Both the position numbers and the translations under genes were made by a program. 64,000 nt of DNA from the NCBI RefSeq assembly GCF_000507185.2, contig NZ_AYTM02000002.1, positions 5,119,501 to 5,183,500 of the forward strand, given 5' to 3'. The notes beneath the pieces are model-generated. The model was given only the letters and a program-made list of their open reading frames with translations. It was not told the DNA's origin and ran no database searches. Below are positions 1 through 64,000 of this stretch, in pieces. This DNA comes from Pseudomonas syringae KCTC 12500. Lineage in GTDB: Bacteria; Pseudomonadota; Gammaproteobacteria; Pseudomonadales; Pseudomonadaceae. How positions within the stretch are numbered: the stretch's first letter is position 1; every line of letters starts with the position of its first letter.

Positions 1-1998
1 GTTCTGAAAGTCGAGCAGGGCTGGCATGCTCAGTTCGTGCAGGCGAAGTTTTTGCTCGAGCGCACGCAGGTGGCTGGCGATGCTTTTGCGGGGGTTGTAA
101 GCGGTTGGATAGAGCCAGCTGCGGCGGGTGTCGCTGATCTGTTTGTTGAGTACCCGCCACTCGTTGATCCAGTTTTTCAGCTTCGCGAGCATTGTGTGAT
201 CGATTGCAATACGCGCCTTTGAGTCGAGCAAAATCTGACCGATCAACAGCGTGCGTATCAGTGCAACGATGTTCTGCTGCTTGCCCACCGCCAGGCGGCT
301 GTCGATGGGCACCCAGGCCAGCAGGATACTTTCGAACGTCGCTTTGCCTGCGTTGCTGGCCAGTTGGCCGAGGGCTTTGAAGGTGTCCTGAACAGGTTGT
401 TTCAACGCCTTCATCCACGGCTTGTCGGCAAAGCCCTGGTGATTGAGCGTGCCGTTGAGTTCGCCGATTCGGGTGGCCAGGTTGGTGACGTCGCCAAGGC
501 CGTTCAACAGCGCGTTGGCCTCCTGATGCAGCGCGTGCTTGAGCGCCGGTGAGAAGCCGTAGCGCAAGTTGCCAAACGGGCTGCTGTCGCTGGCTTCCTG
601 CTCGGCGAGCCAGGCGCTGGCGGCGTTGTCCTGAGCGTAAATGATCTGCAGGTTGAGCATGACTGTTTGCAGATACAGCAGGCTTTCTGGGTGGGTGGTG
701 TCGACAAACAGCTTGAGCGGTTCTGTGCCCAGATGGGTCGACCATTGCCGAAAGTCGCTTTGCGTGTCACGCACCTGTTGCAGCAGTGTGTCGCCGGTTG
801 GCAGGTGCTGCTGAAGGTACGCACGCGCACCGCTCAGATCGACCTCGCGCCGCCATTTGTGGCGATCTTTCCAGGCTTGCAGGGCCTCGTCGGAGGGCGC
901 GCTGCCGTATCGCATTTCAATCGATTTACGCATCTCCGGGCTCTTGAAAACATCCGACAGCAACAGTACGCCACCGGGAGCGGTGTTGTTGCCGATCTGG
1001 TCTTGTTCAAACATGCATTGTTCAAAATAGGCTTCGACGTCGCTCAGGTACTGGTGGGTAAGCGCCGCATTGCTGCGCACCGATGCCGGCAATTTCTCCG
1101 GTTCGCCTTCAGCGCCACACAGTGCGGTGACAGTCTGGGCGATCTGAATCTTGTGTTCGTGCTCGGCTTGCCAGTTGCGGTAAGCGGCCTGATCGGCGGC
1201 CAGTTGCATGCCCAGATCGTTGAAAATGGCCAGCGGATCATCAAGAGCGATGAGCAGGGAGCTGTCCTGATCTTCTACGCTGCCCTGCCAGAAAACGTCA
1301 GCGCCGATTGGCGAAAACAGCGGCTGGGTTTCTTCGCTGGAGGCCTTGGATGTAGGAATCGCCGAGTCTGCAAAGCGGTCATCACCAACCACATGCTCCT
1401 TGTCGATGTCCGCCACCGCCTCGGCGATGCGGTTCAACGGCAGGGTATCCGGCTCGGCCATGGTCATGCAGTAGCGTTTCAGATCCAGCGCTTTCATCCA
1501 TGAAGAGCGGTTTGCCGGGTTCGAACGCAGGTGTTCGCAAATTCGCCAGGTCCACTGCTGCGCTGAAAAGGCGATGCGCAGCAGGTTGTTTCGCGGATAG
1601 AGCAGAAAAGGCTTGGCATCGCTGCCGCCACTGCGCTGGTCGCTGCCAAGCTGCGCATCGGTCCAGACAATACGGCTCAGGTTGCCGGTGGCGGCTGACA
1701 CCGCGTACTCATGCAACACTTCGGCCGTTTCGTCGTAGACATACACATAGCCGTCATACAGCTGGCGAAGGGTATAGCTGCGTGTTTTCAGCTTCGGCAT
1801 CACCGCCCAGCGGCTGCCCTTGAGTAGCGGTTTCAGCTTCTCGGGCGCGGCATCGTAGCGGGAGCGGTCCAGCGCATAGCGCACTGGCACGATGGCGACT
1901 TCAGGTTTTCGGAAAGGGCACAGACTGGTAGCCGTGGCGGGTATCTTGGCGAACGTTGCAGCACGTCGTTGCGTTAGTGTGCCGGATTTATCGGTCAT
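1..1998 (-). CDS. VasX-like T6SS effector, N-terminal 666 residues (runs off left edge)
   Basis: The complementary strand is open without a stop from an ATG at 1998 to the window edge, giving at least 666 residues. The N-terminus holds a Cys-Pro followed by a PVRYALD stretch (around residues 27-43), typical of the N-terminal region of VasX / BTH_I2691-type T6SS effectors; the rest is a long helical middle region without a recognisable enzyme motif. The start overlaps the upstream DUF4123 gene by 11 bp, so the two are probably translated together, and the adaptor is expected to load this protein onto VgrG. In VasX-type toxins the membrane-acting part lies at the C-terminus, which is outside the window together with any immunity gene. 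Family assignment is by motif recognition and context; the exact toxic activity cannot be told. Confidence 0.78.
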   Translation of the reverse strand, partial: MTDKSGTLTQRRAATFAKIPATATSLCPFRKPEVAIVPVRYALDRSRYDAAPEKLKPLLKGSRWAVMPKLKTRSYTLRQLYDGYVYVYDETAEVLHEYAVSAATGNLSRIVWTDAQLGSDQRSGGSDAKPFLLYPRNNLLRIAFSAQQWTWRICEHLRSNPANRSSWMKALDLKRYCMTMAEPDTLPLNRIAEAVADIDKEHVVGDDRFADSAIPTSKASSEETQPLFSPIGADVFWQGSVEDQDSSLLIALDDPLAIFNDLGMQLAADQAAYRNWQAEHEHKIQIAQTVTALCGAEGEPEKLPASVRSNAALTHQYLSDVEAYFEQCMFEQDQIGNNTAPGGVLLLSDVFKSPEMRKSIEMRYGSAPSDEALQAWKDRHKWRREVDLSGARAYLQQHLPTGDTLLQQVRDTQSDFRQWSTHLGTEPLKLFVDTTHPESLLYLQTVMLNLQIIYAQDNAASAWLAEQEASDSSPFGNLRYGFSPALKHALHQEANALLNGLGDVTNLATRIGELNGTLNHQGFADKPWMKALKQPVQDTFKALGQLASNAGKATFESILLAWVPIDSRLAVGKQQNIVALIRTLLIGQILLDSKARIAIDHTMLAKLKNWINEWRVLNKQISDTRRSWLYPTAYNPRKSIASHLRALEQKLRLHELSMPALLDFQN

Positions 1999-2869
1999 GC
2001 ATGGAATCTCTGTCGGTACGAACTTTCTGACGGTATTCATCGAGTGCGTTTATGCGCAGTTCCGGTGGCAAATGCTGATGCTCGGGGGACTGAGCGCACC
2101 AGGATTGGTAGTGGCCCTTTGGCGAGCTTACAAAGCCCAGGCCCCAGTCGTGGCAGATGTCGGCCCAGGTCGCCAGTGCGTACTGACTGACCAGCCCCCA
2201 CTCAATTGCGCTGTCCACGACATGCGTCAGCCAGATTTCGATTTGATCGTCGCTCTGATCCAGAAAGGCCCGCGGATCCTGCTTTTTGATCCATTCATAT
2301 AGGCGCCCTTCGAATAGCCATCGATGGCAGCTTTCGAAGGCTTGCAACTGACGTTCGCTCACCAGAGGAAAATGCGCTCGAGAGACTTTTTGCGCACGCT
2401 CGTTAACAAATGTCGTGATCGCTGGATCGAGGTTTTGTTGCCAGCTGCGCAGGGGTGACTGAACCCAGAGTTGATCGATGGGGCCTAGCGTCAAGTTCAA
2501 ATGTTCAGGGTCATAGCTCGATAGCCAATAGTGCATCACCAGCGGATCTGCGAAGCGCAGCAGACTTGAATGACCGAGATAACCAAGGGGGCTCAGGAAA
2601 CGCTGCAAATGTTCAGAGACGATTTTCAAGGACGCATTGCTGAAAAAAATGCAGGCGTCGATACGTTGTTCAGGATGTCGATGCCACTGCGCTATGAGTT
2701 CGGAGGGATGAACCGCGCGCACAAGTACCGGGCCTAAATCCATGATCTCCGCCCACCGTGTGCCGAGATAAAGCGGAGCGATCTCGATAGGTTCGTCGCA
2801 CTGGTATAGCTGTTTTACGGCGTCAGGTCTGAGCACTCCGTCAATCAACAGATAATTGGCTTGATTCAT
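1988..2869 (-). CDS. DUF4123 T6SS effector adaptor/chaperone (Tap/TEC type)
   Basis: A 293-residue soluble protein. DUF4123 proteins bind a specific effector and hand it to the tip of the cognate VgrG. The N-terminal half has the family pattern: an early LLIDGVL strand, then APLYLGTRWAEI and GPVLVRA strands, and further on the FFSNASL and LRFADPLVMHYW segments. A longer frame opens 10 codons upstream, but the ATG at 2869 overlaps the vgrG stop as ATGA and is the better start. Position between vgrG and a VasX-like effector, with overlaps on both sides, fits the standard vgrG-adaptor-effector module. It acts in the cytoplasm before secretion. Confidence 0.88.
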   Translation of the reverse strand: MNQANYLLIDGVLRPDAVKQLYQCDEPIEIAPLYLGTRWAEIMDLGPVLVRAVHPSELIAQWHRHPEQRIDACIFFSNASLKIVSEHLQRFLSPLGYLGHSSLLRFADPLVMHYWLSSYDPEHLNLTLGPIDQLWVQSPLRSWQQNLDPAITTFVNERAQKVSRAHFPLVSERQLQAFESCHRWLFEGRLYEWIKKQDPRAFLDQSDDQIEIWLTHVVDSAIEWGLVSQYALATWADICHDWGLGFVSSPKGHYQSWCAQSPEHQHLPPELRINALDEYRQKVRTDRDSMHDR

Positions 2870-4899
2870 TTTTTCGGTTCTTCGGTTGCTTGCGAGCATT
2901 GGCTACACAATGGGCTGCGTATCATTGCCTGTCGCTGTGCGGAGATAAGCATGTCACCTGATTCGCCAGCTTCTGGCCGCTCTGCATTACCCGGAAGTAG
3001 CGGGTTTGCTCCAGAGCCGTTTCCGGGGCTGCCCCCCGAATTGAGCTTTATCTGAGACCCGTTCACGGTCACGCCACTGGCATCGACCTTGATAAAGGAG
3101 CCGCCTGCTTTTAGCGTGATTTCCAGCCCTGCCTCGATGATCAGTTTGTTACCGGCTTTGAGGTGGATTTCCTGTCCGGCGTGGGCCAGTAATCCATCAC
3201 CCACTTTGATGTGCCGGGTTCCGCCCACCGTGACGTGATCGCTCGCTTTTACCTCGGTCAGCCGGTCGCCATCGACAGTCCGATGTTCCTCGATCTTGAA
3301 CTCGCTGTAGCTGTTGCCTTCGATCCGCTCATGCCGATGATGACCGACCCGGATTTTCTGCTCATGCTCAATGTTCTGCTCCCAGTCGCGCTGGGCATGA
3401 ACGTAGATCTGCTCCTGACCGGCCCGGTCTTCGATGCGCAGCTCGTTGGAACCATTGCCACCGGGGCTGCTCAGGGTCTTGAATACACTGCGCGTCTGAT
3501 GTGCAGGCAGATCGTAGGGTGGGACGTGCTCTGCGTGATACAGGCAGCCGCTGACCAATGGACGGTCAGGGTCGCCGTCAAGGAACGTCACCAGTACTTC
3601 CATACCCACTCGCGGGATGACCATGCTGCCGTAGTGATGACCGGCCCAACCGGACGAAACCCTTACCCAGCAACTGCTGCGATCATTGGCCTGTCCCTCG
3701 CGGTCCCAATGAAACTGCACTTTGACCCGGCCGTGCCGGTCGCAGTGTATTTCCTGACCTTTCGGACCGGTGACCACAGCGGTCTGGCTGCCGAATATTC
3801 TTGGCTTGGGATGACGCCGGGGAGGGCGATACGAGGATGGCCACGGCGTAGCGAGAAAGGTATTGCGATAGCCCTGATGAAAGCCCCCCTTGTTCTGTAA
3901 TGCATGGGCGGACTCCTCAAGCCCCTGCGGCTGGCGGCCCTCATGACGAACTTCGGTCAACAGCCACAGGTCGTTCCATTCCTCGTTGGGGTGCTCGCGC
4001 AAAGGTAGAAAATGGCCGCTGACCAAGGTGGGTTGATCACTTTGGCCATCGCCCAGTCGGTAATCCTGGCGATGGCGCTCAAGTGCGCGGCTCGCCAGAT
4101 GCGCTCCTCGATCCCGATGAATGAAGCCGCCTGGGTATTCGTAGTGCTCCAGCTCCGGCCGGGCGTCGTCATATGCCGAGCCTTCCATTTTCAGAAGTGG
4201 TTTTTCAAAGTGGTAATCGCGATGAGTAACGCTGTTTGTACGTGTTTCCAGGCGCAACCTGAAGCGCTTGATGACCGAATCACCCGGTACCAGGCCACTG
4301 TCCGGCTTATAGATAACCGGATTTAGTTTAGGAAATACGGTCTGGTCATCACCAAACACCAGTTGATGTGCTGTGTGGCTGTGTTTGAAGTGGTAGTGCA
4401 GGCCTTCCTCTTCGCAAAGCCGCTGGATGAAGTGCAGGTCGGACTCGCCATACTGCACGCAGTATTCGCGTTCGGGGTAAGTCATACCGAGCTGGAAGCT
4501 GTAGGCGTCGCCTATCAGGTGATGTTCTTTCAGTACCTGCTCAATAATCTCCTTTACTGTTCGATTCTGGAAAATACGCTGATTGGTACGATGCCTGAGC
4601 CTTGCCAGATTCGGTCGCAAGGTGACTGAGTAGTGCGTAAGACGCCTGCCGGAATCGCCTTGGGAAACCTGATCGATCACTCCATGAATGCCGTTGCCCC
4701 TGGATGTGTACTGCAGAAATGCGGGGCAATTCAGCAGGCTTTCGAGATTGAGCGAAGCGCGCTCGCTGACCAGCTCAAGCTTGAAACAGAAGGGCTGATT
4801 GATCGCTTCATGGCCGGTAAATGAAAGGATTTGAAAATCATGCTCAGGGCCGTCGATGCTCAGGCTGAAATAAGGTCTATCAGTGGGGTTCAGCGTCAT
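2866..4899 (-). CDS. vgrG: T6SS spike protein VgrG (TssI)
   Basis: VgrG trimerises into the spike on top of the Hcp tube and carries effectors across the target envelope. The protein (677 residues from ATG 4899; a GTG at 4908 would add three) has the gp27-like N-terminal half (residues ~5-380), a gp5/OB region with the WVRVSSGWAGHHYG segment and PRVGMEVLVTFLDGDPDRP motif (~420-470), and a C-terminal beta-helical part with repeated T-V-x-G-x-H/R strands (~500-640). After this only a short Gly/Ser/Pro-rich tail follows, so there is no evolved C-terminal effector domain; cargo is probably the downstream effector. It lies 68 bp after hcp and is coupled by ATGA to the DUF4123 adaptor. Confidence 0.96.
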   Translation of the reverse strand: MTLNPTDRPYFSLSIDGPEHDFQILSFTGHEAINQPFCFKLELVSERASLNLESLLNCPAFLQYTSRGNGIHGVIDQVSQGDSGRRLTHYSVTLRPNLARLRHRTNQRIFQNRTVKEIIEQVLKEHHLIGDAYSFQLGMTYPEREYCVQYGESDLHFIQRLCEEEGLHYHFKHSHTAHQLVFGDDQTVFPKLNPVIYKPDSGLVPGDSVIKRFRLRLETRTNSVTHRDYHFEKPLLKMEGSAYDDARPELEHYEYPGGFIHRDRGAHLASRALERHRQDYRLGDGQSDQPTLVSGHFLPLREHPNEEWNDLWLLTEVRHEGRQPQGLEESAHALQNKGGFHQGYRNTFLATPWPSSYRPPRRHPKPRIFGSQTAVVTGPKGQEIHCDRHGRVKVQFHWDREGQANDRSSCWVRVSSGWAGHHYGSMVIPRVGMEVLVTFLDGDPDRPLVSGCLYHAEHVPPYDLPAHQTRSVFKTLSSPGGNGSNELRIEDRAGQEQIYVHAQRDWEQNIEHEQKIRVGHHRHERIEGNSYSEFKIEEHRTVDGDRLTEVKASDHVTVGGTRHIKVGDGLLAHAGQEIHLKAGNKLIIEAGLEITLKAGGSFIKVDASGVTVNGSQIKLNSGGSPGNGSGANPLLPGNAERPEAGESGDMLISAQRQAMIRSPLCSQCSQATEEPKK

Positions 4900-4967
4900 A
4901 TGGACCACCGTGCCTAGCCGGTTTATGAAAACCCCGCCGATCCTGTCGAACCGCCGGGGCAGCGGAG

Positions 4968-5486
4968 TTATGCCGACTTCGGACTTCTCCAGTCATCAGA
5001 CCCGGTAGTAGTGGCCTTTACGTGGTCCCAGGTTATTTTGCGATAGCTGAATTGAACGTCCTCCAGGTGTCCAAAGTGCGAGTTCGTCGGATCCTGGCAG
5101 TTGTGCATGTAGGACTTGATGTTGACGATGACCGCATCCTCCAGGGTGGTGGTGTAATAGTGTTCCTGCTTGCCATCGATAGACGTCCGGTACCACTTGA
5201 TTTCGACTTCGCTTAGCTTTGAGCCTGAGCAAAGAGCCTCCAGAAGCAATGGCGAGGTCTTGTCGAAAGTTTTCGTGACACACGCAGGACCATGAATTCG
5301 TTGGCCAGTAGTCTGCCCTGACTGAGGATCACAGGGTTTAATGATGTTATGGCTGAATGCCTGGATTATTACTTCATCTTCATGGCCTTCCTGATAGACG
5401 TTGCCGACAGAGTCTGCTGTGAAAGCTCCTGCTGTCAGTATTTTCTGATTGGCGTCTATGACAGTCATATAGGCGGGTGTAGGCAT
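4968..5486 (-). CDS. hcp: T6SS tube protein Hcp (TssD)
   Basis: A 172-residue Hcp, the hexameric ring protein that stacks into the inner tube and is secreted. Family features are the early 'MTVID' strand, the GPACVTKTFDKTSP loop, the YTTTLEDAVIVNIKSY segment and the terminal V-Q-F-S-Y-R-K-I-T-W strand. A clear Shine-Dalgarno (GGAAGGA) precedes the ATG. It is the first gene of the leftward unit hcp-vgrG-adaptor-effector and lies downstream of a sigma54-type promoter sequence at 5554-5570. Length and sequence are normal for the family. Confidence 0.96.
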   Translation of the reverse strand: MPTPAYMTVIDANQKILTAGAFTADSVGNVYQEGHEDEVIIQAFSHNIIKPCDPQSGQTTGQRIHGPACVTKTFDKTSPLLLEALCSGSKLSEVEIKWYRTSIDGKQEHYYTTTLEDAVIVNIKSYMHNCQDPTNSHFGHLEDVQFSYRKITWDHVKATTTGSDDWRSPKSA

Positions 5487-5553
5487 TAACGTCCTTCCTT
5501 ACAGTCGGTGGCGCCTCACAAGCAAATCGGCTTGGAGGTCGAAGCATCGCTAT

Positions 5554-5570
5554 AACAAGTTACGTGCCAG
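5554..5570 (-). promoter_or_regulatory. Candidate sigma54 (-24/-12) promoter of hcp
   Basis: Read on the minus strand the sequence is CTGGCACGTAACTTGTT. The -24 half (CTGGCACG) is a perfect match to the RpoN consensus and the distance to the -12 half is the canonical 10 bp between GG and the second element; the -12 element reads TTGT instead of TTGC. Transcription would start near 5541, about 55 bp before the hcp ATG. A sigma54 activator gene (15540-17084) lies in the same cluster, and hcp operons of other T6SSs are known RpoN targets. Confidence 0.7.
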
Positions 5571-5652
5571 GTGTCTCTTAAGTCAGTATTGTCAGCTGGT
5601 TTGGCCATTTGAAAGGATGTAAGGGTGCCGCTCGCTGTGGGTTTTTTCGAGT

Positions 5653-5666
5653 GACTTGCGCAAGTC
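5653..5666. promoter_or_regulatory. Perfect 14-bp palindrome upstream of the hcp promoter
   Basis: GACTTGCGCAAGTC is an uninterrupted perfect palindrome. It lies about 110-125 bp upstream of the predicted hcp transcription start, the usual place for the enhancer site of a sigma54 activator. A second, looser inverted repeat (CTGCGCA ... TGCGCAG) follows directly at 5668-5696. Assignment as activator binding site is inference; the pair could instead form terminator-like hairpins for the small ORF at 5675-5803. Confidence 0.4.
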
Positions 5667-5674
5667 TCTGCGCA

Positions 5675-5803
5675 CTATTTTAATTTTTTTGCGCAGCTTT
5701 CCAGGATTGCCTCCGAATATAACCATATTTTTATATCTGGTCTTTTTGTGCGGAAGGTCATGAATTTTGTACGTGCTAGTGGCAAGGTTGCTGGACGTTT
5801 CAT
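5675..5803 (-). CDS. Possible small basic protein (42 residues) in the T6SS intergenic region
   Basis: A 42-codon frame starts at ATG 5803 and is preceded by an AGGAGG Shine-Dalgarno four bases upstream, the strongest in this part of the window. The predicted peptide is rich in Lys/Arg, with one short hydrophobic patch (IKIWLY), and ends KKLK. No family is recognised. It points the same way as hcp and ends about 100 bp before the hcp promoter. The region is much more AT-rich than its surroundings, so a chance ORF is possible, but the ribosome binding site is hard to ignore. Confidence 0.35.
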   Translation of the reverse strand: MKRPATLPLARTKFMTFRTKRPDIKIWLYSEAILESCAKKLK

Positions 5804-5982
5804 GGCGCCTCCTAGGTGAGTTTTAAGCCGAATATATATGTGTGTTCTGATGATCATGTGACCGCGTGTTTAGTCAATAGATAGTTAGGTTGTTAAATAT
5901 CTTGGTACATAAATCATATGCGTTCCTACGTATTTTCTTCGTTTGTTTGTAAGAATTTTCCGAAAGTTTAATATCTTTCAGG

Positions 5983-5998
5983 TGTCACCTTGCTTGCT
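5983..5998 (+). promoter_or_regulatory. Weak sigma54-like sequence upstream of tssA
   Basis: TGTCACCTTGCTTGCT keeps the -12 TTGCT element and the right spacing, but the -24 GG is GT (TGTCAC for TGGCAC). If used, the transcript would start near 6008, 80 bp before the tssA start. It is weaker than the hcp site, and a sigma70 promoter in this AT-rich stretch cannot be excluded. Confidence 0.35.
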
Positions 5999-6087
5999 GG
6001 TTTTCATGGCGATAAGGTCTGTCTGGCTTTATGAGTGGTTGGAAAAATCGTTAACAATGAAATGCACGGTGTGTGGGAATATGAGCA

Positions 6088-7638
6088 GTGGCCAATAAAG
6101 ACAAACTCTCTATTCGATATCTGGATCTGGCCCGGCATCCTGTCGCAACGGGTGATTATGCAGGCGAAGACATCCGTTTTTCTACGGCGTTTGAAGCCTT
6201 GGAGCGTGAGTTGGGCGGTGCACAGGCCATTCTCGGGGAAGTGAATGTAGACTGGCTGCGGATCAGAGAGGGCTGCGAACATATCCTTTCAAATCAGTCC
6301 AAAGACCTGCGCGTCGCCAGCTGGCTGGCGTGGGCTCTATATGAATGCGAGTCTGTTAACGGATTATCTGCGGGGCTGGGATTGATTCATTGTTTGTGCA
6401 AAGAGCATTGGCTGCTTTTTCATCCCAAAAAACTACGAACACGTTCAGCGACTATGCAATGGCTCTTGCTGAAAATCGACAAGGCGCTGGGAGAAGATAC
6501 TTCCATTACTCACCAGCTTCCTGAATTCCAGCAACTGCTCAGACAGCTTGATGGCCTGGATGAGATATTTAATCTGTATATGGGAAGCGATGCCCCTTTG
6601 CTGCTGCCGTTGAGAAGACGGCTCGCCCGTATGATTCAGCGTGCTGAGCAAGTTGAGAAAGAGCCTGTGAAGGTGGTGGAGCGTGTCAAGCAGGCTGCGG
6701 TCCAGTTGTTTTCAAGTGACTCTCACATCGACAATGAGAAAGATGCCCAGCGGACGTTAAGTGTGCAAGAGAACTCGGTACGCAGCCTTTGCAGATGGTG
6801 GCTTAAGCAGAAAACTACAGATCCGCGAGCTTTCCGCCTGGGTCGCTCGCAGGCCTGGTATGCAGTGGACAGTCTTCCTGAGAGAAACAGTGAAAAAATA
6901 ACCCTGTTAAGGAGGTTGCCCGCTGACAAATTGAGCAGTTACCAAGAGCGATTCGAACAGGGGCTTTACGCAGACCTTATTGTGGATGTTGAAGCAAGTC
7001 TTGCAGGGTCGCCTTTTTGGTTTGATGGTCAGCGAATGGTCTGGAACTGTCTGAAAGCCCTGGGGGGCGAAGCGGCAATGCGCGAAGTGGAAGCTCAGTT
7101 AGCTTTGCTTTTAAAGCGCATTCCAGACCTTGTTGAACTTCGCTTTCACGACGGTGTGCCGTTTGCAGACGCGGAGACATTACAGTGGATCGCCGCTTAT
7201 ATCCTGCCTGCCGAGGTCCATGTCGGAAATGCGTGTGGCAGCGAAAGTCAGCATGACGCCTCAGAACGAAGTTCGCGGTACCACGACGCACTGCCGGTTT
7301 TGCAGACAAAAGGGCTTAAAGCCGCTGTGCAATTAGTGAATGATCACTTGAACGGTGTGGAAGGCGGGCGAGAGCGATTTTTCTGCAAGCTATGCATCGC
7401 ACGTCTCTGTATCGATGCAAACAAATACGAGTTAGCGAAGGTTCAACTTGAGTATCTTGATCAGGAGCTCCAATCAGCAAGCCTCCCGGCATGGGAACCC
7501 GCGATCTTCCTCGATGTGTCGCGCTTGTTATATAGCTGTTACGAGCGAACGGCGCTGAACGATAAGGCAGCAGCGCGCAAAGAAGTGATTTACCAGAGGT
7601 TGTGTCATCACGACCTTGAAAGATTTATTGATGGCTAA
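6088..7638 (+). CDS. tssA: T6SS protein TssA (VasJ type)
   Basis: TssA primes and caps sheath/tube assembly at the baseplate. The 516-residue protein starts with the ImpA N-terminal domain (residues ~10-130), then a linker and a C-terminal helical domain of the VasJ kind (~400-510, LPVLQTKGLKAAVQLVNDHL through a YSCYERT segment). The start is GTG with only a weak ribosome site. It is the first gene of the rightward T6SS operon, 31 bp before tssB. The strand of the family (VasJ-like rather than ImpA-like C-terminus) is read from the motif pattern and is less sure than TssA itself. Confidence 0.9.
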   Translation: MANKDKLSIRYLDLARHPVATGDYAGEDIRFSTAFEALERELGGAQAILGEVNVDWLRIREGCEHILSNQSKDLRVASWLAWALYECESVNGLSAGLGLIHCLCKEHWLLFHPKKLRTRSATMQWLLLKIDKALGEDTSITHQLPEFQQLLRQLDGLDEIFNLYMGSDAPLLLPLRRRLARMIQRAEQVEKEPVKVVERVKQAAVQLFSSDSHIDNEKDAQRTLSVQENSVRSLCRWWLKQKTTDPRAFRLGRSQAWYAVDSLPERNSEKITLLRRLPADKLSSYQERFEQGLYADLIVDVEASLAGSPFWFDGQRMVWNCLKALGGEAAMREVEAQLALLLKRIPDLVELRFHDGVPFADAETLQWIAAYILPAEVHVGNACGSESQHDASERSSRYHDALPVLQTKGLKAAVQLVNDHLNGVEGGRERFFCKLCIARLCIDANKYELAKVQLEYLDQELQSASLPAWEPAIFLDVSRLLYSCYERTALNDKAAARKEVIYQRLCHHDLERFIDG

Positions 7639-7669
7639 CGTACAGTTTAATAAATTGAGGGGAAATGGA

Positions 7670-8170
7670 ATGGCCAGAGAAGGCTCTGTAGCGCCCAAAG
7701 AGCGGATCAACGTGACGTTCAAGCCTGCTGTTGGTGGCGCGCAGGAAGAAATAGAGCTGCCACTTAAGTTGCTGGTTCTTAGCGATTTCATACAGCGCGC
7801 GGACGAGCGAAAGCTTGAGGACCGTAAATCAATCAGTATCGACAAGAACAATTTCGATGATGTGCTGGCGAAGCAGGAGCTTGAGCTGGTACTGAATGTA
7901 CCTGACCGCTTGCAGGCTGAAAGCGGGGCTAACGATCTCACTGTCAGCATCAAGGTCTCTTCGATGAAAGACTTCAACCCTGCCAGTCTCGTCGAACAGA
8001 TTCCTGAGCTTAAAAAGTTGATGGAGCTGCGCAACGCCCTCATGGCGCTCAAGGGGCCGTTGGGGAACATGCCTTCTTTTCGTAAGGCCATCGAGCAGGT
8101 CATTACGGATGAAACATCGCGTAAGAACGTGCTGGATGAGCTTGGCCTGGATGTCGCGGCGCAACAGTAA
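7670..8170 (+). CDS. tssB: T6SS contractile sheath small subunit TssB
   Basis: TssB (VipA-like) pairs with TssC to form the contractile sheath. The 166-residue protein opens with the family signature M-A-R-E-G-S-V-A-P-K-E-R-I-N-V and contains the ELPLKLLVLSDF segment and the conserved ALKGPLGNMPSFRKAI helix near the C-terminus. The frame is open 18 codons further upstream, inside tssA, but the ATG at 7670 has the GAGGGG ribosome site and gives the normal family length. It lies between tssA and tssC with gaps of about 30 bp. Confidence 0.96.
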   Translation: MAREGSVAPKERINVTFKPAVGGAQEEIELPLKLLVLSDFIQRADERKLEDRKSISIDKNNFDDVLAKQELELVLNVPDRLQAESGANDLTVSIKVSSMKDFNPASLVEQIPELKKLMELRNALMALKGPLGNMPSFRKAIEQVITDETSRKNVLDELGLDVAAQQ

Positions 8171-8198
8171 CATCGGACCCATTGTCAGGAATTAACAT

Positions 8199-9674
8199 AT
8201 GAACACAAAAGCCATACCGCAGCGCGATGCAAGTGAGCTTCACCATGGAATTCTCGATCAGATTATTGCACATACCCGATTAGAGCCTTGTGACGACGCC
8301 TATGGTATTGCCAAACGAGGGGTGGCTGCATTTATTGAAGAACTGCTGAAACCGCGTAATAACAATGAGCCAGTCAAAAAAGCGCTGGTTGATCGGATGA
8401 TTACCGAGATTGACGTCAAGCTGAGTCGCCAGATGGACGAGATCATCCATCATGCAGAGTTTCAGGCGTTGGAAGCATCATGGCGCGGGCTGCAGTTACT
8501 GATTGATAGAACCGATTTCCGCGAAAATATAAAAATCGAGTTGTTAAGTGTTTCCAAGCAAGATCTTCTGGACGATTTTGAAGGCTCGCCTGAAGTGGTT
8601 CAATCGGGCCTCTACAAACATGTCTATACCGCTGAATATGGTCAGTTTGGCGGTAATCCCGTGGGCGCGATCATTGCTAATTATTTCTTCTCGCCAAGCG
8701 CTCCCGATGTCAAGACCATGCAGTACGTTTCAAGCGTTGCCTGCATGGCGCATGCACCTTTTGTTGCGGCTGCGGGCCCCGATTTCTTCGGGCTTGAGCA
8801 GTTCACCGGTCTGCCCGATCTAAAGGATCTGAAAGATCACTTCGAAGGGCCGCAGTTCGCCAAATGGCAAAGCTTTCGGCAGCGGGAAGACGCGCGTTAT
8901 TTCGCACTGACAGTACCGCGTTTTCTTTTACGCAGCCCCTACGGGCCGAAGGAAAATCCGGTGAAGACGTTTGCCTATGAGGAAGACGTCTCGAACGACC
9001 ACGAGCACTATCTGTGGGGCAATACGGCCTATGCATTTGCTACCAAGCTGACAGACAGCTTCGCCAGATTTCGGTGGTGCCCCAACATCATTGGCCCTTT
9101 GAGCGGAGGTGCTGTTGAAGACCTGCCTTTACACCACTTCCACAGTATGGGTGAAATCGAGACCAAGATTCCGACTGAGGTACTGGTGTCTGACCGTCGT
9201 GAATACGAGCTGGCGGAAGAGGGCTTTATCGCATTGACCATGCGCAAGGGCAGCGACAATGCGGCATTCTTTTCTGCCAGCTCAGTACAGAAGCCCAAGT
9301 TTTTTGGCAACAATCCAGAGGGGAAAATAGCCGAGCTTAATTACAAGCTAGGCACTCAACTGCCCTACATGATGATCGTCAATCGCCTCGCACATTACCT
9401 CAAGGTGCTGCAGAGAGAGCAGATAGGTTCCTGGAAAGAGCGAGCGGACCTGGAGAGTCAGCTTAACAAATGGATACGTCAGTACGTTGCGGATCAGGAT
9501 AATCCGAGTTCAGAAGTACGTGGCAGACGGCCCCTGCGCACGGCACAGGTCATTGTCAGTGATGTGGAGGGTGATCCCGGCTGGTACCGGGTCAGTCTAA
9601 ATGTTCGTCCTCATTTTAAGTACATGGGCGCTGACTTTACGCTGTCGCTGGTGGGCAAAATGGATAAAGAGTAG
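8199..9674 (+). CDS. tssC: T6SS contractile sheath large subunit TssC
   Basis: TssC (VipB-like) is the large sheath subunit; interleaved with TssB it forms the contracting cylinder that drives the Hcp-VgrG needle. The 491 residues are standard length. Recognisable parts are the ALEASWRGLQLLIDRTDF segment (~90-110), GALIANYFFSPSAPDVKTM-like and FVAAAGPDFFGLE strands (~155-200), LRSPYGPKENPVKTFAYEED (~245-265) and a C-terminal G-W-Y-R-V-S-L-N-V-R-P-H-F-K-Y-M-G strand. It follows tssB at 28 bp and precedes tssE. Confidence 0.97.
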   Translation: MNTKAIPQRDASELHHGILDQIIAHTRLEPCDDAYGIAKRGVAAFIEELLKPRNNNEPVKKALVDRMITEIDVKLSRQMDEIIHHAEFQALEASWRGLQLLIDRTDFRENIKIELLSVSKQDLLDDFEGSPEVVQSGLYKHVYTAEYGQFGGNPVGAIIANYFFSPSAPDVKTMQYVSSVACMAHAPFVAAAGPDFFGLEQFTGLPDLKDLKDHFEGPQFAKWQSFRQREDARYFALTVPRFLLRSPYGPKENPVKTFAYEEDVSNDHEHYLWGNTAYAFATKLTDSFARFRWCPNIIGPLSGGAVEDLPLHHFHSMGEIETKIPTEVLVSDRREYELAEEGFIALTMRKGSDNAAFFSASSVQKPKFFGNNPEGKIAELNYKLGTQLPYMMIVNRLAHYLKVLQREQIGSWKERADLESQLNKWIRQYVADQDNPSSEVRGRRPLRTAQVIVSDVEGDPGWYRVSLNVRPHFKYMGADFTLSLVGKMDKE

Positions 9675-9685
9675 AACATCTGTTG

Positions 9686-10096
9686 ATGATGAATCCAAAA
9701 GGTAGCCTCTTTCAACGCCTGGCAGGTGACGTACTGCAACAGCAGTCTTTTGACAAAGAGGAGCAGTTAATGATGTCGATATCGGCTCATCTGACCAAGA
9801 TGCTGGGTAGGCGAGCCGGTAGCGTAAAGATGCTGCCTGATTATGGTTTGCCTGACTTGAACAATATGGGGCTGAGCCTTGACGATACGCTTAGGCACTC
9901 TCGCATGATCATCGAAAAGATGATTCGAACATATGAACCACGATTGTTCGATGTTCACGTGACGGTGGAAGAATACGAAGGTTGTCTGCTGAGGCGAACA
10001 TTCTCGATCGGTGCGGCTCTGGACATTGCAGGTGTAAAGAAGTCCATTCGATTTTCTGCACTGCTCGGTGGCGACGGCAAAATAAGCATTGTTTGA
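9686..10096 (+). CDS. tssE: T6SS baseplate protein TssE (gp25-like)
   Basis: TssE is a small gp25-like baseplate component that joins the TssF-TssG wedge to the sheath. The 136-residue protein has the family core: LPDYGLPDLNNMG near residue 50, then R-x-x-I-x-K-x-I-x-x-Y-E-P-R-L, where the E-P-R triad is the gp25 hallmark. Three start codons in a row (TTG, ATG, ATG at 9683-9691) make the exact start unsure by one or two residues. It follows tssC by 11 bp. Confidence 0.93.
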   Translation: MMNPKGSLFQRLAGDVLQQQSFDKEEQLMMSISAHLTKMLGRRAGSVKMLPDYGLPDLNNMGLSLDDTLRHSRMIIEKMIRTYEPRLFDVHVTVEEYEGCLLRRTFSIGAALDIAGVKKSIRFSALLGGDGKISIV

Positions 10097-10193
10097 GTAT
10101 GTTTTTCGCCTCGCGAAGCGGTGCGCCAATTATCCACAGTTTTACACCCAGATTTTTCATTATCGATTTACGATCGGCCAGGTAGAAAAAACG

Positions 10194-11981
10194 GTGTCAT
10201 TTAACCACTATTATCAAGAAGAACTGACGGCTCTTCGAGAGTCTGGACGTCGGTTTTCCGAACGTAATCCGGCGTTGGCTCCTTTTTTAGGGCAGGCGGG
10301 CCAGGACCCGGACGTAGAACGTTTACTCGAGGGAGTTGCTTTCCTGACGGGCCGTTTGCGTCAAAAACTGGATGAAGACTTACCTGAGCTGACCCACTCC
10401 CTCATGCAGTTGTTATGGCCCAATTACCTTCGACCTCTGCCCTCGGTGAGCATGCTTCAGTTTGACGCTCTGGACGGCTCCGGCCCGGGTTTCGTGGTGG
10501 AGCGAGCAACACCTGTAGAAAGCGAACCAGTGAATGATCAGGTGTGCCATTTCCGTACCTGCTTTGCCACTCAGGTATTACCGTTGAAACTGACTCACCT
10601 CTATTGTTCGTCAAGCGGGGGCGGGACAACGCTGAAGCTGTGTCTGGCGATGAATGGAGACAGCCATTTAGGCGAGGTAAAGTTCAGTCAGTTGCGCTTG
10701 CACCTGGCGGGTGAGCGTCGCGTCAGCCAAGCTATTTACTTCGCGATGATGCAGAAGCTCAAGGGCATCACATTATTGCCTCTTGATGCGATGGGCGAAC
10801 CGTTACTGAACTCTTCAGGCAAAGCGATCGAACTGATGATTCCTGTGGAGCAAGTGAAACCTGTAGGCTTCGCTGAAGAGGAGTCGTTGATTCCTTACCC
10901 ACTAAATACCTTTCGGGGCTATCGCTACCTGCAAGAGTATTTCTTTTTCCCTGAGAAGTTCCTTTTTGTCGACGTTATCGGTTTCGATGTCATTCACTCA
11001 TTGACTGACGACCTGCTGAAGCGCGCGCGCGGGTTACAACTTGTTTTTGATGTGCAAGGAAAGGACATGCAACTCCTTCGTCCTACCCTCGAAAACATCA
11101 AGCTTTACTGCACGCCGGTCGTGAACCTGTTCAAACAGGATGCCTTGCCCATTCTTGCGGATGCCCGGCAGGACGAATATCTGCTCATTCCTGCGCATTA
11201 CGCACACGGCGGTTGTGGTGTGTACTCGGTCGATAAGGTTGTTGGCTGGCAGCCTGGAGGGCTGGGCTATCAGAATTACGTACCCTTTGAATCGTTTGAA
11301 CATGACGCTGCGGTCGATGTGGATACTAACTCGCCTTACTACAGCGTGAGGCATCGTACTTCCCTGCAACACAAGGGGCTCGATACATTTTTAAGCTTCG
11401 GTCTTCGAGCGGGGCGAACTGACGAGACAATGTCTATTGAAATGACATGCACTAACGGTGACCTTCCGTGGCACATCAAGGCAGGAGGCCTATGTAAACC
11501 ATGTGAGGGGACCCCTGACTTTTTGCGTTTCAGAAATATATCGCCTGCCACAAAAACATTTGCGCCACCCATGAACGGGGATTTTTTCTGGCGTGTGATC
11601 AGCAACATGTCGCTCAACTACTTGTCGCTCGAAAATATCGAAGCGCTGAAAGTGATTCTCGAAACGTACGATTTGCCTCGGTATTACGATTCGCAGGCAG
11701 AGAAAGTCAGCAAGCATCTCCTGGGCGGGTTGAAGTCCATTCGGCACCAACATATCGACTGCCTGCATGACGGGCTGCCTGTAAGGGGAGTCAGGACGGA
11801 GTTGACCGTCGAACCTGACGGCTTTGCAGGGGAGGGCAGCTTGTTCTTGTTCGCCTCCGTCCTCAACGAATTCTTTGCGCTCTACGCGAGCCTGAATTCC
11901 TTTCACGAACTGCATGTAAAGAGCACACAAGGTGGAGGATACGAATGGGCACCGCGCATGGGTATGCAACCGCTGCTTTAG
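10194..11981 (+). CDS. tssF: T6SS baseplate protein TssF
   Basis: TssF forms the baseplate wedge with TssG and TssK. The 595-residue product begins S-F-N-H-Y-Y-Q-E-E-L-T-A-L-R-E-S-G, followed by the N-P-A-L-A-P-F-L and D-P-D-V-E-R-L-L-E-G blocks diagnostic of the family. An open frame extends 35 codons upstream to an ATG overlapping tssE, but family alignment favours the GTG at 10194; this leaves a 97-bp gap after tssE. It overlaps tssG by 37 bp, which suggests coupled translation. Confidence 0.95.
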   Translation: MSFNHYYQEELTALRESGRRFSERNPALAPFLGQAGQDPDVERLLEGVAFLTGRLRQKLDEDLPELTHSLMQLLWPNYLRPLPSVSMLQFDALDGSGPGFVVERATPVESEPVNDQVCHFRTCFATQVLPLKLTHLYCSSSGGGTTLKLCLAMNGDSHLGEVKFSQLRLHLAGERRVSQAIYFAMMQKLKGITLLPLDAMGEPLLNSSGKAIELMIPVEQVKPVGFAEEESLIPYPLNTFRGYRYLQEYFFFPEKFLFVDVIGFDVIHSLTDDLLKRARGLQLVFDVQGKDMQLLRPTLENIKLYCTPVVNLFKQDALPILADARQDEYLLIPAHYAHGGCGVYSVDKVVGWQPGGLGYQNYVPFESFEHDAAVDVDTNSPYYSVRHRTSLQHKGLDTFLSFGLRAGRTDETMSIEMTCTNGDLPWHIKAGGLCKPCEGTPDFLRFRNISPATKTFAPPMNGDFFWRVISNMSLNYLSLENIEALKVILETYDLPRYYDSQAEKVSKHLLGGLKSIRHQHIDCLHDGLPVRGVRTELTVEPDGFAGEGSLFLFASVLNEFFALYASLNSFHELHVKSTQGGGYEWAPRMGMQPLL

Positions 11982-12952
11982 CCAGGCTGAGTCAGGACAT
12001 ACGGCGTTACTCTGTTTATCAGGCGATACCGCTGATTCTCAATACTTTGCGTGAAATCCATCCGGATACGGATGAGCACCGCGTTCATGATTTTCTCGAA
12101 TTGCGGGCAAATCCGGGTCTTGGATTTCCTGGCAGTGATATTGAATGCATGGAGCTTTTTTACGAGCAGGGTCAGTTGCACGTACGACTTGATCTAAATG
12201 TGATGAGCCTGGTCGGTTCCAGCTCTCCATTACCCGCTTTTTATGCTGAACAAGCCTTGGGTGAGCGGGACAAGCCTAATGTGACTCGCGATTTTCTGGA
12301 TATCTTTAATCGTCGATTGCAGATGTTAATGCTCCCCGTATGGCGCAAGTATCGCTATCACGCCATGTTCACCCGTGGCGCGACAGATCCGTTTTCCGAA
12401 CAGCTGTTTGCACTGATCGGCCTGCACGGGCAGCGCATTCGCGAAACTCCCGAATTGAACTGGAAACGGCTGTTGCCCTATCTGGGGCTTTTGAGCCTGC
12501 GCGCTCATTCGGCTGCCTTGATCGAGTCGGTGCTTCGTTATTACTTCAAGCACGCTCAGCTGTTTATCGAGCAGTGCGTTGAGCGAACCGTCGATGTTCG
12601 CAGCGTTCAGCTTAATTGCCTTGGAGTGACCAATCATCAGTTAGGACGCGCTGTTGTGCTGGGTAATCGGGTCCCTGATCGGAGTGGCAAGTTCCGCGTC
12701 CACGTGAAAGAACTCGATTGGGAGCGGTTCCACGAATTTTTACCCATCGGCCCTGGCTACCGTCCGTTGGGCGCTCTTGTCCGATTCACATTGCGCGACC
12801 CTTTGGACTACGACGTTTGTCTTGAGCTGCGCCATGAAGACATCAGAGAACTGCGCATTGGCCAATCGAACACCTGTCACCTGGGCTGGACCACATGGCT
12901 CGGGCGCGAGCATGCCCTGGGTCTGGTCATGCTCAACAGACCGATACATTAA
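11945..12952 (+). CDS. tssG: T6SS baseplate protein TssG
   Basis: TssG completes the baseplate wedge with TssF. The protein has 335 residues; the family pattern F-L-E-L-R-A-N-P-G-L-G-F-P-x-S-D-I lies at ~46-65, followed by the SLVGSSSPLPAFYAE block and, near the C-terminus, R-F-T-L-R-D-P-L-D-Y and L-G-W-T-T-W-L. The ATG at 11945 has a GGAGG ribosome site and lies inside the end of tssF. TssH follows after 9 bp. Confidence 0.95.
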   Translation: MGTAHGYATAALARLSQDIRRYSVYQAIPLILNTLREIHPDTDEHRVHDFLELRANPGLGFPGSDIECMELFYEQGQLHVRLDLNVMSLVGSSSPLPAFYAEQALGERDKPNVTRDFLDIFNRRLQMLMLPVWRKYRYHAMFTRGATDPFSEQLFALIGLHGQRIRETPELNWKRLLPYLGLLSLRAHSAALIESVLRYYFKHAQLFIEQCVERTVDVRSVQLNCLGVTNHQLGRAVVLGNRVPDRSGKFRVHVKELDWERFHEFLPIGPGYRPLGALVRFTLRDPLDYDVCLELRHEDIRELRIGQSNTCHLGWTTWLGREHALGLVMLNRPIH

Positions 12953-12961
12953 GGACGACTC

Positions 12962-15553
12962 ATGATCGATGTAGATTTGCAGCAACTCGTCAATGCCCTC
13001 GATGCGCCTACACGCGGAGAACTGGAGGGAACGGCCGAACGATGCGTTTCGAGAGGCAGCAGCAAAATTCTGGTTGAAGACCTGTTGCTTGCCCTGTTGG
13101 AAAGACCTGATGGAATGCTTGCCCGTGCGCTACTGGACGCCGAGGTTGGGGCTGACGAACTTGCAGGGTTTCTTCACCCGCCGGTCGAGCAAAGTGCTAC
13201 CCGGAGCCCGGCATTTTCTGCTGAACTTGTTCAATGGCTTCAGGACGCGCTGTTGATTGCCAATCTGGATCTGGGCCAAAGCCTGATTGATCAGTCTGCG
13301 TTGATTCTTGCCTTGCTGCGTAATCCCTTGCGCTACGCCGACCGTCCATACCAGCCATTATTGGCGAAGATTAATATCGAGCGCTTTCGCGATCATGCCC
13401 TTGCCGAACAGATGCCGGAGGTAACAAAACCGTCAGTGAATCAATGTGATTCGCTGCTCGAACGCTTCACTCATAACCTGACGCAGCAGGCCAGGGAGGG
13501 GTTGCTCGATCCTGTGCTGTGCCGTGATGACTGTCTGCGTCAGATGATCGATATCCTGTCTCGTCGACGCAAGAACAATCCCATTGTGGTGGGCGAGGCG
13601 GGTGTCGGCAAGACTGCGGTTGTCGAAGGGCTGGCGCTTAAAATCGTTCACGGGGAAGTCCCCGATCTATTAGAAAACATTGAATTACTGTCTCTGGATA
13701 TGGGGCTGCTCCAAGCGGGTGCCAGTATCAAGGGCGAGTTCGAGCGTCGTTTGAAGGGCGTAATTGACGAGGTCAAATCCTCATCCAGGCCGGTTATTCT
13801 TTTCATCGATGAAGCCCACACACTCATCGGCGCCGGCGCGCAGGCGGGCGGTTCGGATGCGGCCAATCTGTTGAAACCGGCGTTGGCACGCGGCGAGTTA
13901 CGGACAATTGCAGCGACGACGTGGGCCGAGTACAGGCAATACTTTGAAAAGGATCCGGCGCTTGCACGCCGCTTTCAACCGGTCCGGGTGCTGGAGCCTA
14001 CAGTAGAGCAGGCCATCACCATTCTGCGCGGGCTTGCTCCGCTATATGAACGTACTCATGGTGTCTATCTGCGCGATGATGCTGTAGTCGCCGCCGCCCG
14101 GCTTTCGGCGCGCTATATCACCGAGCGACAGTTGCCGGACAAGGCAATCGATCTGCTTGATACAGCTTGCGCTCGAGCACGAATCGGTCTGGTCGCCGTG
14201 CCGGAGCGTCTTGAATATCTACGAAGCGAGATGGCGCGTCAGCAGAGGCAGTCCGAGGCAGTGCTGCGTGATGCCAATGCCGGTCTGTCGGTTGATGACA
14301 AGGCATTGGAGACGCTGGCTTCCGATCTGTCACGGCTGCAGAGCGAGGCTGTAGCGCTGGAGTGTAGGTGGGCTGATCAACGGGCAGTCGTCGAGCGTCT
14401 GCTGGAATTGCGCAAACAACTGGCTGAACGAGCAGCACAGTCGGCTGAGGCGAGTGGGTGTGAGTCCATACGCGCGCTCGAGTCCGAGTTGACCCAGGTT
14501 AGACAGACCTTGAGCGATACTCAACTGAACGACCGTCTCGTGAGCTTTGAAGTATGCCCCAGGCTGATAGCTGAAGTAGTGGGTGGCTGGACCGGGATTC
14601 CTGTATCGCGTCTGGCTCAGGAGCACAGTTCGGCAATCAACAGCTTTTCCTCAGAACTGCGTATGCGCATCCGGGGTCAGGAACCGGCGATGCTGACCAT
14701 TGAAAAGGCAGTCCGGGCATCGGCTGCGGATTTGAATGCACCCGGTGCCCCAACAGGCGTATTTCTTCTGGTCGGACCCAGCGGAGTGGGCAAGACGGAA
14801 ACAGCCATTGTTCTGGCTGACCTGTTATATGGCGGCGAGCGTTTTCTCACAACGATCAATATGTCCGAATTTCAGGAGAAGCATACCGTTTCCCGATTGA
14901 TCGGCGCTCCTCCGGGCTATGTTGGTTATGGCGAAGGGGGCATGTTGACCGATGCCGTTCGATGCAAACCGTATTCAGTCATTCTGCTCGATGAGGTGGA
15001 GAAGGCTCATCCGGATGTACTGAATCTGTTCTACCAGATTTTCGATAAAGGCACGGCCAACGACGGAGAGGGCCGGGAAATCGATTTCCGCAACACACTC
15101 ATTCTGATGACCTCCAACCTAGGTGCCGATCTGATCCATGCAAGCTGCCACGAGGGCAGACGACCTGATGTCAAAGAACTGAAAACCAGGCTGAAACCGA
15201 TACTGAGTGCGCATTTCAAACCGGCATTGCTGGCTAGAATGCGGGTTGTGCCTTATTACCCGATCATGGGGTCGGCGCTGCGTGAACTGGTCGAGCTAAA
15301 ACTGGTTCGTCTTGGCGAGAGATTTCAATCCCGTGGCCTGACCTTCAGCCATTCGCATGATCTGGTTTGTCATCTGCTTGAACAGTGTACGCAAGACGAC
15401 AGCGGCGCCCGGCTGATCGATCAGTTACTGGAGTCCAGTCTGACCCCTTTGATAGCAGACCATTTACTTGGCGCCATGAGCCGTGGTGACAAAGTCGTCA
15501 GGGTTCACGCAACACTGGACAGTTCAGGTGGTGTTGTCTGTGAGTTCGAATAA
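12962..15553 (+). CDS. clpV: T6SS sheath-recycling ATPase TssH (ClpV)
   Basis: ClpV is the AAA+ unfoldase that pulls apart contracted TssB-TssC sheaths. The 863-residue protein has a ClpV N-domain (~1-150), a first AAA+ module with Walker A GEAGVGKT (~215) and Walker [15 protein letters not shown], a middle coiled-coil region (~390-520), and a second AAA+ module with GPSGVGKTE (~605) and [14 protein letters not shown], ending in a Clp D2-small domain. Spacing to tssG is 9 bp. Its 3' end overlaps the start of the sigma54 activator gene. Confidence 0.97.
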
Positions 15554-17084
15554 GGTGGTCTCGTCCTTTCATTCGTTACACGACCCATTAGGCTATGCGC
15601 AAACATTGGTTTCGCGATACTCGGCGCTCTCCCGATCAGCCGACAGCCAGTCGTTGCAGCATGATTTTGTACTATCTGCTGCCGAGCTCAGTAACTGTCA
15701 GGCAAGCCAGTTGTTTCTGCTCGACGCGAGCCATAAGCGCCTCTGCCTTGCTGCGCAAGCCATCGACAGCGTCATTCAGCCTGACCAGGAAACGACTTCA
15801 CTTAAAGACTATCGGGACGAGCCTTTACTGCAGTTCTGTCTGCTTCAGAACCGGGTTGTCAGCGTGCCGAAAATCAGCAGCAGTCTTTACGGAACCAGCT
15901 TTTTACCGGTACAGGCGCAAGAGTGGAAATCACTGCTGTGCGTTCCGCTGCACAATCGTGAGCGGACAACTGTCGGGGTGCTGGTCTGTGTGAGCAGGCA
16001 TTCTGGAGAGTTGGAAGGCTACGCAGAATCCCTGGGCGCGCTAGGGTCGTTTGTGATTTCTCAATTATCCGTTCTGCATTCATCAGCCGGGCCAGTGGGC
16101 GCGAGGCTTCATCCGCGCAGGTGCGCCCTGCAGGCAGAGCGCTTTGGACTTATAGGGCGTAGCGCTGCCCTGGATCGAACCACCCATCTGCTGAGCAAGA
16201 TTCTCAACAGTACCTGCACAGTGTTGCTGACCGGTGAGACCGGTACAGGCAAGGAGATAGTGTCTCGTGCCATTCACGAACACGGGCCTCGTCGCTCCAA
16301 CGCGCTCGTGGTACAGAATTGCGCCGCCTTTCCAGAAGCTCTTCTGGAAAGCGAACTCTTCGGTTATCGCAAAGGCGCGTTTACCGGCGCCGATCGTGAT
16401 CGGCTTGGCCTGTTCGACGCAGCTGATGGCGGTACGCTGGTACTCGACGAAATTGGCGATATGCCGCTGCAATTACAGGCAAAGCTTTTGCGGGTCTTGC
16501 AGGAGGGCGAGATTCGTCCACTGGGCGGCAACGACGTTCGTAAGGTGGATGTGCGAATCATCGCGGCGACTCATCGCCATCTACCGACATTGGTCGCCGA
16601 AGGGCGCTTTCGAGAAGACCTCTACTACCGCTTGGCGCAGTTCCCTATCGAGCTTCCTCCGCTACGTCATCGCGTGGAAGACATCGAAATACTGGCCCGG
16701 CATTTCTCCGGCATAGCTTGCCAGAATTCACGGCGAGAGCCTGTGCAGTGGTCGGAAGCCGCGTTGAGTGCGTTATCGGGTTATGCCTTCCCTGGAAACG
16801 TTCGAGAGCTGAAGGGATTCGTCGAGCGTGCAGTATTGTTATGTGAAGACGGGGAGTTGCGATCGGAACATTTTCCCGTTGCCGCCGACTCGCCAAGCCA
16901 TCCGGTTGGTTTTTCTCTGCGTGAGCGCATCGAACAGTTCGAGCGTGGCGTTCTGCTTGAGAGTCTGCGCGATAGCGGCGGTAACCGGAGCCTTGCAGCA
17001 CGCACGTTGGGGGTGTCGCGGCGCACGCTGCTTTATCGCCTGGCACATCTGAAGATCGGTGCTGCTCATGGACGGCGTACCTAG
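15540..17084 (+). CDS. Sigma54-dependent activator of the T6SS cluster (VasH-like)
   Basis: A bacterial enhancer-binding protein that uses ATP to open RpoN promoters. From the chosen GTG at 15540 it has about 514 residues: an N-terminal GAF-type sensory domain (~20-180), an AAA+ domain with Walker A GETGTGKE, the sigma54-contacting loop GAFTGA, Walker [10 protein letters not shown] and the usual arginine-finger block, and a Fis-type HTH at the C-terminus ([21 protein letters not shown]). All activator motifs are intact. The frame is open upstream to 15483; 15540 has an AGGTGG ribosome site and overlaps the clpV end by 14 bp. Position and architecture match VasH, which activates hcp operons; the likely targets here are the sites at 5554-5570 and 5983-5998. 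Confidence 0.9.
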
Positions 17085-17131
17085 CCATTCAATAATCACG
17101 TTTAGTTAATTTCTTGTCTGGAGACGTTCCA

Positions 17132-17359
17132 ATGAACTTTCATTGTTGGCGCACTGTGCCTATCACATTCGTTGCGCTGATTTGCCTCGGAGGGTGCAAA
17201 GGTCATTTCAAGTTCAGTGATGATCAATACCGCGCGCTGGGCAGTCCAGAACCCTCTATCCCACTGAATGCGTTGCGTCAGGATTCGATGCATGAAAAAG
17301 AGATGCCAGCGTCGCATGCTTTTTCGATTGCGGCCCTGCGTCAGGATTTCCAGAAATGA
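17132..17359 (+). CDS. Small T6SS-cluster lipoprotein of unknown function
   Basis: The 75-residue product has a short N-terminus, a hydrophobic segment (VPITFVALICL) and a lipobox L-G-G-C at ~19-22, so it should be a lipoprotein of about 54 residues after processing. The mature part contains two similar L-R-Q-D pieces (NALRQDSM and AALRQDFQ) about 22 residues apart. A GGAG ribosome site precedes ATG 17132. It overlaps tssJ by 4 bp and follows the sigma54 activator by 47 bp, so it is part of the operon. It is too short and different in sequence to be a second TssJ. No family is recognised. Confidence 0.75.
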   Translation: MNFHCWRTVPITFVALICLGGCKGHFKFSDDQYRALGSPEPSIPLNALRQDSMHEKEMPASHAFSIAALRQDFQK

Positions 17360-17865
17360 TCTCGGTTAGCTCTTGTGTTACCCGAGTCTTCCAAAAGGTA
17401 CTGATAGTACTCCTGGTTTTGATCTCGGGTTGCTCCGCACTATCGCCGTACTCAACGCAAACACGTCTGGATATCAGACTGAACGCGGATGATCGACTGA
17501 ATCCCGATGTGAATGGCAGACCGTCTCCGGTTGTTTTCAAGCTGCTTGAACTTCGGCGTCCCGTCACGTTTGAGAGCATGGATTTTCTCTCGCTTTATAA
17601 ACGTACCGGGCAGGTACTGGGAAATGATCTGGTGGCCAGTGAGGAGTTCCAACTTCGTCCCGGCGACAGTATTGAGTTGAAGCTGAAACTCGACGACAGC
17701 AGTCGTTATGTCGCGGTGCTCGCGGCTTACCGCAACGTGTCCGAGACCCGCTGGCGTCAGGTGATTCAAATCTTCCCCAACCAACAGAACAGTGCTGTTT
17801 TCGTATTGGGGGATTCCGGCCTTCAACTGGCAGACAGACCAACACGCACAGGAAAGTCGCTATGA
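17356..17865 (+). CDS. tssJ: T6SS outer-membrane lipoprotein TssJ
   Basis: TssJ anchors the TssL-TssM membrane complex to the outer membrane. The 169-residue precursor has a signal peptide with a lipobox I-S-G-C at ~23-26. The mature part shows the family pattern: T-R-L-D-I-R-L-N-A strand, L-N-P-D-V-N-G-R-P-S-P-V-V-F-K-L-L-E-L block, the F-x-x-A/M-D-F-x-S-L-Y segment, and A-A-Y-R-N-V with W-R-Q-V near the end. ATGA-type overlaps on both sides (with the small lipoprotein and tssK) indicate tight translational coupling. Confidence 0.94.
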   Translation: MISVSSCVTRVFQKVLIVLLVLISGCSALSPYSTQTRLDIRLNADDRLNPDVNGRPSPVVFKLLELRRPVTFESMDFLSLYKRTGQVLGNDLVASEEFQLRPGDSIELKLKLDDSSRYVAVLAAYRNVSETRWRQVIQIFPNQQNSAVFVLGDSGLQLADRPTRTGKSL

Positions 17866-19193
17866 ATTCGCACAAGGTTGTCTGGCAGGAAGGCATGCTG
17901 CTTCGCCCGCAGCACTTTCAGCATCATGATCGTTACTATGACGATCAGTTGCGGATTCGGACTCGGTTGGCAGGCGCCTACAACTGGGGCTTTACAGCCC
18001 TGGAAATTGATCCGCAATTTCTGGGTTCAGGGCAGATCGTGATTGCCCAGGCCTCGGGCATCCTGCCGGATGGCAGTGTCTTCGATATACGCGGCCATGA
18101 AAGTCCTTTGGCGCTGGATATTCCTCCCAATACTTCAAACGTGTCGGTGTACCTGGCACTGCCGATCATGGCAGGTAATTGCATTGAGTCGCGCAGTCAC
18201 GAACAGCCGGATGTGGTCGCACGGTTTACAAGCTACTCAACGAGCATCCGCGATTCAAACGCGGGTGAAGACCGTTCCACGCCAGTTTTGTGCGCCCGCC
18301 CAGAGTTCCGATTGTTTATGGGGGAGCCCCAGGGAGAGCACACCTACAGCATGCTTAAGGTCTGCCACATTCTGATCTGCAGTCCTGACAAGTCGCTTTC
18401 GCTGGACCTCGAGTTTTCACCTGCCTTTATCAACGCCAGCGGTTCCCGATATGTGATGTCGTGCCTGAGGGAAGTGGCAGGTCTGCTGAATCACCGTGGT
18501 GACGTGATTGCCGAACGTATCGGTGTTCGTGGTCAGGCCAGTGGCGCAGAGGCAAGCGATTTGATGATGTTGCAGCTGATCAATCGCAATGCATTGGTTT
18601 TTCAACACTATCTCAATATTCGAAGCCTCCACCCTGAAGAGCTATACCGCGCACTGCTGTCGCTGTTGGGCGAGTTATCGACATTTGGCGGTGAAAGCAG
18701 ACGTCCTCGATTGGAGGTTACTTATCAGCACAATGACCAGGGCGGCACATTCAGAGGCGTAATGTTCGAGATTCGTCAGATGCTGTCGATGGTTCTCGAA
18801 CAGCAGGCTCAGGAACTGGAGTTGCAGCCTCGACAATATGGAGTTCTGGTTTCGCCTCGGGTGGATCGTGAGCTATTGGGGGATGCCTCATTCATTATTG
18901 CTGCCCGTGCAGATTGCGATGCTGAAGAACTGCGTCTGCGACTGCCTTCGCATCTTAAAGTCGGTTCGGTAGAACGTATTCGCGAGTTGGTGAGCTTGCA
19001 TTTGCCAGGCTTACGCATCAGGCCTCTGCCTGTGGCGCCTCGGCAAATACCGTTTCATGCTGCCAAGAGCTATTTCATTCTCGATGTCGATGACCGGGAG
19101 CAGACCGGGATCGATCAGTCGGGAGGGTTCGCTTTCCATGTATCAGGGGAGTTTCCCGGTCTTGAACTGCAGTTCTGGGCGATCAGAAATTGA
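17862..19193 (+). CDS. tssK: T6SS baseplate protein TssK
   Basis: TssK trimers connect the baseplate to the TssL-TssM membrane complex. The 443-residue protein begins with the classic K-V-V-W-Q-E-G-M-L-L-R-P-Q-H-F-Q-H-H-D-R-Y block, and keeps the LPIMAGN and L-V-S-P-R-V-D-R family segments further on. It overlaps tssJ and tssL by 4 bp each. Nothing unusual in length or composition. Confidence 0.96.
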   Translation: MNSHKVVWQEGMLLRPQHFQHHDRYYDDQLRIRTRLAGAYNWGFTALEIDPQFLGSGQIVIAQASGILPDGSVFDIRGHESPLALDIPPNTSNVSVYLALPIMAGNCIESRSHEQPDVVARFTSYSTSIRDSNAGEDRSTPVLCARPEFRLFMGEPQGEHTYSMLKVCHILICSPDKSLSLDLEFSPAFINASGSRYVMSCLREVAGLLNHRGDVIAERIGVRGQASGAEASDLMMLQLINRNALVFQHYLNIRSLHPEELYRALLSLLGELSTFGGESRRPRLEVTYQHNDQGGTFRGVMFEIRQMLSMVLEQQAQELELQPRQYGVLVSPRVDRELLGDASFIIAARADCDAEELRLRLPSHLKVGSVERIRELVSLHLPGLRIRPLPVAPRQIPFHAAKSYFILDVDDREQTGIDQSGGFAFHVSGEFPGLELQFWAIRN

Positions 19194-20062
19194 ACAGGGT
19201 GGCGGATGTGCAAAGCGGTCTCGAAGATCATGCTGCGTTCGACCGGGACAATACCGAGTCGGGAAGCGGCTACTTCACCGACACCCACCACACGAATCTT
19301 TTCGAAGGTCTGCAGGAGCAGTTGCTCTGCAGCACTCGGCGAGTATCGGAAAGAAAGGCCGGTAGCCACGTCAATCCACTGGTTGCTGCAGCCAGCGAAC
19401 TGCTGGCTCAGGTGGCAAAGCTGGGCGCAGCAGATGACGTTGGGGATATCCATCTTCTGAACGTACAGCTTTCCGACCAGGTGAAACTGTTCGAAGCCAG
19501 GGCAAGGCGAAACGCGATAGCAAACGATCAAATGCTGGCCGCGCGCTATGTACTGTGTACGGTAGTGGATGAAGCTGTGCTGAACACCGTTTGGGGTAGC
19601 CAGAGTGACTGGTCGAAGATCAGTCTGCTAAGCCGCTTTCACAAGGAAACCTTCGGCGGCGAAAAATTCTTTCAACTGCTTGAAAAGCTCTCCGCAAACG
19701 CTTTCAGGCATCTCTCGATGCTCGAGTTGATGTACCTGTGCCTGGCACTCGGTTTTGAGGGGAAGTACCGCTCCCATCGTCGCAATGGCAACGAGCTGGA
19801 AGATATCCGGCATAACCTCTATCTGCAGATAAAACACGTAAGAGGCGACGTTTCGCGAACGCTTTCGCCTCACTGGCAGGGCGCGCGCTCCGGCGCAGCC
19901 GACCGGCTGCGCATTATGCCTGCGTGGCTGGTTGTGTTGTTTACCGCTATAAGCCTGACCGCGCTGTATTGCGGATTTGCCTGGGTACTCGGCGAGCAGC
20001 GTGAGGCCGTACTCAGGCCTTATCAGTCAGCGGATGCGGTAGTCATTGAGCGGCGGTCTTGA
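19190..20062 (+). CDS. tssL: T6SS inner-membrane protein TssL (DotU/IcmH), short form
   Basis: TssL sits in the inner membrane with TssM and recruits the baseplate. The 290-residue protein has a cytoplasmic domain with A-R-Y-V-L-C-T-V-V-D-E-A and W-S-K-I-S-L-L-S-R-F-H-K-E-T-F-G-G-E blocks, the L-Y-L-C-L-A-L-G-F-E-G-K-Y-R pattern, and one C-terminal membrane segment (LVVLFTAISLTALYCGFAWVL, ~245-270). There is no C-terminal OmpA-type peptidoglycan-binding domain, so this is the short form. The start is uncertain: TTG at 19190 overlaps tssK, with GTG alternatives a few codons on. Confidence 0.93.
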   Translation: MNRVADVQSGLEDHAAFDRDNTESGSGYFTDTHHTNLFEGLQEQLLCSTRRVSERKAGSHVNPLVAAASELLAQVAKLGAADDVGDIHLLNVQLSDQVKLFEARARRNAIANDQMLAARYVLCTVVDEAVLNTVWGSQSDWSKISLLSRFHKETFGGEKFFQLLEKLSANAFRHLSMLELMYLCLALGFEGKYRSHRRNGNELEDIRHNLYLQIKHVRGDVSRTLSPHWQGARSGAADRLRIMPAWLVVLFTAISLTALYCGFAWVLGEQREAVLRPYQSADAVVIERRS

Positions 20063-20063
20063 A

Positions 20064-23000
20064 ATGAGAAATGCAGTGAAAATCTTGTTAAAAAAACTCA
20101 TGACGCTATTGGGCAGCAGCTGGTTCTGGTCGCTGCTATTGGTACTGACGCTGGCTGCCTGTATCTGGATATTCGGGCCATTGCTGGCGATGGCTGATAA
20201 CAGGTTCTGGAAGAGTCCCGTTGCGCGCCTTGCAACTATCAGCATGTTGTTGCTGATTTGGGGCCTCGGGGTTGTATTCTTTAACTGGCGCCGCGGCTTG
20301 CAGAAAAGGCAGGCGGAGGAAAGCCCGGCAGGTCAGGAGCATCTGCGTAGAACTGTCGCGGTAGAAAAAGAGCGCCTGGAACTTGTGGGGCGGTTCAGGG
20401 ATGCCTTGCGCGTGCTCAAGGATTCGGACCTGTACGGCGTATTGGGTACTCGGGGCCGGAATGAGCTGCCATGGTATGCAGTGATCGGCCCCAAAGGTAG
20501 CGGCAAGACCAGTCTGCTGGATTTTTCCGGGCTCGATTTTCCCTTGGACAGGCGCGGGCGCAGGTTGACGCACGATATGCGCAGCACCAGTAGTTGTGGC
20601 TGGTATTTCACTGAGCAGGCAGTTCTGCTGGACACATCCGGGCGCTATTTTGAGCAGCCCGTGCCCGAGGTCGACGGCAGTGCATGGACCACGTTATTGG
20701 AGTTGTTGCGAGGCCGCCACCGCGCGCATCCACTCAGCGGGGTGCTGGTAACACTGCCAGTCGACACTTTGTTTGACGAGCACGACAAGCGTCTGGAGAA
20801 AATCGCCGAAGACGTGCGGGCTCGCCTGGACGACATATTTCATCAGTTGCATGTCGATGTGCCGGTTTACCTGGTACTGACCAAAGCCGACTCGGTTGCA
20901 GGCTTCGACGCCTTTTTCGATCAACTCTCCCGGGAAGAAAGTGAACAGGTCCTGGGCACTACGTTCCGGCAGGGCGAGCAAGGCAGTGACGTCGATGTTC
21001 TTGGCAAGGCGTTCGATGCCTTGCTGCAACGCCTTGGCAGTCAGGTTATCACTCGCATTCATCAGGAGCGGGACAGCCGACGCCGTGGCGAAATGCTTGA
21101 GTTCCCCAACCAGCTTGGAGGCATCGCGTATCGACTGAGCGTCTTTGTCGAGCTGGCATTTTCCGGAAATCGCTATCAGCGTGCCAGTCAGTTTCGTGGA
21201 TTTTACCTGACCCGAGCGCCGCAATTTCTTCAGAATGATCAGCCCTCTGACAGGGAAAGCGACACCGGATCACCGAACCGCTATCTCGGGAAAGCTCGGT
21301 TTATTCATGATCTGCTACGGCATGTGATTTTCCCTGAGGCCGATCTCGCGATTTTCGATAAAACAGCACGCCGAAAGATTCAGTGGCGTCAGCGGGGTAT
21401 GTGTTGCGCGGCGTTGTTGTTCTTGTCTGTGTTCGGTGTGCTGTGGGCGACCGGTTTCAGTGCCAATCATGATCGGCTGGAAAGGCTGCGTGTTCTGGGC
21501 GAGCAATGGGCCCACCAAAGATCATCACTGGGCGCCGAGGACGATCTGCTGACGGTCCTTGATAGCTTGAACACGCTTTATCTGGCGGTTCGCGTATTTC
21601 CGGAAGGCGATGAGGTCGGGCTGTATGAACGCAGTGGCCTCTATCAGGGCAAGCCTGCCAACGATGTTCTGAGGCGCACCTATCATGCGGAGCTGCAGAG
21701 GCAGTTGCTGCCACGCGTGGCCCACATGATCGAGGCGCGCATAATGGCTAGTCTGGGGGATCGCGAGCAGTTGCTGGATAGCCTGCGTGCCTACCTGATG
21801 CTGGTCAAGGACGAGCACCGGGAACCCTCTGCGCTGAAAGCGTGGGTAGCGACCGACTGGTCAGTTCGTTATATCGGTCATGCGCAGGCTCAGAACCAGC
21901 TGACTCAGCATTTCGAACGTCTGCTTGCTCAGTCCTTTGCCTACCCTGTAAACGACGCGTTAGTGGCACAGGCTCGACAGGTTCTGCGCAACGAGTCCTT
22001 TGCCAGCGTCGTTTATCGAGTATTGCGCGAAAGGGCAAGTACACTCCCGGACTACAGTCTGGCCCACCACGTCGGCCCTCAGGCAGGTTTACTGGCGGGT
22101 ACTGACTACCGAATTCCCGGGCTCTACACCCGCCATGGTTATGAGCAGTATTTCGTCACTCGTGGCACGGGTTTAGTGACCGAACTCATGCATGACAACT
22201 GGGTTCTGGGTGAAGGCGCGCAGTTCGATGCACAACAGCTGCGGGTGCTGATGGTCGAGCTGGAAAAGCTCTATTTCCGGGATTATGCCGATTATTGGGC
22301 CGAAGCGATCGGACGGGTTTCGCTGCAACCCTTCGAGGGGCCTGGTGCGGCTGCTGTGCAGATGGCCGGGCTGACGGCAGCCCATTCACCGTTGTTGCAA
22401 TTACTGATCGAAGTACGTGACAACACTCTTTTTCCGGTCCTTGCAGACAGTCTCGACGCAATGAAGGCTGAAGCTGATAAGGCTGTATCGCGACCATCGC
22501 CAGTTACTCAAGTGGCCGCGATTGGCGATAAAGTTGAGCAGACGGTGACCGTCAGTCTGCCCGGGACGGCAAAGAAATCGTTGCAGCGCCGTTTTGATCC
22601 CTTACACCGTTTACTGGACGGGGATAATGGTCCGACTCCCGAACTGATTGCCGCATTGAACGCGATCAATGAGTTGCAGATGCAAATGGCTGCTTTGGGG
22701 CGCTCAGGTCAGCCCGATCTTGCTGCCTACGAAATGGCAAAGGGACGGATGTCTGGACAGCGGGATGCACTGAGCAACCTGCGCAACGCGGCGACCGGTC
22801 TGGCGCAGCCTCTGGGCGGGTTGTTCAATACGCTTGCGGAGGACACCTGGAGCTTCGTGCTGTATCAGTCTCATCGGTACCTCAACCAGCGCTACAAGGC
22901 CGAGCTTTACAGTTTCTATGAGCAGTCTCTCGACAAGCGCTATCCGTTTCATGCACACAGCAGCAGTGATGTGGCGCTTAATGATTTTCGCGAGTTCTTC

Positions 23001-23579
23001 GGCTCGCAGGGGATAGCCGAGCGCTTCTTTGATAATTACCTGAAACCTTTCGTCAATGGTGATCCGGGGCGATACAAACTGCGCAGCATTGACGGCTACA
23101 GCCTGCCCATGAGCCGTGCTTATCTGGATCAGATGGCGGGTGTGCATCGAATCCGCAAAAGTTTCTTTGCCCATCGTACGCCAGAACCGCAGGTGCAGTT
23201 TTTCCTTGAACCCTATACGCTCGACCCAAATGTTCGCCGCGCAGAGTTCCGGCTAGGCGAGCAGTCACTGGAGTATCGGCATGGCCCCATCGTTCCGACC
23301 TTGTTCAAATGGCCTGCTGATGCTGAAGAGGGGCGTACGAGTCTGGTGATGGAAGGGATGGTTGGCAGGCCACTGGGGATTGAAAAAAACACCGGTCCCT
23401 GGTCGCTGTTTCGCCTTCTGGAGCTGATGCAGATCGAGCCTTTGAAAGGGCGCGATGTTCTGCTGCTCAAGGCCGACGTGGGCGGTATGCGCGCCAACTA
23501 TCTTTTGTCGAGCCAGCGGGCACCCAATCCGTTTGATATGAGTGCGTTGCGCGATTTTCGTATGCCTGCGCAGCTTTGA
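20064..23579 (+). CDS. tssM: T6SS inner-membrane protein TssM (IcmF)
   Basis: TssM spans from the inner membrane to TssJ and forms the trans-envelope channel. The 1171-residue protein has two N-terminal membrane segments (~12-35, ~50-75), a cytoplasmic NTPase-like domain with Walker A GPKGSGKTS (~142), a third membrane segment (~445-465) and a long periplasmic part ending in an IcmF C-terminal beta domain (~1030-1165). The ATG at 20064 follows the tssL stop by one base; the upstream TTG is less likely. It is the last gene of the rightward T6SS operon, followed by a hairpin at 23619-23646. Confidence 0.95.
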   Translation: MRNAVKILLKKLMTLLGSSWFWSLLLVLTLAACIWIFGPLLAMADNRFWKSPVARLATISMLLLIWGLGVVFFNWRRGLQKRQAEESPAGQEHLRRTVAVEKERLELVGRFRDALRVLKDSDLYGVLGTRGRNELPWYAVIGPKGSGKTSLLDFSGLDFPLDRRGRRLTHDMRSTSSCGWYFTEQAVLLDTSGRYFEQPVPEVDGSAWTTLLELLRGRHRAHPLSGVLVTLPVDTLFDEHDKRLEKIAEDVRARLDDIFHQLHVDVPVYLVLTKADSVAGFDAFFDQLSREESEQVLGTTFRQGEQGSDVDVLGKAFDALLQRLGSQVITRIHQERDSRRRGEMLEFPNQLGGIAYRLSVFVELAFSGNRYQRASQFRGFYLTRAPQFLQNDQPSDRESDTGSPNRYLGKARFIHDLLRHVIFPEADLAIFDKTARRKIQWRQRGMCCAALLFLSVFGVLWATGFSANHDRLERLRVLGEQWAHQRSSLGAEDDLLTVLDSLNTLYLAVRVFPEGDEVGLYERSGLYQGKPANDVLRRTYHAELQRQLLPRVAHMIEARIMASLGDREQLLDSLRAYLMLVKDEHREPSALKAWVATDWSVRYIGHAQAQNQLTQHFERLLAQSFAYPVNDALVAQARQVLRNESFASVVYRVLRERASTLPDYSLAHHVGPQAGLLAGTDYRIPGLYTRHGYEQYFVTRGTGLVTELMHDNWVLGEGAQFDAQQLRVLMVELEKLYFRDYADYWAEAIGRVSLQPFEGPGAAAVQMAGLTAAHSPLLQLLIEVRDNTLFPVLADSLDAMKAEADKAVSRPSPVTQVAAIGDKVEQTVTVSLPGTAKKSLQRRFDPLHRLLDGDNGPTPELIAALNAINELQMQMAALGRSGQPDLAAYEMAKGRMSGQRDALSNLRNAATGLAQPLGGLFNTLAEDTWSFVLYQSHRYLNQRYKAELYSFYEQSLDKRYPFHAHSSSDVALNDFREFFGSQGIAERFFDNYLKPFVNGDPGRYKLRSIDGYSLPMSRAYLDQMAGVHRIRKSFFAHRTPEPQVQFFLEPYTLDPNVRRAEFRLGEQSLEYRHGPIVPTLFKWPADAEEGRTSLVMEGMVGRPLGIEKNTGPWSLFRLLELMQIEPLKGRDVLLLKADVGGMRANYLLSSQRAPNPFDMSALRDFRMPAQL

Positions 23580-23605
23580 TGCCAGTTAATGAACTGTAAT
23601 GCTGA

Positions 23606-23767
23606 TTAATAGAAAGGGCCTTGCATGAGTTTGCAGCCATGCAAGGTCTATCTGCATTGCCGCATACCCATGATCAACACAGGTTCTACGCCAAGCGCGG
23701 TTGGCGGGTTCTGGAGCGTATTGAGGCGTGGGGCAAGGAGCGTTATCTGATGTCGCAGGATCTTTAG
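23606..23767 (+). pseudogene. C-terminal remnant of a GNAT acetyltransferase
   Basis: The frame from 23606 to a TAG at 23767 encodes 53 residues without a good start: L-I-E-R-A-L-H-E-F-A-A, then an H-T-H-D-Q-H-R-F-Y-A-K-R-G-W stretch and V-L-E-R-I-E-A-W-G-K. The Q-x-F-Y-x-x-x-G-W and E-R motifs are the typical last strand and helix of a GNAT N-acetyltransferase. The catalytic N-terminal two thirds is missing, so it is a dead fragment directly after tssM. It may mark where the T6SS island joined older sequence. Confidence 0.6.
23619..23646 (+). terminator. Hairpin after tssM
   Basis: CCTTGCATG and CATGCAAGG form a perfect 9-bp stem with a 10-base loop, 40 bp after the tssM stop. No T-run follows, so Rho-independent termination is not obvious; it may stabilise or end the long T6SS transcript. 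It lies inside the GNAT remnant. Confidence 0.35.
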
Positions 23768-23830
23768 AGGTCCTGTGTTGCATCGGCATTCGGAGCGTTT
23801 ATCGATACAGGGATGAGTCTTGCGTTCAGG

Positions 23831-23847
23831 GTGACGCGGAGCGTCAC
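23831..23847. repeat. Short palindromic intergenic repeat (REP-like)
   Basis: GTGACGCGGAGCGTCAC is a perfect 7-bp stem with a GGA loop, followed by a GC-rich tail to about 23880. Elements of this form (GACGC-GGA-GCGTC) are scattered in P. syringae-group intergenic regions; that statement is from memory, not a search. It lies between the GNAT remnant and the convergent phosphodiesterase gene. Confidence 0.5.
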
Positions 23848-23938
23848 GAACTGCATTCCCATGCGGAGCCTGGGGACGATAATCATTGCTCGAAACCCCG
23901 TTTTTGCGTGAAGGAATACGCAGCCTTAGCCCTGTGTT

Positions 23939-24397
23939 TCAGTCAACCAGCTGCACCAGACTCGGCTCAATCGCATCCGGACTCACCTCAAGCAGCGCCA
24001 GCGTCACCGGTAGTTTGAAACGCCGCCGTCCGGCGCTGCCCGGATTCAGGTACAGCGTGTCGCCGCGCCAGTCGATGAGGGGTTTGTGCGAGTGGCCGGT
24101 CACGACCAGTTTCACGCTGTCATCAACTAGCGCTGGAACGTCGGCGATGTCGTGGACCAGCAGGACTTGCCAGCCGTCGATGTCGAAGCGCAGGTGATCG
24201 GCGATGGGTTTTGCCCAGTCTGCATCCATGTCGTTGTTGCCGCGCACGATGTGCAGCGGGGCGATGGCGGTCAGTTGCTCGACGATATCCTGGCTGCCGA
24301 TGTCACCGGCATGGATGATCTGTGCGCAGCCCTGTAGCGCAGCGATGGCTTCAGGACGGAGCAGTCCGTGGGTGTCGGAAATTACACCAACTTTCAT
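23939..24397 (-). CDS. YfcE/MJ0936-family metallophosphoesterase
   Basis: A 152-residue calcineurin-like phosphodiesterase. Metal-binding motifs are visible in order: S-D-T-H-G (~7-11), H-A-G-D-I-G (~35-40), G-N-N-D (~58-61), H-D-I (~84-86) and G-H-S-H (~104-107). These are the conserved di-metal residues of the YfcE family, which hydrolyses phosphodiesters in vitro; the physiological substrate is usually unknown. The frame opens 29 codons earlier, but ATG 24397 (M-K-V-G-V-I-S-D-T-H) gives the family start. It appears to be a single gene. Confidence 0.88.
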   Translation of the reverse strand: MKVGVISDTHGLLRPEAIAALQGCAQIIHAGDIGSQDIVEQLTAIAPLHIVRGNNDMDADWAKPIADHLRFDIDGWQVLLVHDIADVPALVDDSVKLVVTGHSHKPLIDWRGDTLYLNPGSAGRRRFKLPVTLALLEVSPDAIEPSLVQLVD

Positions 24398-24519
24398 ACG
24401 GGGCCTCGGTCTGCGGCGGGGGAGTGGTGCAGTGTAACCCGTTGAGTTTGAATGGTTGACAGGCGAACGCAGTCTGCGACGCATGAGACGTTCTCGCGCG
24501 TCGCAGCCTCAAGCCCTTG

Positions 24520-25536
24520 TCAGGCCTGATCGACTTTGATCACTACCTTGCCAAATGCACCTCTGGCCAAGTGTTGATAAGCCTCGCGAGCCTGTTCGAA
24601 AGGGTAAACGTGATCGATCACCGGACGAATTTTATGCTCGTTGAGAAACGCGTTCATCCGCTCAAACGACGAGCGAGGTGCTACGGCAATGCCGCGGAAG
24701 GTGGTCTGACGGAAGATCATCGGCATCAGGTTCAGTGCCGAGGTCTGGCCGGTCAGGAAACCAATCTGCGCGATGCGCCCGCCTGCCTTGGTTGCAGCAA
24801 TCGACTGGTTGATGCCGTCGCCGCCTGCCACGTCCAGCAAAAGGTCGACCCCGTTGCCATCGGTGAGTTTGAGGACTTCGTCTGCCCACTCGGGATGGGT
24901 TCGATAATTCACTCCAGCGACTGTCCCCAGCGCCTTCATTGCGTGCAGATTCTCATCCTTGCTGGAGGTCGCAATGACGTTGGCACCCAATGCCGTCGCG
25001 ATCTGAGCGGCAAAGATCGACACGCCGCCTGAGCCTTGCACAAGGACGGTCTGTCCAGCTTCTACCTGACCGAAATCAACCAGCGCATACCACGCCGTCA
25101 ATGCGGCAATCGGCAATGTAGCGGCTTCTTCATCCGACATGGCATCGGGTGCACGGACTGCACTTTGTTCATGAATGATCATGTAGGCGGCCAAGCCGCC
25201 CGGCAAAGGCGAGCCGAAACAATAGTCCGGTTCGTCCGGGCCTGGAGGGCCATCGATCCAGCGTGAGTAGAGGTGCGAGTTCACTCGATCGCCTACCGCA
25301 AAGCGACTGACGCCTTCGCCTACCGCCACAACAGTACCCGCTGCATCGCTGACCGGAATGAGTGGCTTGGGAACGCGATGCGGTTCATAGATGCCGTCGA
25401 CAATCGCTTTGTCACGGAAGTTGAGCGATACAGCACCGACTTTGATCAGCAGTTCACCCGCTTTGGGAACTGGCGTTTCAGCGTCTCCAAGAACCAGATT
25501 TTCGAGCCCGAAGTCTTTTAACAGCCACGCTTTCAT
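24520..25536 (-). CDS. Zinc-type alcohol dehydrogenase-like NAD(P)-dependent oxidoreductase
   Basis: A 338-residue medium-chain dehydrogenase/reductase. It has the GroES-like N-domain (S-L-N-F-R-D, ~37-42; G-E-G-V-S-R-F-A-V-G-D-R-V, ~73-85) and a Rossmann domain with the nucleotide motif V-Q-G-S-G-G-V-S (~167-174) and D-V-A-G-G. The cysteines that bind catalytic and structural zinc in true ADHs are missing, which points to a quinone-oxidoreductase-like enzyme. The divergent LysR gene (25703) shares its 166-bp upstream region and is a likely regulator. The substrate is unknown. Confidence 0.85.
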   Translation of the reverse strand: MKAWLLKDFGLENLVLGDAETPVPKAGELLIKVGAVSLNFRDKAIVDGIYEPHRVPKPLIPVSDAAGTVVAVGEGVSRFAVGDRVNSHLYSRWIDGPPGPDEPDYCFGSPLPGGLAAYMIIHEQSAVRAPDAMSDEEAATLPIAALTAWYALVDFGQVEAGQTVLVQGSGGVSIFAAQIATALGANVIATSSKDENLHAMKALGTVAGVNYRTHPEWADEVLKLTDGNGVDLLLDVAGGDGINQSIAATKAGGRIAQIGFLTGQTSALNLMPMIFRQTTFRGIAVAPRSSFERMNAFLNEHKIRPVIDHVYPFEQAREAYQHLARGAFGKVVIKVDQA

Positions 25537-25702
25537 TTAATGTCTCCAGCAAATCATGTGGGGGCGCACAGGGGCATCTGCCTTGTAGCCGCTGAGGTCA
25601 TTGTTGGTAAAACGCTGTTGCAGATAAATGGGCGGAAATCGACAGGATTGTTATCCTGCGAGGCAACAATGGCTCGGTTTGTGTTTCTGGGGGGATTCGT
25701 CG

Positions 25703-26620
25703 GTGGACCTTTTACAGTCGATGCAGGTGTTCGTGAAACTTGCCGAACTGGGCAGTTTTACCAAAGTGGCGGATGCCACGCAGGTCGGGCGTCCACATGT
25801 GACCCGGATCATTCAGGACCTTGAAGCATCATTGGATGTTCGACTGTTTCAACGTACGACCCGCAGCGTCAAACTCACTGCGGAAGGTCAGCGTTTTTAC
25901 GAGCGAGTTAAGAACAATCTGGCTGATCTTGCCGAAACCACCTCCATGTTCGACCGAAACGGCTCGACGCTGCGGGGGCGGCTTCGGATCGATATTCCTG
26001 CGGCTTTCAGCCAGCGTAGTTTCATGGAAAGCCTGAAAGGATTTACTCGGGCATTCCCCGACATAGAGCTGGCGCTGGGGGTAACGGACCGCACGGTGGA
26101 TCTGGTCGCAGAGGGTATCGACTGCGCACTGCGCATCGGAGAGCTGCCCGATTCAAGTCTGGTGGTCAGGGAAATAGGCAGGGCTACGATGGTGACCTGC
26201 GCCGCGCCTTCTTACCTGCAAGCTTTCGGCACACCCGAGACGCTGGACGAGCTGGCAGGCCATTGTGGTGTCAGTTTTCTGTCTGGCCAGAGCAACCGGC
26301 CTTTACCTTGGCATTTCTCGTTGAATGGCGACGATTTTGCTTTGCCACCGCGTGGCGGCATCACTGTCAACGAGTCCAATGCCTATGTGCAGTGCGGGCT
26401 TGCGGGGTTCGGTATTCTTCAGGCCCCGGGCATTGCGGTGGAGTCATTTCTGGCTAGCGGAGAGCTGGTCGAGGTACTTGAGAAATTTCGCCCGTTGCCG
26501 CGTCCGGTGTCTGTGCTGTATCCGAGCCGCACGCATCTGGCCCCACAGGTACAAGCATTCATCGCCTGGCTGAGAGAGCATTTTCCAAAGCTCCATCTTC
26601 GTTGGTTTGATGTGCGCTGA
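25703..26620 (+). CDS. LysR-family transcriptional regulator
   Basis: A 305-residue LysR regulator: an N-terminal winged HTH (Q-S-M-Q-V-F-V-K-L-A-E-L-G-S-F-T-K-V-A, ~5-60) and a C-terminal substrate-binding fold (~90-295) with the L-R-I-D-I-P-A entry strand. The GTG at 25703 follows a GGGGGG ribosome site; an in-frame upstream extension to 25628 is unlikely to be coding. It is divergent from the oxidoreductase at 24520-25536 and probably controls it. Confidence 0.92.
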   Translation: MDLLQSMQVFVKLAELGSFTKVADATQVGRPHVTRIIQDLEASLDVRLFQRTTRSVKLTAEGQRFYERVKNNLADLAETTSMFDRNGSTLRGRLRIDIPAAFSQRSFMESLKGFTRAFPDIELALGVTDRTVDLVAEGIDCALRIGELPDSSLVVREIGRATMVTCAAPSYLQAFGTPETLDELAGHCGVSFLSGQSNRPLPWHFSLNGDDFALPPRGGITVNESNAYVQCGLAGFGILQAPGIAVESFLASGELVEVLEKFRPLPRPVSVLYPSRTHLAPQVQAFIAWLREHFPKLHLRWFDVR

Positions 26621-26678
26621 AACACGAGCAGCAGGGTAGAGAAGCGCCTCTTTGCAAGACGCTTCCGGGCAAGCGAGG

Positions 26679-27312
26679 TCAACCGCACCCAAGCGCCAAT
26701 ACCAGCCGCTCCAGTCCGATGCCAAACCCGGCACCCTCTCGATAGGCACCGCCGCCGACCACTTGTTGCTGCGCACCCAGGCGCGAACAACGTACCTCGA
26801 AGCCGTTGCCTTCCAGGTAGTAGCTCAGGCCCCGTTTCACGGCGGTATTGAGTTCATAGTCCAGGCCCAGCGAATCCAGAAAGCCTGTGCAGATGGCCTG
26901 GCTGCGCAGCAACGCTTGCTGCGGCGACGGGCCAAGGATCTCCAGTCCCAGCTGGGTGAATTCGCGGTAGCGTCCGGCTTGCGGGCGCTCGTAGCGATAA
27001 CAGCGTGCCACGTAGAAAAACATTGCTTCACGTCGCCCCTCAAGCAGCGCTTCGCTGCGCTCCTGAAACAGCGCCGTGGCTTCGGGTATCAGGCAACAGG
27101 GGCGTCCGGCCTTGTCCTCGAAGGCCCACATCTGGCCGATGATTTCGCTGCCGCCGGCTTTTTCGATAAAGGTGTCCTGGCCCCATAAGGCCGGCACTAT
27201 CGCTTCCTCAGCTCCGGCTTCGATGAAGATAGCTCCGGAAACGGTTTTCTGTGTCACGCAGGGTTGCTGCTTCTGTTCCGGTCACGATGCGGGTTCCGCG
27301 TAGCATGGTCAT
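26679..27312 (-). pseudogene. Histidyl-tRNA-synthetase-like (HisZ-like) catalytic-core protein, frameshifted near 27215
   Basis: Two overlapping frames together encode about 210 residues of a short class II synthetase paralogue. The first frame, from ATG 27312 behind a CTGGAG site, reads M-L-R-G-T-R-I-V-T-G and R-F-R-S-Y-L-H-R-S, then stops. The second continues G-A-E-E-A-I-V-P-A-L-W-G, with class II motif 2 (R-C-Y-R-Y-E-R-P, then Y-R-E-F-T-Q-L-G-L-E) and motif 3 (G-I-G-L-E-R-L). Length 634 bp is one more than a multiple of three, consistent with one extra C in the CCGG at about 27214-27217. The anticodon-binding domain is absent, as in HisZ-like paralogues. Either a real inactivation or a sequencing error; a GTG at 27257 could still start the second frame. 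It is preceded by a His-rich leader and terminator. Confidence 0.72.
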
Positions 27313-27341
27313 GGGTGATGATCTCCAGTTTTTTCAGGCAA

Positions 27342-27365
27342 TAAAAAAGGCGCCATGGGCGCCTT
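27342..27365 (-). terminator. Intrinsic terminator of the histidine leader (attenuator)
   Basis: On the minus strand AAGGCGCC-CAT-GGCGCCTT is a perfect 8-bp stem with a 3-base loop, followed by TTTTATTG, so it is a standard Rho-independent terminator. It lies 20 bp after the stop of the His-rich leader peptide and 30 bp before the HisRS-like start, where an attenuator should be. Its 5' arm GGCGCC could alternatively pair with GGTGCT in the leader (two G-U pairs), which would prevent termination. Confidence 0.8.
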
Positions 27366-27384
27366 GGTCGGTTTCACTGATGGG

Positions 27385-27489
27385 TCAGAACGTGGATCTA
27401 TATCTGGCCAATCGATGAGCACAAGCAACCGCAGCACCTTGAAGCGGGCTGTGGTGGTGATGTCGGTTGCTTTGGGGAAATTGATTCAT
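27385..27489 (-). CDS. Histidine leader peptide (34 residues, four consecutive His codons)
   Basis: ATG 27489, with an AAGGA site 7 bases upstream, opens a 34-codon frame that begins M-N-Q-F-P-Q-S-N-R and then has His-His-His-His (CAT CAC CAC CAC) at codons 10-13, with another His at codon 25. The segments AAGCAACCG and CGGTTGCTT flank the His codons and form a perfect 9-bp stem, so ribosome stalling at the His codons would break it. A terminator follows. This is the arrangement of a histidine attenuation leader as known from his operons, here placed before a HisRS-like gene. The GNAT gene just upstream is on the same strand. Confidence 0.78.
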   Translation of the reverse strand: MNQFPQSNRHHHHSPLQGAAVACAHRLARYRSTF

Positions 27490-27546
27490 GGCTGATCCTT
27501 GCATGCTTTAACGCATCGCTCAAGTCGCGGTGTTGACAGACACGGT

Positions 27547-28074
27547 TTATCTGAGCCGCGCCATGCTCAAGGCATCGACGAACAGGCCATCGCGCACCGC
27601 GTAGTCGCGCAGTCGGCCCTCTGTTTCGAAACCGAATTTTCGATACAGACCCTGGGCTGCTTCGTTGTCGACATACACGGTCAACTCCACCCGGTGCAGG
27701 TTCATCCAGTTGTCTGCGATGTCCAGTGCGGTTGCCAGCAACTTCGAGCCGACGCCTTTGCCCTGCCAGGCCGACGCCACGCCCATACCGATAGCGCCGA
27801 CATGGCTTTGTCGACTGCGCGAATACTGCTCCAGGCCAATGCTGCCTACCACCTCGTTGCCATGGAGCGCCACCAGTTTCACGTGTCGCTCGGTACTGGC
27901 AGCCAGGCGTTTGCGCCAGACTTCGATGGACTGATAGGGCATCTGCAACACCTGACGGCACACCGCAGGCTCGTTATAGAGTGCAGTGACACCTTCGAGG
28001 TGAATGTCGGCCATGCGCTGGATGAGGATTTGCGGGGCAGGGGCGTGCACGTTGATTCTTTCCTTGAATTGCAT
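27547..28074 (-). CDS. GNAT-family N-acetyltransferase
   Basis: A 175-residue acetyltransferase with the acetyl-CoA site G-M-G-V-A-S-A-W-Q-G-K-G-V-G-S (~95-110, the R/Q-x-x-G-x-G/A loop), an E-L-T-V-Y-V-D-N-E-A-A strand and the Y-R-K-F-G-F-E-T-E-G motif near the end. It looks like an RimJ/PhnO-type enzyme acting on a small molecule or protein N-terminus; the substrate is unknown. The frame is open for 25 more codons, but ATG 28074 gives the usual length. No strong ribosome site is visible at either start. The His leader follows on the same strand after 57 bp. Confidence 0.85.
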   Translation of the reverse strand: MQFKERINVHAPAPQILIQRMADIHLEGVTALYNEPAVCRQVLQMPYQSIEVWRKRLAASTERHVKLVALHGNEVVGSIGLEQYSRSRQSHVGAIGMGVASAWQGKGVGSKLLATALDIADNWMNLHRVELTVYVDNEAAQGLYRKFGFETEGRLRDYAVRDGLFVDALSMARLR

Positions 28075-28248
28075 ATCAGGCGTTCGTTCGAGGCACTTTG
28101 GCAGCGGATTATCCTCGCCGCAAGCAGCTAATATCGAGATTGGCGCCACAGTGACTCAAGAAGTAATGTATTTAAAACAGCCGAATTGAATGAGGGCCGC
28201 GACACCGCCATTCTGTTCGCACTCATCAAACAAGGAATGACCCTGCCA

Positions 28249-29415
28249 ATGACGGAGCAAAAAATTTACGGTGTTGAAGGCGAGAGCGAGGACTTTCGTG
28301 TCGCGGTTGCCAGTGCGCAGCGCACGTTCAGATTCTTCTGGCGCGAGATGTCCTGGGAGCGTCGCCGAATTGTAAAAGCGCTGGACCTGGCTGCCGTAAA
28401 GGTGTCCTTCACGACTGACTCAGCCGATCCCGACAGCCCATCGGTTGAGAACATGTGGGTCACGGATGTCGATTTCGACGGCCTGACCCTCTCGGGCATT
28501 CTCATGAATGAGCCTGTGTGGGTGAGTTCGATAAATGCCGGGGACCCTGTGTCGGTTTCCCTGGACCGCTTGAATGACTGGGTCTATGTGTTTGGCGGTC
28601 GCGCATTCGGCGGTTTCACTATCGATGCCCTGCGGTCCGGCATGTCTGCGGCCGAGCGCGTCGAGCATGACCAGGCGTGGGGGTTGGACTTTGGTGAGGC
28701 GGGGACCGTTATGCTTGTTCCGCCAGCAGAGGGCAAGTCACCGGTCTGCTTTACGCGCGCACTGGACAGTGCATCGGATAAACGTGCCTTGAACAAGCTG
28801 GAGCGGCTTGAGCATCCGATGGGACTCAACGCACAGGGTGCCGTGGAAGAGGGCCTTCGGGATGATCCGGGTCTGGCCACTGACTACGACGACTCGGGCT
28901 GGCAAATGATCCATCGCGAAACCCTCGCCGGTAATTGCAATTTCGTTGCCACGCTTCTGTACATGGGGGCAGATTCTGCGGCGACCAACAGCAACGGCCA
29001 TGACGTACTGACGCTTGCGCGTATCGCAGGATGGCCGAGAACCATCGAGCTGTTGGAGGGAGATTGTTCGAACCTTGAAAAGCACGTACAGCGTCGCGGT
29101 TTTCCAGCCTGGCCCATCGGGCTGACGATGGCGGTCATCGGGGTGGTCGGCCTTTATTTTGCTGCCTTGAGTCAGTCGACAGGTTCTCTGATTGTCAGAA
29201 ACGACAGCCTCTTAAGCACTGGGCTTTTCATTGCTCTTGTCTGGTTCCTGGGGCAGGGTCTGATTCTCTGTACGGGCCCCTGGTATTTTCGACTCCGGGA
29301 GCGCACGCCGATATGGGGCAAGGCCAGAGCGCTGGATTTGCTGGCAATGCTTATCGGAGTATTGCTCGCTTTCTTCCTGCACGATCACTTGGGTAATTAC
29401 CTGCATTCCCTTTAA
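28249..29415 (+). CDS. DUF2314 - ankyrin - membrane protein
   Basis: The 388-residue product has a DUF2314 domain (~10-125: D-F-R-V-A-V-A-S-A-Q-R-T-F, V-K-V-S-F, E-N-M-W-V-T-D-V-D-F-D-G, V-S-L-D-R-L-N-D-W-V-Y-V), an ankyrin-like stretch (~220-290: G-W-Q-M-I-H-R-E-T-L-A-G-N-C-N-F-V and L-Y-M-G-A-D-S-A-A-T-N-S-N-G-H-D), and three C-terminal hydrophobic segments (~300-385). Function is unknown; DUF2314 is often found in T6SS-linked or immunity-like proteins, but no toxin is next to it here. Start is uncertain: TTG 28186, ATG 28237 and ATG 28249 are all in frame. Confidence 0.75.
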   Translation: MTEQKIYGVEGESEDFRVAVASAQRTFRFFWREMSWERRRIVKALDLAAVKVSFTTDSADPDSPSVENMWVTDVDFDGLTLSGILMNEPVWVSSINAGDPVSVSLDRLNDWVYVFGGRAFGGFTIDALRSGMSAAERVEHDQAWGLDFGEAGTVMLVPPAEGKSPVCFTRALDSASDKRALNKLERLEHPMGLNAQGAVEEGLRDDPGLATDYDDSGWQMIHRETLAGNCNFVATLLYMGADSAATNSNGHDVLTLARIAGWPRTIELLEGDCSNLEKHVQRRGFPAWPIGLTMAVIGVVGLYFAALSQSTGSLIVRNDSLLSTGLFIALVWFLGQGLILCTGPWYFRLRERTPIWGKARALDLLAMLIGVLLAFFLHDHLGNYLHSL

Positions 29416-29497
29416 AACGTCCCGCGGCAAAACAGAGCTATTGCTTCCATTTCTTCATAAGTGTACCGTTGTGTTCACTTATGAAGAGGGTCGCACC

Positions 29498-30337
29498 ATG
29501 TTAGCCACTTCGCTCGTTCAGCTGTCGCAGGAGCCCATCAAGCCAGGCATTGGCGCGCGTGTTTTCAACGGCAAGCAGGACCTGCTGTCGGGGCGTTTTG
29601 CTGGGGAGATCCGGGAACTGCTGGAGCAGCGAGGGGTGCTGGTGTTCCCGCAGATTCATTTTTCCGATGCAGAGCAGATAGCCTTCACTCGCACGCTGGG
29701 TACGTTCTGCCCTGAACCCGGCGATGGGCAGAACATCACCCGGATCAGCCTGGATGTGAAAGAGAATCCGGCAGGCGCGGAGTTTCTCAAAGGTTCGCTC
29801 TACTGGCACATAGACGGTACGAGCAGCGATTCACCCATTCTGGCTTCACTGTTGTCCTGCAAGGTGCCGGCCAGTTGGGGAGGCAACACGGGTTTCTGTA
29901 ACACTTACGCGGCGTATGAGGGGTTATCGAGCGCTGAGCAACAGCATTACGACGGTCTGCGCGTCATTCATGCCCCATGGGCATCGTTACTCTATTACAA
30001 TCCGGAGCCTGGCCTTGCGATGCTCGAGGCCATGCAGGCTATCGGCGAGAAGGAGTTGCCGCTGGTCTGGAAGCACCGATCCGGTCGCAAGTCGCTGATT
30101 CTGGGCTGCACCGCGCAGCAAGTCGTTGGCCTCAGCCTGGCGCAAAGTGCGCGAATTCTGGTCGGCCTTCGCGAGTGGGCCACGTCCGAGGCGTTCAGTT
30201 ACAGCCATGCGTGGCAGGTCGGTGATCTGGTGATCTGGGACAACACCGGCACCATGCACCGGGCCGAAGCCTATGACCCCGAGTGCGGGCGAATGATGCA
30301 CCGCACCAAGTTGCAGGGCGAAGAGCCCTTCGCGTAA
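29498..30337 (+). CDS. TauD/TfdA-family Fe(II)/2-oxoglutarate dioxygenase
   Basis: A 279-residue dioxygenase. The iron ligands are visible: H-x-D in W-H-I-D-G-T (~102-107) and the distal His in G-T-M-H-R (~252-254), followed by the R-M-M-H-R-T-K 2-oxoglutarate-binding end. Family members hydroxylate taurine, aryloxyalkanoates and various secondary metabolites; the substrate cannot be read from sequence. ATG 29498 follows GAGGG; the frame opens 19 codons earlier. It appears to be a single-gene unit. Confidence 0.85.
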   Translation: MLATSLVQLSQEPIKPGIGARVFNGKQDLLSGRFAGEIRELLEQRGVLVFPQIHFSDAEQIAFTRTLGTFCPEPGDGQNITRISLDVKENPAGAEFLKGSLYWHIDGTSSDSPILASLLSCKVPASWGGNTGFCNTYAAYEGLSSAEQQHYDGLRVIHAPWASLLYYNPEPGLAMLEAMQAIGEKELPLVWKHRSGRKSLILGCTAQQVVGLSLAQSARILVGLREWATSEAFSYSHAWQVGDLVIWDNTGTMHRAEAYDPECGRMMHRTKLQGEEPFA

Positions 30338-30429
30338 TGCGACGACCGCGAGAGCCGGGTGACGCCCTGGCTTTTATACTGAGTGGCTCATCATGAGCCG
30401 GATCGTTTTGCCGGACTGGAGAAACGAGA

Positions 30430-30681
30430 ATGTGCAGACCCAAAGAACCCATTGCGGGTATTTTTCTATTGTTGGTCCTGGCCGCTGGCGGTTGGGTGGC
30501 TCAGGAGCCATTTCCTCATTTCGGGATCGATCTGCCTGTCGAAGCCTTGCTGGACAGCGATCACCCTGCGACACCCGTTCCGCCCCGACATCGCATGCAA
30601 CTCGACGAAGGCCAGTTCAGCAGCGCTTTGCTTGAGTCGATGCCCTTGTACGCGCTGGCAGAGCCGCCCGGCAGCCCGTGA
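30430..30681 (+). CDS. Small exported or membrane-anchored protein of unknown function
   Basis: An 83-residue product with a basic start (M-C-R-P-K-E-P) and a hydrophobic stretch I-A-G-I-F-L-L-L-V-L-A-A-G-G-W-V-A (~8-24), like a signal peptide or single anchor, then a Pro-rich polar tail. GGAG lies 8 bases before the ATG. It ends 7 bp before the convergent GAF gene. No family is recognised, and the gene could be spurious, but start signal and N-terminus are good. Confidence 0.5.
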   Translation: MCRPKEPIAGIFLLLVLAAGGWVAQEPFPHFGIDLPVEALLDSDHPATPVPPRHRMQLDEGQFSSALLESMPLYALAEPPGSP

Positions 30682-30688
30682 GCTCGGG

Positions 30689-31195
30689 TCAGCTACCTTC
30701 GTTGATGTTGGCGAAGAAAATGCACCCGATCAATCGGGCGAACAGGGTCAGGGTTTCCGCCAGATCGGGGTCGTCAAACAGCGTCGTTCTGGAGTCCAGA
30801 GCGCATAACGCACCATACAGCTGTCCGTCGGGAAGGTAGATCGGCACGCCCGCATAGCTTTCGATGGCGTAGCGCTTCACAACTGGCAGGTTCGCATACC
30901 GGCCGTTCGTGCTGATCTGCGGCACGAACAGTGCCTGGGGATTGGTACAAAACTCGTTACAGAGTGTGGTCTCGAGTTCGAACACATCGCCGTCGTCCAT
31001 ACCCAGGTCAGTGGGGTCATAGACAGAACAGGCGATCCAGTCTGCGTCGGTAAATTTGGCGATACCAGCGAAGCGCATGCCTGTCAGGCGAGTGACAAGT
31101 CGCAGCACATTGGTCGTGGCCTCGATCTCGGCAATCGCAGCGCGCTCCTCGATGGTCAACAAGCTGCTTTTTGAGGCGATCAATTCCAGACTCAT
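30689..31195 (-). CDS. Single-GAF-domain protein
   Basis: A 168-residue protein consisting of a short helical lead and one GAF domain (~25-165). Typical segments are R-F-A-G-I-A-K-F-T-D-A-D-W-I-A-C-S-V (~41-58), T-T-L-C-N-E-F-C, Y-A-G-V-P-I-Y-L-P-D-G-Q-L-Y-G-A-L-C-A-L-D. There is no attached kinase, GGDEF or HTH, so it may signal to a separate partner. ATG 31195 is 7 bases after GGAG; the frame is open far upstream but without coding features. It is divergent from the chemoreceptor gene. Confidence 0.85.
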   Translation of the reverse strand: MSLELIASKSSLLTIEERAAIAEIEATTNVLRLVTRLTGMRFAGIAKFTDADWIACSVYDPTDLGMDDGDVFELETTLCNEFCTNPQALFVPQISTNGRYANLPVVKRYAIESYAGVPIYLPDGQLYGALCALDSRTTLFDDPDLAETLTLFARLIGCIFFANINEGS

Positions 31196-31419
31196 GCACT
31201 TCTCCAGAATACCCAAGTGTGGGTAACGGCCCATGCTAACTGACTGGAATGAAAATGCCATCGGGGTTGGTCGCGCCTGCGAGGATTTATTTTCAAGCGA
31301 AATATTGACGCCAGTTTTAAAGTTTGAAGCCTCGCTGCCGACATTTGTGGATTGTATAGCTAGCTGGCAAGGACAGGCCTCTTGTACTCCACTGATGACC
31401 AACGAAAGAGCGACTCCCT

Positions 31420-33321
31420 GTGATAAACACTCTGCGCAATATTTCTGTCAGGTCCAAGCTTGTGCTCGGGTTTGCTTTGGTCATCGTACTGACGGTGCTG
31501 ATCGCGCTGACGGGTTGGACAGGCATCACCTCGCTGAGTGAACGAAGCGAGCGTATTTCCGACATCGGCAAGCTGAGCTCGCTCACGCGGGACGTCCGGA
31601 TAGCCCGATTGGCTTATTCGGTCAACTATGACGCCGAGCGCGCCAGCAACTGGCTGAAAGCTTTCGAAAGTCTCGAAAATCATGTGAAGTACGCGCAGAA
31701 GGTGTTCGACTCCCCGTTGAATGTGCCGCTGGTCAATACTGCCGCAGACGCCTTGAAGGATTACCGTATCCACTACGACAACCTCATGCAGGCGACCGCT
31801 GCCCGTGAGGCTACCCGTTCGGTGTTTGGCCAGTATGCCGATGCAGGCGCTGACGATTTGCAAAAGCTCAACGCCATTGCCCGATCCGATGACGGCACTC
31901 CCGCACAGCGCGACGCCATCGTGCAGGCGATGACGCTGTTCCAGAAAATGCGCTTTGACTTGCGTGGCTACACCTATTCGCTGAAGCCGGAGAACCGTGC
32001 CCCAGCGGAAACATCGATGAATACGGTTATCGAATCGTTCAAAAATCTGCAAGGTTTCGATGGCCAGTCGGCGATCATCAAGCATCTTGTGGACTCGGTG
32101 ATCAGCTATCAGAACACCTTGAATCAGTTCACCGCGGCGCAGGCCAGGATTGATCTGGCTCAGGCAGGCATCACCAAAGACATCGGCATTCTGTTTGAAT
32201 GTGCTGACAAGCTGTCCGAGAACCAGGTCAACCTGAGAGTGGAAGATGTGAGTCAGGCCAAGATGCTGCTCTCTGTCTGGCTGATTGCAGCGTTGATCAT
32301 GAGCGCCCTGGCGGCATGGATAATTACCAACCTTATCGTAGGCCCGCTGCGTGACACACTGAAACTGGCAGAGCGTGTCGCTGATGGTGACTTGACGAAC
32401 AATCAGGTGATCACCCGCAAGGACGAACTGGGCCAGCTGCAGGGCAGCATGATGCGCATGACCGGCAACCTGCGCGAGCTTATTGGTGGCCTGCGCGACG
32501 GCGTGACACAAATCGCCAGTGCCGCCGAACAGTTGTCAGCCGTCACCGAGCAGACCAGCGCCGGCGTCAACAGCCAGAAGAGCGAAACCGATCAGGTCGC
32601 CACTGCGATGCACGAAATGTCTGCGACCGTTCAGGAAGTTGCACGCAACGCAGAGCAGGCGTCACATGCTGCGGTCAACGCATCGAAAGAAGCTCGCGAA
32701 GGCGACGGTGTGGTTTCCAAGGCAGTTGCTCAGATCGAGAAACTCGCGACTGAAGTCACGCATTCCAAGTCCGCGATGGACGAGCTCAAGAACGAAAGCA
32801 ACAAGATTGGTGGTGTGCTGGATGTCATCAAGGCCGTTGCCGAGCAGACCAATCTGCTGGCCCTCAACGCTGCAATCGAAGCCGCGCGTGCGGGCGAAGC
32901 AGGCCGAGGCTTTGCGGTGGTGGCTGACGAAGTGAGAAGCCTGGCCCAGCGCACGCAGACGTCGACCGAAGAGATCGCGGCATTGATCAGCGGTCTGCAT
33001 ACCCGTACGGCGCAGGTGGCAACGATCCTCGACAACAGCCAGGCACTGACTGCAAACAGTGTCGAGCTGACACGCAATGCGGGTGTTTCCATCAATAACA
33101 TGACTCAGGCAATCTCGACGATCGAGACGATGAACCATCAGATCGCCGCTGCCGCCGAAGAGCAGAGCGCCGTTGCCGAAGAGATCAATCGCAGTGTTCT
33201 TAATGTGCGAGACATCTCCGAACAGACGGCTTCCGCCAGTGAAGAGACTGCCGCGTCGAGCGTAGAGCTCGCTCGTCTGGGCGTGCATCTGCAGAGCCTG
33301 GTCAGTCGATTCCGGGTCTGA
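31420..33321 (+). CDS. Methyl-accepting chemotaxis protein with HBM-type sensor
   Basis: A 633-residue chemoreceptor: TM1 (~12-33), a long all-helical periplasmic domain (~35-280) of the helical-bimodular (HBM) kind, TM2 (~283-305), HAMP (~306-360) and a cytoplasmic signalling domain with the highly conserved tip [19 protein letters not shown] (~480-500). Known HBM receptors of pseudomonads bind TCA-cycle intermediates or other organic acids; the ligand here is inferred only by domain type. No CheB/CheR-tethering pentapeptide is seen at the C-terminus. Start is GTG at 31420. Two hairpins follow the gene. Confidence 0.93.
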
Positions 33322-33340
33322 CGTTCATTCCCGGTAAACC

Positions 33341-33370
33341 CCGGCGCGCACCGCACAGGCTGCGCGCCGG
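33341..33370. terminator. Hairpin between chemoreceptor and LysR genes
   Basis: CCGGCGCGCA and TGCGCGCCGG form a perfect 10-bp stem with a 10-base loop, 20 bp after the chemoreceptor stop. There is no T-run. It is probably a transcript end or stabiliser between convergent genes. Confidence 0.45.
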
Positions 33371-33390
33371 AGTCGACCCGCTAACCCTCC

Positions 33391-33410
33391 GGCGGTAAGC
33401 CTTTACCGCC
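33391..33410. terminator. Second hairpin at the convergent LysR end
   Basis: GGCGGTAA and TTACCGCC form a perfect 8-bp stem; the stem includes the LysR stop codon. With the preceding hairpin it separates convergent transcripts. Confidence 0.35.
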
Positions 33411-34308
33411 CCCAAAGCCCCGTCGCGTACTCCACAAAACTTCTCAGTTTGGGCAGTCGATAGCGATCCTGTACATACAGCAGGTTTGTCGGTCGTCTGG
33501 GCAAATGGTAGTCGGGGAACAACGCAACCAGCCGGCCTTCCTGCAAGTCTCGCTGCACCAGCGCATCCGGAAGCATCACTACGCCCATGCCTGCACGAGC
33601 CGCCTGATAAAGACCGGCGGAAGTGTTGGCCACCATCGAACCGCTTACCTCCACCAGCACGTCGCCGTCGGCGCCAGTCATACGCCACTGTGTGCCGGCA
33701 GTGCGCCATTCGTCTCCCGCCGGGTAGGCGAACGCCAGGCAGTTATGCTGACGAAGATCCTCTGGATGCGTCGGCGTGCCGTGACGGGCCAGATAGTCCG
33801 GTGCGGCGCAGATGGTCAAGGTGTAATCCTGCAGGGGGCGAGCGATCAGTGGTGAGGATTCTGGAATGTTGCCCAGGCGAATGGCGACGTCAAAGCCATT
33901 GTCGATCATGTCCAGACGCTGATTGGTCAGCACCAGGTCGAGCTTGACCTCGGGAAAGCGTCGCGAAAATTCGACCAGAGCAGGCGCCAATACTTCCGAA
34001 CCGAATGTCAGTGGCGCGGTGATGCGCAGTGTACCTGTGGGGTCGCCGTGGGCCTGCTCGGCCAACTGCTCGGACTCGGCCACCAGCCCCAGCACCTCGA
34101 GGCAACGCTCGTAATACGCGGTACCGAATTCCGTCAATCGCTGACGGCGTGTGGTGCGCTGCAACAGGCTGACGCCCAGGCGTTCCTCCAGTGCGCGCAA
34201 GTGATTGCCCACCATGGTGGTGGAAATCGAACACGCTTGCGCCGCTGCCGTCAGGCTGCCTGCCTCGACCACTTTCACGTACACGCGCATTGCCTGAAAC
34301 AAATCCAT
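33403..34308 (-). CDS. LysR-family transcriptional regulator
   Basis: A 301-residue LysR regulator, HTH at ~1-60 (M-D-L-F-Q-A-M-R-V-Y-V-K-V-V-E-A-G-S-L-T-A-A-A-Q), effector domain ~90-295 with L-R-I-T-A-P-L-T-F-G and G-M-G-V-V-M-L-P-D. The CrgA-like subgroup is suggested by the D-V-A-I-R-L-G pattern. ATG 34308 fits the family; an extension of 16 codons upstream is probably not translated. It is divergent from the aminotransferase gene at 34412, its likely target. Confidence 0.92.
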   Translation of the reverse strand: MDLFQAMRVYVKVVEAGSLTAAAQACSISTTMVGNHLRALEERLGVSLLQRTTRRQRLTEFGTAYYERCLEVLGLVAESEQLAEQAHGDPTGTLRITAPLTFGSEVLAPALVEFSRRFPEVKLDLVLTNQRLDMIDNGFDVAIRLGNIPESSPLIARPLQDYTLTICAAPDYLARHGTPTHPEDLRQHNCLAFAYPAGDEWRTAGTQWRMTGADGDVLVEVSGSMVANTSAGLYQAARAGMGVVMLPDALVQRDLQEGRLVALFPDYHLPRRPTNLLYVQDRYRLPKLRSFVEYATGLWGR

Positions 34309-34411
34309 TATCAATCTCAGCTTTAAAATGATTGAAGTATTTCGCTGTTTATCCATTTGGGGTGGTTAACGATACTGCAAAAACCGAAACATACCCAAGG
34401 AGCTTCACCTC

Positions 34412-35614
34412 ATGACCGCCACCTGCCTGATGAGCACTTACCAACCTTTGGCCCTGAGTTTCACCCATGGTCTGGGCACACGTCTGTGGGACCAGGGCGG
34501 GCGCGAGTACCTGGACGCCGTGGCAGGCGTGGCTGTGACCAACGTGGGGCACTCGCATCCACTGCTGGTCGAGGCGATTCGTGATCAGGCGGGCCTGCTG
34601 TTGCACACGTCCAATCTGTACACCGTCGACTGGCAGAAGCGCCTTGCGCAGAAACTGACGGCCTTGTCGGGGCTGGACGCGGTGTTTTTCAACAATTCCG
34701 GTGCCGAGGCCAACGAGACGGCGCTCAAGCTGGCGCGTCTGCATGGCTGGCACAAGGACATCGAACGGCCCTTGGTCGTGGTCATGGAAAACGCCTTTCA
34801 CGGCCGCACATTGGGCACACTGTCGGCCAGCGACGGGCCGGCCGTACGCCTGGGTTTCAGTACCTTGCCCGGCGATTACATCAAGGTGCCATTTGGCGAT
34901 CTGGCGGCGTTCGACAAGGTTTGCACGACCTATGGGCATCGGATCTGCGCCGTGCTGGTCGAGCCGATTCAGGGCGAGGGCGGCGCGCAGATGGCACCGG
35001 CCGGGTATCTCAAGGCCTTGAGAGAGCGTTGCACGCGGCGTGACTGGCTGTTGATGCTCGACGAAATCCAGACCGGGATGGGCCGGACCGGCAAGTGGTT
35101 TGCCTTTCAGCATGAGGGTATCGTCCCGGACGTCATGACCCTGGCCAAGGGGCTGGGCAACGGCATACCGATCGGTGCCTGCCTGGCGCGGGGCAGGGCG
35201 GCGCAACTGTTCACGCCCGGCAGCCACGGCAGTACCTTCGGCGGTAATCCGCTGGCCTGCCGGGTCGGCTGCACGGTGATCGATATCATCGAACAACAGG
35301 CGCTGGTGGCAAACGCCGCACTGCAAGGCCGGCAGTTGCTGGCCGGGCTGCGCAATGCACTGGGTGCTCACCCGAACGTGCTGGACGTTCGTGGCCAGGG
35401 TTTGATGATCGGTATCGAACTGCGCCAGGCGATACCTGAACTGACACGCATTGCAGCCGAGCAACATGGCCTGCTGATCAATGTCACTCGGGGCAAAATC
35501 ATCCGCCTGTTGCCGCCCTTGGTGCTGGACGCCGCGGAAGTGGCGCAGATTGTCCAAGGCCTGGCGGCGAGCCTCGACAGCGCCTGTGATCGTTCGTTTG
35601 TACGCTCGGCCTGA
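34412..35614 (+). CDS. argD: Class III aminotransferase, acetylornithine type (ArgD-like)
   Basis: A 400-residue PLP enzyme. Family motifs: [11 protein letters not shown] (~90-100), F-H-G-R-T-L-G (~127-133), V-E-P-I-Q-G-E-G-G (~184-192), [14 protein letters not shown] and the Schiff-base lysine in [13 protein letters not shown] (~245-255). It is close to acetylornithine / succinylornithine aminotransferases, which use 2-oxoglutarate as amino acceptor. AAGGAG lies 10 bases before the ATG. Position beside a LysR gene, not with other arg genes, suggests a catabolic or paralogous role, so the symbol is tentative. Confidence 0.88.
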
Positions 35615-35738
35615 CGCAACGGATTAAGGAAAAGGACTACATCGGGCTGTACCGGGATGACCCATATGCGGTAGAACAGACCAGCATCGTGTCGGTCTGT
35701 ACGCGATGGCTACCCAATGGATTTGAAAGGAGCCCACC

Positions 35739-36284
35739 ATGTTAATCCGGTCCCTGACCCTCGCCACCCTGTTTGTCGCTGCCGGTACAGCGCTTGCCGC
35801 TGACAACGACGGCCCTCTGGCACAGGAGCGCGGCAAGTCGCGTCCCTTGATCATCATCGCTCCCAGCACCATAGATCCGGTGCTGGTCAAGCTCAAGAAG
35901 TCACTGGATGAGCCTGCCAACCGTGAGGCCTTTGCACAGCGCAATATGGTGTTGTTCACAGTGGTCAACACCATGGGCGAGCGCGACGGCAAAAGCATGG
36001 ACCCGCAGTCGACCATGGCATTGATCCGTGAGCTTAAGCTCGGGGCGGGGGCGGGGACCAAGGTCATTCTGGTGGGCAAGGACGGCGAGAAAAAGGTCGA
36101 TAAGACTCTCAAAAATCCGGAATCGCTAGACCCCAAGGAAATCTTCGCCACTATCGATCAGATGCCGATGCGCGAGCAGGAAGCCGCAGCACCTGCTCCC
36201 GAGCCGCCAGCCAAACCTGCGCCGGCCGAAAAACCGGGCAAGCCGGTCAAGGGCGGGGCGCCTGGCAAGACGCTGGACGACTGA
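35739..36284 (+). CDS. Exported DUF4174 protein
   Basis: A 181-residue protein with a clear Sec signal peptide (M-L-I-R-S-L-T-L-A-T-L-F-V-A-A-G-T-A-L-A, cut after Ala ~20). The mature part is DUF4174 (~28-140: L-A-Q-E-R-G-K-S-R-P-L-I-I-I-A-P-S then V-L-F-T-V-V-N-T-M and K-V-I-L-V-G-K-D-G), a thioredoxin-like fold without a Cys-x-x-Cys. The tail is rich in Pro, Ala, Glu and Lys. AAAGGAG precedes the ATG. It is probably periplasmic; function unknown. Confidence 0.85.
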   Translation: MLIRSLTLATLFVAAGTALAADNDGPLAQERGKSRPLIIIAPSTIDPVLVKLKKSLDEPANREAFAQRNMVLFTVVNTMGERDGKSMDPQSTMALIRELKLGAGAGTKVILVGKDGEKKVDKTLKNPESLDPKEIFATIDQMPMREQEAAAPAPEPPAKPAPAEKPGKPVKGGAPGKTLDD

Positions 36285-36337
36285 GTGAACGGCGTGGCGC
36301 GCGGCGATAGCGCGCTGCGCCTGATGTGTTGCTCAGT

Positions 36338-36778
36338 TCATTCGCCGCGAATGTACTGCTCGAGCTGTTGAATGAGGCTAGCCTGTTCTGCAATGGCTTC
36401 CTTGACCAGATCACCGATGGACAGCAGGCCCAGCAACTGTCCGCCTTCCACGACCGGCAGGTGGCGCAGGTGGCTGTCGGTCATGATGCCCATGCACGCC
36501 TCGACGCTGCGCTGCGAGTCGACAGTGATCACATTGCTGCTCATGATGTCCCTCACCGGTGTACCCACCGACGAGCGCCCCTTGAGGACCACCTTGCGCG
36601 CATAGTCACGTTCGCTGATGACGCCGACCACCACGTTGCCCTCGACTACCGGCAGCGCACCGATGTTCTTTTCAGCCATTAACTTGAGTGCTTCGAGCAC
36701 CATCTGATCCGGTCCGATGGTATGCACTTGCTGGTTCTGCAGGTCTTTCAATTTCAGTAGCTGGGCGACGGTTTTCAT
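36338..36778 (-). CDS. Two-CBS-domain protein
   Basis: A 146-residue protein made of two CBS domains (~10-65 and ~78-135). Visible motifs are V-L-E-A-L-K-L-M-A-E-K-N-I-G-A-L-P-V-V and V-G-V-I-S-E-R-D-Y-A-R-K, then V-E-A-C-M-G-I-M-T-D and L-L-G-L-L-S-I-G-D-L-V-K. Such stand-alone pairs usually bind adenine nucleotides and regulate a partner. A dyad with 8-bp arms lies 30 bp upstream. Single gene. Confidence 0.9.
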   Translation of the reverse strand: MKTVAQLLKLKDLQNQQVHTIGPDQMVLEALKLMAEKNIGALPVVEGNVVVGVISERDYARKVVLKGRSSVGTPVRDIMSSNVITVDSQRSVEACMGIMTDSHLRHLPVVEGGQLLGLLSIGDLVKEAIAEQASLIQQLEQYIRGE

Positions 36779-36807
36779 GGGGCTCTCCGTGATCGGGACC
36801 TGGATGG

Positions 36808-36835
36808 CTGTAGTGCATTGCCAGAACCACTACAG
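36808..36835. promoter_or_regulatory. Inverted repeat upstream of the CBS gene
   Basis: CTGTAGTG and CACTACAG are perfect 8-bp arms separated by 12 bases, starting 30 bp upstream of the CBS gene. It may be an operator or a 5' hairpin. It is not a LexA box because the CTG-to-CAG spacing is wrong. Confidence 0.3.
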
Positions 36836-37001
36836 AATCATCCAGCACGCAGAAACGAGCAAGCAGTAAATAAGGATCACGGGAATAGGAGGAATCAATT
36901 ATCCGCGCCCTCAATGTGCCGTTAATTCGCCTGTCAGGCGCGCCTTTGGCCTCATAGCCAAGTAGAATCATTCGTTTCACCGGGCGGTCGAGGTAACAGC
37001 G

Positions 37002-39365
37002 TTGGATGTACAGCAGGGCTTTATCCTGAGTCGGCACTGGCAAGACACGCCCGCCGGGACCGAGGTCGACTTCTGGTTGGCCACCGATCAGGGCCCGCGC
37101 CATATCCGCCTGCCTTGCCAGCCCTCGGTTGCCTTTATTCCCGCCGATCAGGGCGAGCGAGCCCGATCGTTGTTGCGTAGCGAGCGTGGCGTGGAGCTGC
37201 GCCCGCTGGAACTCTGTGATTTCCGTCACCGCCCGGTGCTGGGTGTTTACTGCCAGCAGCACCGCCAGTTGATGAATATCGAAAAGCTGCTGCGCAGGGG
37301 CAATGTAGACGTCTACGAAGCGGACATTCGACCGCCAGAACGCTACCTGATGGAGCGCTTCATCACTGCGCCGGTGCAGTTTGGCGGCACGCCGGATGCC
37401 GATGGCGTGCTCTGCAACGCGCAGATCAAGCCGGCACCCGATTACCGTCCCAACCTGAAGCTGGTCTCGCTGGATATCGAAACAACGGCCCGCGGCGAGT
37501 TGTATTCGATTGCGCTGGAGGGCTGTGGTCAGCGCCAGGTCTACATGCTGGGCCCGGTCAATGGTGGCGACGAGGCGCTGGATTTTCAGCTCGACTATTG
37601 CGATACCCGCGCGCAGTTGCTCGAGCGCCTTAACGAGTGGCTGGCGCTGCACGACCCTGACGCGATTATCGGCTGGAACGTTATCCAGTTCGATTTGCGC
37701 GTGCTGCATGAGCATGCCCAGCGCCTGCAAGTGCCATTAAGGCTCGGGCGTGGTGGTGAAGCGATGGGTTGGCGTGAGCACGGCAGTCGCAACAACCATT
37801 TTTTTGCCGACGTGAGCGGCCGGCTGATCATCGACGGAATCGAGGCGCTGCGCTCGGCGACCTGGAGTTTTCCGTCGTTCAGCCTTGAATACGTCGCGCA
37901 GACCCTGCTGGGCGAAGGCAAGGCTATCGACACGCCTTATCAGCGCATGGACGAAATCAACCGCATGTTCGCCGAGGACAAGCCGGCGCTGGCACGTTAC
38001 AACATCAAGGACTGCGAACTGGTTACGCGCATCTTTGCCAAGACCCAATTGCTGACTTTTCTGCTCGAGCGCGCCACGGTCACCGGCCTGCCTGCCGATC
38101 GCAGTGGTGGTTCGGTTGCGGCGTTCTGCCATTTGTATATCCCGCTGATGCATCGCCAGGGTTTCGTTGCGCCCAACCTGGGCGAGCGCCTGCCGGAGGC
38201 CAGCCCTGGCGGTTTTGTCATGGATTCCCAGCCAGGGCTGTATGAGTCGGTGCTGGTGCTGGACTACAAAAGCCTTTATCCGTCGATCATTCGTACTTTT
38301 CTGATTGATCCAGTGGGTTTGATCGAAGGCCTTAGGCATCCTGCGGACAGCGAGTCGGTGCCAGGCTTTCGCGGCGCGCGCTTTTCGCGCACCCGTCACA
38401 GCCTGCCAGCCATTGTCGAGCGCGTGTGGCAGGGGCGGGAAGCCGCCAAGCGCGACAAGAATGCGCCCTTGTCCCAGGCGTTGAAAATCATCATGAATGC
38501 CTTCTACGGTGTGTTGGGTTCGAGCGGCTGCCGTTTTTTCGATCCGCGCCTGGCTTCATCGATCACCCTGCGCGGGCATGAAATCATGCTCAAGACCCGC
38601 GACCTCATTCAGGCGCAGGGCTACACCGTGATCTACGGCGATACCGACTCGACATTCGTCTGGCTGGGTCGCCCTCATGGGCAGGAAGAGGCAGCAAGCA
38701 TCGGCAAGGCGCTGGTGCAGCAGGTCAACCAGTGGTGGCGCGAGCACTTGCACGCCGAGTACGGTTTGCACAGTGCCCTTGAGCTGCAATACGAAACGCA
38801 TTTTCGGCGCTTCCTGATGCCCACCGTGCGCGGTGCGGAGGAGGGCAGCAAGAAGCGTTATGCCGGTCTGGTGACCCGTGCTGACGGTTTCGAAGAGATG
38901 ATCTACAAGGGCCTCGAAACCGTACGCACCGACTGGTCGCCGCTGGCTCAGCGGTTTCAGCAGGAGCTGTACCTGCGGATCTTCAAGCGTCAGCCGTATC
39001 AGGATTATGTGCGTGACTACGTGCAGCGCACCCTTTCAGGCGAGCTGGATGACCTGTTGATCTACCGCAAGCGCTTGCGTCGCAAGCTCGATGACTACCA
39101 GCGTAACGTGCCGCCCCATGTGCGCGCCGCGCGGCTGGCCGATGAATACAACGACCAGCAGGGCCGACCGCGTCAGTATCAGAGTGGCGGCTGGATCAGC
39201 TACGTGATGACCGCCGCCGGGCCGGAGCCGCTGGAAATTCGTCACGCCCCGATTGACTACGATCACTACGTGACTCGTCAATTGCAACCGCTGGCAGATG
39301 CCATCCTGCCCTTCGTGGACGACGATTTCAGCACCCTGATTGGTGGGCAGTTAGGGCTGTTCTAG
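37002..39365 (+). CDS. polB: DNA polymerase II (family B)
   Basis: A 787-residue family B polymerase, matching E. coli Pol II length (783). The 3'-5' exonuclease motifs are L-D-I-E-T-T (~157-162) and the N-x-x-x-F-D block I-G-W-N-V-I-Q-F-D (~222-230). Polymerase motifs are [10 protein letters not shown] (~422-431), K-x-x-x-N-A-F-Y-G (~495-505) and Y-G-D-T-D-S (~545-550). All catalytic acidic residues are intact. It works in replication restart and translesion synthesis. Start is TTG with GAGGT upstream. No LexA box was found in front of it. Confidence 0.96.
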
Positions 39366-40207
39366 CGCGAAACCAGCTGCTCAGCGAGCCACGGCAATAC
39401 CTGCTCGCAGGACGCCTCGATTTTCATTTCAAGCAGTTCGTCGGCCCGGGTCTTGCCATGGTTGATGGCGATGACCGGCTTGCCCTGTTCGGCCATGGCC
39501 TTGCACAGGCGAAATGCCGACCAGGCCATCAGCGAGGTGCCGACCACCAGCAGACCTTCGGCCTCCTCGACACTCTGCGTAGCCTTGGCAGCGGTCTGCG
39601 CGGCGACGTTTTCGCCGAAGAACACCACGTCGGGCTTGAGCTTGTCGCCTTCACAGTGCGGGCAGTTGGGCACCTTGAAGCTGGCCTCGAAAGCCGGGTC
39701 GAGCAGGGTGTCGCCGTCCGGTGCCTGTGTTGCGTGGACGCCGATCAGATAAGGGTTTTGCTCCAGCATCTGCTCTTGAATGGCTGCCCGCTCGCTGCGC
39801 TGTTGGCAATCCAGACACAGTACCCGGTGCAGACTGCCGTGCAGCTCAATGACGTCCCGACTGCCGGCTTGCGCATGCAGTGCGTCGACGTTCTGGGTGA
39901 TCAGTCCCGTGATAGTGTCTTTAGCCTGCAGCGCAGCCAGGGCCCGGTGCGCAGCATTGGCCTGTGCCGCGCGTATCCGCGGCCAGCCGAGCATAGCGCG
40001 TGCCCAGTAGCGCTGGCGCGCTGCAGGGTTGCCGAGAAATTCCTGATACATCATCGGCTGCTTGCCGCGCCGCACGCCATCCTTGTCGCGGTAGTCCGGA
40101 ATGCCGGAAGCGGTGCTGATGCCTGCGCCGGTCACCACCAGAAACGGTTTGTCGGCCATCGTCTGGCATAGCGTGTCGAGCAGATGTCGGGTTGGGCTGT
40201 CGAGCAT
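39362..40207 (-). CDS. cobB: Sir2-family NAD-dependent protein deacylase
   Basis: A 281-residue sirtuin. NAD-binding motifs are [15 protein letters not shown] (~27-41) and T-Q-N-V-D-A-L-H (~122-129); the catalytic His lies in E-L-H-G-S (~140-144). Four cysteines of a zinc ribbon are present as C-L-D-C and C-P-H-C. It is expected to remove acetyl groups from protein lysines using NAD. The chosen ATG 40207 leaves out 13 codons of an upstream extension. The 3' end overlaps polB by 4 bp on the opposite strand. Confidence 0.92.
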
Positions 40208-40425
40208 GTTTGAACCTCGGGTGGCCTGCCTCTTGTGACGGGTCACATTATCATCTGGCGTGCAGGCAGCGTCGCGGATGCCACAGCTGTGAGCCGCCGT
40301 GGCAGAGGTTGGTTCAATCGCGGGTCCTGGCAGCGGATCGCTACGTCGTCGGTCAGGGCACTGTGCTCCGACGCGAGGGGCGTGTGTCCGTAACGGGCAG
40401 GTGAGGAGGGCTCTGTCCCTCGCGC

Positions 40426-41271
40426 TCAGTCCTTCAGCGCAATCTTCTTGCCGCGTCTGGCGGCGATGTCGCTAGCCTGGCCATCACGCTGCTTGCCGGT
40501 GCGGGCTTGGGTGATGAGGGCCGGAATCAGCGGGCCTTCCGGCAGGTTCTTCCAGAATCGCGAAGGGAAGTGGCCTTCCATGACCTTGGGGTTCAGGCGC
40601 GCAGGATTGAAGATGTGGCTATAGTAGGTCAGCCACAGTTCGCCATGCGGGTCTTCCACCTGCCTGGCCATGGTCTGCCAGGCTTGCGGGCAGCGTCGCT
40701 CATGAATCAGTTGTTGGCCGTCGTAATACACGCCGTCCTGAGGCGTTGCGATCATCCAGCGGTGCTGACCCATGCGGCCGATGAAATGCTCGCTGGCACT
40801 GAGCAGAATATCGTGCGCCGGTTCGTGCCAGGCCACGTACTGCGGGCGCATCAGGGCTTCGTCGTCAGCCACGGACGGCAGCGCGACAAACCGCAGGAAG
40901 GCGTGCAGATGATGGGCCTCGCGCCTTACCGATTTAAGGCGGCGATGCAATTCACTGCCGAGCCTGTCACCGGCCATCATCGCCGTGCGATCCCCATGGG
41001 TAACGCGCCACAAGACTTCGTACAGCAGGCTCCAGCGCTGATCGCCCCGGTAACGCGAGGCGCTTTCCAGCAGTTGCACCAGCTCCAGCGGAACCCGTGC
41101 CTGAAACGGCCCGGCTTCTTTGGGGTAGTCTTCCTCACTGCCAAACAGATCGGCGGCATCCGGCGACTTCCAGCTGACCTGACTGGGGTCGATTTCGTGA
41201 CTCAACAGCCAGCGCGCCTGTTGCCGCCAGGTGACGAACAGGTCGTCGCAGTCGAGGCAGATCATCCCCAC
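40426..41271 (-). CDS. TIGR03915/DUF4130 partner of radical SAM DNA-repair protein
   Basis: A 281-residue protein of the TIGR03915 (SAM-associated DNA metabolism) family. It has the A-H-H-L-H-A-F-L-R-F block (~118-127), then W-H-E-P-A-H-D-I-L, F-I-G-R-M-G and M-I-A-T-P-Q-D-G-V-Y-Y-D-G segments; the C-terminal half is uracil-DNA-glycosylase-superfamily-like in other members. It overlaps the upstream radical SAM gene by 10 bp and in most genomes is its constant neighbour. The pair is thought to act in DNA repair or modification, but the reaction is not known. A LexA box in front of the pair supports a damage-induced role. Confidence 0.88.
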   Translation of the reverse strand: MGMICLDCDDLFVTWRQQARWLLSHEIDPSQVSWKSPDAADLFGSEEDYPKEAGPFQARVPLELVQLLESASRYRGDQRWSLLYEVLWRVTHGDRTAMMAGDRLGSELHRRLKSVRREAHHLHAFLRFVALPSVADDEALMRPQYVAWHEPAHDILLSASEHFIGRMGQHRWMIATPQDGVYYDGQQLIHERRCPQAWQTMARQVEDPHGELWLTYYSHIFNPARLNPKVMEGHFPSRFWKNLPEGPLIPALITQARTGKQRDGQASDIAARRGKKIALKD

Positions 41272-42482
41272 AGGCCCATTTGCTGAGGCTGAGGCCGGTC
41301 GCGCAACTGGTGATGCAGGAACTCGCTGGTGGTTTCCGCGTGCGGCGGGTGGTAATCACTGGTAATGATGAACGGCTTGGCCTTGGCCAGTATGCAGCGC
41401 ATGCGGGTGAGGTCTTCGTAGCGGATGCGCCGTTGTCTGCGCAACTCGACCAGCCGCTGCGTGGTGCGGATGCCAATGCCCGGCACCCTGGCGATCAGTG
41501 CCGGGTCGGCCTGGTTCAGATCCAGGGGGAAAACCTGTCGGTTGCCCAGCGCCCAGGCCAGTTTGGGGTCGATGTCCAGCGCCAGATCACCGGGGCCGTC
41601 GAGCAGTTCACCGGCAGTGAAACCATAGCCGCGCAGCAGAAAGTCAGCCTGATACAGGCGATGCTCGCGCATCAGGGGCGGTGCCGCGAGCGGAACGCTG
41701 TTGGGGCTGTTGGGTATCGGGCTGAACGCAGAGTAATAGACCCGGCGCAGCTTGAAGTTGCTGTACAGCGACTGCGCGCTGTGCAGGATAGTGCTGTCGT
41801 CGGTGGCATCGGCACCGACAATCATCTGCGTGCTCTGCCCGGCAGGCGCAAAGCGCGGCGAGCGAGGCTCGTTGCGCACCGTTTGCTCGCCGGTGTAAAT
41901 CGTCTGCATGGCTTGCTTGATCGACGCGACGTCTTTTTCCGGTGCGAGGGTCTGCAGGCTCAGGTCGGTCGGCAGCTCGATATTGACGCTGAGGCGGTCG
42001 GCATAACGACCAGCCTTTTCGATCAGCGCAGGATCGGCGTCAGGGATGGTCTTGAGGTGGATGTAGCCGCGAAACTCATGCACCTCGCGCAACAGCCGGG
42101 CGACTTCGACGAGTTGCTCCATGGTGTAGTCCGCAGAGCGAATGATCCCGGAACTCAAAAACAGCCCGCTCACGCAATTGCGGCGATAGAAGTCCAGCGT
42201 CAGCGTGACCACTTCTTCGGGAGTGAAGCGCGCACGGGGCACATCGCTGGAGCGACGGTTGACGCAGTATTGGCAGTCGTAAAGACAGAAGTTGGTCAGC
42301 AGAATCTTCAGCAGCGACACGCAACGCCCGTCCGGCGTGTAGCTGTGGCAGATGCCCATGCCATTGGTAGAGCCGAGCCCGGACTTGTCCTGCGAGCTGC
42401 GCTTGGGTGCTCCACTGCTGGCGCACGACGCATCGTACTTGGCGGCGTCTGCCAGAATGCTGAGCTTGTCGATAAGCTGCAT
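41262..42482 (-). CDS. Radical SAM protein of putative DNA modification/repair (TIGR03916)
   Basis: A 406-residue radical SAM enzyme. The 4Fe-4S cluster motif is C-L-Y-D-C-Q-Y-C (C-x3-C-x2-C, ~74-81), preceded by M-G-I-C-H-S-Y-T-P-D-G-R-C. The C-terminal part has a helix-hairpin-helix (D-P-A-L-I-A-R-V-P-G-I-G-I-R-T-T-Q-R-L, ~340-360), a DNA-binding element that fits a nucleic-acid substrate. ATG 42482 agrees with family start M-Q-L-I-D-K-L-S-I-L; the 64-codon upstream extension runs through the LexA box and is not coding. Operon with TIGR03915. Confidence 0.93.
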   Translation of the reverse strand: MQLIDKLSILADAAKYDASCASSGAPKRSSQDKSGLGSTNGMGICHSYTPDGRCVSLLKILLTNFCLYDCQYCVNRRSSDVPRARFTPEEVVTLTLDFYRRNCVSGLFLSSGIIRSADYTMEQLVEVARLLREVHEFRGYIHLKTIPDADPALIEKAGRYADRLSVNIELPTDLSLQTLAPEKDVASIKQAMQTIYTGEQTVRNEPRSPRFAPAGQSTQMIVGADATDDSTILHSAQSLYSNFKLRRVYYSAFSPIPNSPNSVPLAAPPLMREHRLYQADFLLRGYGFTAGELLDGPGDLALDIDPKLAWALGNRQVFPLDLNQADPALIARVPGIGIRTTQRLVELRRQRRIRYEDLTRMRCILAKAKPFIITSDYHPPHAETTSEFLHHQLRDRPQPQQMGLWG

Positions 42483-42496
42483 GAAGTGCCCCTTGA

Positions 42497-42512
42497 CTGT
42501 TTGTATATACAG
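42497..42512 (-). promoter_or_regulatory. LexA (SOS) box upstream of the radical SAM pair
   Basis: CTGTTTGTATATACAG fits the LexA consensus CTG-N10-CAG, with both outer CTGT and ACAG arms complete. It is 14 bp upstream of the radical SAM start, where a repressor would block transcription initiation or early elongation. The match is read by eye. Confidence 0.75.
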
Positions 42513-42629
42513 TATAGGGGTGCGTGCAGTGTCACAAGTACCGCACGGCGGAGTTCTGCGAGGCGATGCCGAATCGGATCCGTCCCGGCGTTTATCTGCA
42601 CGACTGGAAAGCAAGGTGCCAGCATGAAC

Positions 42630-42642
42630 GTTATTTAATAAC
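42630..42642. promoter_or_regulatory. Zur-box-like palindrome, upstream copy
   Basis: GTTATTTAATAAC has perfect 5-bp arms and matches 10 of 12 defined positions of the gammaproteobacterial Zur core GTTATANTATAAC. It lies 66 bp before the small membrane-protein gene that leads the zinc importer. Confidence 0.6.
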
Positions 42643-42659
42643 ACTTGCACGTTTGGTAT

Positions 42660-42672
42660 GTAATACTGTAAC
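42660..42672. promoter_or_regulatory. Zur-box-like palindrome, downstream copy
   Basis: GTAATACTGTAAC matches 10 of 12 positions of the Zur core and lies 17 bp after the first copy, 24 bp before the TTG start of the next gene. The arms are less symmetric. Two adjacent sites would allow tight zinc-dependent repression. Confidence 0.45.
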
Positions 42673-42695
42673 AAATAGTTGCGGGTTATTTTTAC

Positions 42696-42842
42696 TTGAA
42701 AAATCCTTCTGACGCTTCGACAGCAAGCGCTTCGATAGCAGGCTCCGTGCTGGCCCAGGCGGCCTGGAAGCGGGTCCTGTTTTCCCTGGCGATACTGACA
42801 TTGCTCTGGCTGGCCATTGGCTGGTCGGTGGCAGTTCCATGA
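42696..42842 (+). CDS. Small single-pass membrane protein at head of zinc operon (48 residues)
   Basis: A 48-codon frame from TTG 42696 ends in TGA overlapping the ATG of the ATP-binding gene (ATGA). The N-terminal part is rich in Ser, Ala and Thr; residues ~26-48 (V-L-F-S-L-A-I-L-T-L-L-W-L-A-I-G-W-S-V-A-V-P) form one membrane helix. There is no strong ribosome site before the TTG, so the start is uncertain. Overlap with aztA and Zur-like sites in front suggest a real zinc-regulated component. No family is recognised. Confidence 0.5.
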   Translation: MKNPSDASTASASIAGSVLAQAAWKRVLFSLAILTLLWLAIGWSVAVP

Positions 42843-43585
42843 GTGCCGCCATCGCTCTGGAAAACCTTACGGTGGCGTATGAACGCCGTCCGGCCGTGCA
42901 CCACATCAGCGGGCGCTTCGAGGCCGGTAGCCTGACCGCTATCGTCGGGCCTAACGGCGCGGGCAAATCGACGCTGATCAAGGCCATCGCCGGAACCATG
43001 AAGCCTGCTCAGGGACGCGTCGACCGGGGGCGTCTTGCAACCCGCACGATAGGCTATCTGCCGCAGGCCGCGGAAATCGATCGCAGCTTTCCACTGAGTG
43101 TCGCCGATACCGTTTCGATGGGCGCCTGGCACAGTATCGGTCCGTTCCGCAGTCTGACGCGCAATCATGCGCGTCTGACCGGCGAGGCGCTGATGACCGT
43201 CGGCCTTGAGGGGTTCGAAGGGCGTAGCGTGGGCTCGCTGTCATCGGGTCAGTTTCAGCGGGTGCTGTTCGCCCGACTGCTGTTGCAGGACGCTTCGGTG
43301 ATCCTCCTGGATGAGCCGTTCACCGCCATCGACGCGCGCACCACGCGTGATTTGTTGCAGCTGGTGCGTGCCTGGCACGGGCAGGGGCGCACGGTGATTG
43401 CCGTATTGCACGATATCGAACAGGTCCGTCAGCACTTCCCGCAAACCTTGCTGATGGCTCGCGAAGCCATCGCCTGGGGCGAGACAGCGCAAGTGCTCAG
43501 CGTTGCCAACCTGCGCAAGGCGCGCAACATGGCTGAGTACTGGAGCCCGGATGCCTTGTTGTGTGATGCCGAGGACGACGCATGA
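42839..43585 (+). CDS. aztA: Zinc ABC transporter ATP-binding protein (AztA-like)
   Basis: A 248-residue ATPase: Walker A G-P-N-G-A-G-K-S-T (~40-48), Q-loop Y-L-P-Q-A (~74-78), signature L-S-S-G-Q-F-Q-R (~135-142, one Gln for the usual G-x-x-x), Walker B V-I-L-L-D-E-P-F (~155-162) and H-loop A-V-L-H-D (~187-191). The N-terminal R-R-P-A-V-H-H-I-S-G block resembles AztA of zinc importers rather than ZnuC. ATGA overlaps link it to the small protein before and the permease after. Azt rather than Znu naming is inference from sequence feel and gene order (ATPase, permease, binding protein). Confidence 0.82.
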   Translation: MSAAIALENLTVAYERRPAVHHISGRFEAGSLTAIVGPNGAGKSTLIKAIAGTMKPAQGRVDRGRLATRTIGYLPQAAEIDRSFPLSVADTVSMGAWHSIGPFRSLTRNHARLTGEALMTVGLEGFEGRSVGSLSSGQFQRVLFARLLLQDASVILLDEPFTAIDARTTRDLLQLVRAWHGQGRTVIAVLHDIEQVRQHFPQTLLMAREAIAWGETAQVLSVANLRKARNMAEYWSPDALLCDAEDDA

Positions 43586-44451
43586 TGCTCTATAGCCTGG
43601 TGGTTGAGCCGTTTATCGAATTCGGTTTCATGCGTCGCGCGCTGGTGGCGTGTCTGGCTCTGGGCATCGGCTCGGGACCGGTCGGCGTGCTGTTGATGTT
43701 GCGGCGCATGAGCCTGGTGGGCGATGCGATGAGCCACGCGGTGCTGCCGGGCGCAGCGGTGGGCTTCATGGTCGCCGGGCTGTCGTTGCCGGCAATGGGG
43801 TTCGGCGGCCTGATCGCCGGGCTGGCAGTGGCCTTGCTGTCCGGTCTGGTGAGTCGACTGACCTCGTTACGCGAAGACGCCAGCTTTGCCAGCTTCTATC
43901 TGACCTCGCTGGCCACCGGGGTGCTGATTGTTTCGCTGCACGGCTCCAGCGTCGATCTGCTGCACGTGCTGTTCGGCACCATTCTGGCCATTGATGACAC
44001 CGCTATTTACATGGTCGGCAGCATTGCCTCCTTCACCCTGATCCTGCTGGCGATCATCTATCGGCCGCTGGTGCTGGAGTGCTTCGATCCGGGCTTTCTG
44101 CGCGCGGTCGGCGGGCGCGGCTCGCTGTACCACGTTCTGTTTCTGCTGCTGGTGGTGCTCAACCTGGTCGCAGGCTTTCAGGCGCTGGGCACGCTGATGG
44201 CGGTGGGCATGATGATGCTGCCGGCAACCGCCGCACGTTTCTGGACCAACTCGCTGAGTGGCTTGATGGTGATTTCGACGCTGCTGGCGACCTTGTCCGG
44301 GCTGATCGGGCTGATCGTTTCCTACCACCTAGGCGTCGCCTCGGGGCCGGCCATCGTGCTCACGGCCAGTGCGTTCTACGGCATCTCCCTGTTGTTCGGG
44401 CGCACGGGCATCGTGCGTCGGCTGTTCCCCAAACCTCACCTGGCTCACTGA
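43582..44451 (+). CDS. aztB: Zinc ABC transporter permease (AztB-like)
   Basis: A 289-residue integral membrane protein with 8-9 hydrophobic segments, of the metal ABC-3 permease family. The conserved M-S-L-V-G-D-A-M-S-H-A-V-L-P-G-A-A-V-G (~44-62) is the family hallmark at the coupling region, and L-M-A-V-G-M-M-M-L-P-A-A/T lies near ~208-220. It overlaps the ATPase gene by 4 bp and is followed after 11 bp by the binding protein. The substrate is taken as zinc from the binding-protein ligands and the Zur-like sites. Confidence 0.88.
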   Translation: MMLYSLVVEPFIEFGFMRRALVACLALGIGSGPVGVLLMLRRMSLVGDAMSHAVLPGAAVGFMVAGLSLPAMGFGGLIAGLAVALLSGLVSRLTSLREDASFASFYLTSLATGVLIVSLHGSSVDLLHVLFGTILAIDDTAIYMVGSIASFTLILLAIIYRPLVLECFDPGFLRAVGGRGSLYHVLFLLLVVLNLVAGFQALGTLMAVGMMMLPATAARFWTNSLSGLMVISTLLATLSGLIGLIVSYHLGVASGPAIVLTASAFYGISLLFGRTGIVRRLFPKPHLAH

Positions 44452-44462
44452 AAAGGTACGTC

Positions 44463-45359
44463 ATGAAACGATTGATGATGTTGAGTTCCCTGGCTGCACT
44501 GGCGCTGTCGGCATTCGCCAGCCTCGCCCAGGCCAAACCGCTGGAAGCCGTTGCTTCGTTCACGGTCATTGCCGATATGGTCAGTACGGTAGGCGGTGAA
44601 CGTGTGCACGTTCGATCGCTGATCGGTCCGAACGGCGATCCTCACGTCTACGAGCCGACACCGAGTGACGCCCAGGCGCTGAAAAACGCCGATCTGGCAT
44701 TTGTCAGCGGCCTGCATCTGGAGGGCTGGATGGATCGTCTCATCAAGGCTTCAGGCTACAAGGGGCAGCCGGTGGTGCTGTCCGAGGGCATCAAGACGCG
44801 CAGCATGGATGAGGACGGCAAACGCATTGTCGACCCGCATGCCTGGAACAGCGCGGCCAATGGCGTGATTTATGTGCGCAACATCGTCGCGGCGCTGAAG
44901 AAAGCCGATCCGGAAGGGGCCAGCGTGTATCAGGCCAATGGTGATCGCTACATCGTTGAGTTGCAGCAACTGGATACCTACGCTCGCGATCAGATCCGTT
45001 CGATTCCGGCTGCCAGACGCAAGATCCTCACCTCTCATGACGCGTTCGGCTACTTTGGCGATGCCTATGGTGTGACCTTCCTGTCGCCGCTGGGCTTGTC
45101 TACCGAGTCTGAGGCGTCGGCCGCCGATGTGTCGAAACTGATCCGTCAGATCAAGACCGAACATGTCAGTGCCTACTTCTTTGAAAACTCCAGCGACCCG
45201 CGTCTGGTCAAGCAGATAGCCGAAGCCAGTGGCGCTCAACCAGGGGGTGAACTGTACGTGGAGTCCTTGTCGCCAGCCGACGGCCCGGCGCCAACCTACG
45301 CCAAGATGTTCCGTTACAACGTCGATACTCTGACTGCGGCAATGAAGCGCAATCAGTAA
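44463..45359 (+). CDS. aztC: Zinc ABC transporter substrate-binding protein (AztC-like)
   Basis: A 298-residue periplasmic cluster A-I metal-binding protein with signal peptide (cut near A-Q-A ~23-25). Candidate metal ligands are His in D-P-H-V-Y-E-P (~61), D-P-H-A-W (~128), S-H-D-A-F-G (~193) and an acidic residue near the C-terminus. The third ligand is His, as in zinc binders, not Glu as in manganese binders. The His-rich loop of ZnuA is missing, which fits AztC. The open frame extends far upstream in-frame but this is a shadow of aztB; ATG 44463 starts the signal peptide. A strong hairpin follows. Confidence 0.86.
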   Translation: MKRLMMLSSLAALALSAFASLAQAKPLEAVASFTVIADMVSTVGGERVHVRSLIGPNGDPHVYEPTPSDAQALKNADLAFVSGLHLEGWMDRLIKASGYKGQPVVLSEGIKTRSMDEDGKRIVDPHAWNSAANGVIYVRNIVAALKKADPEGASVYQANGDRYIVELQQLDTYARDQIRSIPAARRKILTSHDAFGYFGDAYGVTFLSPLGLSTESEASAADVSKLIRQIKTEHVSAYFFENSSDPRLVKQIAEASGAQPGGELYVESLSPADGPAPTYAKMFRYNVDTLTAAMKRNQ

Positions 45360-45365
45360 GCCTGA

Positions 45366-45402
45366 AGCTGCCCGGTGCCCTGATTGCGGGCGCCGGGCAG
45401 CT
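45366..45402. terminator. Strong hairpin between aztC and galM
   Basis: AGCTGCCCGGTGCCC and GGGCGCCGGGCAGCT form a 15-bp stem with one G-U pair and a 7-base loop. It lies between convergent genes, 6 bp after the aztC stop and 7 bp before the galM stop. No T-run follows, so terminator function is likely but not certain. Confidence 0.6.
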
Positions 45403-45409
45403 CAACGCT

Positions 45410-46558
45410 TTAGTCGTTGAGGAATTTAAACACAGTGGTCTGGGTGTAGGCCTTGCCAGGATCCAGTCGGGTGCTGGGGAATTTCGGTTGGTTGGGTGCA
45501 TCGGGGTAGTGCTGCGTTTCCAGGGTAAAGGCGCCCCAGTGCGGGTAGACCTTGCCTGCCTTGCCGTGAATGCTGCCATCCAGGAAGTTACCCGTGTACA
45601 GCTGCACGCCGGGCTCTGTGGTGAACAGTTGCAGTCTGCGGCCTGACTGCGGATCGCTGACCTCGGCGGCCAGTTTCTTCACGTCACCCTTGGTGTCGAG
45701 CACCCAGTTGAAATCAAACCCGCCTTGCTTGGGTTCGGCGTATTTCAGCTGTTGATGGTCATCCTTGATGTGTTTGCCAAACGCGGTGGGCTTGAGGAAG
45801 TCCATGGGCGTGCCAGCCACAGCAGGCAGTTCGCCGGTCGGGATCAGCTTGTCGTTGACCGGGGTGTAGTGCGAGGCGTGCAGGGTGGCGACCTGTTTGA
45901 GCACATCACCACTGCCAGCGCCGGCCAGGTTGAAATAACTGTGGTTGGTCAGGTTCAGCACCGTCGGTTTGTCGGTGGTGGCGCGGTAGTCGATCTTCAG
46001 CTCGTTCTTTTCGTTCAGACTGTAGGTCACTTCGGTCAGCAGGGCTCCTGGAAAACCCATCTCACCGTCCGGCGACAGATAGGTCAGTTTCACGCCGACC
46101 GAATCACCGGTCTTGGTTTCTTCTGCCTTCCACAGGCGCTTGTCAAAGCCCTGCGTGCCGCCGTGCAGCGCGTTGGTCTTGTCGTTGAGCGGGACCTGAT
46201 AGGTTTTGCCATCCAGGCTGAATTTGCCGCCTGCCAGCCGGTTGCCGAAGCGGCCGATGGTCGCGCCGAAATAAACAGTACCGTTGTTCTGGTAGCCCTG
46301 CACATCGTCGAAACCCAGGACGATGTCTTCGACCTTTCCGGCCTTGTCAGGCACCAGCAGCGATTGCAGCGTCGCGCCGTAGGTGATGATGCTGGCCTGC
46401 ACGCCGTGACTGTTGCGCAGGGTGTATTTTTCGACGGCAGAGCCGTCGGGCAGTTGGCCAAACGTGCTGTGTTCGCTGGAGAGTGCCGCGGCCTGTGCGG
46501 TCAGGGTGCTGATCATCAAGGACAGTCCAAGGGTGCTGAGGAGCGCATGTTTTTTCAT
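45410..46558 (-). CDS. galM: Exported aldose 1-epimerase (mutarotase)
   Basis: A 382-residue mutarotase that interconverts alpha and beta anomers of aldoses such as galactose and arabinose. A signal peptide is visible (~1-24, ending A-Q-A). Family motifs are G-A-T-L-Q-S-L (~61-67), N-R-L-A-G-G-K-F (~105-112), the catalytic N-H-S-Y-F-N-L-A-G (~206-214) and a late E-x-x-x-x P-G-V-Q-L-Y-T-G-N (~336). Export means it works in the periplasm, ahead of araFGH uptake. A 25-bp element shared with the araF promoter lies 25 bp upstream. Confidence 0.93.
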   Translation of the reverse strand: MKKHALLSTLGLSLMISTLTAQAAALSSEHSTFGQLPDGSAVEKYTLRNSHGVQASIITYGATLQSLLVPDKAGKVEDIVLGFDDVQGYQNNGTVYFGATIGRFGNRLAGGKFSLDGKTYQVPLNDKTNALHGGTQGFDKRLWKAEETKTGDSVGVKLTYLSPDGEMGFPGALLTEVTYSLNEKNELKIDYRATTDKPTVLNLTNHSYFNLAGAGSGDVLKQVATLHASHYTPVNDKLIPTGELPAVAGTPMDFLKPTAFGKHIKDDHQQLKYAEPKQGGFDFNWVLDTKGDVKKLAAEVSDPQSGRRLQLFTTEPGVQLYTGNFLDGSIHGKAGKVYPHWGAFTLETQHYPDAPNQPKFPSTRLDPGKAYTQTTVFKFLND

Positions 46559-46582
46559 CTGATCTGCCTGCTTTTATTGTTA

Positions 46583-46607
46583 TTGGTAAGACTATTTGAT
46601 CGGATTC
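46583..46607. promoter_or_regulatory. Repeated operator-like element, copy 1 (galM side)
   Basis: TTGGTAAGACTATTTGATCG and the next five bases (GATTC) match the araF upstream element at 47798-47822 in 21 of 25 positions. It lies 25 bp upstream of the galM start. See also copy 2. Confidence 0.6.
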
Positions 46608-46656
46608 AAGCCGATGCATGGATGTATAGCCTATAAAATGCAGCTTGAAAAATAAA

Positions 46657-46673
46657 TTGTAATACTATTTAGT
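46657..46673. promoter_or_regulatory. Repeated operator-like element, copy 2 (SMP-30 side)
   Basis: TTGTAATACTATTTAGT shares the GTAAKACTATTT core with the other two copies but diverges after it. Its T-A-C-T-A-TT-T-A-G-T-A part is itself a perfect dyad. It lies in the divergent galM/SMP-30 control region, 165 bp before the SMP-30 start. Confidence 0.4.
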
Positions 46674-46837
46674 AGTGCCATCGTCGCTGAAGGCTTGTGA
46701 CTCACCTTAGCCGATCTGCCGGTTTTTTTGCCATGCAGCCTGACGCCGAGCAATGCAGCGGCGCAGGCAGAGGTTGGACAAGACAGCGACACAAATATCC
46801 AAAAGTGCCTTTACAACAATAACAAAGGACATTTTTC

Positions 46838-47710
46838 ATGAACTGGCTGCCCGTTTCCGAGCACCGCTTCAAGCTGGCCGAAGGCTCCTTCTGGGATGCC
46901 GAGGAGCAGGCTTTGTACTGGGTCGACATTTCCGGGTTTCTGGTGTGTCGGCTGGTCGCCGGACAGATCCGCCAATGGCGCATGCCTGAGCCGGTCTCTG
47001 CCTTTATTCCGACCGAGCAGGGTGATGCACTGGTGACACTGGCCAGCGGCGTCTATCGTTTGGACCTGGACTCCGACAAGACTTCCTTGCTGCCGTTCTG
47101 CGTGGCAGACCCCACTCCCGGCAATCGCGCCAACGAAGCCCGCTGCGATGCACGCGGCCACCTTTGGCTTGGCAGCATGCAGAACAACATCGATGCCGAG
47201 GGCGGCGACGTGCCTCTGGTGCGTCGTTCAGGCGGGTTGTTCCGCGTTGAGCCTGATGCTCGCGTGACCCGTTTGCTGGACGGGCAGGGGATCGTCAACA
47301 CCCTGTTGTGGAATGAAGAGGGTAGCGTGCTGTACAGCGCCGATACCCTGGACGACGTCATTTATCACTATCCGGTGCTCGCAGACGGTGCTTTGGGGCC
47401 ACGCAAGGTATGGGCGGCAAAACACCATCGAGGCTCACCCGACGGCTCGGCGATGGATGCCGAAGGGTATGTCTGGAATGCGCGCTGGGGTGGCAATTGC
47501 CTGATCCGTTTTGCCCCGGATGGCAGCGTTGACCGGGTTGTCGAGTTACCAGTCAGCCATCCCACCAGTTGTGTATTCGGCGGTCCTGACCTGGAAACGC
47601 TGTACGTCACCAGTGCCGCACCTGCCGATGCAAAGGGTCGCTTCGACGGTGCGCTGCTGATGGCGCAGGTCGGCGTCAAGGGCACGCCGTGTCAGCGTTT
47701 CGCCGGTTGA
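46838..47710 (+). CDS. SMP-30/gluconolactonase-family lactonase
   Basis: A 290-residue beta-propeller lactonase with the opening E-G-S-F-W-D (~15-20, metal-binding Glu), N-E-A-R-C-D-A-R-G-H-L-W-L-G (~97-110), V-N-T-L-L-W (~150) and P-D-G-S-A-M-D-A-E-G-Y-V-W-N-A-R-W (~200-216), whose Asp is the usual metal ligand. No signal peptide, so cytoplasmic. Next to galM and araFGH it is most likely an L-arabinono- or galactonolactonase in oxidative pentose/hexose breakdown; substrate is inferred from context only. Confidence 0.88.
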   Translation: MNWLPVSEHRFKLAEGSFWDAEEQALYWVDISGFLVCRLVAGQIRQWRMPEPVSAFIPTEQGDALVTLASGVYRLDLDSDKTSLLPFCVADPTPGNRANEARCDARGHLWLGSMQNNIDAEGGDVPLVRRSGGLFRVEPDARVTRLLDGQGIVNTLLWNEEGSVLYSADTLDDVIYHYPVLADGALGPRKVWAAKHHRGSPDGSAMDAEGYVWNARWGGNCLIRFAPDGSVDRVVELPVSHPTSCVFGGPDLETLYVTSAAPADAKGRFDGALLMAQVGVKGTPCQRFAG

Positions 47711-47797
47711 CAAGCGTGTCGCGCCGCCGTCTTTTTTGGCGGCAGCATGAGGGTAGATGCAGGGGTGACATTAGGTTACATAGCAGTCACCCGTTAT

Positions 47798-47822
47798 ATG
47801 GTATGACTATTTGACCGGTTTC
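47798..47822. promoter_or_regulatory. Repeated operator-like element, copy 3 (araF promoter)
   Basis: ATGGTATGACTATTTGACCG plus GTTTC, 72 bp upstream of araF, in the same strand orientation as copies 1 and 2. The GTATGAC part resembles half-sites of FadR-type GntR regulators, but the regulator is not in the window. Confidence 0.6.
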
Positions 47823-47893
47823 GGACGCATTCGCGTTCTCGACCGCCACCTCGCTGAACGCTGTAGCTATTCAATAAAAATAAGGAGCTAGCT

Positions 47894-48907
47894 ATGTTGA
47901 GTCGTCACGGGATTCGTTCCCTGTGCTGTGTCGCCGTCACTACCGCCATTCTGGGCATGAGTGGCATCACTTCCGCTGCCGAACAAGTCAAAATCGGCTT
48001 TCTGGTCAAACAGGCTGAAGAACCGTGGTTCCAGGCCGAATGGGCGGGTGCCGAAAAAGCCGGCAAGGAGCATGGCTTTACCGTCATCAAGATTGCCGTG
48101 CCAGACGGTGAAAAGACCCTGACCGCTATCGATAACCTCGCCGCCAACGGTGCCAAGGGTTTCGTGATCTGCCCGCCGGACGTGTCGCTCGGCCCTGCGA
48201 TCGTGGCCAAGGCCAAAGCGCTGGGGTTGAAAGTCATGGCCGTGGATGATCGCTTTGTCGATGCCAAGGGCAACTTCATGGAGGACGTGCCGTACCTGGG
48301 CATGGCTGCCTTTGAAGTAGGCCAGAAGCAGGGTGTCGAAATGGCCAAGGAAGCGAAAAATCGCAAGTGGGACGAGGATGGCTGGAAGGGCACCTACGCG
48401 ATCATCAACACTTATAACGAGCTGGATACCGGCAAGAAACGCACGGATGGTTCGGTGAAGTCGCTTGAGGAAGCCGGCTTGCCGAAAGACCATATTGTCT
48501 TCACCGCACAGAAAACCCTCGATGTGCCAGGCAGCATGGACGCCACCAACTCGGCGCTGCCAAAACTGCCAGGCGATGCCAAAAGGCTGATCATCGGCGG
48601 TATGAACGACAACACCGTATTGGGTGGGGTACGTGCGACTTCTACCAATGGGTTTGAAGCAGACAACGTGATCGGGATCGGTATCAACGGCACCGATGCG
48701 ATCGACGAACTCAAGAAGAAAAAAAGCGGCTTCTTTGGCTCTATGTTGCCGAACCCTGGCAAAGAGGGTTATGACACCGCGTTGCATGTTTACGAGTGGG
48801 CCACCAAGGGCACAGAACCACCCAAGTACACCGCCCTGGACGACGTGACACTGATCAAGCGCACCAACTTCCAGGAAATACTGACCGAGCGTGGTCTGTG
48901 GAAGTGA
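47894..48907 (+). CDS. araF: L-arabinose ABC transporter periplasmic binding protein
   Basis: A 337-residue sugar-binding protein with signal peptide (~1-29, ending S-A-A). It resembles E. coli AraF: V-K-I-G-F-L-V-K-Q-A-E-E-P-W-F-Q-x-E-W (~31-50), V-I-C-P-P-D-V-S-L-G-P-A-I-V, and I-G-I-G-I-N-G-T-D-A near residue 255. AAGGAG lies 6 bases before the ATG. First gene of araFGH; an intercistronic hairpin follows, probably to keep the binding protein more abundant than the transporter. Confidence 0.93.
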   Translation: MLSRHGIRSLCCVAVTTAILGMSGITSAAEQVKIGFLVKQAEEPWFQAEWAGAEKAGKEHGFTVIKIAVPDGEKTLTAIDNLAANGAKGFVICPPDVSLGPAIVAKAKALGLKVMAVDDRFVDAKGNFMEDVPYLGMAAFEVGQKQGVEMAKEAKNRKWDEDGWKGTYAIINTYNELDTGKKRTDGSVKSLEEAGLPKDHIVFTAQKTLDVPGSMDATNSALPKLPGDAKRLIIGGMNDNTVLGGVRATSTNGFEADNVIGIGINGTDAIDELKKKKSGFFGSMLPNPGKEGYDTALHVYEWATKGTEPPKYTALDDVTLIKRTNFQEILTERGLWK

Positions 48908-48914
48908 GCTGAAC

Positions 48915-48939
48915 GAGGGGCCTGGTGTTCAGGCCCCTC
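48915..48939 (+). terminator. Intercistronic hairpin between araF and araG
   Basis: GAGGGGCCTG and CAGGCCCCTC form a perfect 10-bp stem with a 5-base loop, starting 7 bp after the araF stop. No T-run follows and araG begins 22 bp later, so it is more likely an mRNA-stabilising or partly terminating structure. Confidence 0.6.
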
Positions 48940-48961
48940 ACACGTGCGAGGAGATTGGTTC

Positions 48962-50485
48962 ATGCAACAGGCTATCGAGCAATACGCCACAGGCGGTGCC
49001 TTGCGCTTCAACGGCATCGGCAAGGTCTTCCCCGGCGTCAAGGCGCTTTCGGACATCAGTTTCGAAGCGCGCCCCGGCAGCGTCCATGCGTTGATGGGTG
49101 AAAACGGTGCCGGTAAATCCACGCTGCTGAAAATTCTCGGCGGCTCTTATCAGCCCAACAGCGGCGCCTTGCAGATCGGCGAGCAGAGCTATCAGTTCAA
49201 GTCCACCGCCGAGAGCATTGCGGCGGGCGTGGCGGTGATTCACCAGGAACTGCACCTGGTGCCGGAAATGACCGTTGCCGAGAACCTGTTGCTCGGGCAC
49301 ATGCCCAATCGCTTCGGCCTGATCAATCGCGGTGCGATGTATCGCCGCGCCGGCGAGCTGCTCAAAGGGCTGGCTGACGAGATTGACCCACGCACACGTC
49401 TGGGCGACCTCTCGCTGGGCCAGCGGCAACTGGTCGAGATCGCCAAGGCCATGTCGCGCAATGCCCACGTCATCGCCTTCGACGAGCCCACCAGCAGCCT
49501 GTCGGCGCGTGAGATCGACCGACTGATGGCAATCATCGTGCGCCTGCGCGACGAGGGCCGAGTGATTCTTTACGTGTCGCATCGCATGGAAGAAATCTTC
49601 CGTGTCTGTGACGCGGTGACGGTGTTCAAGGACGGACGCTTCGTCAAGACGTTCGAGCAGATGGCCGATCTCGACCATGACCGACTGGTGACCTGCATGG
49701 TCGGTCGCGATATCCAGAACATCTACAACTACCGTCCGCGCGAGCATCAGGGGCCAAGCCTGCGGGTTACCGGTCTGCTGGGGCCGGGCCTTCATGAGCC
49801 GGTCACTTTTGCCGTGCAGAAAGGCGAAGTGCTGGGCTTCTTCGGTCTGGTCGGCGCCGGTCGTACCGAGCTGTTTCGCCTGCTCTCGGGGCTTACCCGC
49901 AGCTCTGCAGGCACCCTGCAACTGGACGGCAAACCGCTGACACTGAAGTCACCGCGTGATGCCATCGAGGCCGGCATCCTGCTCTGCCCCGAGGACCGCA
50001 AGAAGGAAGGCATCGTGCCTTTGTCCAGCGTCGCGGAGAACATCAACATTGGTGCGCGTCCGCGGCATGTGAATCTCGGTTGCCTGATTCAGGGCCGCTG
50101 GGAGCGTGACAATGCGCGCAGCCAGATCAAGTCGATGAACGTCAAGACGCCATCGCCCGAGCAGCAGATCATGTACCTCTCGGGCGGTAATCAACAGAAA
50201 GCGATTCTTGGCCGCTGGCTGTCGATGCCCATGAAAGTCCTGCTGCTGGACGAGCCGACTCGCGGGATCGACGTCGGGGCCAAATCCGAGATTTACGAGA
50301 TCATTCACAACCTGGCCGCGGACGGTATTGCGGTGATTGTGGTCTCCAGCGATCTGATGGAAGTGATGGGTATTTCAGACCGCATTCTGGTGATGAGCGA
50401 AGGCACAATCACCGGTGAACTCAATCGCGACGAGGCTGACGAGTCGCGACTCCTGCAATTGGCTCTGCCTCGCACGCGCGGCTGA
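48962..50485 (+). CDS. araG: L-arabinose ABC transporter ATP-binding protein
   Basis: A 507-residue sugar-type ATPase with two ABC domains. The first has Walker [10 protein letters not shown] (~45-53), signature [10 protein letters not shown] and Walker B V-I-A-F-D-E-P-T; the second has a degenerate Walker A ([10 protein letters not shown]), signature S-G-G-N-Q-Q-K (~405) and [10 protein letters not shown]. This degenerate second P-loop is normal for the family. GAGGAG precedes ATG 48962. Between araF and araH. Confidence 0.94.
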
Positions 50486-50525
50486 AAATCGGTCCCTGAC
50501 CATGAACAATAAAAAAGAGGTGCGT

Positions 50526-51491
50526 ATGTCTACCGAATCCAGCCTGCAGGCTCCCCGTCAGGGCATGAACCTGCGTCGTTTTGCCGATGACTGGGTGATG
50601 CTCCTGGCGGCCGTGGGGATCTTCCTGCTGTGTGCCGTGTTCATCGATAACTTCATGTCGCCGCTGAACATGCGCGGCCTGGGCCTGGCGATTTCCACCG
50701 TGGGCATCGCCGCCTGCACCATGCTCTTCTGCCTGGCGTCCGGGCACTTCGACCTCTCGGTCGGTTCGGTGCTGGCCTGTTCCGGGGTGATCGCCGGTAT
50801 CGTCATCCGCGACACCGACAGTGTGTTTCTTGGCGTCTCTGCAGCCCTGGCGCTCGGGCTGGTCGTGGGCCTTATCAACGGCATCGTGATCGCCAAGCTG
50901 CGCATCAATGCCCTGATCACGACTCTGGCAACGATGCAGATCGTGCGCGGCCTGGCGTACATTTTCTCCAACGGCAAGGCAGTCGGCGTTTCCAACGAGG
51001 ATTTCTTCATCTTTGGCAATGGTCAGGTGTACGGCGTGCCAGTACCGATTCTGATCACCATCGCCTGCTTCATATTCTTCGGCTGGTTGCTCAACTACAC
51101 CACTTACGGGCGCAACACCATGGCTATCGGCGGCAACCAGGAAGCCGCGCTGCTGGCGGGTGTCCACGTGGACCGTACGAAGATCATCATCTTCGCCGTC
51201 CACGGCCTGGTCGGTGCGCTGGCGGGTGTGGTGCTGGCTTCACGCATGACCTCGGGTCAGCCGATGATCGGGCAGGGCTTCGAGCTGACGATCATCTCTG
51301 CCTGCGTATTGGGCGGGGTTTCGCTGAGTGGCGGCATCGGCATGATCCGTCATGTGATCGCCGGGGTGCTGATTCTGGCGATTATCGAGAATGCGATGAA
51401 CCTGAAGAACATCGACACCTTCTATCAGTATGTGATCCGCGGCACGATCCTGTTGCTGGCGGTGATCATTGACCGCATGAAAAGGCGCTGA
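50526..51491 (+). CDS. araH: L-arabinose ABC transporter permease
   Basis: A 321-residue BPD_transp_2-type permease with about ten hydrophobic segments. Family patterns are F-D-L-S-V-G-S-V-L-A (~78-87), G-L-I-N-G-I-V-I-A-K-L-R-I-N-A-L-I-T-T-L (~118-137), and the late V-L-G-G-V-S-L-S-G-G-I-G. The ATG at 50526 has GAGGT upstream; an extended frame overlapping araG exists, with an ATG at 50502 as alternative. Last gene of araFGH. Confidence 0.92.
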   Translation: MSTESSLQAPRQGMNLRRFADDWVMLLAAVGIFLLCAVFIDNFMSPLNMRGLGLAISTVGIAACTMLFCLASGHFDLSVGSVLACSGVIAGIVIRDTDSVFLGVSAALALGLVVGLINGIVIAKLRINALITTLATMQIVRGLAYIFSNGKAVGVSNEDFFIFGNGQVYGVPVPILITIACFIFFGWLLNYTTYGRNTMAIGGNQEAALLAGVHVDRTKIIIFAVHGLVGALAGVVLASRMTSGQPMIGQGFELTIISACVLGGVSLSGGIGMIRHVIAGVLILAIIENAMNLKNIDTFYQYVIRGTILLLAVIIDRMKRR

Positions 51492-51581
51492 GTCGTCCGG
51501 GCGCTGGCTCTCTTGAACCAGCTCCCGGCTTCATACCTGATTCAGTCTGTTACTGCGCTTCATCAACCGCCAAAAGTGTGG

Positions 51582-52895
51582 CTACTGCGACGCCAGCGCT
51601 GAGCTGCCCAGCCGGGTCAGTCCGTAAAGCGCAGCACCGACCGCCAGCATGATGCCCGCCCGCAGCCAGGTTTCCGGACCTTGCTGAGTGAGCAGCAACA
51701 GGCACGAAAGAATGCCCAGCAGCGGGATAACCCAGTGCACCTGAAAGTGCCCGGCTTCGACCTTGTCGCGCTTGAGCACCAGCACGGCGATGTTCACGCT
51801 GAGAAACACGAAGAGCAGCAACAGCACGACGGTTTCGGCGAGGATGGTCAGGGTGCTGGTGAAGGACAGGGCAATGGCTACCAGAGTGGTCGCCAGAATC
51901 GCCAGCCCCGGCGTGCGCCGCTTGGGCAGCACCGAACCCATCACCGCAGGTAAAAGGCCTTCGCGAGCCATGCCGAAGGTCAGTCGGCTGGCCATGATCA
52001 TGGTCAACAGCGCGCCGTTGGCTACCGCAATCAGCGCAATGACTGCAAACCACGGCGCAGGTATGCCGAGCCCCGAGGCACTGACCACGTCCATCAGGGG
52101 GGCTTGCGAATCTTTCAATTGATCAACGGGCAGGACCATCGCCGCGCCCACGCCAACCAGCATGTACACCGCACCCGCCGCCAGCAGCGCGCCGAACAGG
52201 GCACGTGGATAGACCCTGCGCACGTCCTTGATCTCTTCGGCAAGATTGGCCGAGGTTTCAAACCCCACGAACGAATAGAACGCCAGCAGCGATGCGCCGA
52301 GAATCGCCGTGGCAGGTGAGGCGGTGTCCAGTTCGAACACCCGTTGCGGCACGCCTTGCCCTTGGCTGACGAACCACACTGCTGCTGCGATGACCATCAG
52401 CAAACCGCTCAGCTCGATGACCGTCATGACCAGGTTGGCTGAAAGCGATTCCTTGATACCGCGTGCGTTGAGCAGGCCGACGATGACCAGAAATGCCACA
52501 CAGACCCATTGCGCAGGCCAGTCGACCAGTGCCTGGAAGTAGTCGCCGGCAAACGCAACGGCCAGCCCGGCAGCGCTGGTAACACCTGCCGCGACCATGG
52601 AAAAGCCAACCAGAAACGACAGCAGCGGCTTGCCGAAGGCTTTTTCGGCGTACACCGCGGCACCACCCGCACGCGGGTATTTGGTCACCAGTTCGGCGTA
52701 GGACGCTGCAGTCAACAAGGCAAAGCACAGGGCAATCAGCAAGGGCGCCCAGATGGCTCCGCCGACGCGTCCGGCGATCGTGCCGGCCAATGCGTAGACG
52801 CCAGCCCCGAGCACGTCGCCAAGGATGAACAGGGTCAGCATGGGCGCCGTGATTGCCCGGCGCAGCGATGAAGTCTCGGCAGTGGCCATGGTCAA
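51582..52895 (-). CDS. APC-family amino acid permease
   Basis: A 437-residue transporter with about 12 membrane segments. The APC signature is at the start: L-F-I-L-G-D-V-L-G-A-G-V-Y-A-L-A-G (~21-37), then Y-P-R-A-G-G-A-A-V-Y (~72-81), F-Y-S-F-V-G-F-E-T-S-A-N-L-A-E-E-I (~213-229), all typical of amino acid-polyamine-organocation carriers. The substrate cannot be told. Single gene, convergent with araFGH. Start codons at 52895 and 52889 are both possible. Confidence 0.9.
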   Translation of the reverse strand: MTMATAETSSLRRAITAPMLTLFILGDVLGAGVYALAGTIAGRVGGAIWAPLLIALCFALLTAASYAELVTKYPRAGGAAVYAEKAFGKPLLSFLVGFSMVAAGVTSAAGLAVAFAGDYFQALVDWPAQWVCVAFLVIVGLLNARGIKESLSANLVMTVIELSGLLMVIAAAVWFVSQGQGVPQRVFELDTASPATAILGASLLAFYSFVGFETSANLAEEIKDVRRVYPRALFGALLAAGAVYMLVGVGAAMVLPVDQLKDSQAPLMDVVSASGLGIPAPWFAVIALIAVANGALLTMIMASRLTFGMAREGLLPAVMGSVLPKRRTPGLAILATTLVAIALSFTSTLTILAETVVLLLLFVFLSVNIAVLVLKRDKVEAGHFQVHWVIPLLGILSCLLLLTQQGPETWLRAGIMLAVGAALYGLTRLGSSALASQ

Positions 52896-53095
52896 GGATT
52901 CCTTTCTCTACAGATGCGGGTATCAACAGCAGAGCGTCGCGCGACAGGTAAATTCAAAACGATGGCGGCTGGCCTGGACCAGCGGCACTGTTTGCCGGCT
53001 TGATGCTGAAATGAACGCTGTTGGCAAAAAAGGCGGAGCATTGCGTCGGGGAGGGGTCTCAATGAGACATTTGACGGATCAGCCAAGAGGCGAAC

Positions 53096-53338
53096 ATGAG
53101 TCATAGCAGCCAGCAACAGTTCAGGTCAGTCTGGGCAACCCTGCAATCGTTACGCAAGCAAGTGGCTGATCTGCAGCTCAGTGAACTCGAGCGTGCAGAG
53201 AGCCTGCGCGGTCATCAGACAGTGGACGACAGGGAGGTCATTGAACAATCGTTCGTGGCACTTGAACAGGCTATCGATGATATGGAAGTAACGCTTGCCA
53301 GCATTGGTGAGGCCACTGGCGAGATCGGCAAGCTTTGA
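53096..53338 (+). CDS. Small helical/coiled-coil protein of unknown function
   Basis: An 80-residue acidic protein, nearly all predicted helix, with heptad-like spacing (L-Q-S-L-R-K-Q-V-A-D-L-Q-L-S-E-L-E-R) and no signal peptide or membrane segment. AGAGG lies 6 bases before the ATG. It is probably a real cytoplasmic protein. No family is recognised. Confidence 0.65.
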   Translation: MSHSSQQQFRSVWATLQSLRKQVADLQLSELERAESLRGHQTVDDREVIEQSFVALEQAIDDMEVTLASIGEATGEIGKL

Positions 53339-53454
53339 GCGCATGGCGGGGCGGTACCGTACTCAAGTGTGCAGCGTGAACCATGAGCGCTTTTTCGGGT
53401 CTTATTCGGGCTCTGACATGCATGCCACGCCTTTTCCTCTCCGAGTCCGTTCTC

Positions 53455-54315
53455 ATGCCCGCACTGCCCCGTTGTTCCTGGCGTATCTGGTTGTACCTGG
53501 TCCCGTTGTTGCCCCTGTACGCGAGCCCTGTCAGTGCTGCCGAAGAGCAGCGACTGGTCCAGGCAATCAATGATTTTCGCGGCCAGCCGCAGCGTTGCGA
53601 AGCGCGTACGACAAACATCTCCAGAGCCCTGGCGCTCAATTCCAGCGTGGCATTGCCCATCGGTTTCAGTGGTAACTTACGTGACGCACTCAAGGCATCC
53701 GGCTATCAGGCGGTCATTGTGCGGACCTTGCGACTGGCCGGCGCGCAAAGCGCCGATGCAGCGTTCGAGATGCTCAGTAGCCGCTACTGCGGCGCGTTGC
53801 TCGACCCGCAATACGCTGACATCGGCATCACTCGGCAGGGTGGTGACTGGCGTGTAGTGCTGGCGAAGCCGTTGATCGACGAGAGCCTTGAAGACGCGCG
53901 CTCCGCTGGCCGGGCGCTGCTGGCGCAGGTCAATGCCGCGCGTGCCAAGCCACGCATGTGTGGCAAGCGGCCTTTTCCGTCGGCTCGGCCGTTGAGCTGG
54001 AATACCACGCTGGAAACCGCCGCGCAGGGGCACAGCCAGTCGATGGCCAGCGAGAATTACTTTACCCATCGCGGTTTTGATAATGACTCGCCGGCGGACC
54101 GCGCGCGTGCTGCCGGTTACGGCGGACGGCAGATCGGTGAAAACATTGCTGCAGGGCAGAGCACGGCCAGCAAGGCCATGGCGAGCTGGCTGGCCAGCCC
54201 GGGGCATTGCGCCAACCTGATGAACCCGATGTTTACCGAGGTCGGCGCGGCCTATGCGACGGCTACCAACGCTGATTACGGTGTGTACTGGACCATGCTG
54301 TTTGGTGCGCCCTGA
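53455..54315 (+). CDS. Exported CAP-domain (SCP/PR1-like) protein
   Basis: A 286-residue protein with signal peptide (W-R-I-W-L-Y-L-V-P-L-L-P-L-Y-A-S-P-V-S-A) and a C-terminal CAP domain (~155-285). Family motifs are H-S-Q-S-M-A-S-E-N-Y-F-T-H-R-G (~195-210), G-E-N-I-A-A-G (~232-238), W-L-A-S-P-G-H-C-A-N-L-M (~250-262) and Y-W-T-M-L-F-G near the end. The N-terminal part resembles a separate small domain with two cysteines. The start is uncertain; ATGs at 53383 and 53422 are also in frame and no site has a strong ribosome signal. Confidence 0.82.
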   Translation: MPALPRCSWRIWLYLVPLLPLYASPVSAAEEQRLVQAINDFRGQPQRCEARTTNISRALALNSSVALPIGFSGNLRDALKASGYQAVIVRTLRLAGAQSADAAFEMLSSRYCGALLDPQYADIGITRQGGDWRVVLAKPLIDESLEDARSAGRALLAQVNAARAKPRMCGKRPFPSARPLSWNTTLETAAQGHSQSMASENYFTHRGFDNDSPADRARAAGYGGRQIGENIAAGQSTASKAMASWLASPGHCANLMNPMFTEVGAAYATATNADYGVYWTMLFGAP

Positions 54316-54489
54316 TCGGCAGCCAGCACCGCAGCGACTTGGAACACCTGGCAGTCAATCTGAATACCGTTTGTCGCCCGTTCGATGTTATTTGAAAACC
54401 CTCGCTGATGAGCAAGGGTCGGTTGTACCACAAGAGGCGCGCTTGAACGGTGTGTCCGGTGGCAACGTCAGCGAGGTGTAACAGACGTC

Positions 54490-54921
54490 ATGAAACGAAC
54501 CATTGATGCTGCAGAGCTGAATATCTGTTTCAGCGAGAACCTCGAAAAGGCCTTGTTCAAGTGGTTCGTTGCCAGCTTTCTGATGGGCAAGCGCATTCAG
54601 GCCGACATTGCCTGCGAGGCCTATCGCGTTATCGTCGAAAAACACCAGCGCGACACCCCGCGCAAGCTTGCTCACTGTACCCACCGAGAGCTGGTCGCCA
54701 TGCTCGGGCAGGCTCATTACGTGCGCTACGACGAGTCAACGGCGTATAGATTGTCTGCGCTGTGCGCCAAGCTCAATGACGATTATGCGGGCAAGATAGG
54801 TCGAATCCGCGAGGTGAGTGAGGACCAGGCGCACTTCGAGAAGCGACTCTGCGAGTTCGCCGGTGTCGGCCCCAAGACCGTTGAAATCTTCATGCGTGAG
54901 GCCGGCAAGGTGCTGTATTGA
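54490..54921 (+). CDS. Short HhH-GPD (endonuclease III-like) protein
   Basis: A 143-residue protein resembling the HhH half of endonuclease III-type glycosylases: L-F-K-W-F-V-A-S-F-L-M-G-K-R-I (~22-36) and a helix-hairpin-helix L-C-E-F-A-G-V-G-P-K-T-V-E-I-F (~117-131). The catalytic Lys position is kept (G-P-K-T), but the protein ends before the catalytic Asp and there is no iron-sulfur cluster. It may bind DNA without cutting. The stop overlaps the next gene start, so the two are coupled. Confidence 0.7.
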   Translation: MKRTIDAAELNICFSENLEKALFKWFVASFLMGKRIQADIACEAYRVIVEKHQRDTPRKLAHCTHRELVAMLGQAHYVRYDESTAYRLSALCAKLNDDYAGKIGRIREVSEDQAHFEKRLCEFAGVGPKTVEIFMREAGKVLY

Positions 54922-55658
54922 TGATGCCGGGACTTTATATCGGCTGTGCAGGCTGGAGCCTGGCGCGTGAGCACTGGCCCGACTTCCCTGACGAAGGCAG
55001 CCACTTGCAGCGCTATGCCTCGCGCTTCAACGCGGTCGAGATCAACAGCTCGTTCTATCGTCCACATCGTGCCGAGACCTACGCACGCTGGGCGCAGTCG
55101 GTGCCCGCCGGGTTTCGCTTCTCGGTCAAGATGCCGAAACTCATTACCCACGAACTCCGTCTGCGCGAGTGCGAGGCCGTTCTAGCTACGTTCCTTTCTC
55201 AATGCACTGCGCTGGATGACAAGCTGGGCTGTCTGCTGGTCCAGCTCCCGCCCTCTCTGGACTATGCACCACAGATAGCTGAAGGGTTTTTCAAAGCATT
55301 ACGCAATCAGTACGCCGGGAGGGTGGTATTGGAACCGCGCCATCAATCCTGGCGGCAGGCTCAGGGGCTGCTGATCGAGCATCGCATTGCGCAGGTGGCT
55401 GCCGATCCTTCAGTGATCAGCGATGGGCACCTGCCCGTTGGGTGGCAGGGTGCTCACTACTGGCGCCTGCACGGTGCACCGAAAATTTATCACAGCGCCT
55501 ATACCGTCGAGCATCTGGAAGGCTTGGCCGGGCGAGCGTCAGCGTCTGTAGCACAGGGAATCGAGACCTGGTGCATCTTTGACAACACGGCCAGCGGAGC
55601 CGCTGTGGGTGACGCGCTCGCGCTGCAGGCACTGGTTAAGTGCAATAGGGCTGAGTAA
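54921..55658 (+). CDS. DUF72-family protein
   Basis: A 245-residue TIM-barrel protein of the DUF72 (YecE-like) family, with Y-I-G-C-A-G-W-S (~6-13), F-N-A-V-E-I-N-S-S-F-Y-R (~36-47), F-S-V-K-M-P-K (~71-77), L-G-C-L-L-V-Q-L-P-P-S and the C-terminal D-N-T-A-S-G-A-A. Function is unknown. Start lies in TTG-ATG-ATG; ATG 54921 or 54924. It is coupled to the HhH-GPD-like gene, which hints at a nucleic-acid role, as inference only. Confidence 0.88.
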   Translation: MMPGLYIGCAGWSLAREHWPDFPDEGSHLQRYASRFNAVEINSSFYRPHRAETYARWAQSVPAGFRFSVKMPKLITHELRLRECEAVLATFLSQCTALDDKLGCLLVQLPPSLDYAPQIAEGFFKALRNQYAGRVVLEPRHQSWRQAQGLLIEHRIAQVAADPSVISDGHLPVGWQGAHYWRLHGAPKIYHSAYTVEHLEGLAGRASASVAQGIETWCIFDNTASGAAVGDALALQALVKCNRAE

Positions 55659-55680
55659 CGGGCAAGAGCGGCTGCGGTGG

Positions 55681-56058
55681 TCAGACCTGAAGCAGCTCAC
55701 TCAACGCTTCGCTCAGTTGCTCGGCACTGAACGGTTTGGCAACGCAACGTCGGTCGAGCCACGTGTCGGGGATCCCCAGCCGCCCGTAACCGGAACAAAA
55801 CATGAAGGGTATGCCGCGATCGGCAATGGCGGCGGCTATCGGGAACGAGTTACCGCCGATAATGTTGATATCCAGGATGGCCAGGTCGTACTCGCCGTTA
55901 CGTGCATATTCAATGCCTTCGTTCAGCGTGCTGGCGTGGTAAGCGGTCGCGAAACCCAGATCCTCAAGCAGCATTTCCATCAACATGGCGAGCATGGTCT
56001 CGTCTTCCACCAACAGCACTTTGGGGAGCGAGGTCTGGTCGTTCGATTCTGAGCTCAT
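55681..56058 (-). CDS. Single-domain response regulator of the bacteriophytochrome
   Basis: A 125-residue receiver domain without output. Phosphorylation Asp lies in D-L-A-I-L-D-I-N-I (~65), the acidic pair in V-E-D-E (~18-21), and the conserved Lys in V-A-K-P-F (~108). It overlaps the upstream phytochrome kinase by ATGA and is probably phosphorylated by it. As with other BphR-like regulators, the next partner is unknown. The frame extends 59 codons upstream as a shadow of the kinase gene. Confidence 0.9.
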   Translation of the reverse strand: MSSESNDQTSLPKVLLVEDETMLAMLMEMLLEDLGFATAYHASTLNEGIEYARNGEYDLAILDINIIGGNSFPIAAAIADRGIPFMFCSGYGRLGIPDTWLDRRCVAKPFSAEQLSEALSELLQV

Positions 56059-59039
56059 AAGTGGCTTTCCGGTTTGTCTGGCCAGGGAATCAGCATTGAC
56101 CAGATGATCCCTGTACGGGCGAACTGAATGTCGGCCTGGCCTTTGAGTTCTCGCTCTATGCTGCGGCGTATCAAGCGCAAGCCAAAGCCTTTCACAGTGG
56201 TTGCGACGACCGGCGGTCCGCCTGTTTCCTTCCATTCGATCTTCAGCGTGGGCGGGGAGGGGGCGGCAGTCAGCGTCGAGCTCACTGCCACCTGACCTGC
56301 TGCTGAAGAAAGCGCACCGTGTTGCACTGCGTTGGCCATCAGTTCATGGAGCACCATGGAGAGCGTCAGTGAAAAACGCGGCTCCAGGGTCACCGGGTCG
56401 CCTTCGAAACAGATCCTGTGTGCCCCCGAGTTCACCTCCTGCAGCTGCTCTATCAGGTCGACCAGTTCGGTGGAAATCCATTCTGCACGCGCCAGTGCAT
56501 CGTGCGCCTGGCTCAGGGCGAACAGGCGCGCACCGAAGCTCTTGTGAAAGGATTCCAGTGACGCAGAGCTGTTGACAGTAAGAGAAGCTATGGCCTGGAC
56601 GGTTGCCAGGGTGTTTTTTACTCGATGGTTCAGTTCATTCAGCAACCCGGCGCGGGTCAGACGATCTTCCAGTTGCTGGCGTTCCAGTTTGCTGGAAATG
56701 GACTGCGCCAGCCGGTGAGTCGTACCGCTCTGCTTTAAAAATGTCGTTTCGCCAACGGTATCCAGCCCCTGATGCATGGGCAGGGTGAAAGAAAATACGC
56801 TTCCCGAATCCAGTGAGCTGTCAGCCCACAGACGCCCGCCGTGAGCCGTGACAATGCCCTGGCATATATACAGTCCCAGGCCATTGCCGCGTGGGTTGCC
56901 TTCCTTGACGGACCAGTAGCGCTGGAAAATGAAAGGCAGGTGTTCGACCGGAATACCGATCCCGTCATCACTCACCCTGAACAGCACTTCGTGCTGATCG
57001 GCGACCGCATCGATGTTGATCCGACCACCTTTCGGGGTGAACTTGATGGCGTTACCGACCAGGTTGGAAAGTACCTGAAAGATTCGTTCCGGGTCCGCAT
57101 CGACCACCAGGCCTTGCGCTGCGGTGCAGTTGAGCTCGATGTTCTTTTCGGTGGTCAGCATCACCAGCAGGCTGCAGGCTTCTTCCAGCAGGCTGGTGAC
57201 GCTCAGCGGCAGGCGCGACAGCTGATAACGGCCGGCTTCGATCTGCGCGGTATCGAGCAGGTCTTCCAGCAGGCTGTTCATGCGCGTCGTGGCTTTCTCG
57301 ATGGTGCCCAGCGCACGGCGGATATTGCGATTTTCGAAGTGCGTGTCGCCCAACGCCCAGCGTTGCATCATGCCGCACTGCATAATGATGATCGACATTG
57401 GGTTGCGCAGGTCATGGGAGACCACGGCGACCAGTTCATCACGCAAACGAACCGCCTCCTGCTCGCGCTGCACCTGACGCTCCAGATCGCTTTCCAGAGC
57501 AGAGCGACGTATGTCTTCAGCGCCATAGAGATCTGCGCGCGACCACGGCCTGGCAATGCCGGTAACCTCTTGCTCCCAGACATCGAAAGACTGCCTTGGA
57601 TGCAGACGATGACTCGCGGGACTCTCCGGACGGGTACTGACGTGGTGGGTCGGGTCGCCGCTCCAGTTCATCGTGGAGGAGAGTTGGGCACGAAACCACA
57701 TGACAGCGTTATCAATCGGCTTGGGTAGCGTGAACGCGATGACGCCGCTGGCGACGTCTCTGTAAACGGCGCTGGCGGCAAGCTCCCTCTGCATGGAGTT
57801 GGTGTGGAAAACCCCCAGACCCTGCAAGCCCGTCGCCCGCTGTCTGGTGCGTTGATGCGCTAGGCCGGTGTCGCGTATCCAGGTGTACAGCTCACGCACT
57901 TGTTCGATTGCAGGGCAGGTGCCGAACAGATGAACCTGATCGTCAATCAACACAGCCGCACCGTCTGCCAGGGTCAGCGACATGAGAAGCTCGGGCCGGC
58001 TGACCAGTCCGTCGAGCACTTCATGATTGGCGCGACTCATGGCGTCTGCCAGTTGTCCGAGCAGGGCAACTTTCGCTTCCCGCTCGCGCTGCACATCGGT
58101 CGCGACAATGGCGGAAATTTTCACCGACAGTAACTGACCGATCATCGCGCAGGCATCGCGCAGCTCTCTGGACACCCGCAACGGTTCGGGGTGACCGCAG
58201 GCAACCAGGCCCCAGAGCTCGCCGCCATCGAGCAACGAGATACTCATTGACGAGCGCACGCCCATGTTCTTCAGGTATTCACAATGCACCGGGGACACGC
58301 TGCGCAACGTCGAGAAACCCAGGTCGAGCGGTAGCCCTATTGCCGGACGCAAGGTCGGTATCAGGGGCACGGGAACGTAGGTGGCGTCCGGAATCACACG
58401 AATCCAGTTCAGCCGATACAGTTCCCGCGCCTGGGCGGGAATGTCCGAACCGGGGAAGTTCAGGCCGCTATAGCTGGGCAATGGCCCGGTCAGCGCCTGG
58501 GCGACGACTTTGCCATGGCCCTCGGGCTCGAACCGGTAAATCATGACCCGGTCGTAGCCGGTAAGCGTCTGAATCTCGTGCACACTGATATCGAACAGCG
58601 TTTCCAGCGTTGTGGCGGCCTGCAGGTTGCGCAATACCCGGGCAAGGATTCTGGATTGCCCGTGATCGGTTTCTACGAAGTCCTCCAGCTCGATAATCAG
58701 GACATCGTCGATACGCTGCAGCGAGGCGCTGTAGTGGGCGGTTCCGAGCGTCAGTTTTATCGGGTCCAGGTTCGGGGCAGCGGGGTGGCTGTACGCATGG
58801 GCGATGAGGGCCGAATGTTCAGGCGACAGCAGCCATGACAGAGGCTTGCCCAGCAACTCGTCAGCGGTCATCCCGAGTGCTGTTGCGCAGTTGGCGCTGA
58901 CCTGTTCAATGCAAAGGGGAGCGCCTGCAACGCTGAGCAAGATGCCGTGCGGCTGAATCGCGCCAGGAACACGAATCGGCTCTCGGGCACATTCGGCTAG
59001 CGCAGCCTCAAGCGCTGCGTCAGGCTTTGCATCCAGCAT
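56055..59039 (-). CDS. bphP: Bacteriophytochrome histidine kinase with two kinase modules (HisKA and HWE)
   Basis: A 994-residue biliverdin-binding red/far-red photoreceptor. The chromophore Cys is C17 in A-E-C-A-R-E-P-I, followed by V-P-G-A-I-Q-P-H-G. PAS (~20-115), GAF (~130-310, with S-D-I-P-A-Q-A-R-E-L-Y) and PHY (~320-500, tongue motif P-R-Q-S-F) are complete. A HisKA kinase with V-S-H-D-L-R-N-P (~His 541) and an HATPase follow, and then a second module: L-N-E-L-N-H-R-V-K-N (~His 805) and a late W-K-E (~937), the HWE-kinase hallmarks. Start 59039 gives the family start; a longer frame to 59351 exists. No heme oxygenase is adjacent. Coupled to a response regulator. The symbol is tentative (BphP2-like). 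Confidence 0.93.
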   Translation of the reverse strand: MLDAKPDAALEAALAECAREPIRVPGAIQPHGILLSVAGAPLCIEQVSANCATALGMTADELLGKPLSWLLSPEHSALIAHAYSHPAAPNLDPIKLTLGTAHYSASLQRIDDVLIIELEDFVETDHGQSRILARVLRNLQAATTLETLFDISVHEIQTLTGYDRVMIYRFEPEGHGKVVAQALTGPLPSYSGLNFPGSDIPAQARELYRLNWIRVIPDATYVPVPLIPTLRPAIGLPLDLGFSTLRSVSPVHCEYLKNMGVRSSMSISLLDGGELWGLVACGHPEPLRVSRELRDACAMIGQLLSVKISAIVATDVQREREAKVALLGQLADAMSRANHEVLDGLVSRPELLMSLTLADGAAVLIDDQVHLFGTCPAIEQVRELYTWIRDTGLAHQRTRQRATGLQGLGVFHTNSMQRELAASAVYRDVASGVIAFTLPKPIDNAVMWFRAQLSSTMNWSGDPTHHVSTRPESPASHRLHPRQSFDVWEQEVTGIARPWSRADLYGAEDIRRSALESDLERQVQREQEAVRLRDELVAVVSHDLRNPMSIIIMQCGMMQRWALGDTHFENRNIRRALGTIEKATTRMNSLLEDLLDTAQIEAGRYQLSRLPLSVTSLLEEACSLLVMLTTEKNIELNCTAAQGLVVDADPERIFQVLSNLVGNAIKFTPKGGRINIDAVADQHEVLFRVSDDGIGIPVEHLPFIFQRYWSVKEGNPRGNGLGLYICQGIVTAHGGRLWADSSLDSGSVFSFTLPMHQGLDTVGETTFLKQSGTTHRLAQSISSKLERQQLEDRLTRAGLLNELNHRVKNTLATVQAIASLTVNSSASLESFHKSFGARLFALSQAHDALARAEWISTELVDLIEQLQEVNSGAHRICFEGDPVTLEPRFSLTLSMVLHELMANAVQHGALSSAAGQVAVSSTLTAAPSPPTLKIEWKETGGPPVVATTVKGFGLRLIRRSIERELKGQADIQFARTGIIWSMLIPWPDKPESHL

Positions 59040-59439
59040 GTCCTTGATCAATTGCGTGAACTCCACAGGGTGTTTCAGCCGGGAACAGCCAGCCACTGCT
59101 TGGTACGACGTGCAGTCGTTCGACGCTAAACGCGATTCAGATGGATTTTTGTCGGCCGCAGCGGGAATTTGGGCGGCCAGCGGCCCGGATGGACAGCGCA
59201 AGAAAATGCGAGGTTGCCGCGAAAGTGCGGCGTGGAGACCTGGATGACGCGCTCTGCTGATACAAGCCAGAGATAGAAGGAAGTGGGTCACCATAACAGG
59301 TGCCCGTTGGACGCGTAGCTTTAACTGACTATGTCGGGGAAATGCCTGCAAGTTGGCAGGTGTGGGCCTTTGAGGCCCTGCCTGCCATTTTTTAGCGAAT
59401 TACCGGCAAGTGCTGGGTTGCACAGGCCCGCTTGGGCAA

Positions 59440-59676
59440 TCAGCCCTGGCCGTTCAACTTGCGCTCGAGCTCACGATTCTTTGCGCGAAGCGTTTCGGCA
59501 TCCTGCTCTTTTTCCTTGATGGACGTCGGGGTGATGACCTTGTCCACGCCTTCGGTTTCGGGATTTTCCTGCGCAATGTCCTTGCGCACCACATCGACCG
59601 GCTTGCCGGACTGGTCTGTCGTTGGCGCGGACTGTTCAGGCGTTTGGCTGGAAGGCTTGTCAGTATGCTTGCTCAT
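59440..59676 (-). CDS. Small hydrophilic protein with coiled-coil end
   Basis: A 78-residue highly polar protein: N-terminal Ser/Thr/Pro/Gln-rich half, C-terminal charged helix (K-E-K-E-Q-D-A-E-T-L-R-A-K-N-R-E-L-E-R-K-L) likely to form a coiled coil. GAGAGGA lies 6 bases before ATG 59676. It resembles small stress-type or disordered proteins of pseudomonads, but no family is named. Confidence 0.6.
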   Translation of the reverse strand: MSKHTDKPSSQTPEQSAPTTDQSGKPVDVVRKDIAQENPETEGVDKVITPTSIKEKEQDAETLRAKNRELERKLNGQG

Positions 59677-59784
59677 TGCAGTTCCTCTCAGTGTGTCGTC
59701 CTGGTTGGAGGAACGAACGACGCGAAGAGTTCGACATGTTTTCATGTCGGCAGGGTTTGCCTGCGCAACGGCGGGCAAAAAAAA

Positions 59785-59811
59785 GCCCCGCCAGACAAGA
59801 TCTGGCGGGGC
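59785..59811 (-). terminator. Rho-independent terminator of mqo
   Basis: GCCCCGCCAGA and TCTGGCGGGGC form a perfect 11-bp stem with a 5-base loop. On the minus strand it is followed by TTTTTTTT, so it ends mqo, 22 bp after the stop. Confidence 0.9.
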
Positions 59812-59832
59812 TTTGCTCAAGCTGTGAAAGCC

Positions 59833-61476
59833 TTAGAGCGCCATGTCACTGGCTGGATTGCTTTTCGCTGGCTGAGCAGCAGGTGCAGCAGTTGGAGCAT
59901 TACCTGTCTTGTTCACCGGCGGTGGTGGAGTCAGTTGCAGGACTTCGGCGGTGTACGCCCATTCCTCGGCAACACGGTCCGGATTGTTGTTCAGCTTGGT
60001 GCCGTAGCTAGGCACGATCTGGTGCAGTTTTGCCTGCCATTCCGGAGTCGCTACCTTGTCCTTGAAGACTTTCTCAAGCACGCCCAGCATGATCGGCGCT
60101 GCAGTCGAGGCACCTGGCGAAGCACCCAGCAGGCCGGCAATGCTGCCGTCCTTGGAAGCAACGATTTCGGTACCCAGCTTCAGAACGCCGCCTTTCTCTT
60201 CGTCACGCTTGATGATCTGTACGCGCTGACCGGCTTGCATCAGGCGCCAGTCTTCTTTCTTGGCGTTCGGGAAGTACTCTTTCAGAGCCGCGAAGCGATC
60301 GTCGTCAGACATCATCACCTGACCGGCGAGGTATTCGATCAGCGGGTACTGTTCGATACCGACGCGAGTCATCGGCCACACGTTATGCGTGGTGGTGCTG
60401 GTCAGCAGGTCGAAGTAAGAACCGTTTTTCAGGAACTTGGTCGAGAAGGTCGCGAATGGGCCAAACAGGATCACGCGCTTGCCGTCCAGAACACGGGTGT
60501 CCAGGTGCGGAACCGACATGGGTGGCGCGCCAGTCGACGCGATACCGTAGGCCTTGCCCATGTGCTGCATGGCCAAGGTCTGGTTGTCAGTGACAAGCCA
60601 CGAACCGCCGACCGGGAAGCCGCCGTATTCCTTGGCTTCAGGAATACCGGATTCCTGCAGCAGATGCAGAGCTGCACCGCCGGCACCGATGAACAGGAAC
60701 TTGGTGTCGGTTTCGGTAACGGTGCCGTCTTTCAGGTTCTTGTACTTGACGCGCCAGGTGCCGTCGTCGTTGTGGTTGATGTCTTCGACTTCGCTCGACA
60801 ACTGCAGATTGAAATTCTGCTTGGCTTTCAGATTGGAGACGAACTGGCGGGTGATCTCGCCGAAGTTGACGTCGGTGCCGATCGGGCTCCAGGTCACGGC
60901 CAGCTTCTGCGCCGGGTCACGACCTTCCATCATCAACGGGACCCACTTCTTGATCTGCTCGTGGTCTTCGGAGTACTGCATGCCGCTGAACAGCGGGCTG
61001 GCTTGCAATGCTGCGTAACGCTTGCGCAGGAACTGGATGTTGTTGTCGCCCCACACAAAGCTCATGTGCGGTGTGGAGTTGATGAACGAACGCGGGTCCT
61101 TCAGAACGCCGGTCTTGACCTGCCAGGACCAGAACTGACGGGAGATCTGGAACGCTTCGTTGATCTCGATGGCCTTGGAGATGTCGACGTTGCCGTTCTT
61201 GTCTTCGGGGGTGTAGTTCAGTTCGGCGAGCGCCGAGTGACCGGTACCGGCGTTGTTCCAGCCGTTGGAGCTTTCTTCGGCGACGCCGTCGAGACGCTCG
61301 ACCATTTCCATCGACCAGCTTGGCTCCAGCTCGTTGAGCCAGACAGCGAGGGTTGCACTCATGATGCCGCCGCCGACGAGCAGTACGTCGACTTTCTTGG
61401 TTTCAGCCGCCTGCACGGGCATCAGGCCCATGGAAATGGCCAGACCCAGGAGGGCCGTGTTCACTTTCTTAAACAT
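59833..61476 (-). CDS. mqo: Malate:quinone oxidoreductase
   Basis: A 547-residue FAD enzyme that oxidises malate to oxaloacetate and passes electrons to quinone. It has an N-terminal hydrophobic signal-like segment (~4-25, ending V-Q-A), the FAD motif [14 protein letters not shown] (~31-44), [21 protein letters not shown] (~62-82) and, late, S-P-G-A-S-T-A-A-P. The C-terminus carries an Ala/Pro-rich extension. ATG 61476 (M-F-K-K) is favoured over 61488. A strong terminator follows. Pseudomonads often have two mqo genes; the signal-like N-terminus is seen in one class. Confidence 0.95.
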
Positions 61477-61488
61477 TCTGTCATCCAT

Positions 61489-62357
61489 CTGATAAACGCC
61501 ATCCGCCGACTACTCCTGGGGAAACGGCCTGTCACATGCAGCGAAGCCTGCGACAAACACTCGCACCCACGGGGACTAGAGGTGGACATACAAGGCCAAT
61601 ATAATACCGCTCGAGACCTCAATTTATGTCCTGCTGCGCTGACTTCTTATCATCATTGGATTCAGCGTCATGAGTGACATTTGCTCTGTTGGTGTGCTGC
61701 GATGCCCGAGGGCCTTGCCCTCTGAGCCACTTGCGAAGACACACCTGGTCAGCCTGTTCACGGAGTCTGAGACGCCGCGTCGGAGCATGGAGGCACGCTT
61801 GACGCGCAATTTTATGTACGCGTACTGCGACACACCCTCGGTGGCATACCGGCAAAGACGCGGTATTTTCGCATAATGTGCACCCCGGTTGCGAGGTGCC
61901 ACCATCAAATTGGCCACGAATGCCTTGATTTAGACACTTCACAGCCTTCCACTGCCTATCTGTATCGGCATTTTCGCCCGGGTCTTTAGCCGTCAGACGG
62001 ATATGGCCTTCGCTCGATCTGAACATCTCCCCGAACAGCGCGCTCATCCGGCTCTCGTGCATTCATGAGCCAGGCTCATAACGGCGTGCGACTTTGCCTG
62101 GCTAATCAGCGCTCCCACCTCCTGTTAGGGTCCGTATATGGCTGCCATGCCCGTGGACGCAATGTTCGGATACAGACGTCCGTCAAACAGTTGGAACTTT
62201 AGAAGCGCAGACCAGTTAAACACTTGTAACGGGTGATAGCGTTTTGGCTTTGATTACCCTTGGAAATAAAGGCAGCGCGTCAGTGGGCAGGAGTACGCCC
62301 GGGCCGCTGACCACACCATAACGCCCGTCGCTTTACAGCAGTGACGGCTATTACAGA
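61489..62357. other. 870-bp stretch without a recognised gene
   Basis: The part next to 61489 should hold the mqo promoter. An open frame 61619-62062 on the minus strand (147 codons) has no ribosome site and no recognisable motif, and matches no family I know. No tRNA, terminator with T-run or IS terminal repeat was seen. The stretch before 62357 must hold the promoter of the PaoABC-type operon. Confidence 0.5.
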
Positions 62358-62366
62358 GTGATCCTG

Positions 62367-63047
62367 ATGACCGAACCCAAGAAGCACAAGGAAACTGCTG
62401 TCGACAGCAGCGCCGTGCAGCCCTCGCGCCGAAACTTTCTCAAGTTTGGTGCCTCCGGCATTGCTGCGGCCACGCTGTCTACCTGGATCCCGTCCGACGG
62501 CCTGCTGCAGGCTGCGCCTCTGGCACCTGCGGCCCCCGTGGTCGAAGACAGTGACGCGCCCGCAGCGGGTGAGCAACGCATCCAGTTGAAGGTCAACGGC
62601 CAGGTTCATACCCTGAACGTGCCAGCCAATGCCGTTCTGCTCGACGTGCTGCGTGACCGTCTGCAACTGACGGGCACCAAGAAGGGCTGCGACCACGGCC
62701 AGTGCGGCGCTTGCACGCTGCTGGTCAACGGCCTGGCAATCAACTCCTGTCTGTCGATCGCCGTTCAGCATCAGGGCGACAGCATTACCACCATCGAAGG
62801 GCTGGCCGAGAACGGCAAGCTGCACCCGGTACAGGAAGCGTTCTGGGAACACGACGCTTACCAATGCGGTTATTGCACCTCCGGACAGATCATGAGCGCA
62901 GTTGCGATTCTCAAAGACCCGAACATTGCGTCCGATGACGCCAGCGTCAGAGAGGCCATGAGCGGCAATATCTGCCGTTGCGGTGCCTACAAGAACATTC
63001 TGTCTGCCGTGCAATCTGCGCGCTCGAAAATGGGAGGTGCTGCCTGA
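62367..63047 (+). CDS. paoA: Aldehyde oxidoreductase 2Fe-2S subunit (PaoA-like), Tat-exported
   Basis: A 226-residue iron-sulfur subunit of a periplasmic molybdenum aldehyde dehydrogenase. A Tat signal is present: S-R-R-N-F-L-K-F-G (~20-28) followed by a hydrophobic run. The plant-type 2Fe-2S cysteines lie in G-C-D-H-G-Q-C-G-A-C (~106-115) and a later C; the second cluster uses C-G-Y-C (~168-171) and C-R-C (~206-208). Start ATG 62367, with GTG 62358 as alternative. The stop overlaps the next start by one base. Confidence 0.9.
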   Translation: MTEPKKHKETAVDSSAVQPSRRNFLKFGASGIAAATLSTWIPSDGLLQAAPLAPAAPVVEDSDAPAAGEQRIQLKVNGQVHTLNVPANAVLLDVLRDRLQLTGTKKGCDHGQCGACTLLVNGLAINSCLSIAVQHQGDSITTIEGLAENGKLHPVQEAFWEHDAYQCGYCTSGQIMSAVAILKDPNIASDDASVREAMSGNICRCGAYKNILSAVQSARSKMGGAA

Positions 63048-64000
63048 TGCGAACTTTCGACTACGCTCGCGCCGCTTCGCCCGCGCAGGCTTTCAGCACA
63101 GCGTCCGGTGAAGGGCAACGCTTTTATCTGGCCGGTGGCACCACACTGCTGGACCTGGTCAAGCTCGACGTGATGCAACCGCAGCAACTGGTGGACATCA
63201 ACCATCTGGCGTTTAAGCAGGTCGAGTCGCTGCCTGATGGCCGCCTGCGCATCGGCGCGCTGGTCAGCAACACCGACCTGGCCAGCCACCCGCTGGTGCA
63301 GCAGCGCTACCCGGTGTTGTCCGAAGCGATTCTTGCCGGTGCTTCGACCCAATTGCGCAACAAGGCGACCACCGCCGGCAATCTTATGCAGCGTGTGCGC
63401 TGCCCGTATTTTCGCGATGGTATTTCAGCCTGTAACAAGCGCCAACCGGGCTCCGGTTGTGCAGCCATTGGCGGGATGAACCGTAGTGTGCACGCAGTGC
63501 TGGGCACCAGCGAGCATTGTATTGCCACGCATCCGTCAGACATGTGTGTCGGCATGGCGGCGATCGGCGGGCAGGTTACCGTTCAGGGCGCCAATGGCTC
63601 GCGGGATATCCCGTTCGCTGACTTTCATTTGCTGCCTGGTGATACGCCAGAGCGCGAACATGCGCTGGCGCCACACGAGCTCATCACCCATGTGACCCTC
63701 GACGCGCCGCTGTCAGGCAGCCGCTCGTCTTACCTGAAGCTGCGCGACCGCACTTCTTACCAGTTCGCCCTGGCGTCCAGCGCGGTGATTCTGGTGATGG
63801 ACGGCAAACGTATTACCGATGCGCGCATTGCACTGGGCGGTGTGGGCACCAAGCCGTGGCGTGCGCTGGACGCCGAACGTGCGCTGATCGGTCAGCGTGC
63901 CGATCTGGACACCTTTGCGCAGGTCGCAGCGCTGGCGATGAAAGGCTCGCGGGCCTATGAACACAACGCCTTCAAGATCCCGCTGGGTCAGCAGGTCATC
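63047..64000 (+). CDS. paoB: Aldehyde oxidoreductase FAD subunit (PaoB-like), runs off right edge
   Basis: The frame is open from ATG 63047 (GGAGG 8 bases upstream) to the window end, 318 codons, so nearly the whole of a ~320-330 residue protein. FAD-binding motifs are Y-L-A-G-G-T-T-L-L-D-L (~26-36) and T-T-A-G-N-L-M-Q-R (~107-115). After it comes C-P-Y-F-R-D ... C-N-K-R-Q-P-G-S-G-C, the extra 4Fe-4S insertion known from E. coli PaoB. The late L-G-G-V-G-T-K-P-W-R motif is in place. The molybdopterin subunit is expected just outside. Coupled to paoA by a TGATG overlap. Confidence 0.9.
   Translation, partial: MRTFDYARAASPAQAFSTASGEGQRFYLAGGTTLLDLVKLDVMQPQQLVDINHLAFKQVESLPDGRLRIGALVSNTDLASHPLVQQRYPVLSEAILAGASTQLRNKATTAGNLMQRVRCPYFRDGISACNKRQPGSGCAAIGGMNRSVHAVLGTSEHCIATHPSDMCVGMAAIGGQVTVQGANGSRDIPFADFHLLPGDTPEREHALAPHELITHVTLDAPLSGSRSSYLKLRDRTSYQFALASSAVILVMDGKRITDARIALGGVGTKPWRALDAERALIGQRADLDTFAQVAALAMKGSRAYEHNAFKIPLGQQVI

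Follow-up and report, generated by a model that had tools for sequence, protein, structure and literature searches.

A predicted histidine attenuator and a candidate +1 frameshift site at a minimal HisRS-like gene in Pseudomonas syringae and its relatives: a probable two-stage sensor of histidine-tRNA

The window that we analyzed, a 64,000-nucleotide stretch of Pseudomonas syringae KCTC 12500 DNA, carries a HisRS-like gene whose coding sequence is split between two reading frames and which lies behind a set of attenuator features on the same, minus strand. As the sequence reads, the full-length protein is reachable only if the ribosome changes to the +1 frame at CTT-CAY, a conserved site. Comparison among relatives strongly supports such frameshifting, and we infer that the shift takes place on the ribosome. 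We consider it probable that the attenuator and the CTT-CAY frameshift together form a two-stage histidine-tRNA sensor that controls a minimal HisRS. The frame split went unnoticed in an earlier reading of the locus. That account was right to describe a histidine attenuator, yet it was incomplete, having missed both the split and the histidine-codon element that would act at the level of translation.

Results

Loci and genomes compared

The main set comprises 103 loci, namely that of the window's own genome, those of 20 congeners, two Paraburkholderia plasmid loci, and the best 80 of 92 relatives; some genomes occur in it twice. A script found the frame switch at CTTCAY in 101 of the 103 loci and one more (L104) was recognized by eye, while L092 begins inside the gene and is hence uninformative for the junction. 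Non-redundant loci with the switch number 88, or 90 when L104 and L112 are included. L112 is one of three further loci that two wider samples, of 369 and 398 genomes, yielded besides the window copy. It has the switch, whereas the other two, L110 and L111 (39 and 42% identical), are read in a single frame without it. Codon-position variation was scored in an alignment of 81 loci with at least 5 differences in a 148-column block from the second ATG and with no N.

Within the genus, 21 of 298 genomes carry the gene (E <= 1e-30), and three Paraburkholderia plasmid records match it; this patchy distribution and the plasmid matches suggest horizontal transfer. Among the non-redundant named loci, no gene neighbor is conserved across groups: the most widespread neighboring ORF family occurs at 9 loci, all of them Pseudomonas, and families shared between groups reach at most 6 loci. 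The window also holds genes for the Type VI secretion proteins TssL (DotU) and TssM (IcmF), at 19190-23579 on the plus strand. At L111, the ORF right behind the in-frame HisRS-like cousin begins MEGIVFVGIQASGKTTFYKRNYFDTHVRIGLDMLK, at about base 2029 of the reverse complement; it looks like a P-loop kinase and perhaps shares an operon with the cousin.

Table 1. Positions in the window of the attenuator elements and of the parts of the HisRS-like gene
Feature	Position	Strand	Basis
Leader ribosome site AGGA	27496..27499	-	aligned in relatives
Leader ORF, 34 codons plus stop, ATG at 27489	27385..27489	-	translation MNQFPQSNRHHHHSPLQGAAVACAHRLARYRSTF, then stop
Pause hairpin 5' arm AAGCAACCG	27464..27472	-	predicted fold
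His run CAT CAC CAC CAC, putative sensor codons	27451..27462	-	sequence; His-rich leaders in relatives
Antiterminator 5' arm GGTGCT	27433..27438	-	pairing analysis
Pause hairpin 3' arm CGGTTGCTT	27423..27431	-	predicted fold; 28 of 30 Pseudomonas leaders keep 6 or more of the 9 pairs
Antiterminator 3' arm, AACCG (inner) and GGCGCC (outer)	27358..27373	-	pairing analysis
Intrinsic terminator stem and T run	27343..27365	-	stem 27365-27347; T run ends at 27343
HisRS-like gene, ribosome site GGAG	27323..27326	-	sequence
Frame-0 ORF from ATG 27312, N-terminal part of the HisRS-like protein	27208..27312	-	sequence, alignment of loci
SD-like stimulator CGGAGC, putative	27232..27237	-	near-invariant third positions; prfB register
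Slippery P-site codon CTT, putative	27226..27228	-	81 of 81 loci
A-site histidine codon CAT, putative hungry codon	27223..27225	-	CAT in 76 and CAC in 5 of 81 loci
HisRS-like protein body in the +1 frame, stop included	26679..27224	-	sequence, homology

A conserved, predicted histidine attenuator precedes the gene

Inspection of the minus strand bears out the elements of the original prediction, which comprised a 34-codon leader with a ribosome site and a run of four His codons, 9-bp arms flanking these codons, a terminator with a T run after the leader, and an antiterminator pairing of GGTGCT with GGCGCC (Table 1). An ORF with at least three His in five codons lies upstream of the gene at 88 of 90 non-redundant loci, compared with 2.9% of dinucleotide shuffles, so the His-rich leader is present beyond chance. 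The two loci without one are L095, which has two His in that span, and L103, which has an N in its sequence. The leaders of two delta-type MAGs, L104 and L105, read MHSLHHHD and MHHHL and are only 8 and 5 codons long. A CTTG some 20 bases 5' of the leader's TGCAAGGAT (about 27510-27530, minus strand) is conserved in the Pseudomonas alignment rows and is possibly a promoter element.

A U-tailed terminator lies between leader and gene at 86 of the 90 non-redundant loci, as against 1.4% of shuffles, and is thus likewise beyond chance. Among these 90 loci it was not found in L072, L094, L104, and L105. Given the very short leaders of L104 and L105 and the lack of a U-tailed terminator there, control in these two MAGs may act on translation. 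The RNAalifold consensus contains the terminator and, in Pseudomonas, one weak short hairpin in addition; the pause hairpin is absent from it. The near-invariance of the terminator leaves the covariation terms close to zero. In the window, no Rfam family matches at the gathering cut-off, and the leader has only sub-threshold matches to other families.

The leader fold that contains the AAGCAACCG/CGGTTGCTT pairing has a z score of -2.37, and 1 of 200 shuffles folds as well. The antiterminator and the terminator exclude one another. In 61 of the 82 loci scored, no more than 5 of 100 shuffles pair as well as the leader does with the first arm of the terminator; the remaining 8 of the 90 loci were dropped from scoring for want of a recognizable arm, His pair, or length. 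The outer part, GGCGCC, is common to antiterminator and terminator, and its pairing with GGYGCC retains 5 or 6 of 6 pairs in all 30 Pseudomonas leaders compared (the window's own and 29 from a list of 33). Among 25 leaders of other genera, from a list of 36, the five corresponding pairs recur in 23 to 25. The inner helix is paired throughout the examples listed, with a sequence that differs between clades. Since the minimum-energy fold of the stalled leader still retains the terminator, the antiterminator would have to win by forming first.

The comparison across genomes that the original prediction called for came out in its favor: the His run and the terminator persist from genus to genus, in leaders whose remaining sequence drifts and may even switch reading frame. 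Judged by these comparisons, the predicted histidine attenuator, with its HHHH leader, pause hairpin, antiterminator, and terminator, is real and conserved.

The HisRS-like gene is split across two frames at one site

The first 29 codons of the gene (27312-27226) are in frame 0, and the catalytic body (27224-26679) is in the +1 frame, where the ORF as such spans 26679-27257. Frame 0 is open for 34 codons only, MTMLRGTRIVTGTEAATLRDTENRFRSYLHRSRS, and ends at a stop (27210-27208) that follows five codons past CTT. The tryptic peptide predicted to cross the junction is SYLIEAGAEEAIVPALWGQDTFIEK.

A single copy of such a gene resembles one with a one-base indel, as would be expected of a frameshifted pseudogene or a sequencing error. 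We reject this explanation, to which we give practically no weight, since the junction has an identical position in each of the 102 informative loci, a count that includes duplicates (Pseudomonas, beta-proteobacteria, and the two delta-type MAGs), and variation is concentrated in third codon positions on both sides of it; the split is therefore not a product of decay.

Codon-position variation across the 81 loci places the frame change at one nearly frozen site, CGGAGC-NNN-CTT-CAY. Every frame-0 codon as far as TTY shows third-position variation. In CGG (0.00) and AGC (0.10) the third positions are nearly frozen, and variation returns in the codon that precedes CTT (TAT, TGG, TAC, TGT, and others). 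Past CTTC, it is the third positions of the +1 frame that vary. CTT accounts for 12.1% of the 1806 other Leu codons in these genes, compared with 81 of 81 at the junction. A few loci have weaker SD-like forms, such as CGGGAC in L065. The frame-0 stop directly follows CAY in most beta-proteobacterial loci and comes a few codons later in nearly all Pseudomonas copies, indicating that the stop is not part of the signal. In the window's own genome, the motif NGGRGNNNNCTTCAY has 28 hits compared with 27 for a reversed control; without enrichment, there is no sign of genome-wide use.

Transcriptional slippage could join the frames in place of ribosomal frameshifting and would be expected to give the same product. 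We regard it as highly improbable, as there is no homopolymer at the site and what is conserved instead is the SD-like element, CTT, and the His codon, in the register of prfB.

The body might also be a separate protein that starts internally in the +1 frame, as databases annotate it, with the frame-0 piece serving as a second leader peptide. Database entries of about 150-230 aa do begin close to the junction, and at 42 of 90 loci the open +1 frame holds a GTG or TTG (in one case an ATG) before the junction, including a GTG 11 codons before it in the P. syringae-like copies. At the other 48 loci, however, there is no ATG, GTG, or TTG in that stretch, and the next such codon falls 9-31 residues into the body. 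In addition, the frame-0 N-terminus shows conservation at the protein level and can be aligned to the HisRS profile, and the in-frame homologue P0177 carries it fused to the body. An internal start is thus very unlikely in our estimation.

The histidine codon at the junction is kept while the protein residue changes

The A-site codon is one of the two His codons in all 81 loci (Table 1). The codon that follows the junction in the +1 frame is ATY or ACY, so an exchange of CAT for CAC switches the protein residue between Ile and Thr while the frame-0 His is unchanged. At least 5 such CAT/CAC changes fall on a tree built by a quick method with the junction codon left out. In-frame homologues have other residues at the junction position (Glu in L110 and L111, Met in P0177, Arg in P0239), so the protein itself does not dictate which residue stands there.

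Database proteins agree, if indirectly, since protein rows show no DNA. The 240 proteins used were the top 120 from each of two hit lists (1411 and 1805 hits), and 65 of them start too late to tell. Among the 175 that can tell, 172 read Phe-Ile or Phe-Thr, which implies NTT-CAY, one reads Phe-Ser, and two are in one frame. The Phe-Ser protein, one of 173 among the listed matches that apparently carry the shift, is at odds with CAY at its own junction, as judged from the protein sequence.

These observations bear on the possibility of a constitutive, prfB-like +1 shift set by CTT and the SD-like element, with histidine control coming from the attenuator alone. The SD-like element and CTT are indeed as frozen as the His codon. 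A constitutive shift nevertheless leaves the frozen CAY unexplained, given the repeated Ile/Thr switches with His kept and the other residues in the four in-frame homologues. Little shift would also be expected at a sense codon whose tRNA is plentiful, and the leader in front carries His codons as well. We therefore consider a constitutive shift unlikely, though the least unlikely of the alternatives. The frozen His codon and the His-rich leader suggest instead that the shift would depend on His-tRNA.

The predicted product is a minimal HisRS core

The predicted frameshift product is a 210-residue HisRS catalytic core that lacks both the insertion domain and the anticodon-binding domain. It retains the class II motifs and the residues for His and ATP, including PE, R-E-R-P-Q, Q..E, RGL-YY, and the motif 3 arginine, with residue roles that we presume from E. 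coli HisRS. For an in-frame relative, comparison supports conservation of the fold. The product scores 112.3 bits with the NCBIfam hisS profile, compared with a cut-off of 286.75, and is not a full-length ligase by this measure.

The original prediction had named the target as a lone HisZ/HisRS-like paralogue. A HisRS-like paralogue does stand behind the attenuator. HisZ, the ATP phosphoribosyltransferase regulatory subunit, is rejected at 52 bits compared with a cut-off of 271.65 for NCBIfam hisZ. Many database entries nevertheless use the name HisZ. Where the 240 listed proteins (P0001-P0240) have a name from their source, ATP phosphoribosyltransferase regulatory subunit and histidyl-tRNA synthetase prevail. 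All of the 240 except P0177 and P0239 begin in the +1 frame or later and so are without the frame-0 N-terminus. A 432-aa open frame elsewhere in the window's genome matches the HisRS-like query in two stretches and is presumably hisS.

Discussion

Comparison supports a conserved leader, terminator, frame switch, and switch site, on which a working model can be built. With ample His-tRNA, the ribosome would clear the leader and the terminator would form; a stall at the His run would let GGYGCC pair with the first arm of the terminator, and transcription would go on. Translation of the HisRS-like gene would then initiate at 27312 in frame 0 and proceed to CTT-CAT. If His-tRNA were ample at this point, CAT would be read and the early stop reached, giving a 34-aa peptide. 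If it were scarce, the ribosome would wait at CAT while the SD-like CGGAGC pulled on the mRNA as in prfB. The tRNA-Leu that reads CTT has the anticodon GAG, and as peptidyl-tRNA it would slip from CTT to TTC, so that +1 translation would yield the 210-aa HisRS catalytic core.

We lean toward reading this arrangement as a natural and conserved instance of hungry-codon frameshifting that yields a protein, in the form of an AND gate in which uncharged tRNA-His would first relieve the attenuator and then shift ribosomes at CTT-CAY. The stand-alone minimal HisRS so made would maintain the charging of tRNA-His upon failure or inhibition of the housekeeping enzyme. The product would make histidyl-adenylate or charge tRNA-His when the main HisRS fails; as a backup HisRS, a histidine sensor, or an adenylate donor, it may have any of several jobs. 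Against the model, an extra HisRS is not obviously helpful when histidine itself is short. The family can do without the shift, given that L110 and L111 lack it and that L111 by eye still has a His-rich leader and a terminator; L111 also indicates that attenuation can exist without the shift.

In its fold and in motifs 1-3 of the catalytic core, the product resembles HisRS (TIGR00442; PDB 1adj, 1kmm), from which it differs in reading RGLSYY in place of RGLDYY and in having 210 residues in place of about 420. The analysis uncovers such minimal HisRS cores as a widespread family that has been misannotated. In a text-term search of parts of a frameshift survey (PMC3711429), no programmed-frameshift cluster of HisRS or HisZ came up; one cluster listed there only as 'tRNA synthetase', class PV, may overlap with this family.

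In leader-peptide attenuation, his operons use a His-rich leader, a terminator, and an antiterminator. All three are shared by the attenuator described here and by those of his, hisZ, and hisS*. Since His leader peptides before hisZ and hisS paralogues (hisS*) were already predicted in bacilli, according to passages of PMC2965389, the attenuator taken alone is ordinary. What differs here is its target, a minimal HisRS core whose own coding sequence has a second His-codon element.

The switch site resembles prfB in its P-site CTT, in the SD-like element 3 nt before it in the same register, and in a short frame-0 start followed by a body in the +1 frame. The host prfB reads CGGGGG-TAT-CTT-TGA, compared with CGGAGC-NNN-CTT-CAY here. 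The SD-like element usually ends GGAGC, with a full GGAGG in two delta-type loci, and its pairing is weaker than in prfB (-5.8 compared with -9.9 kcal/mol). Because the A site holds CAY in 81 of 81 loci and not UGA, the site would work like prfB without being a member of its type, and the factor sensed would be His-tRNA. In prfB autoregulation, as outlined in passages of PMC5009743, shortage of the A-site decoder triggers the shift. The prfB design may be general, in that any scarce A-site decoder could drive such a shift, and similar switches may therefore sit in other synthetase paralogues annotated as truncated genes.

Work on starved E. coli has addressed hungry-codon frameshifting, and passages of the same 2016 review state that no example was known in which it makes a trans-frame protein for starvation (PMC5009743). 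Among titles, abstracts, and a few passages of the open-access literature, we recognized no later protein-making example. The HisRS-like family is a conserved candidate for one. As in the starved cells, ribosomes would slip beside an A-site codon whose tRNA is uncharged; here, by contrast, the candidate site is natural, conserved, and apparently coupled to the production of a protein.
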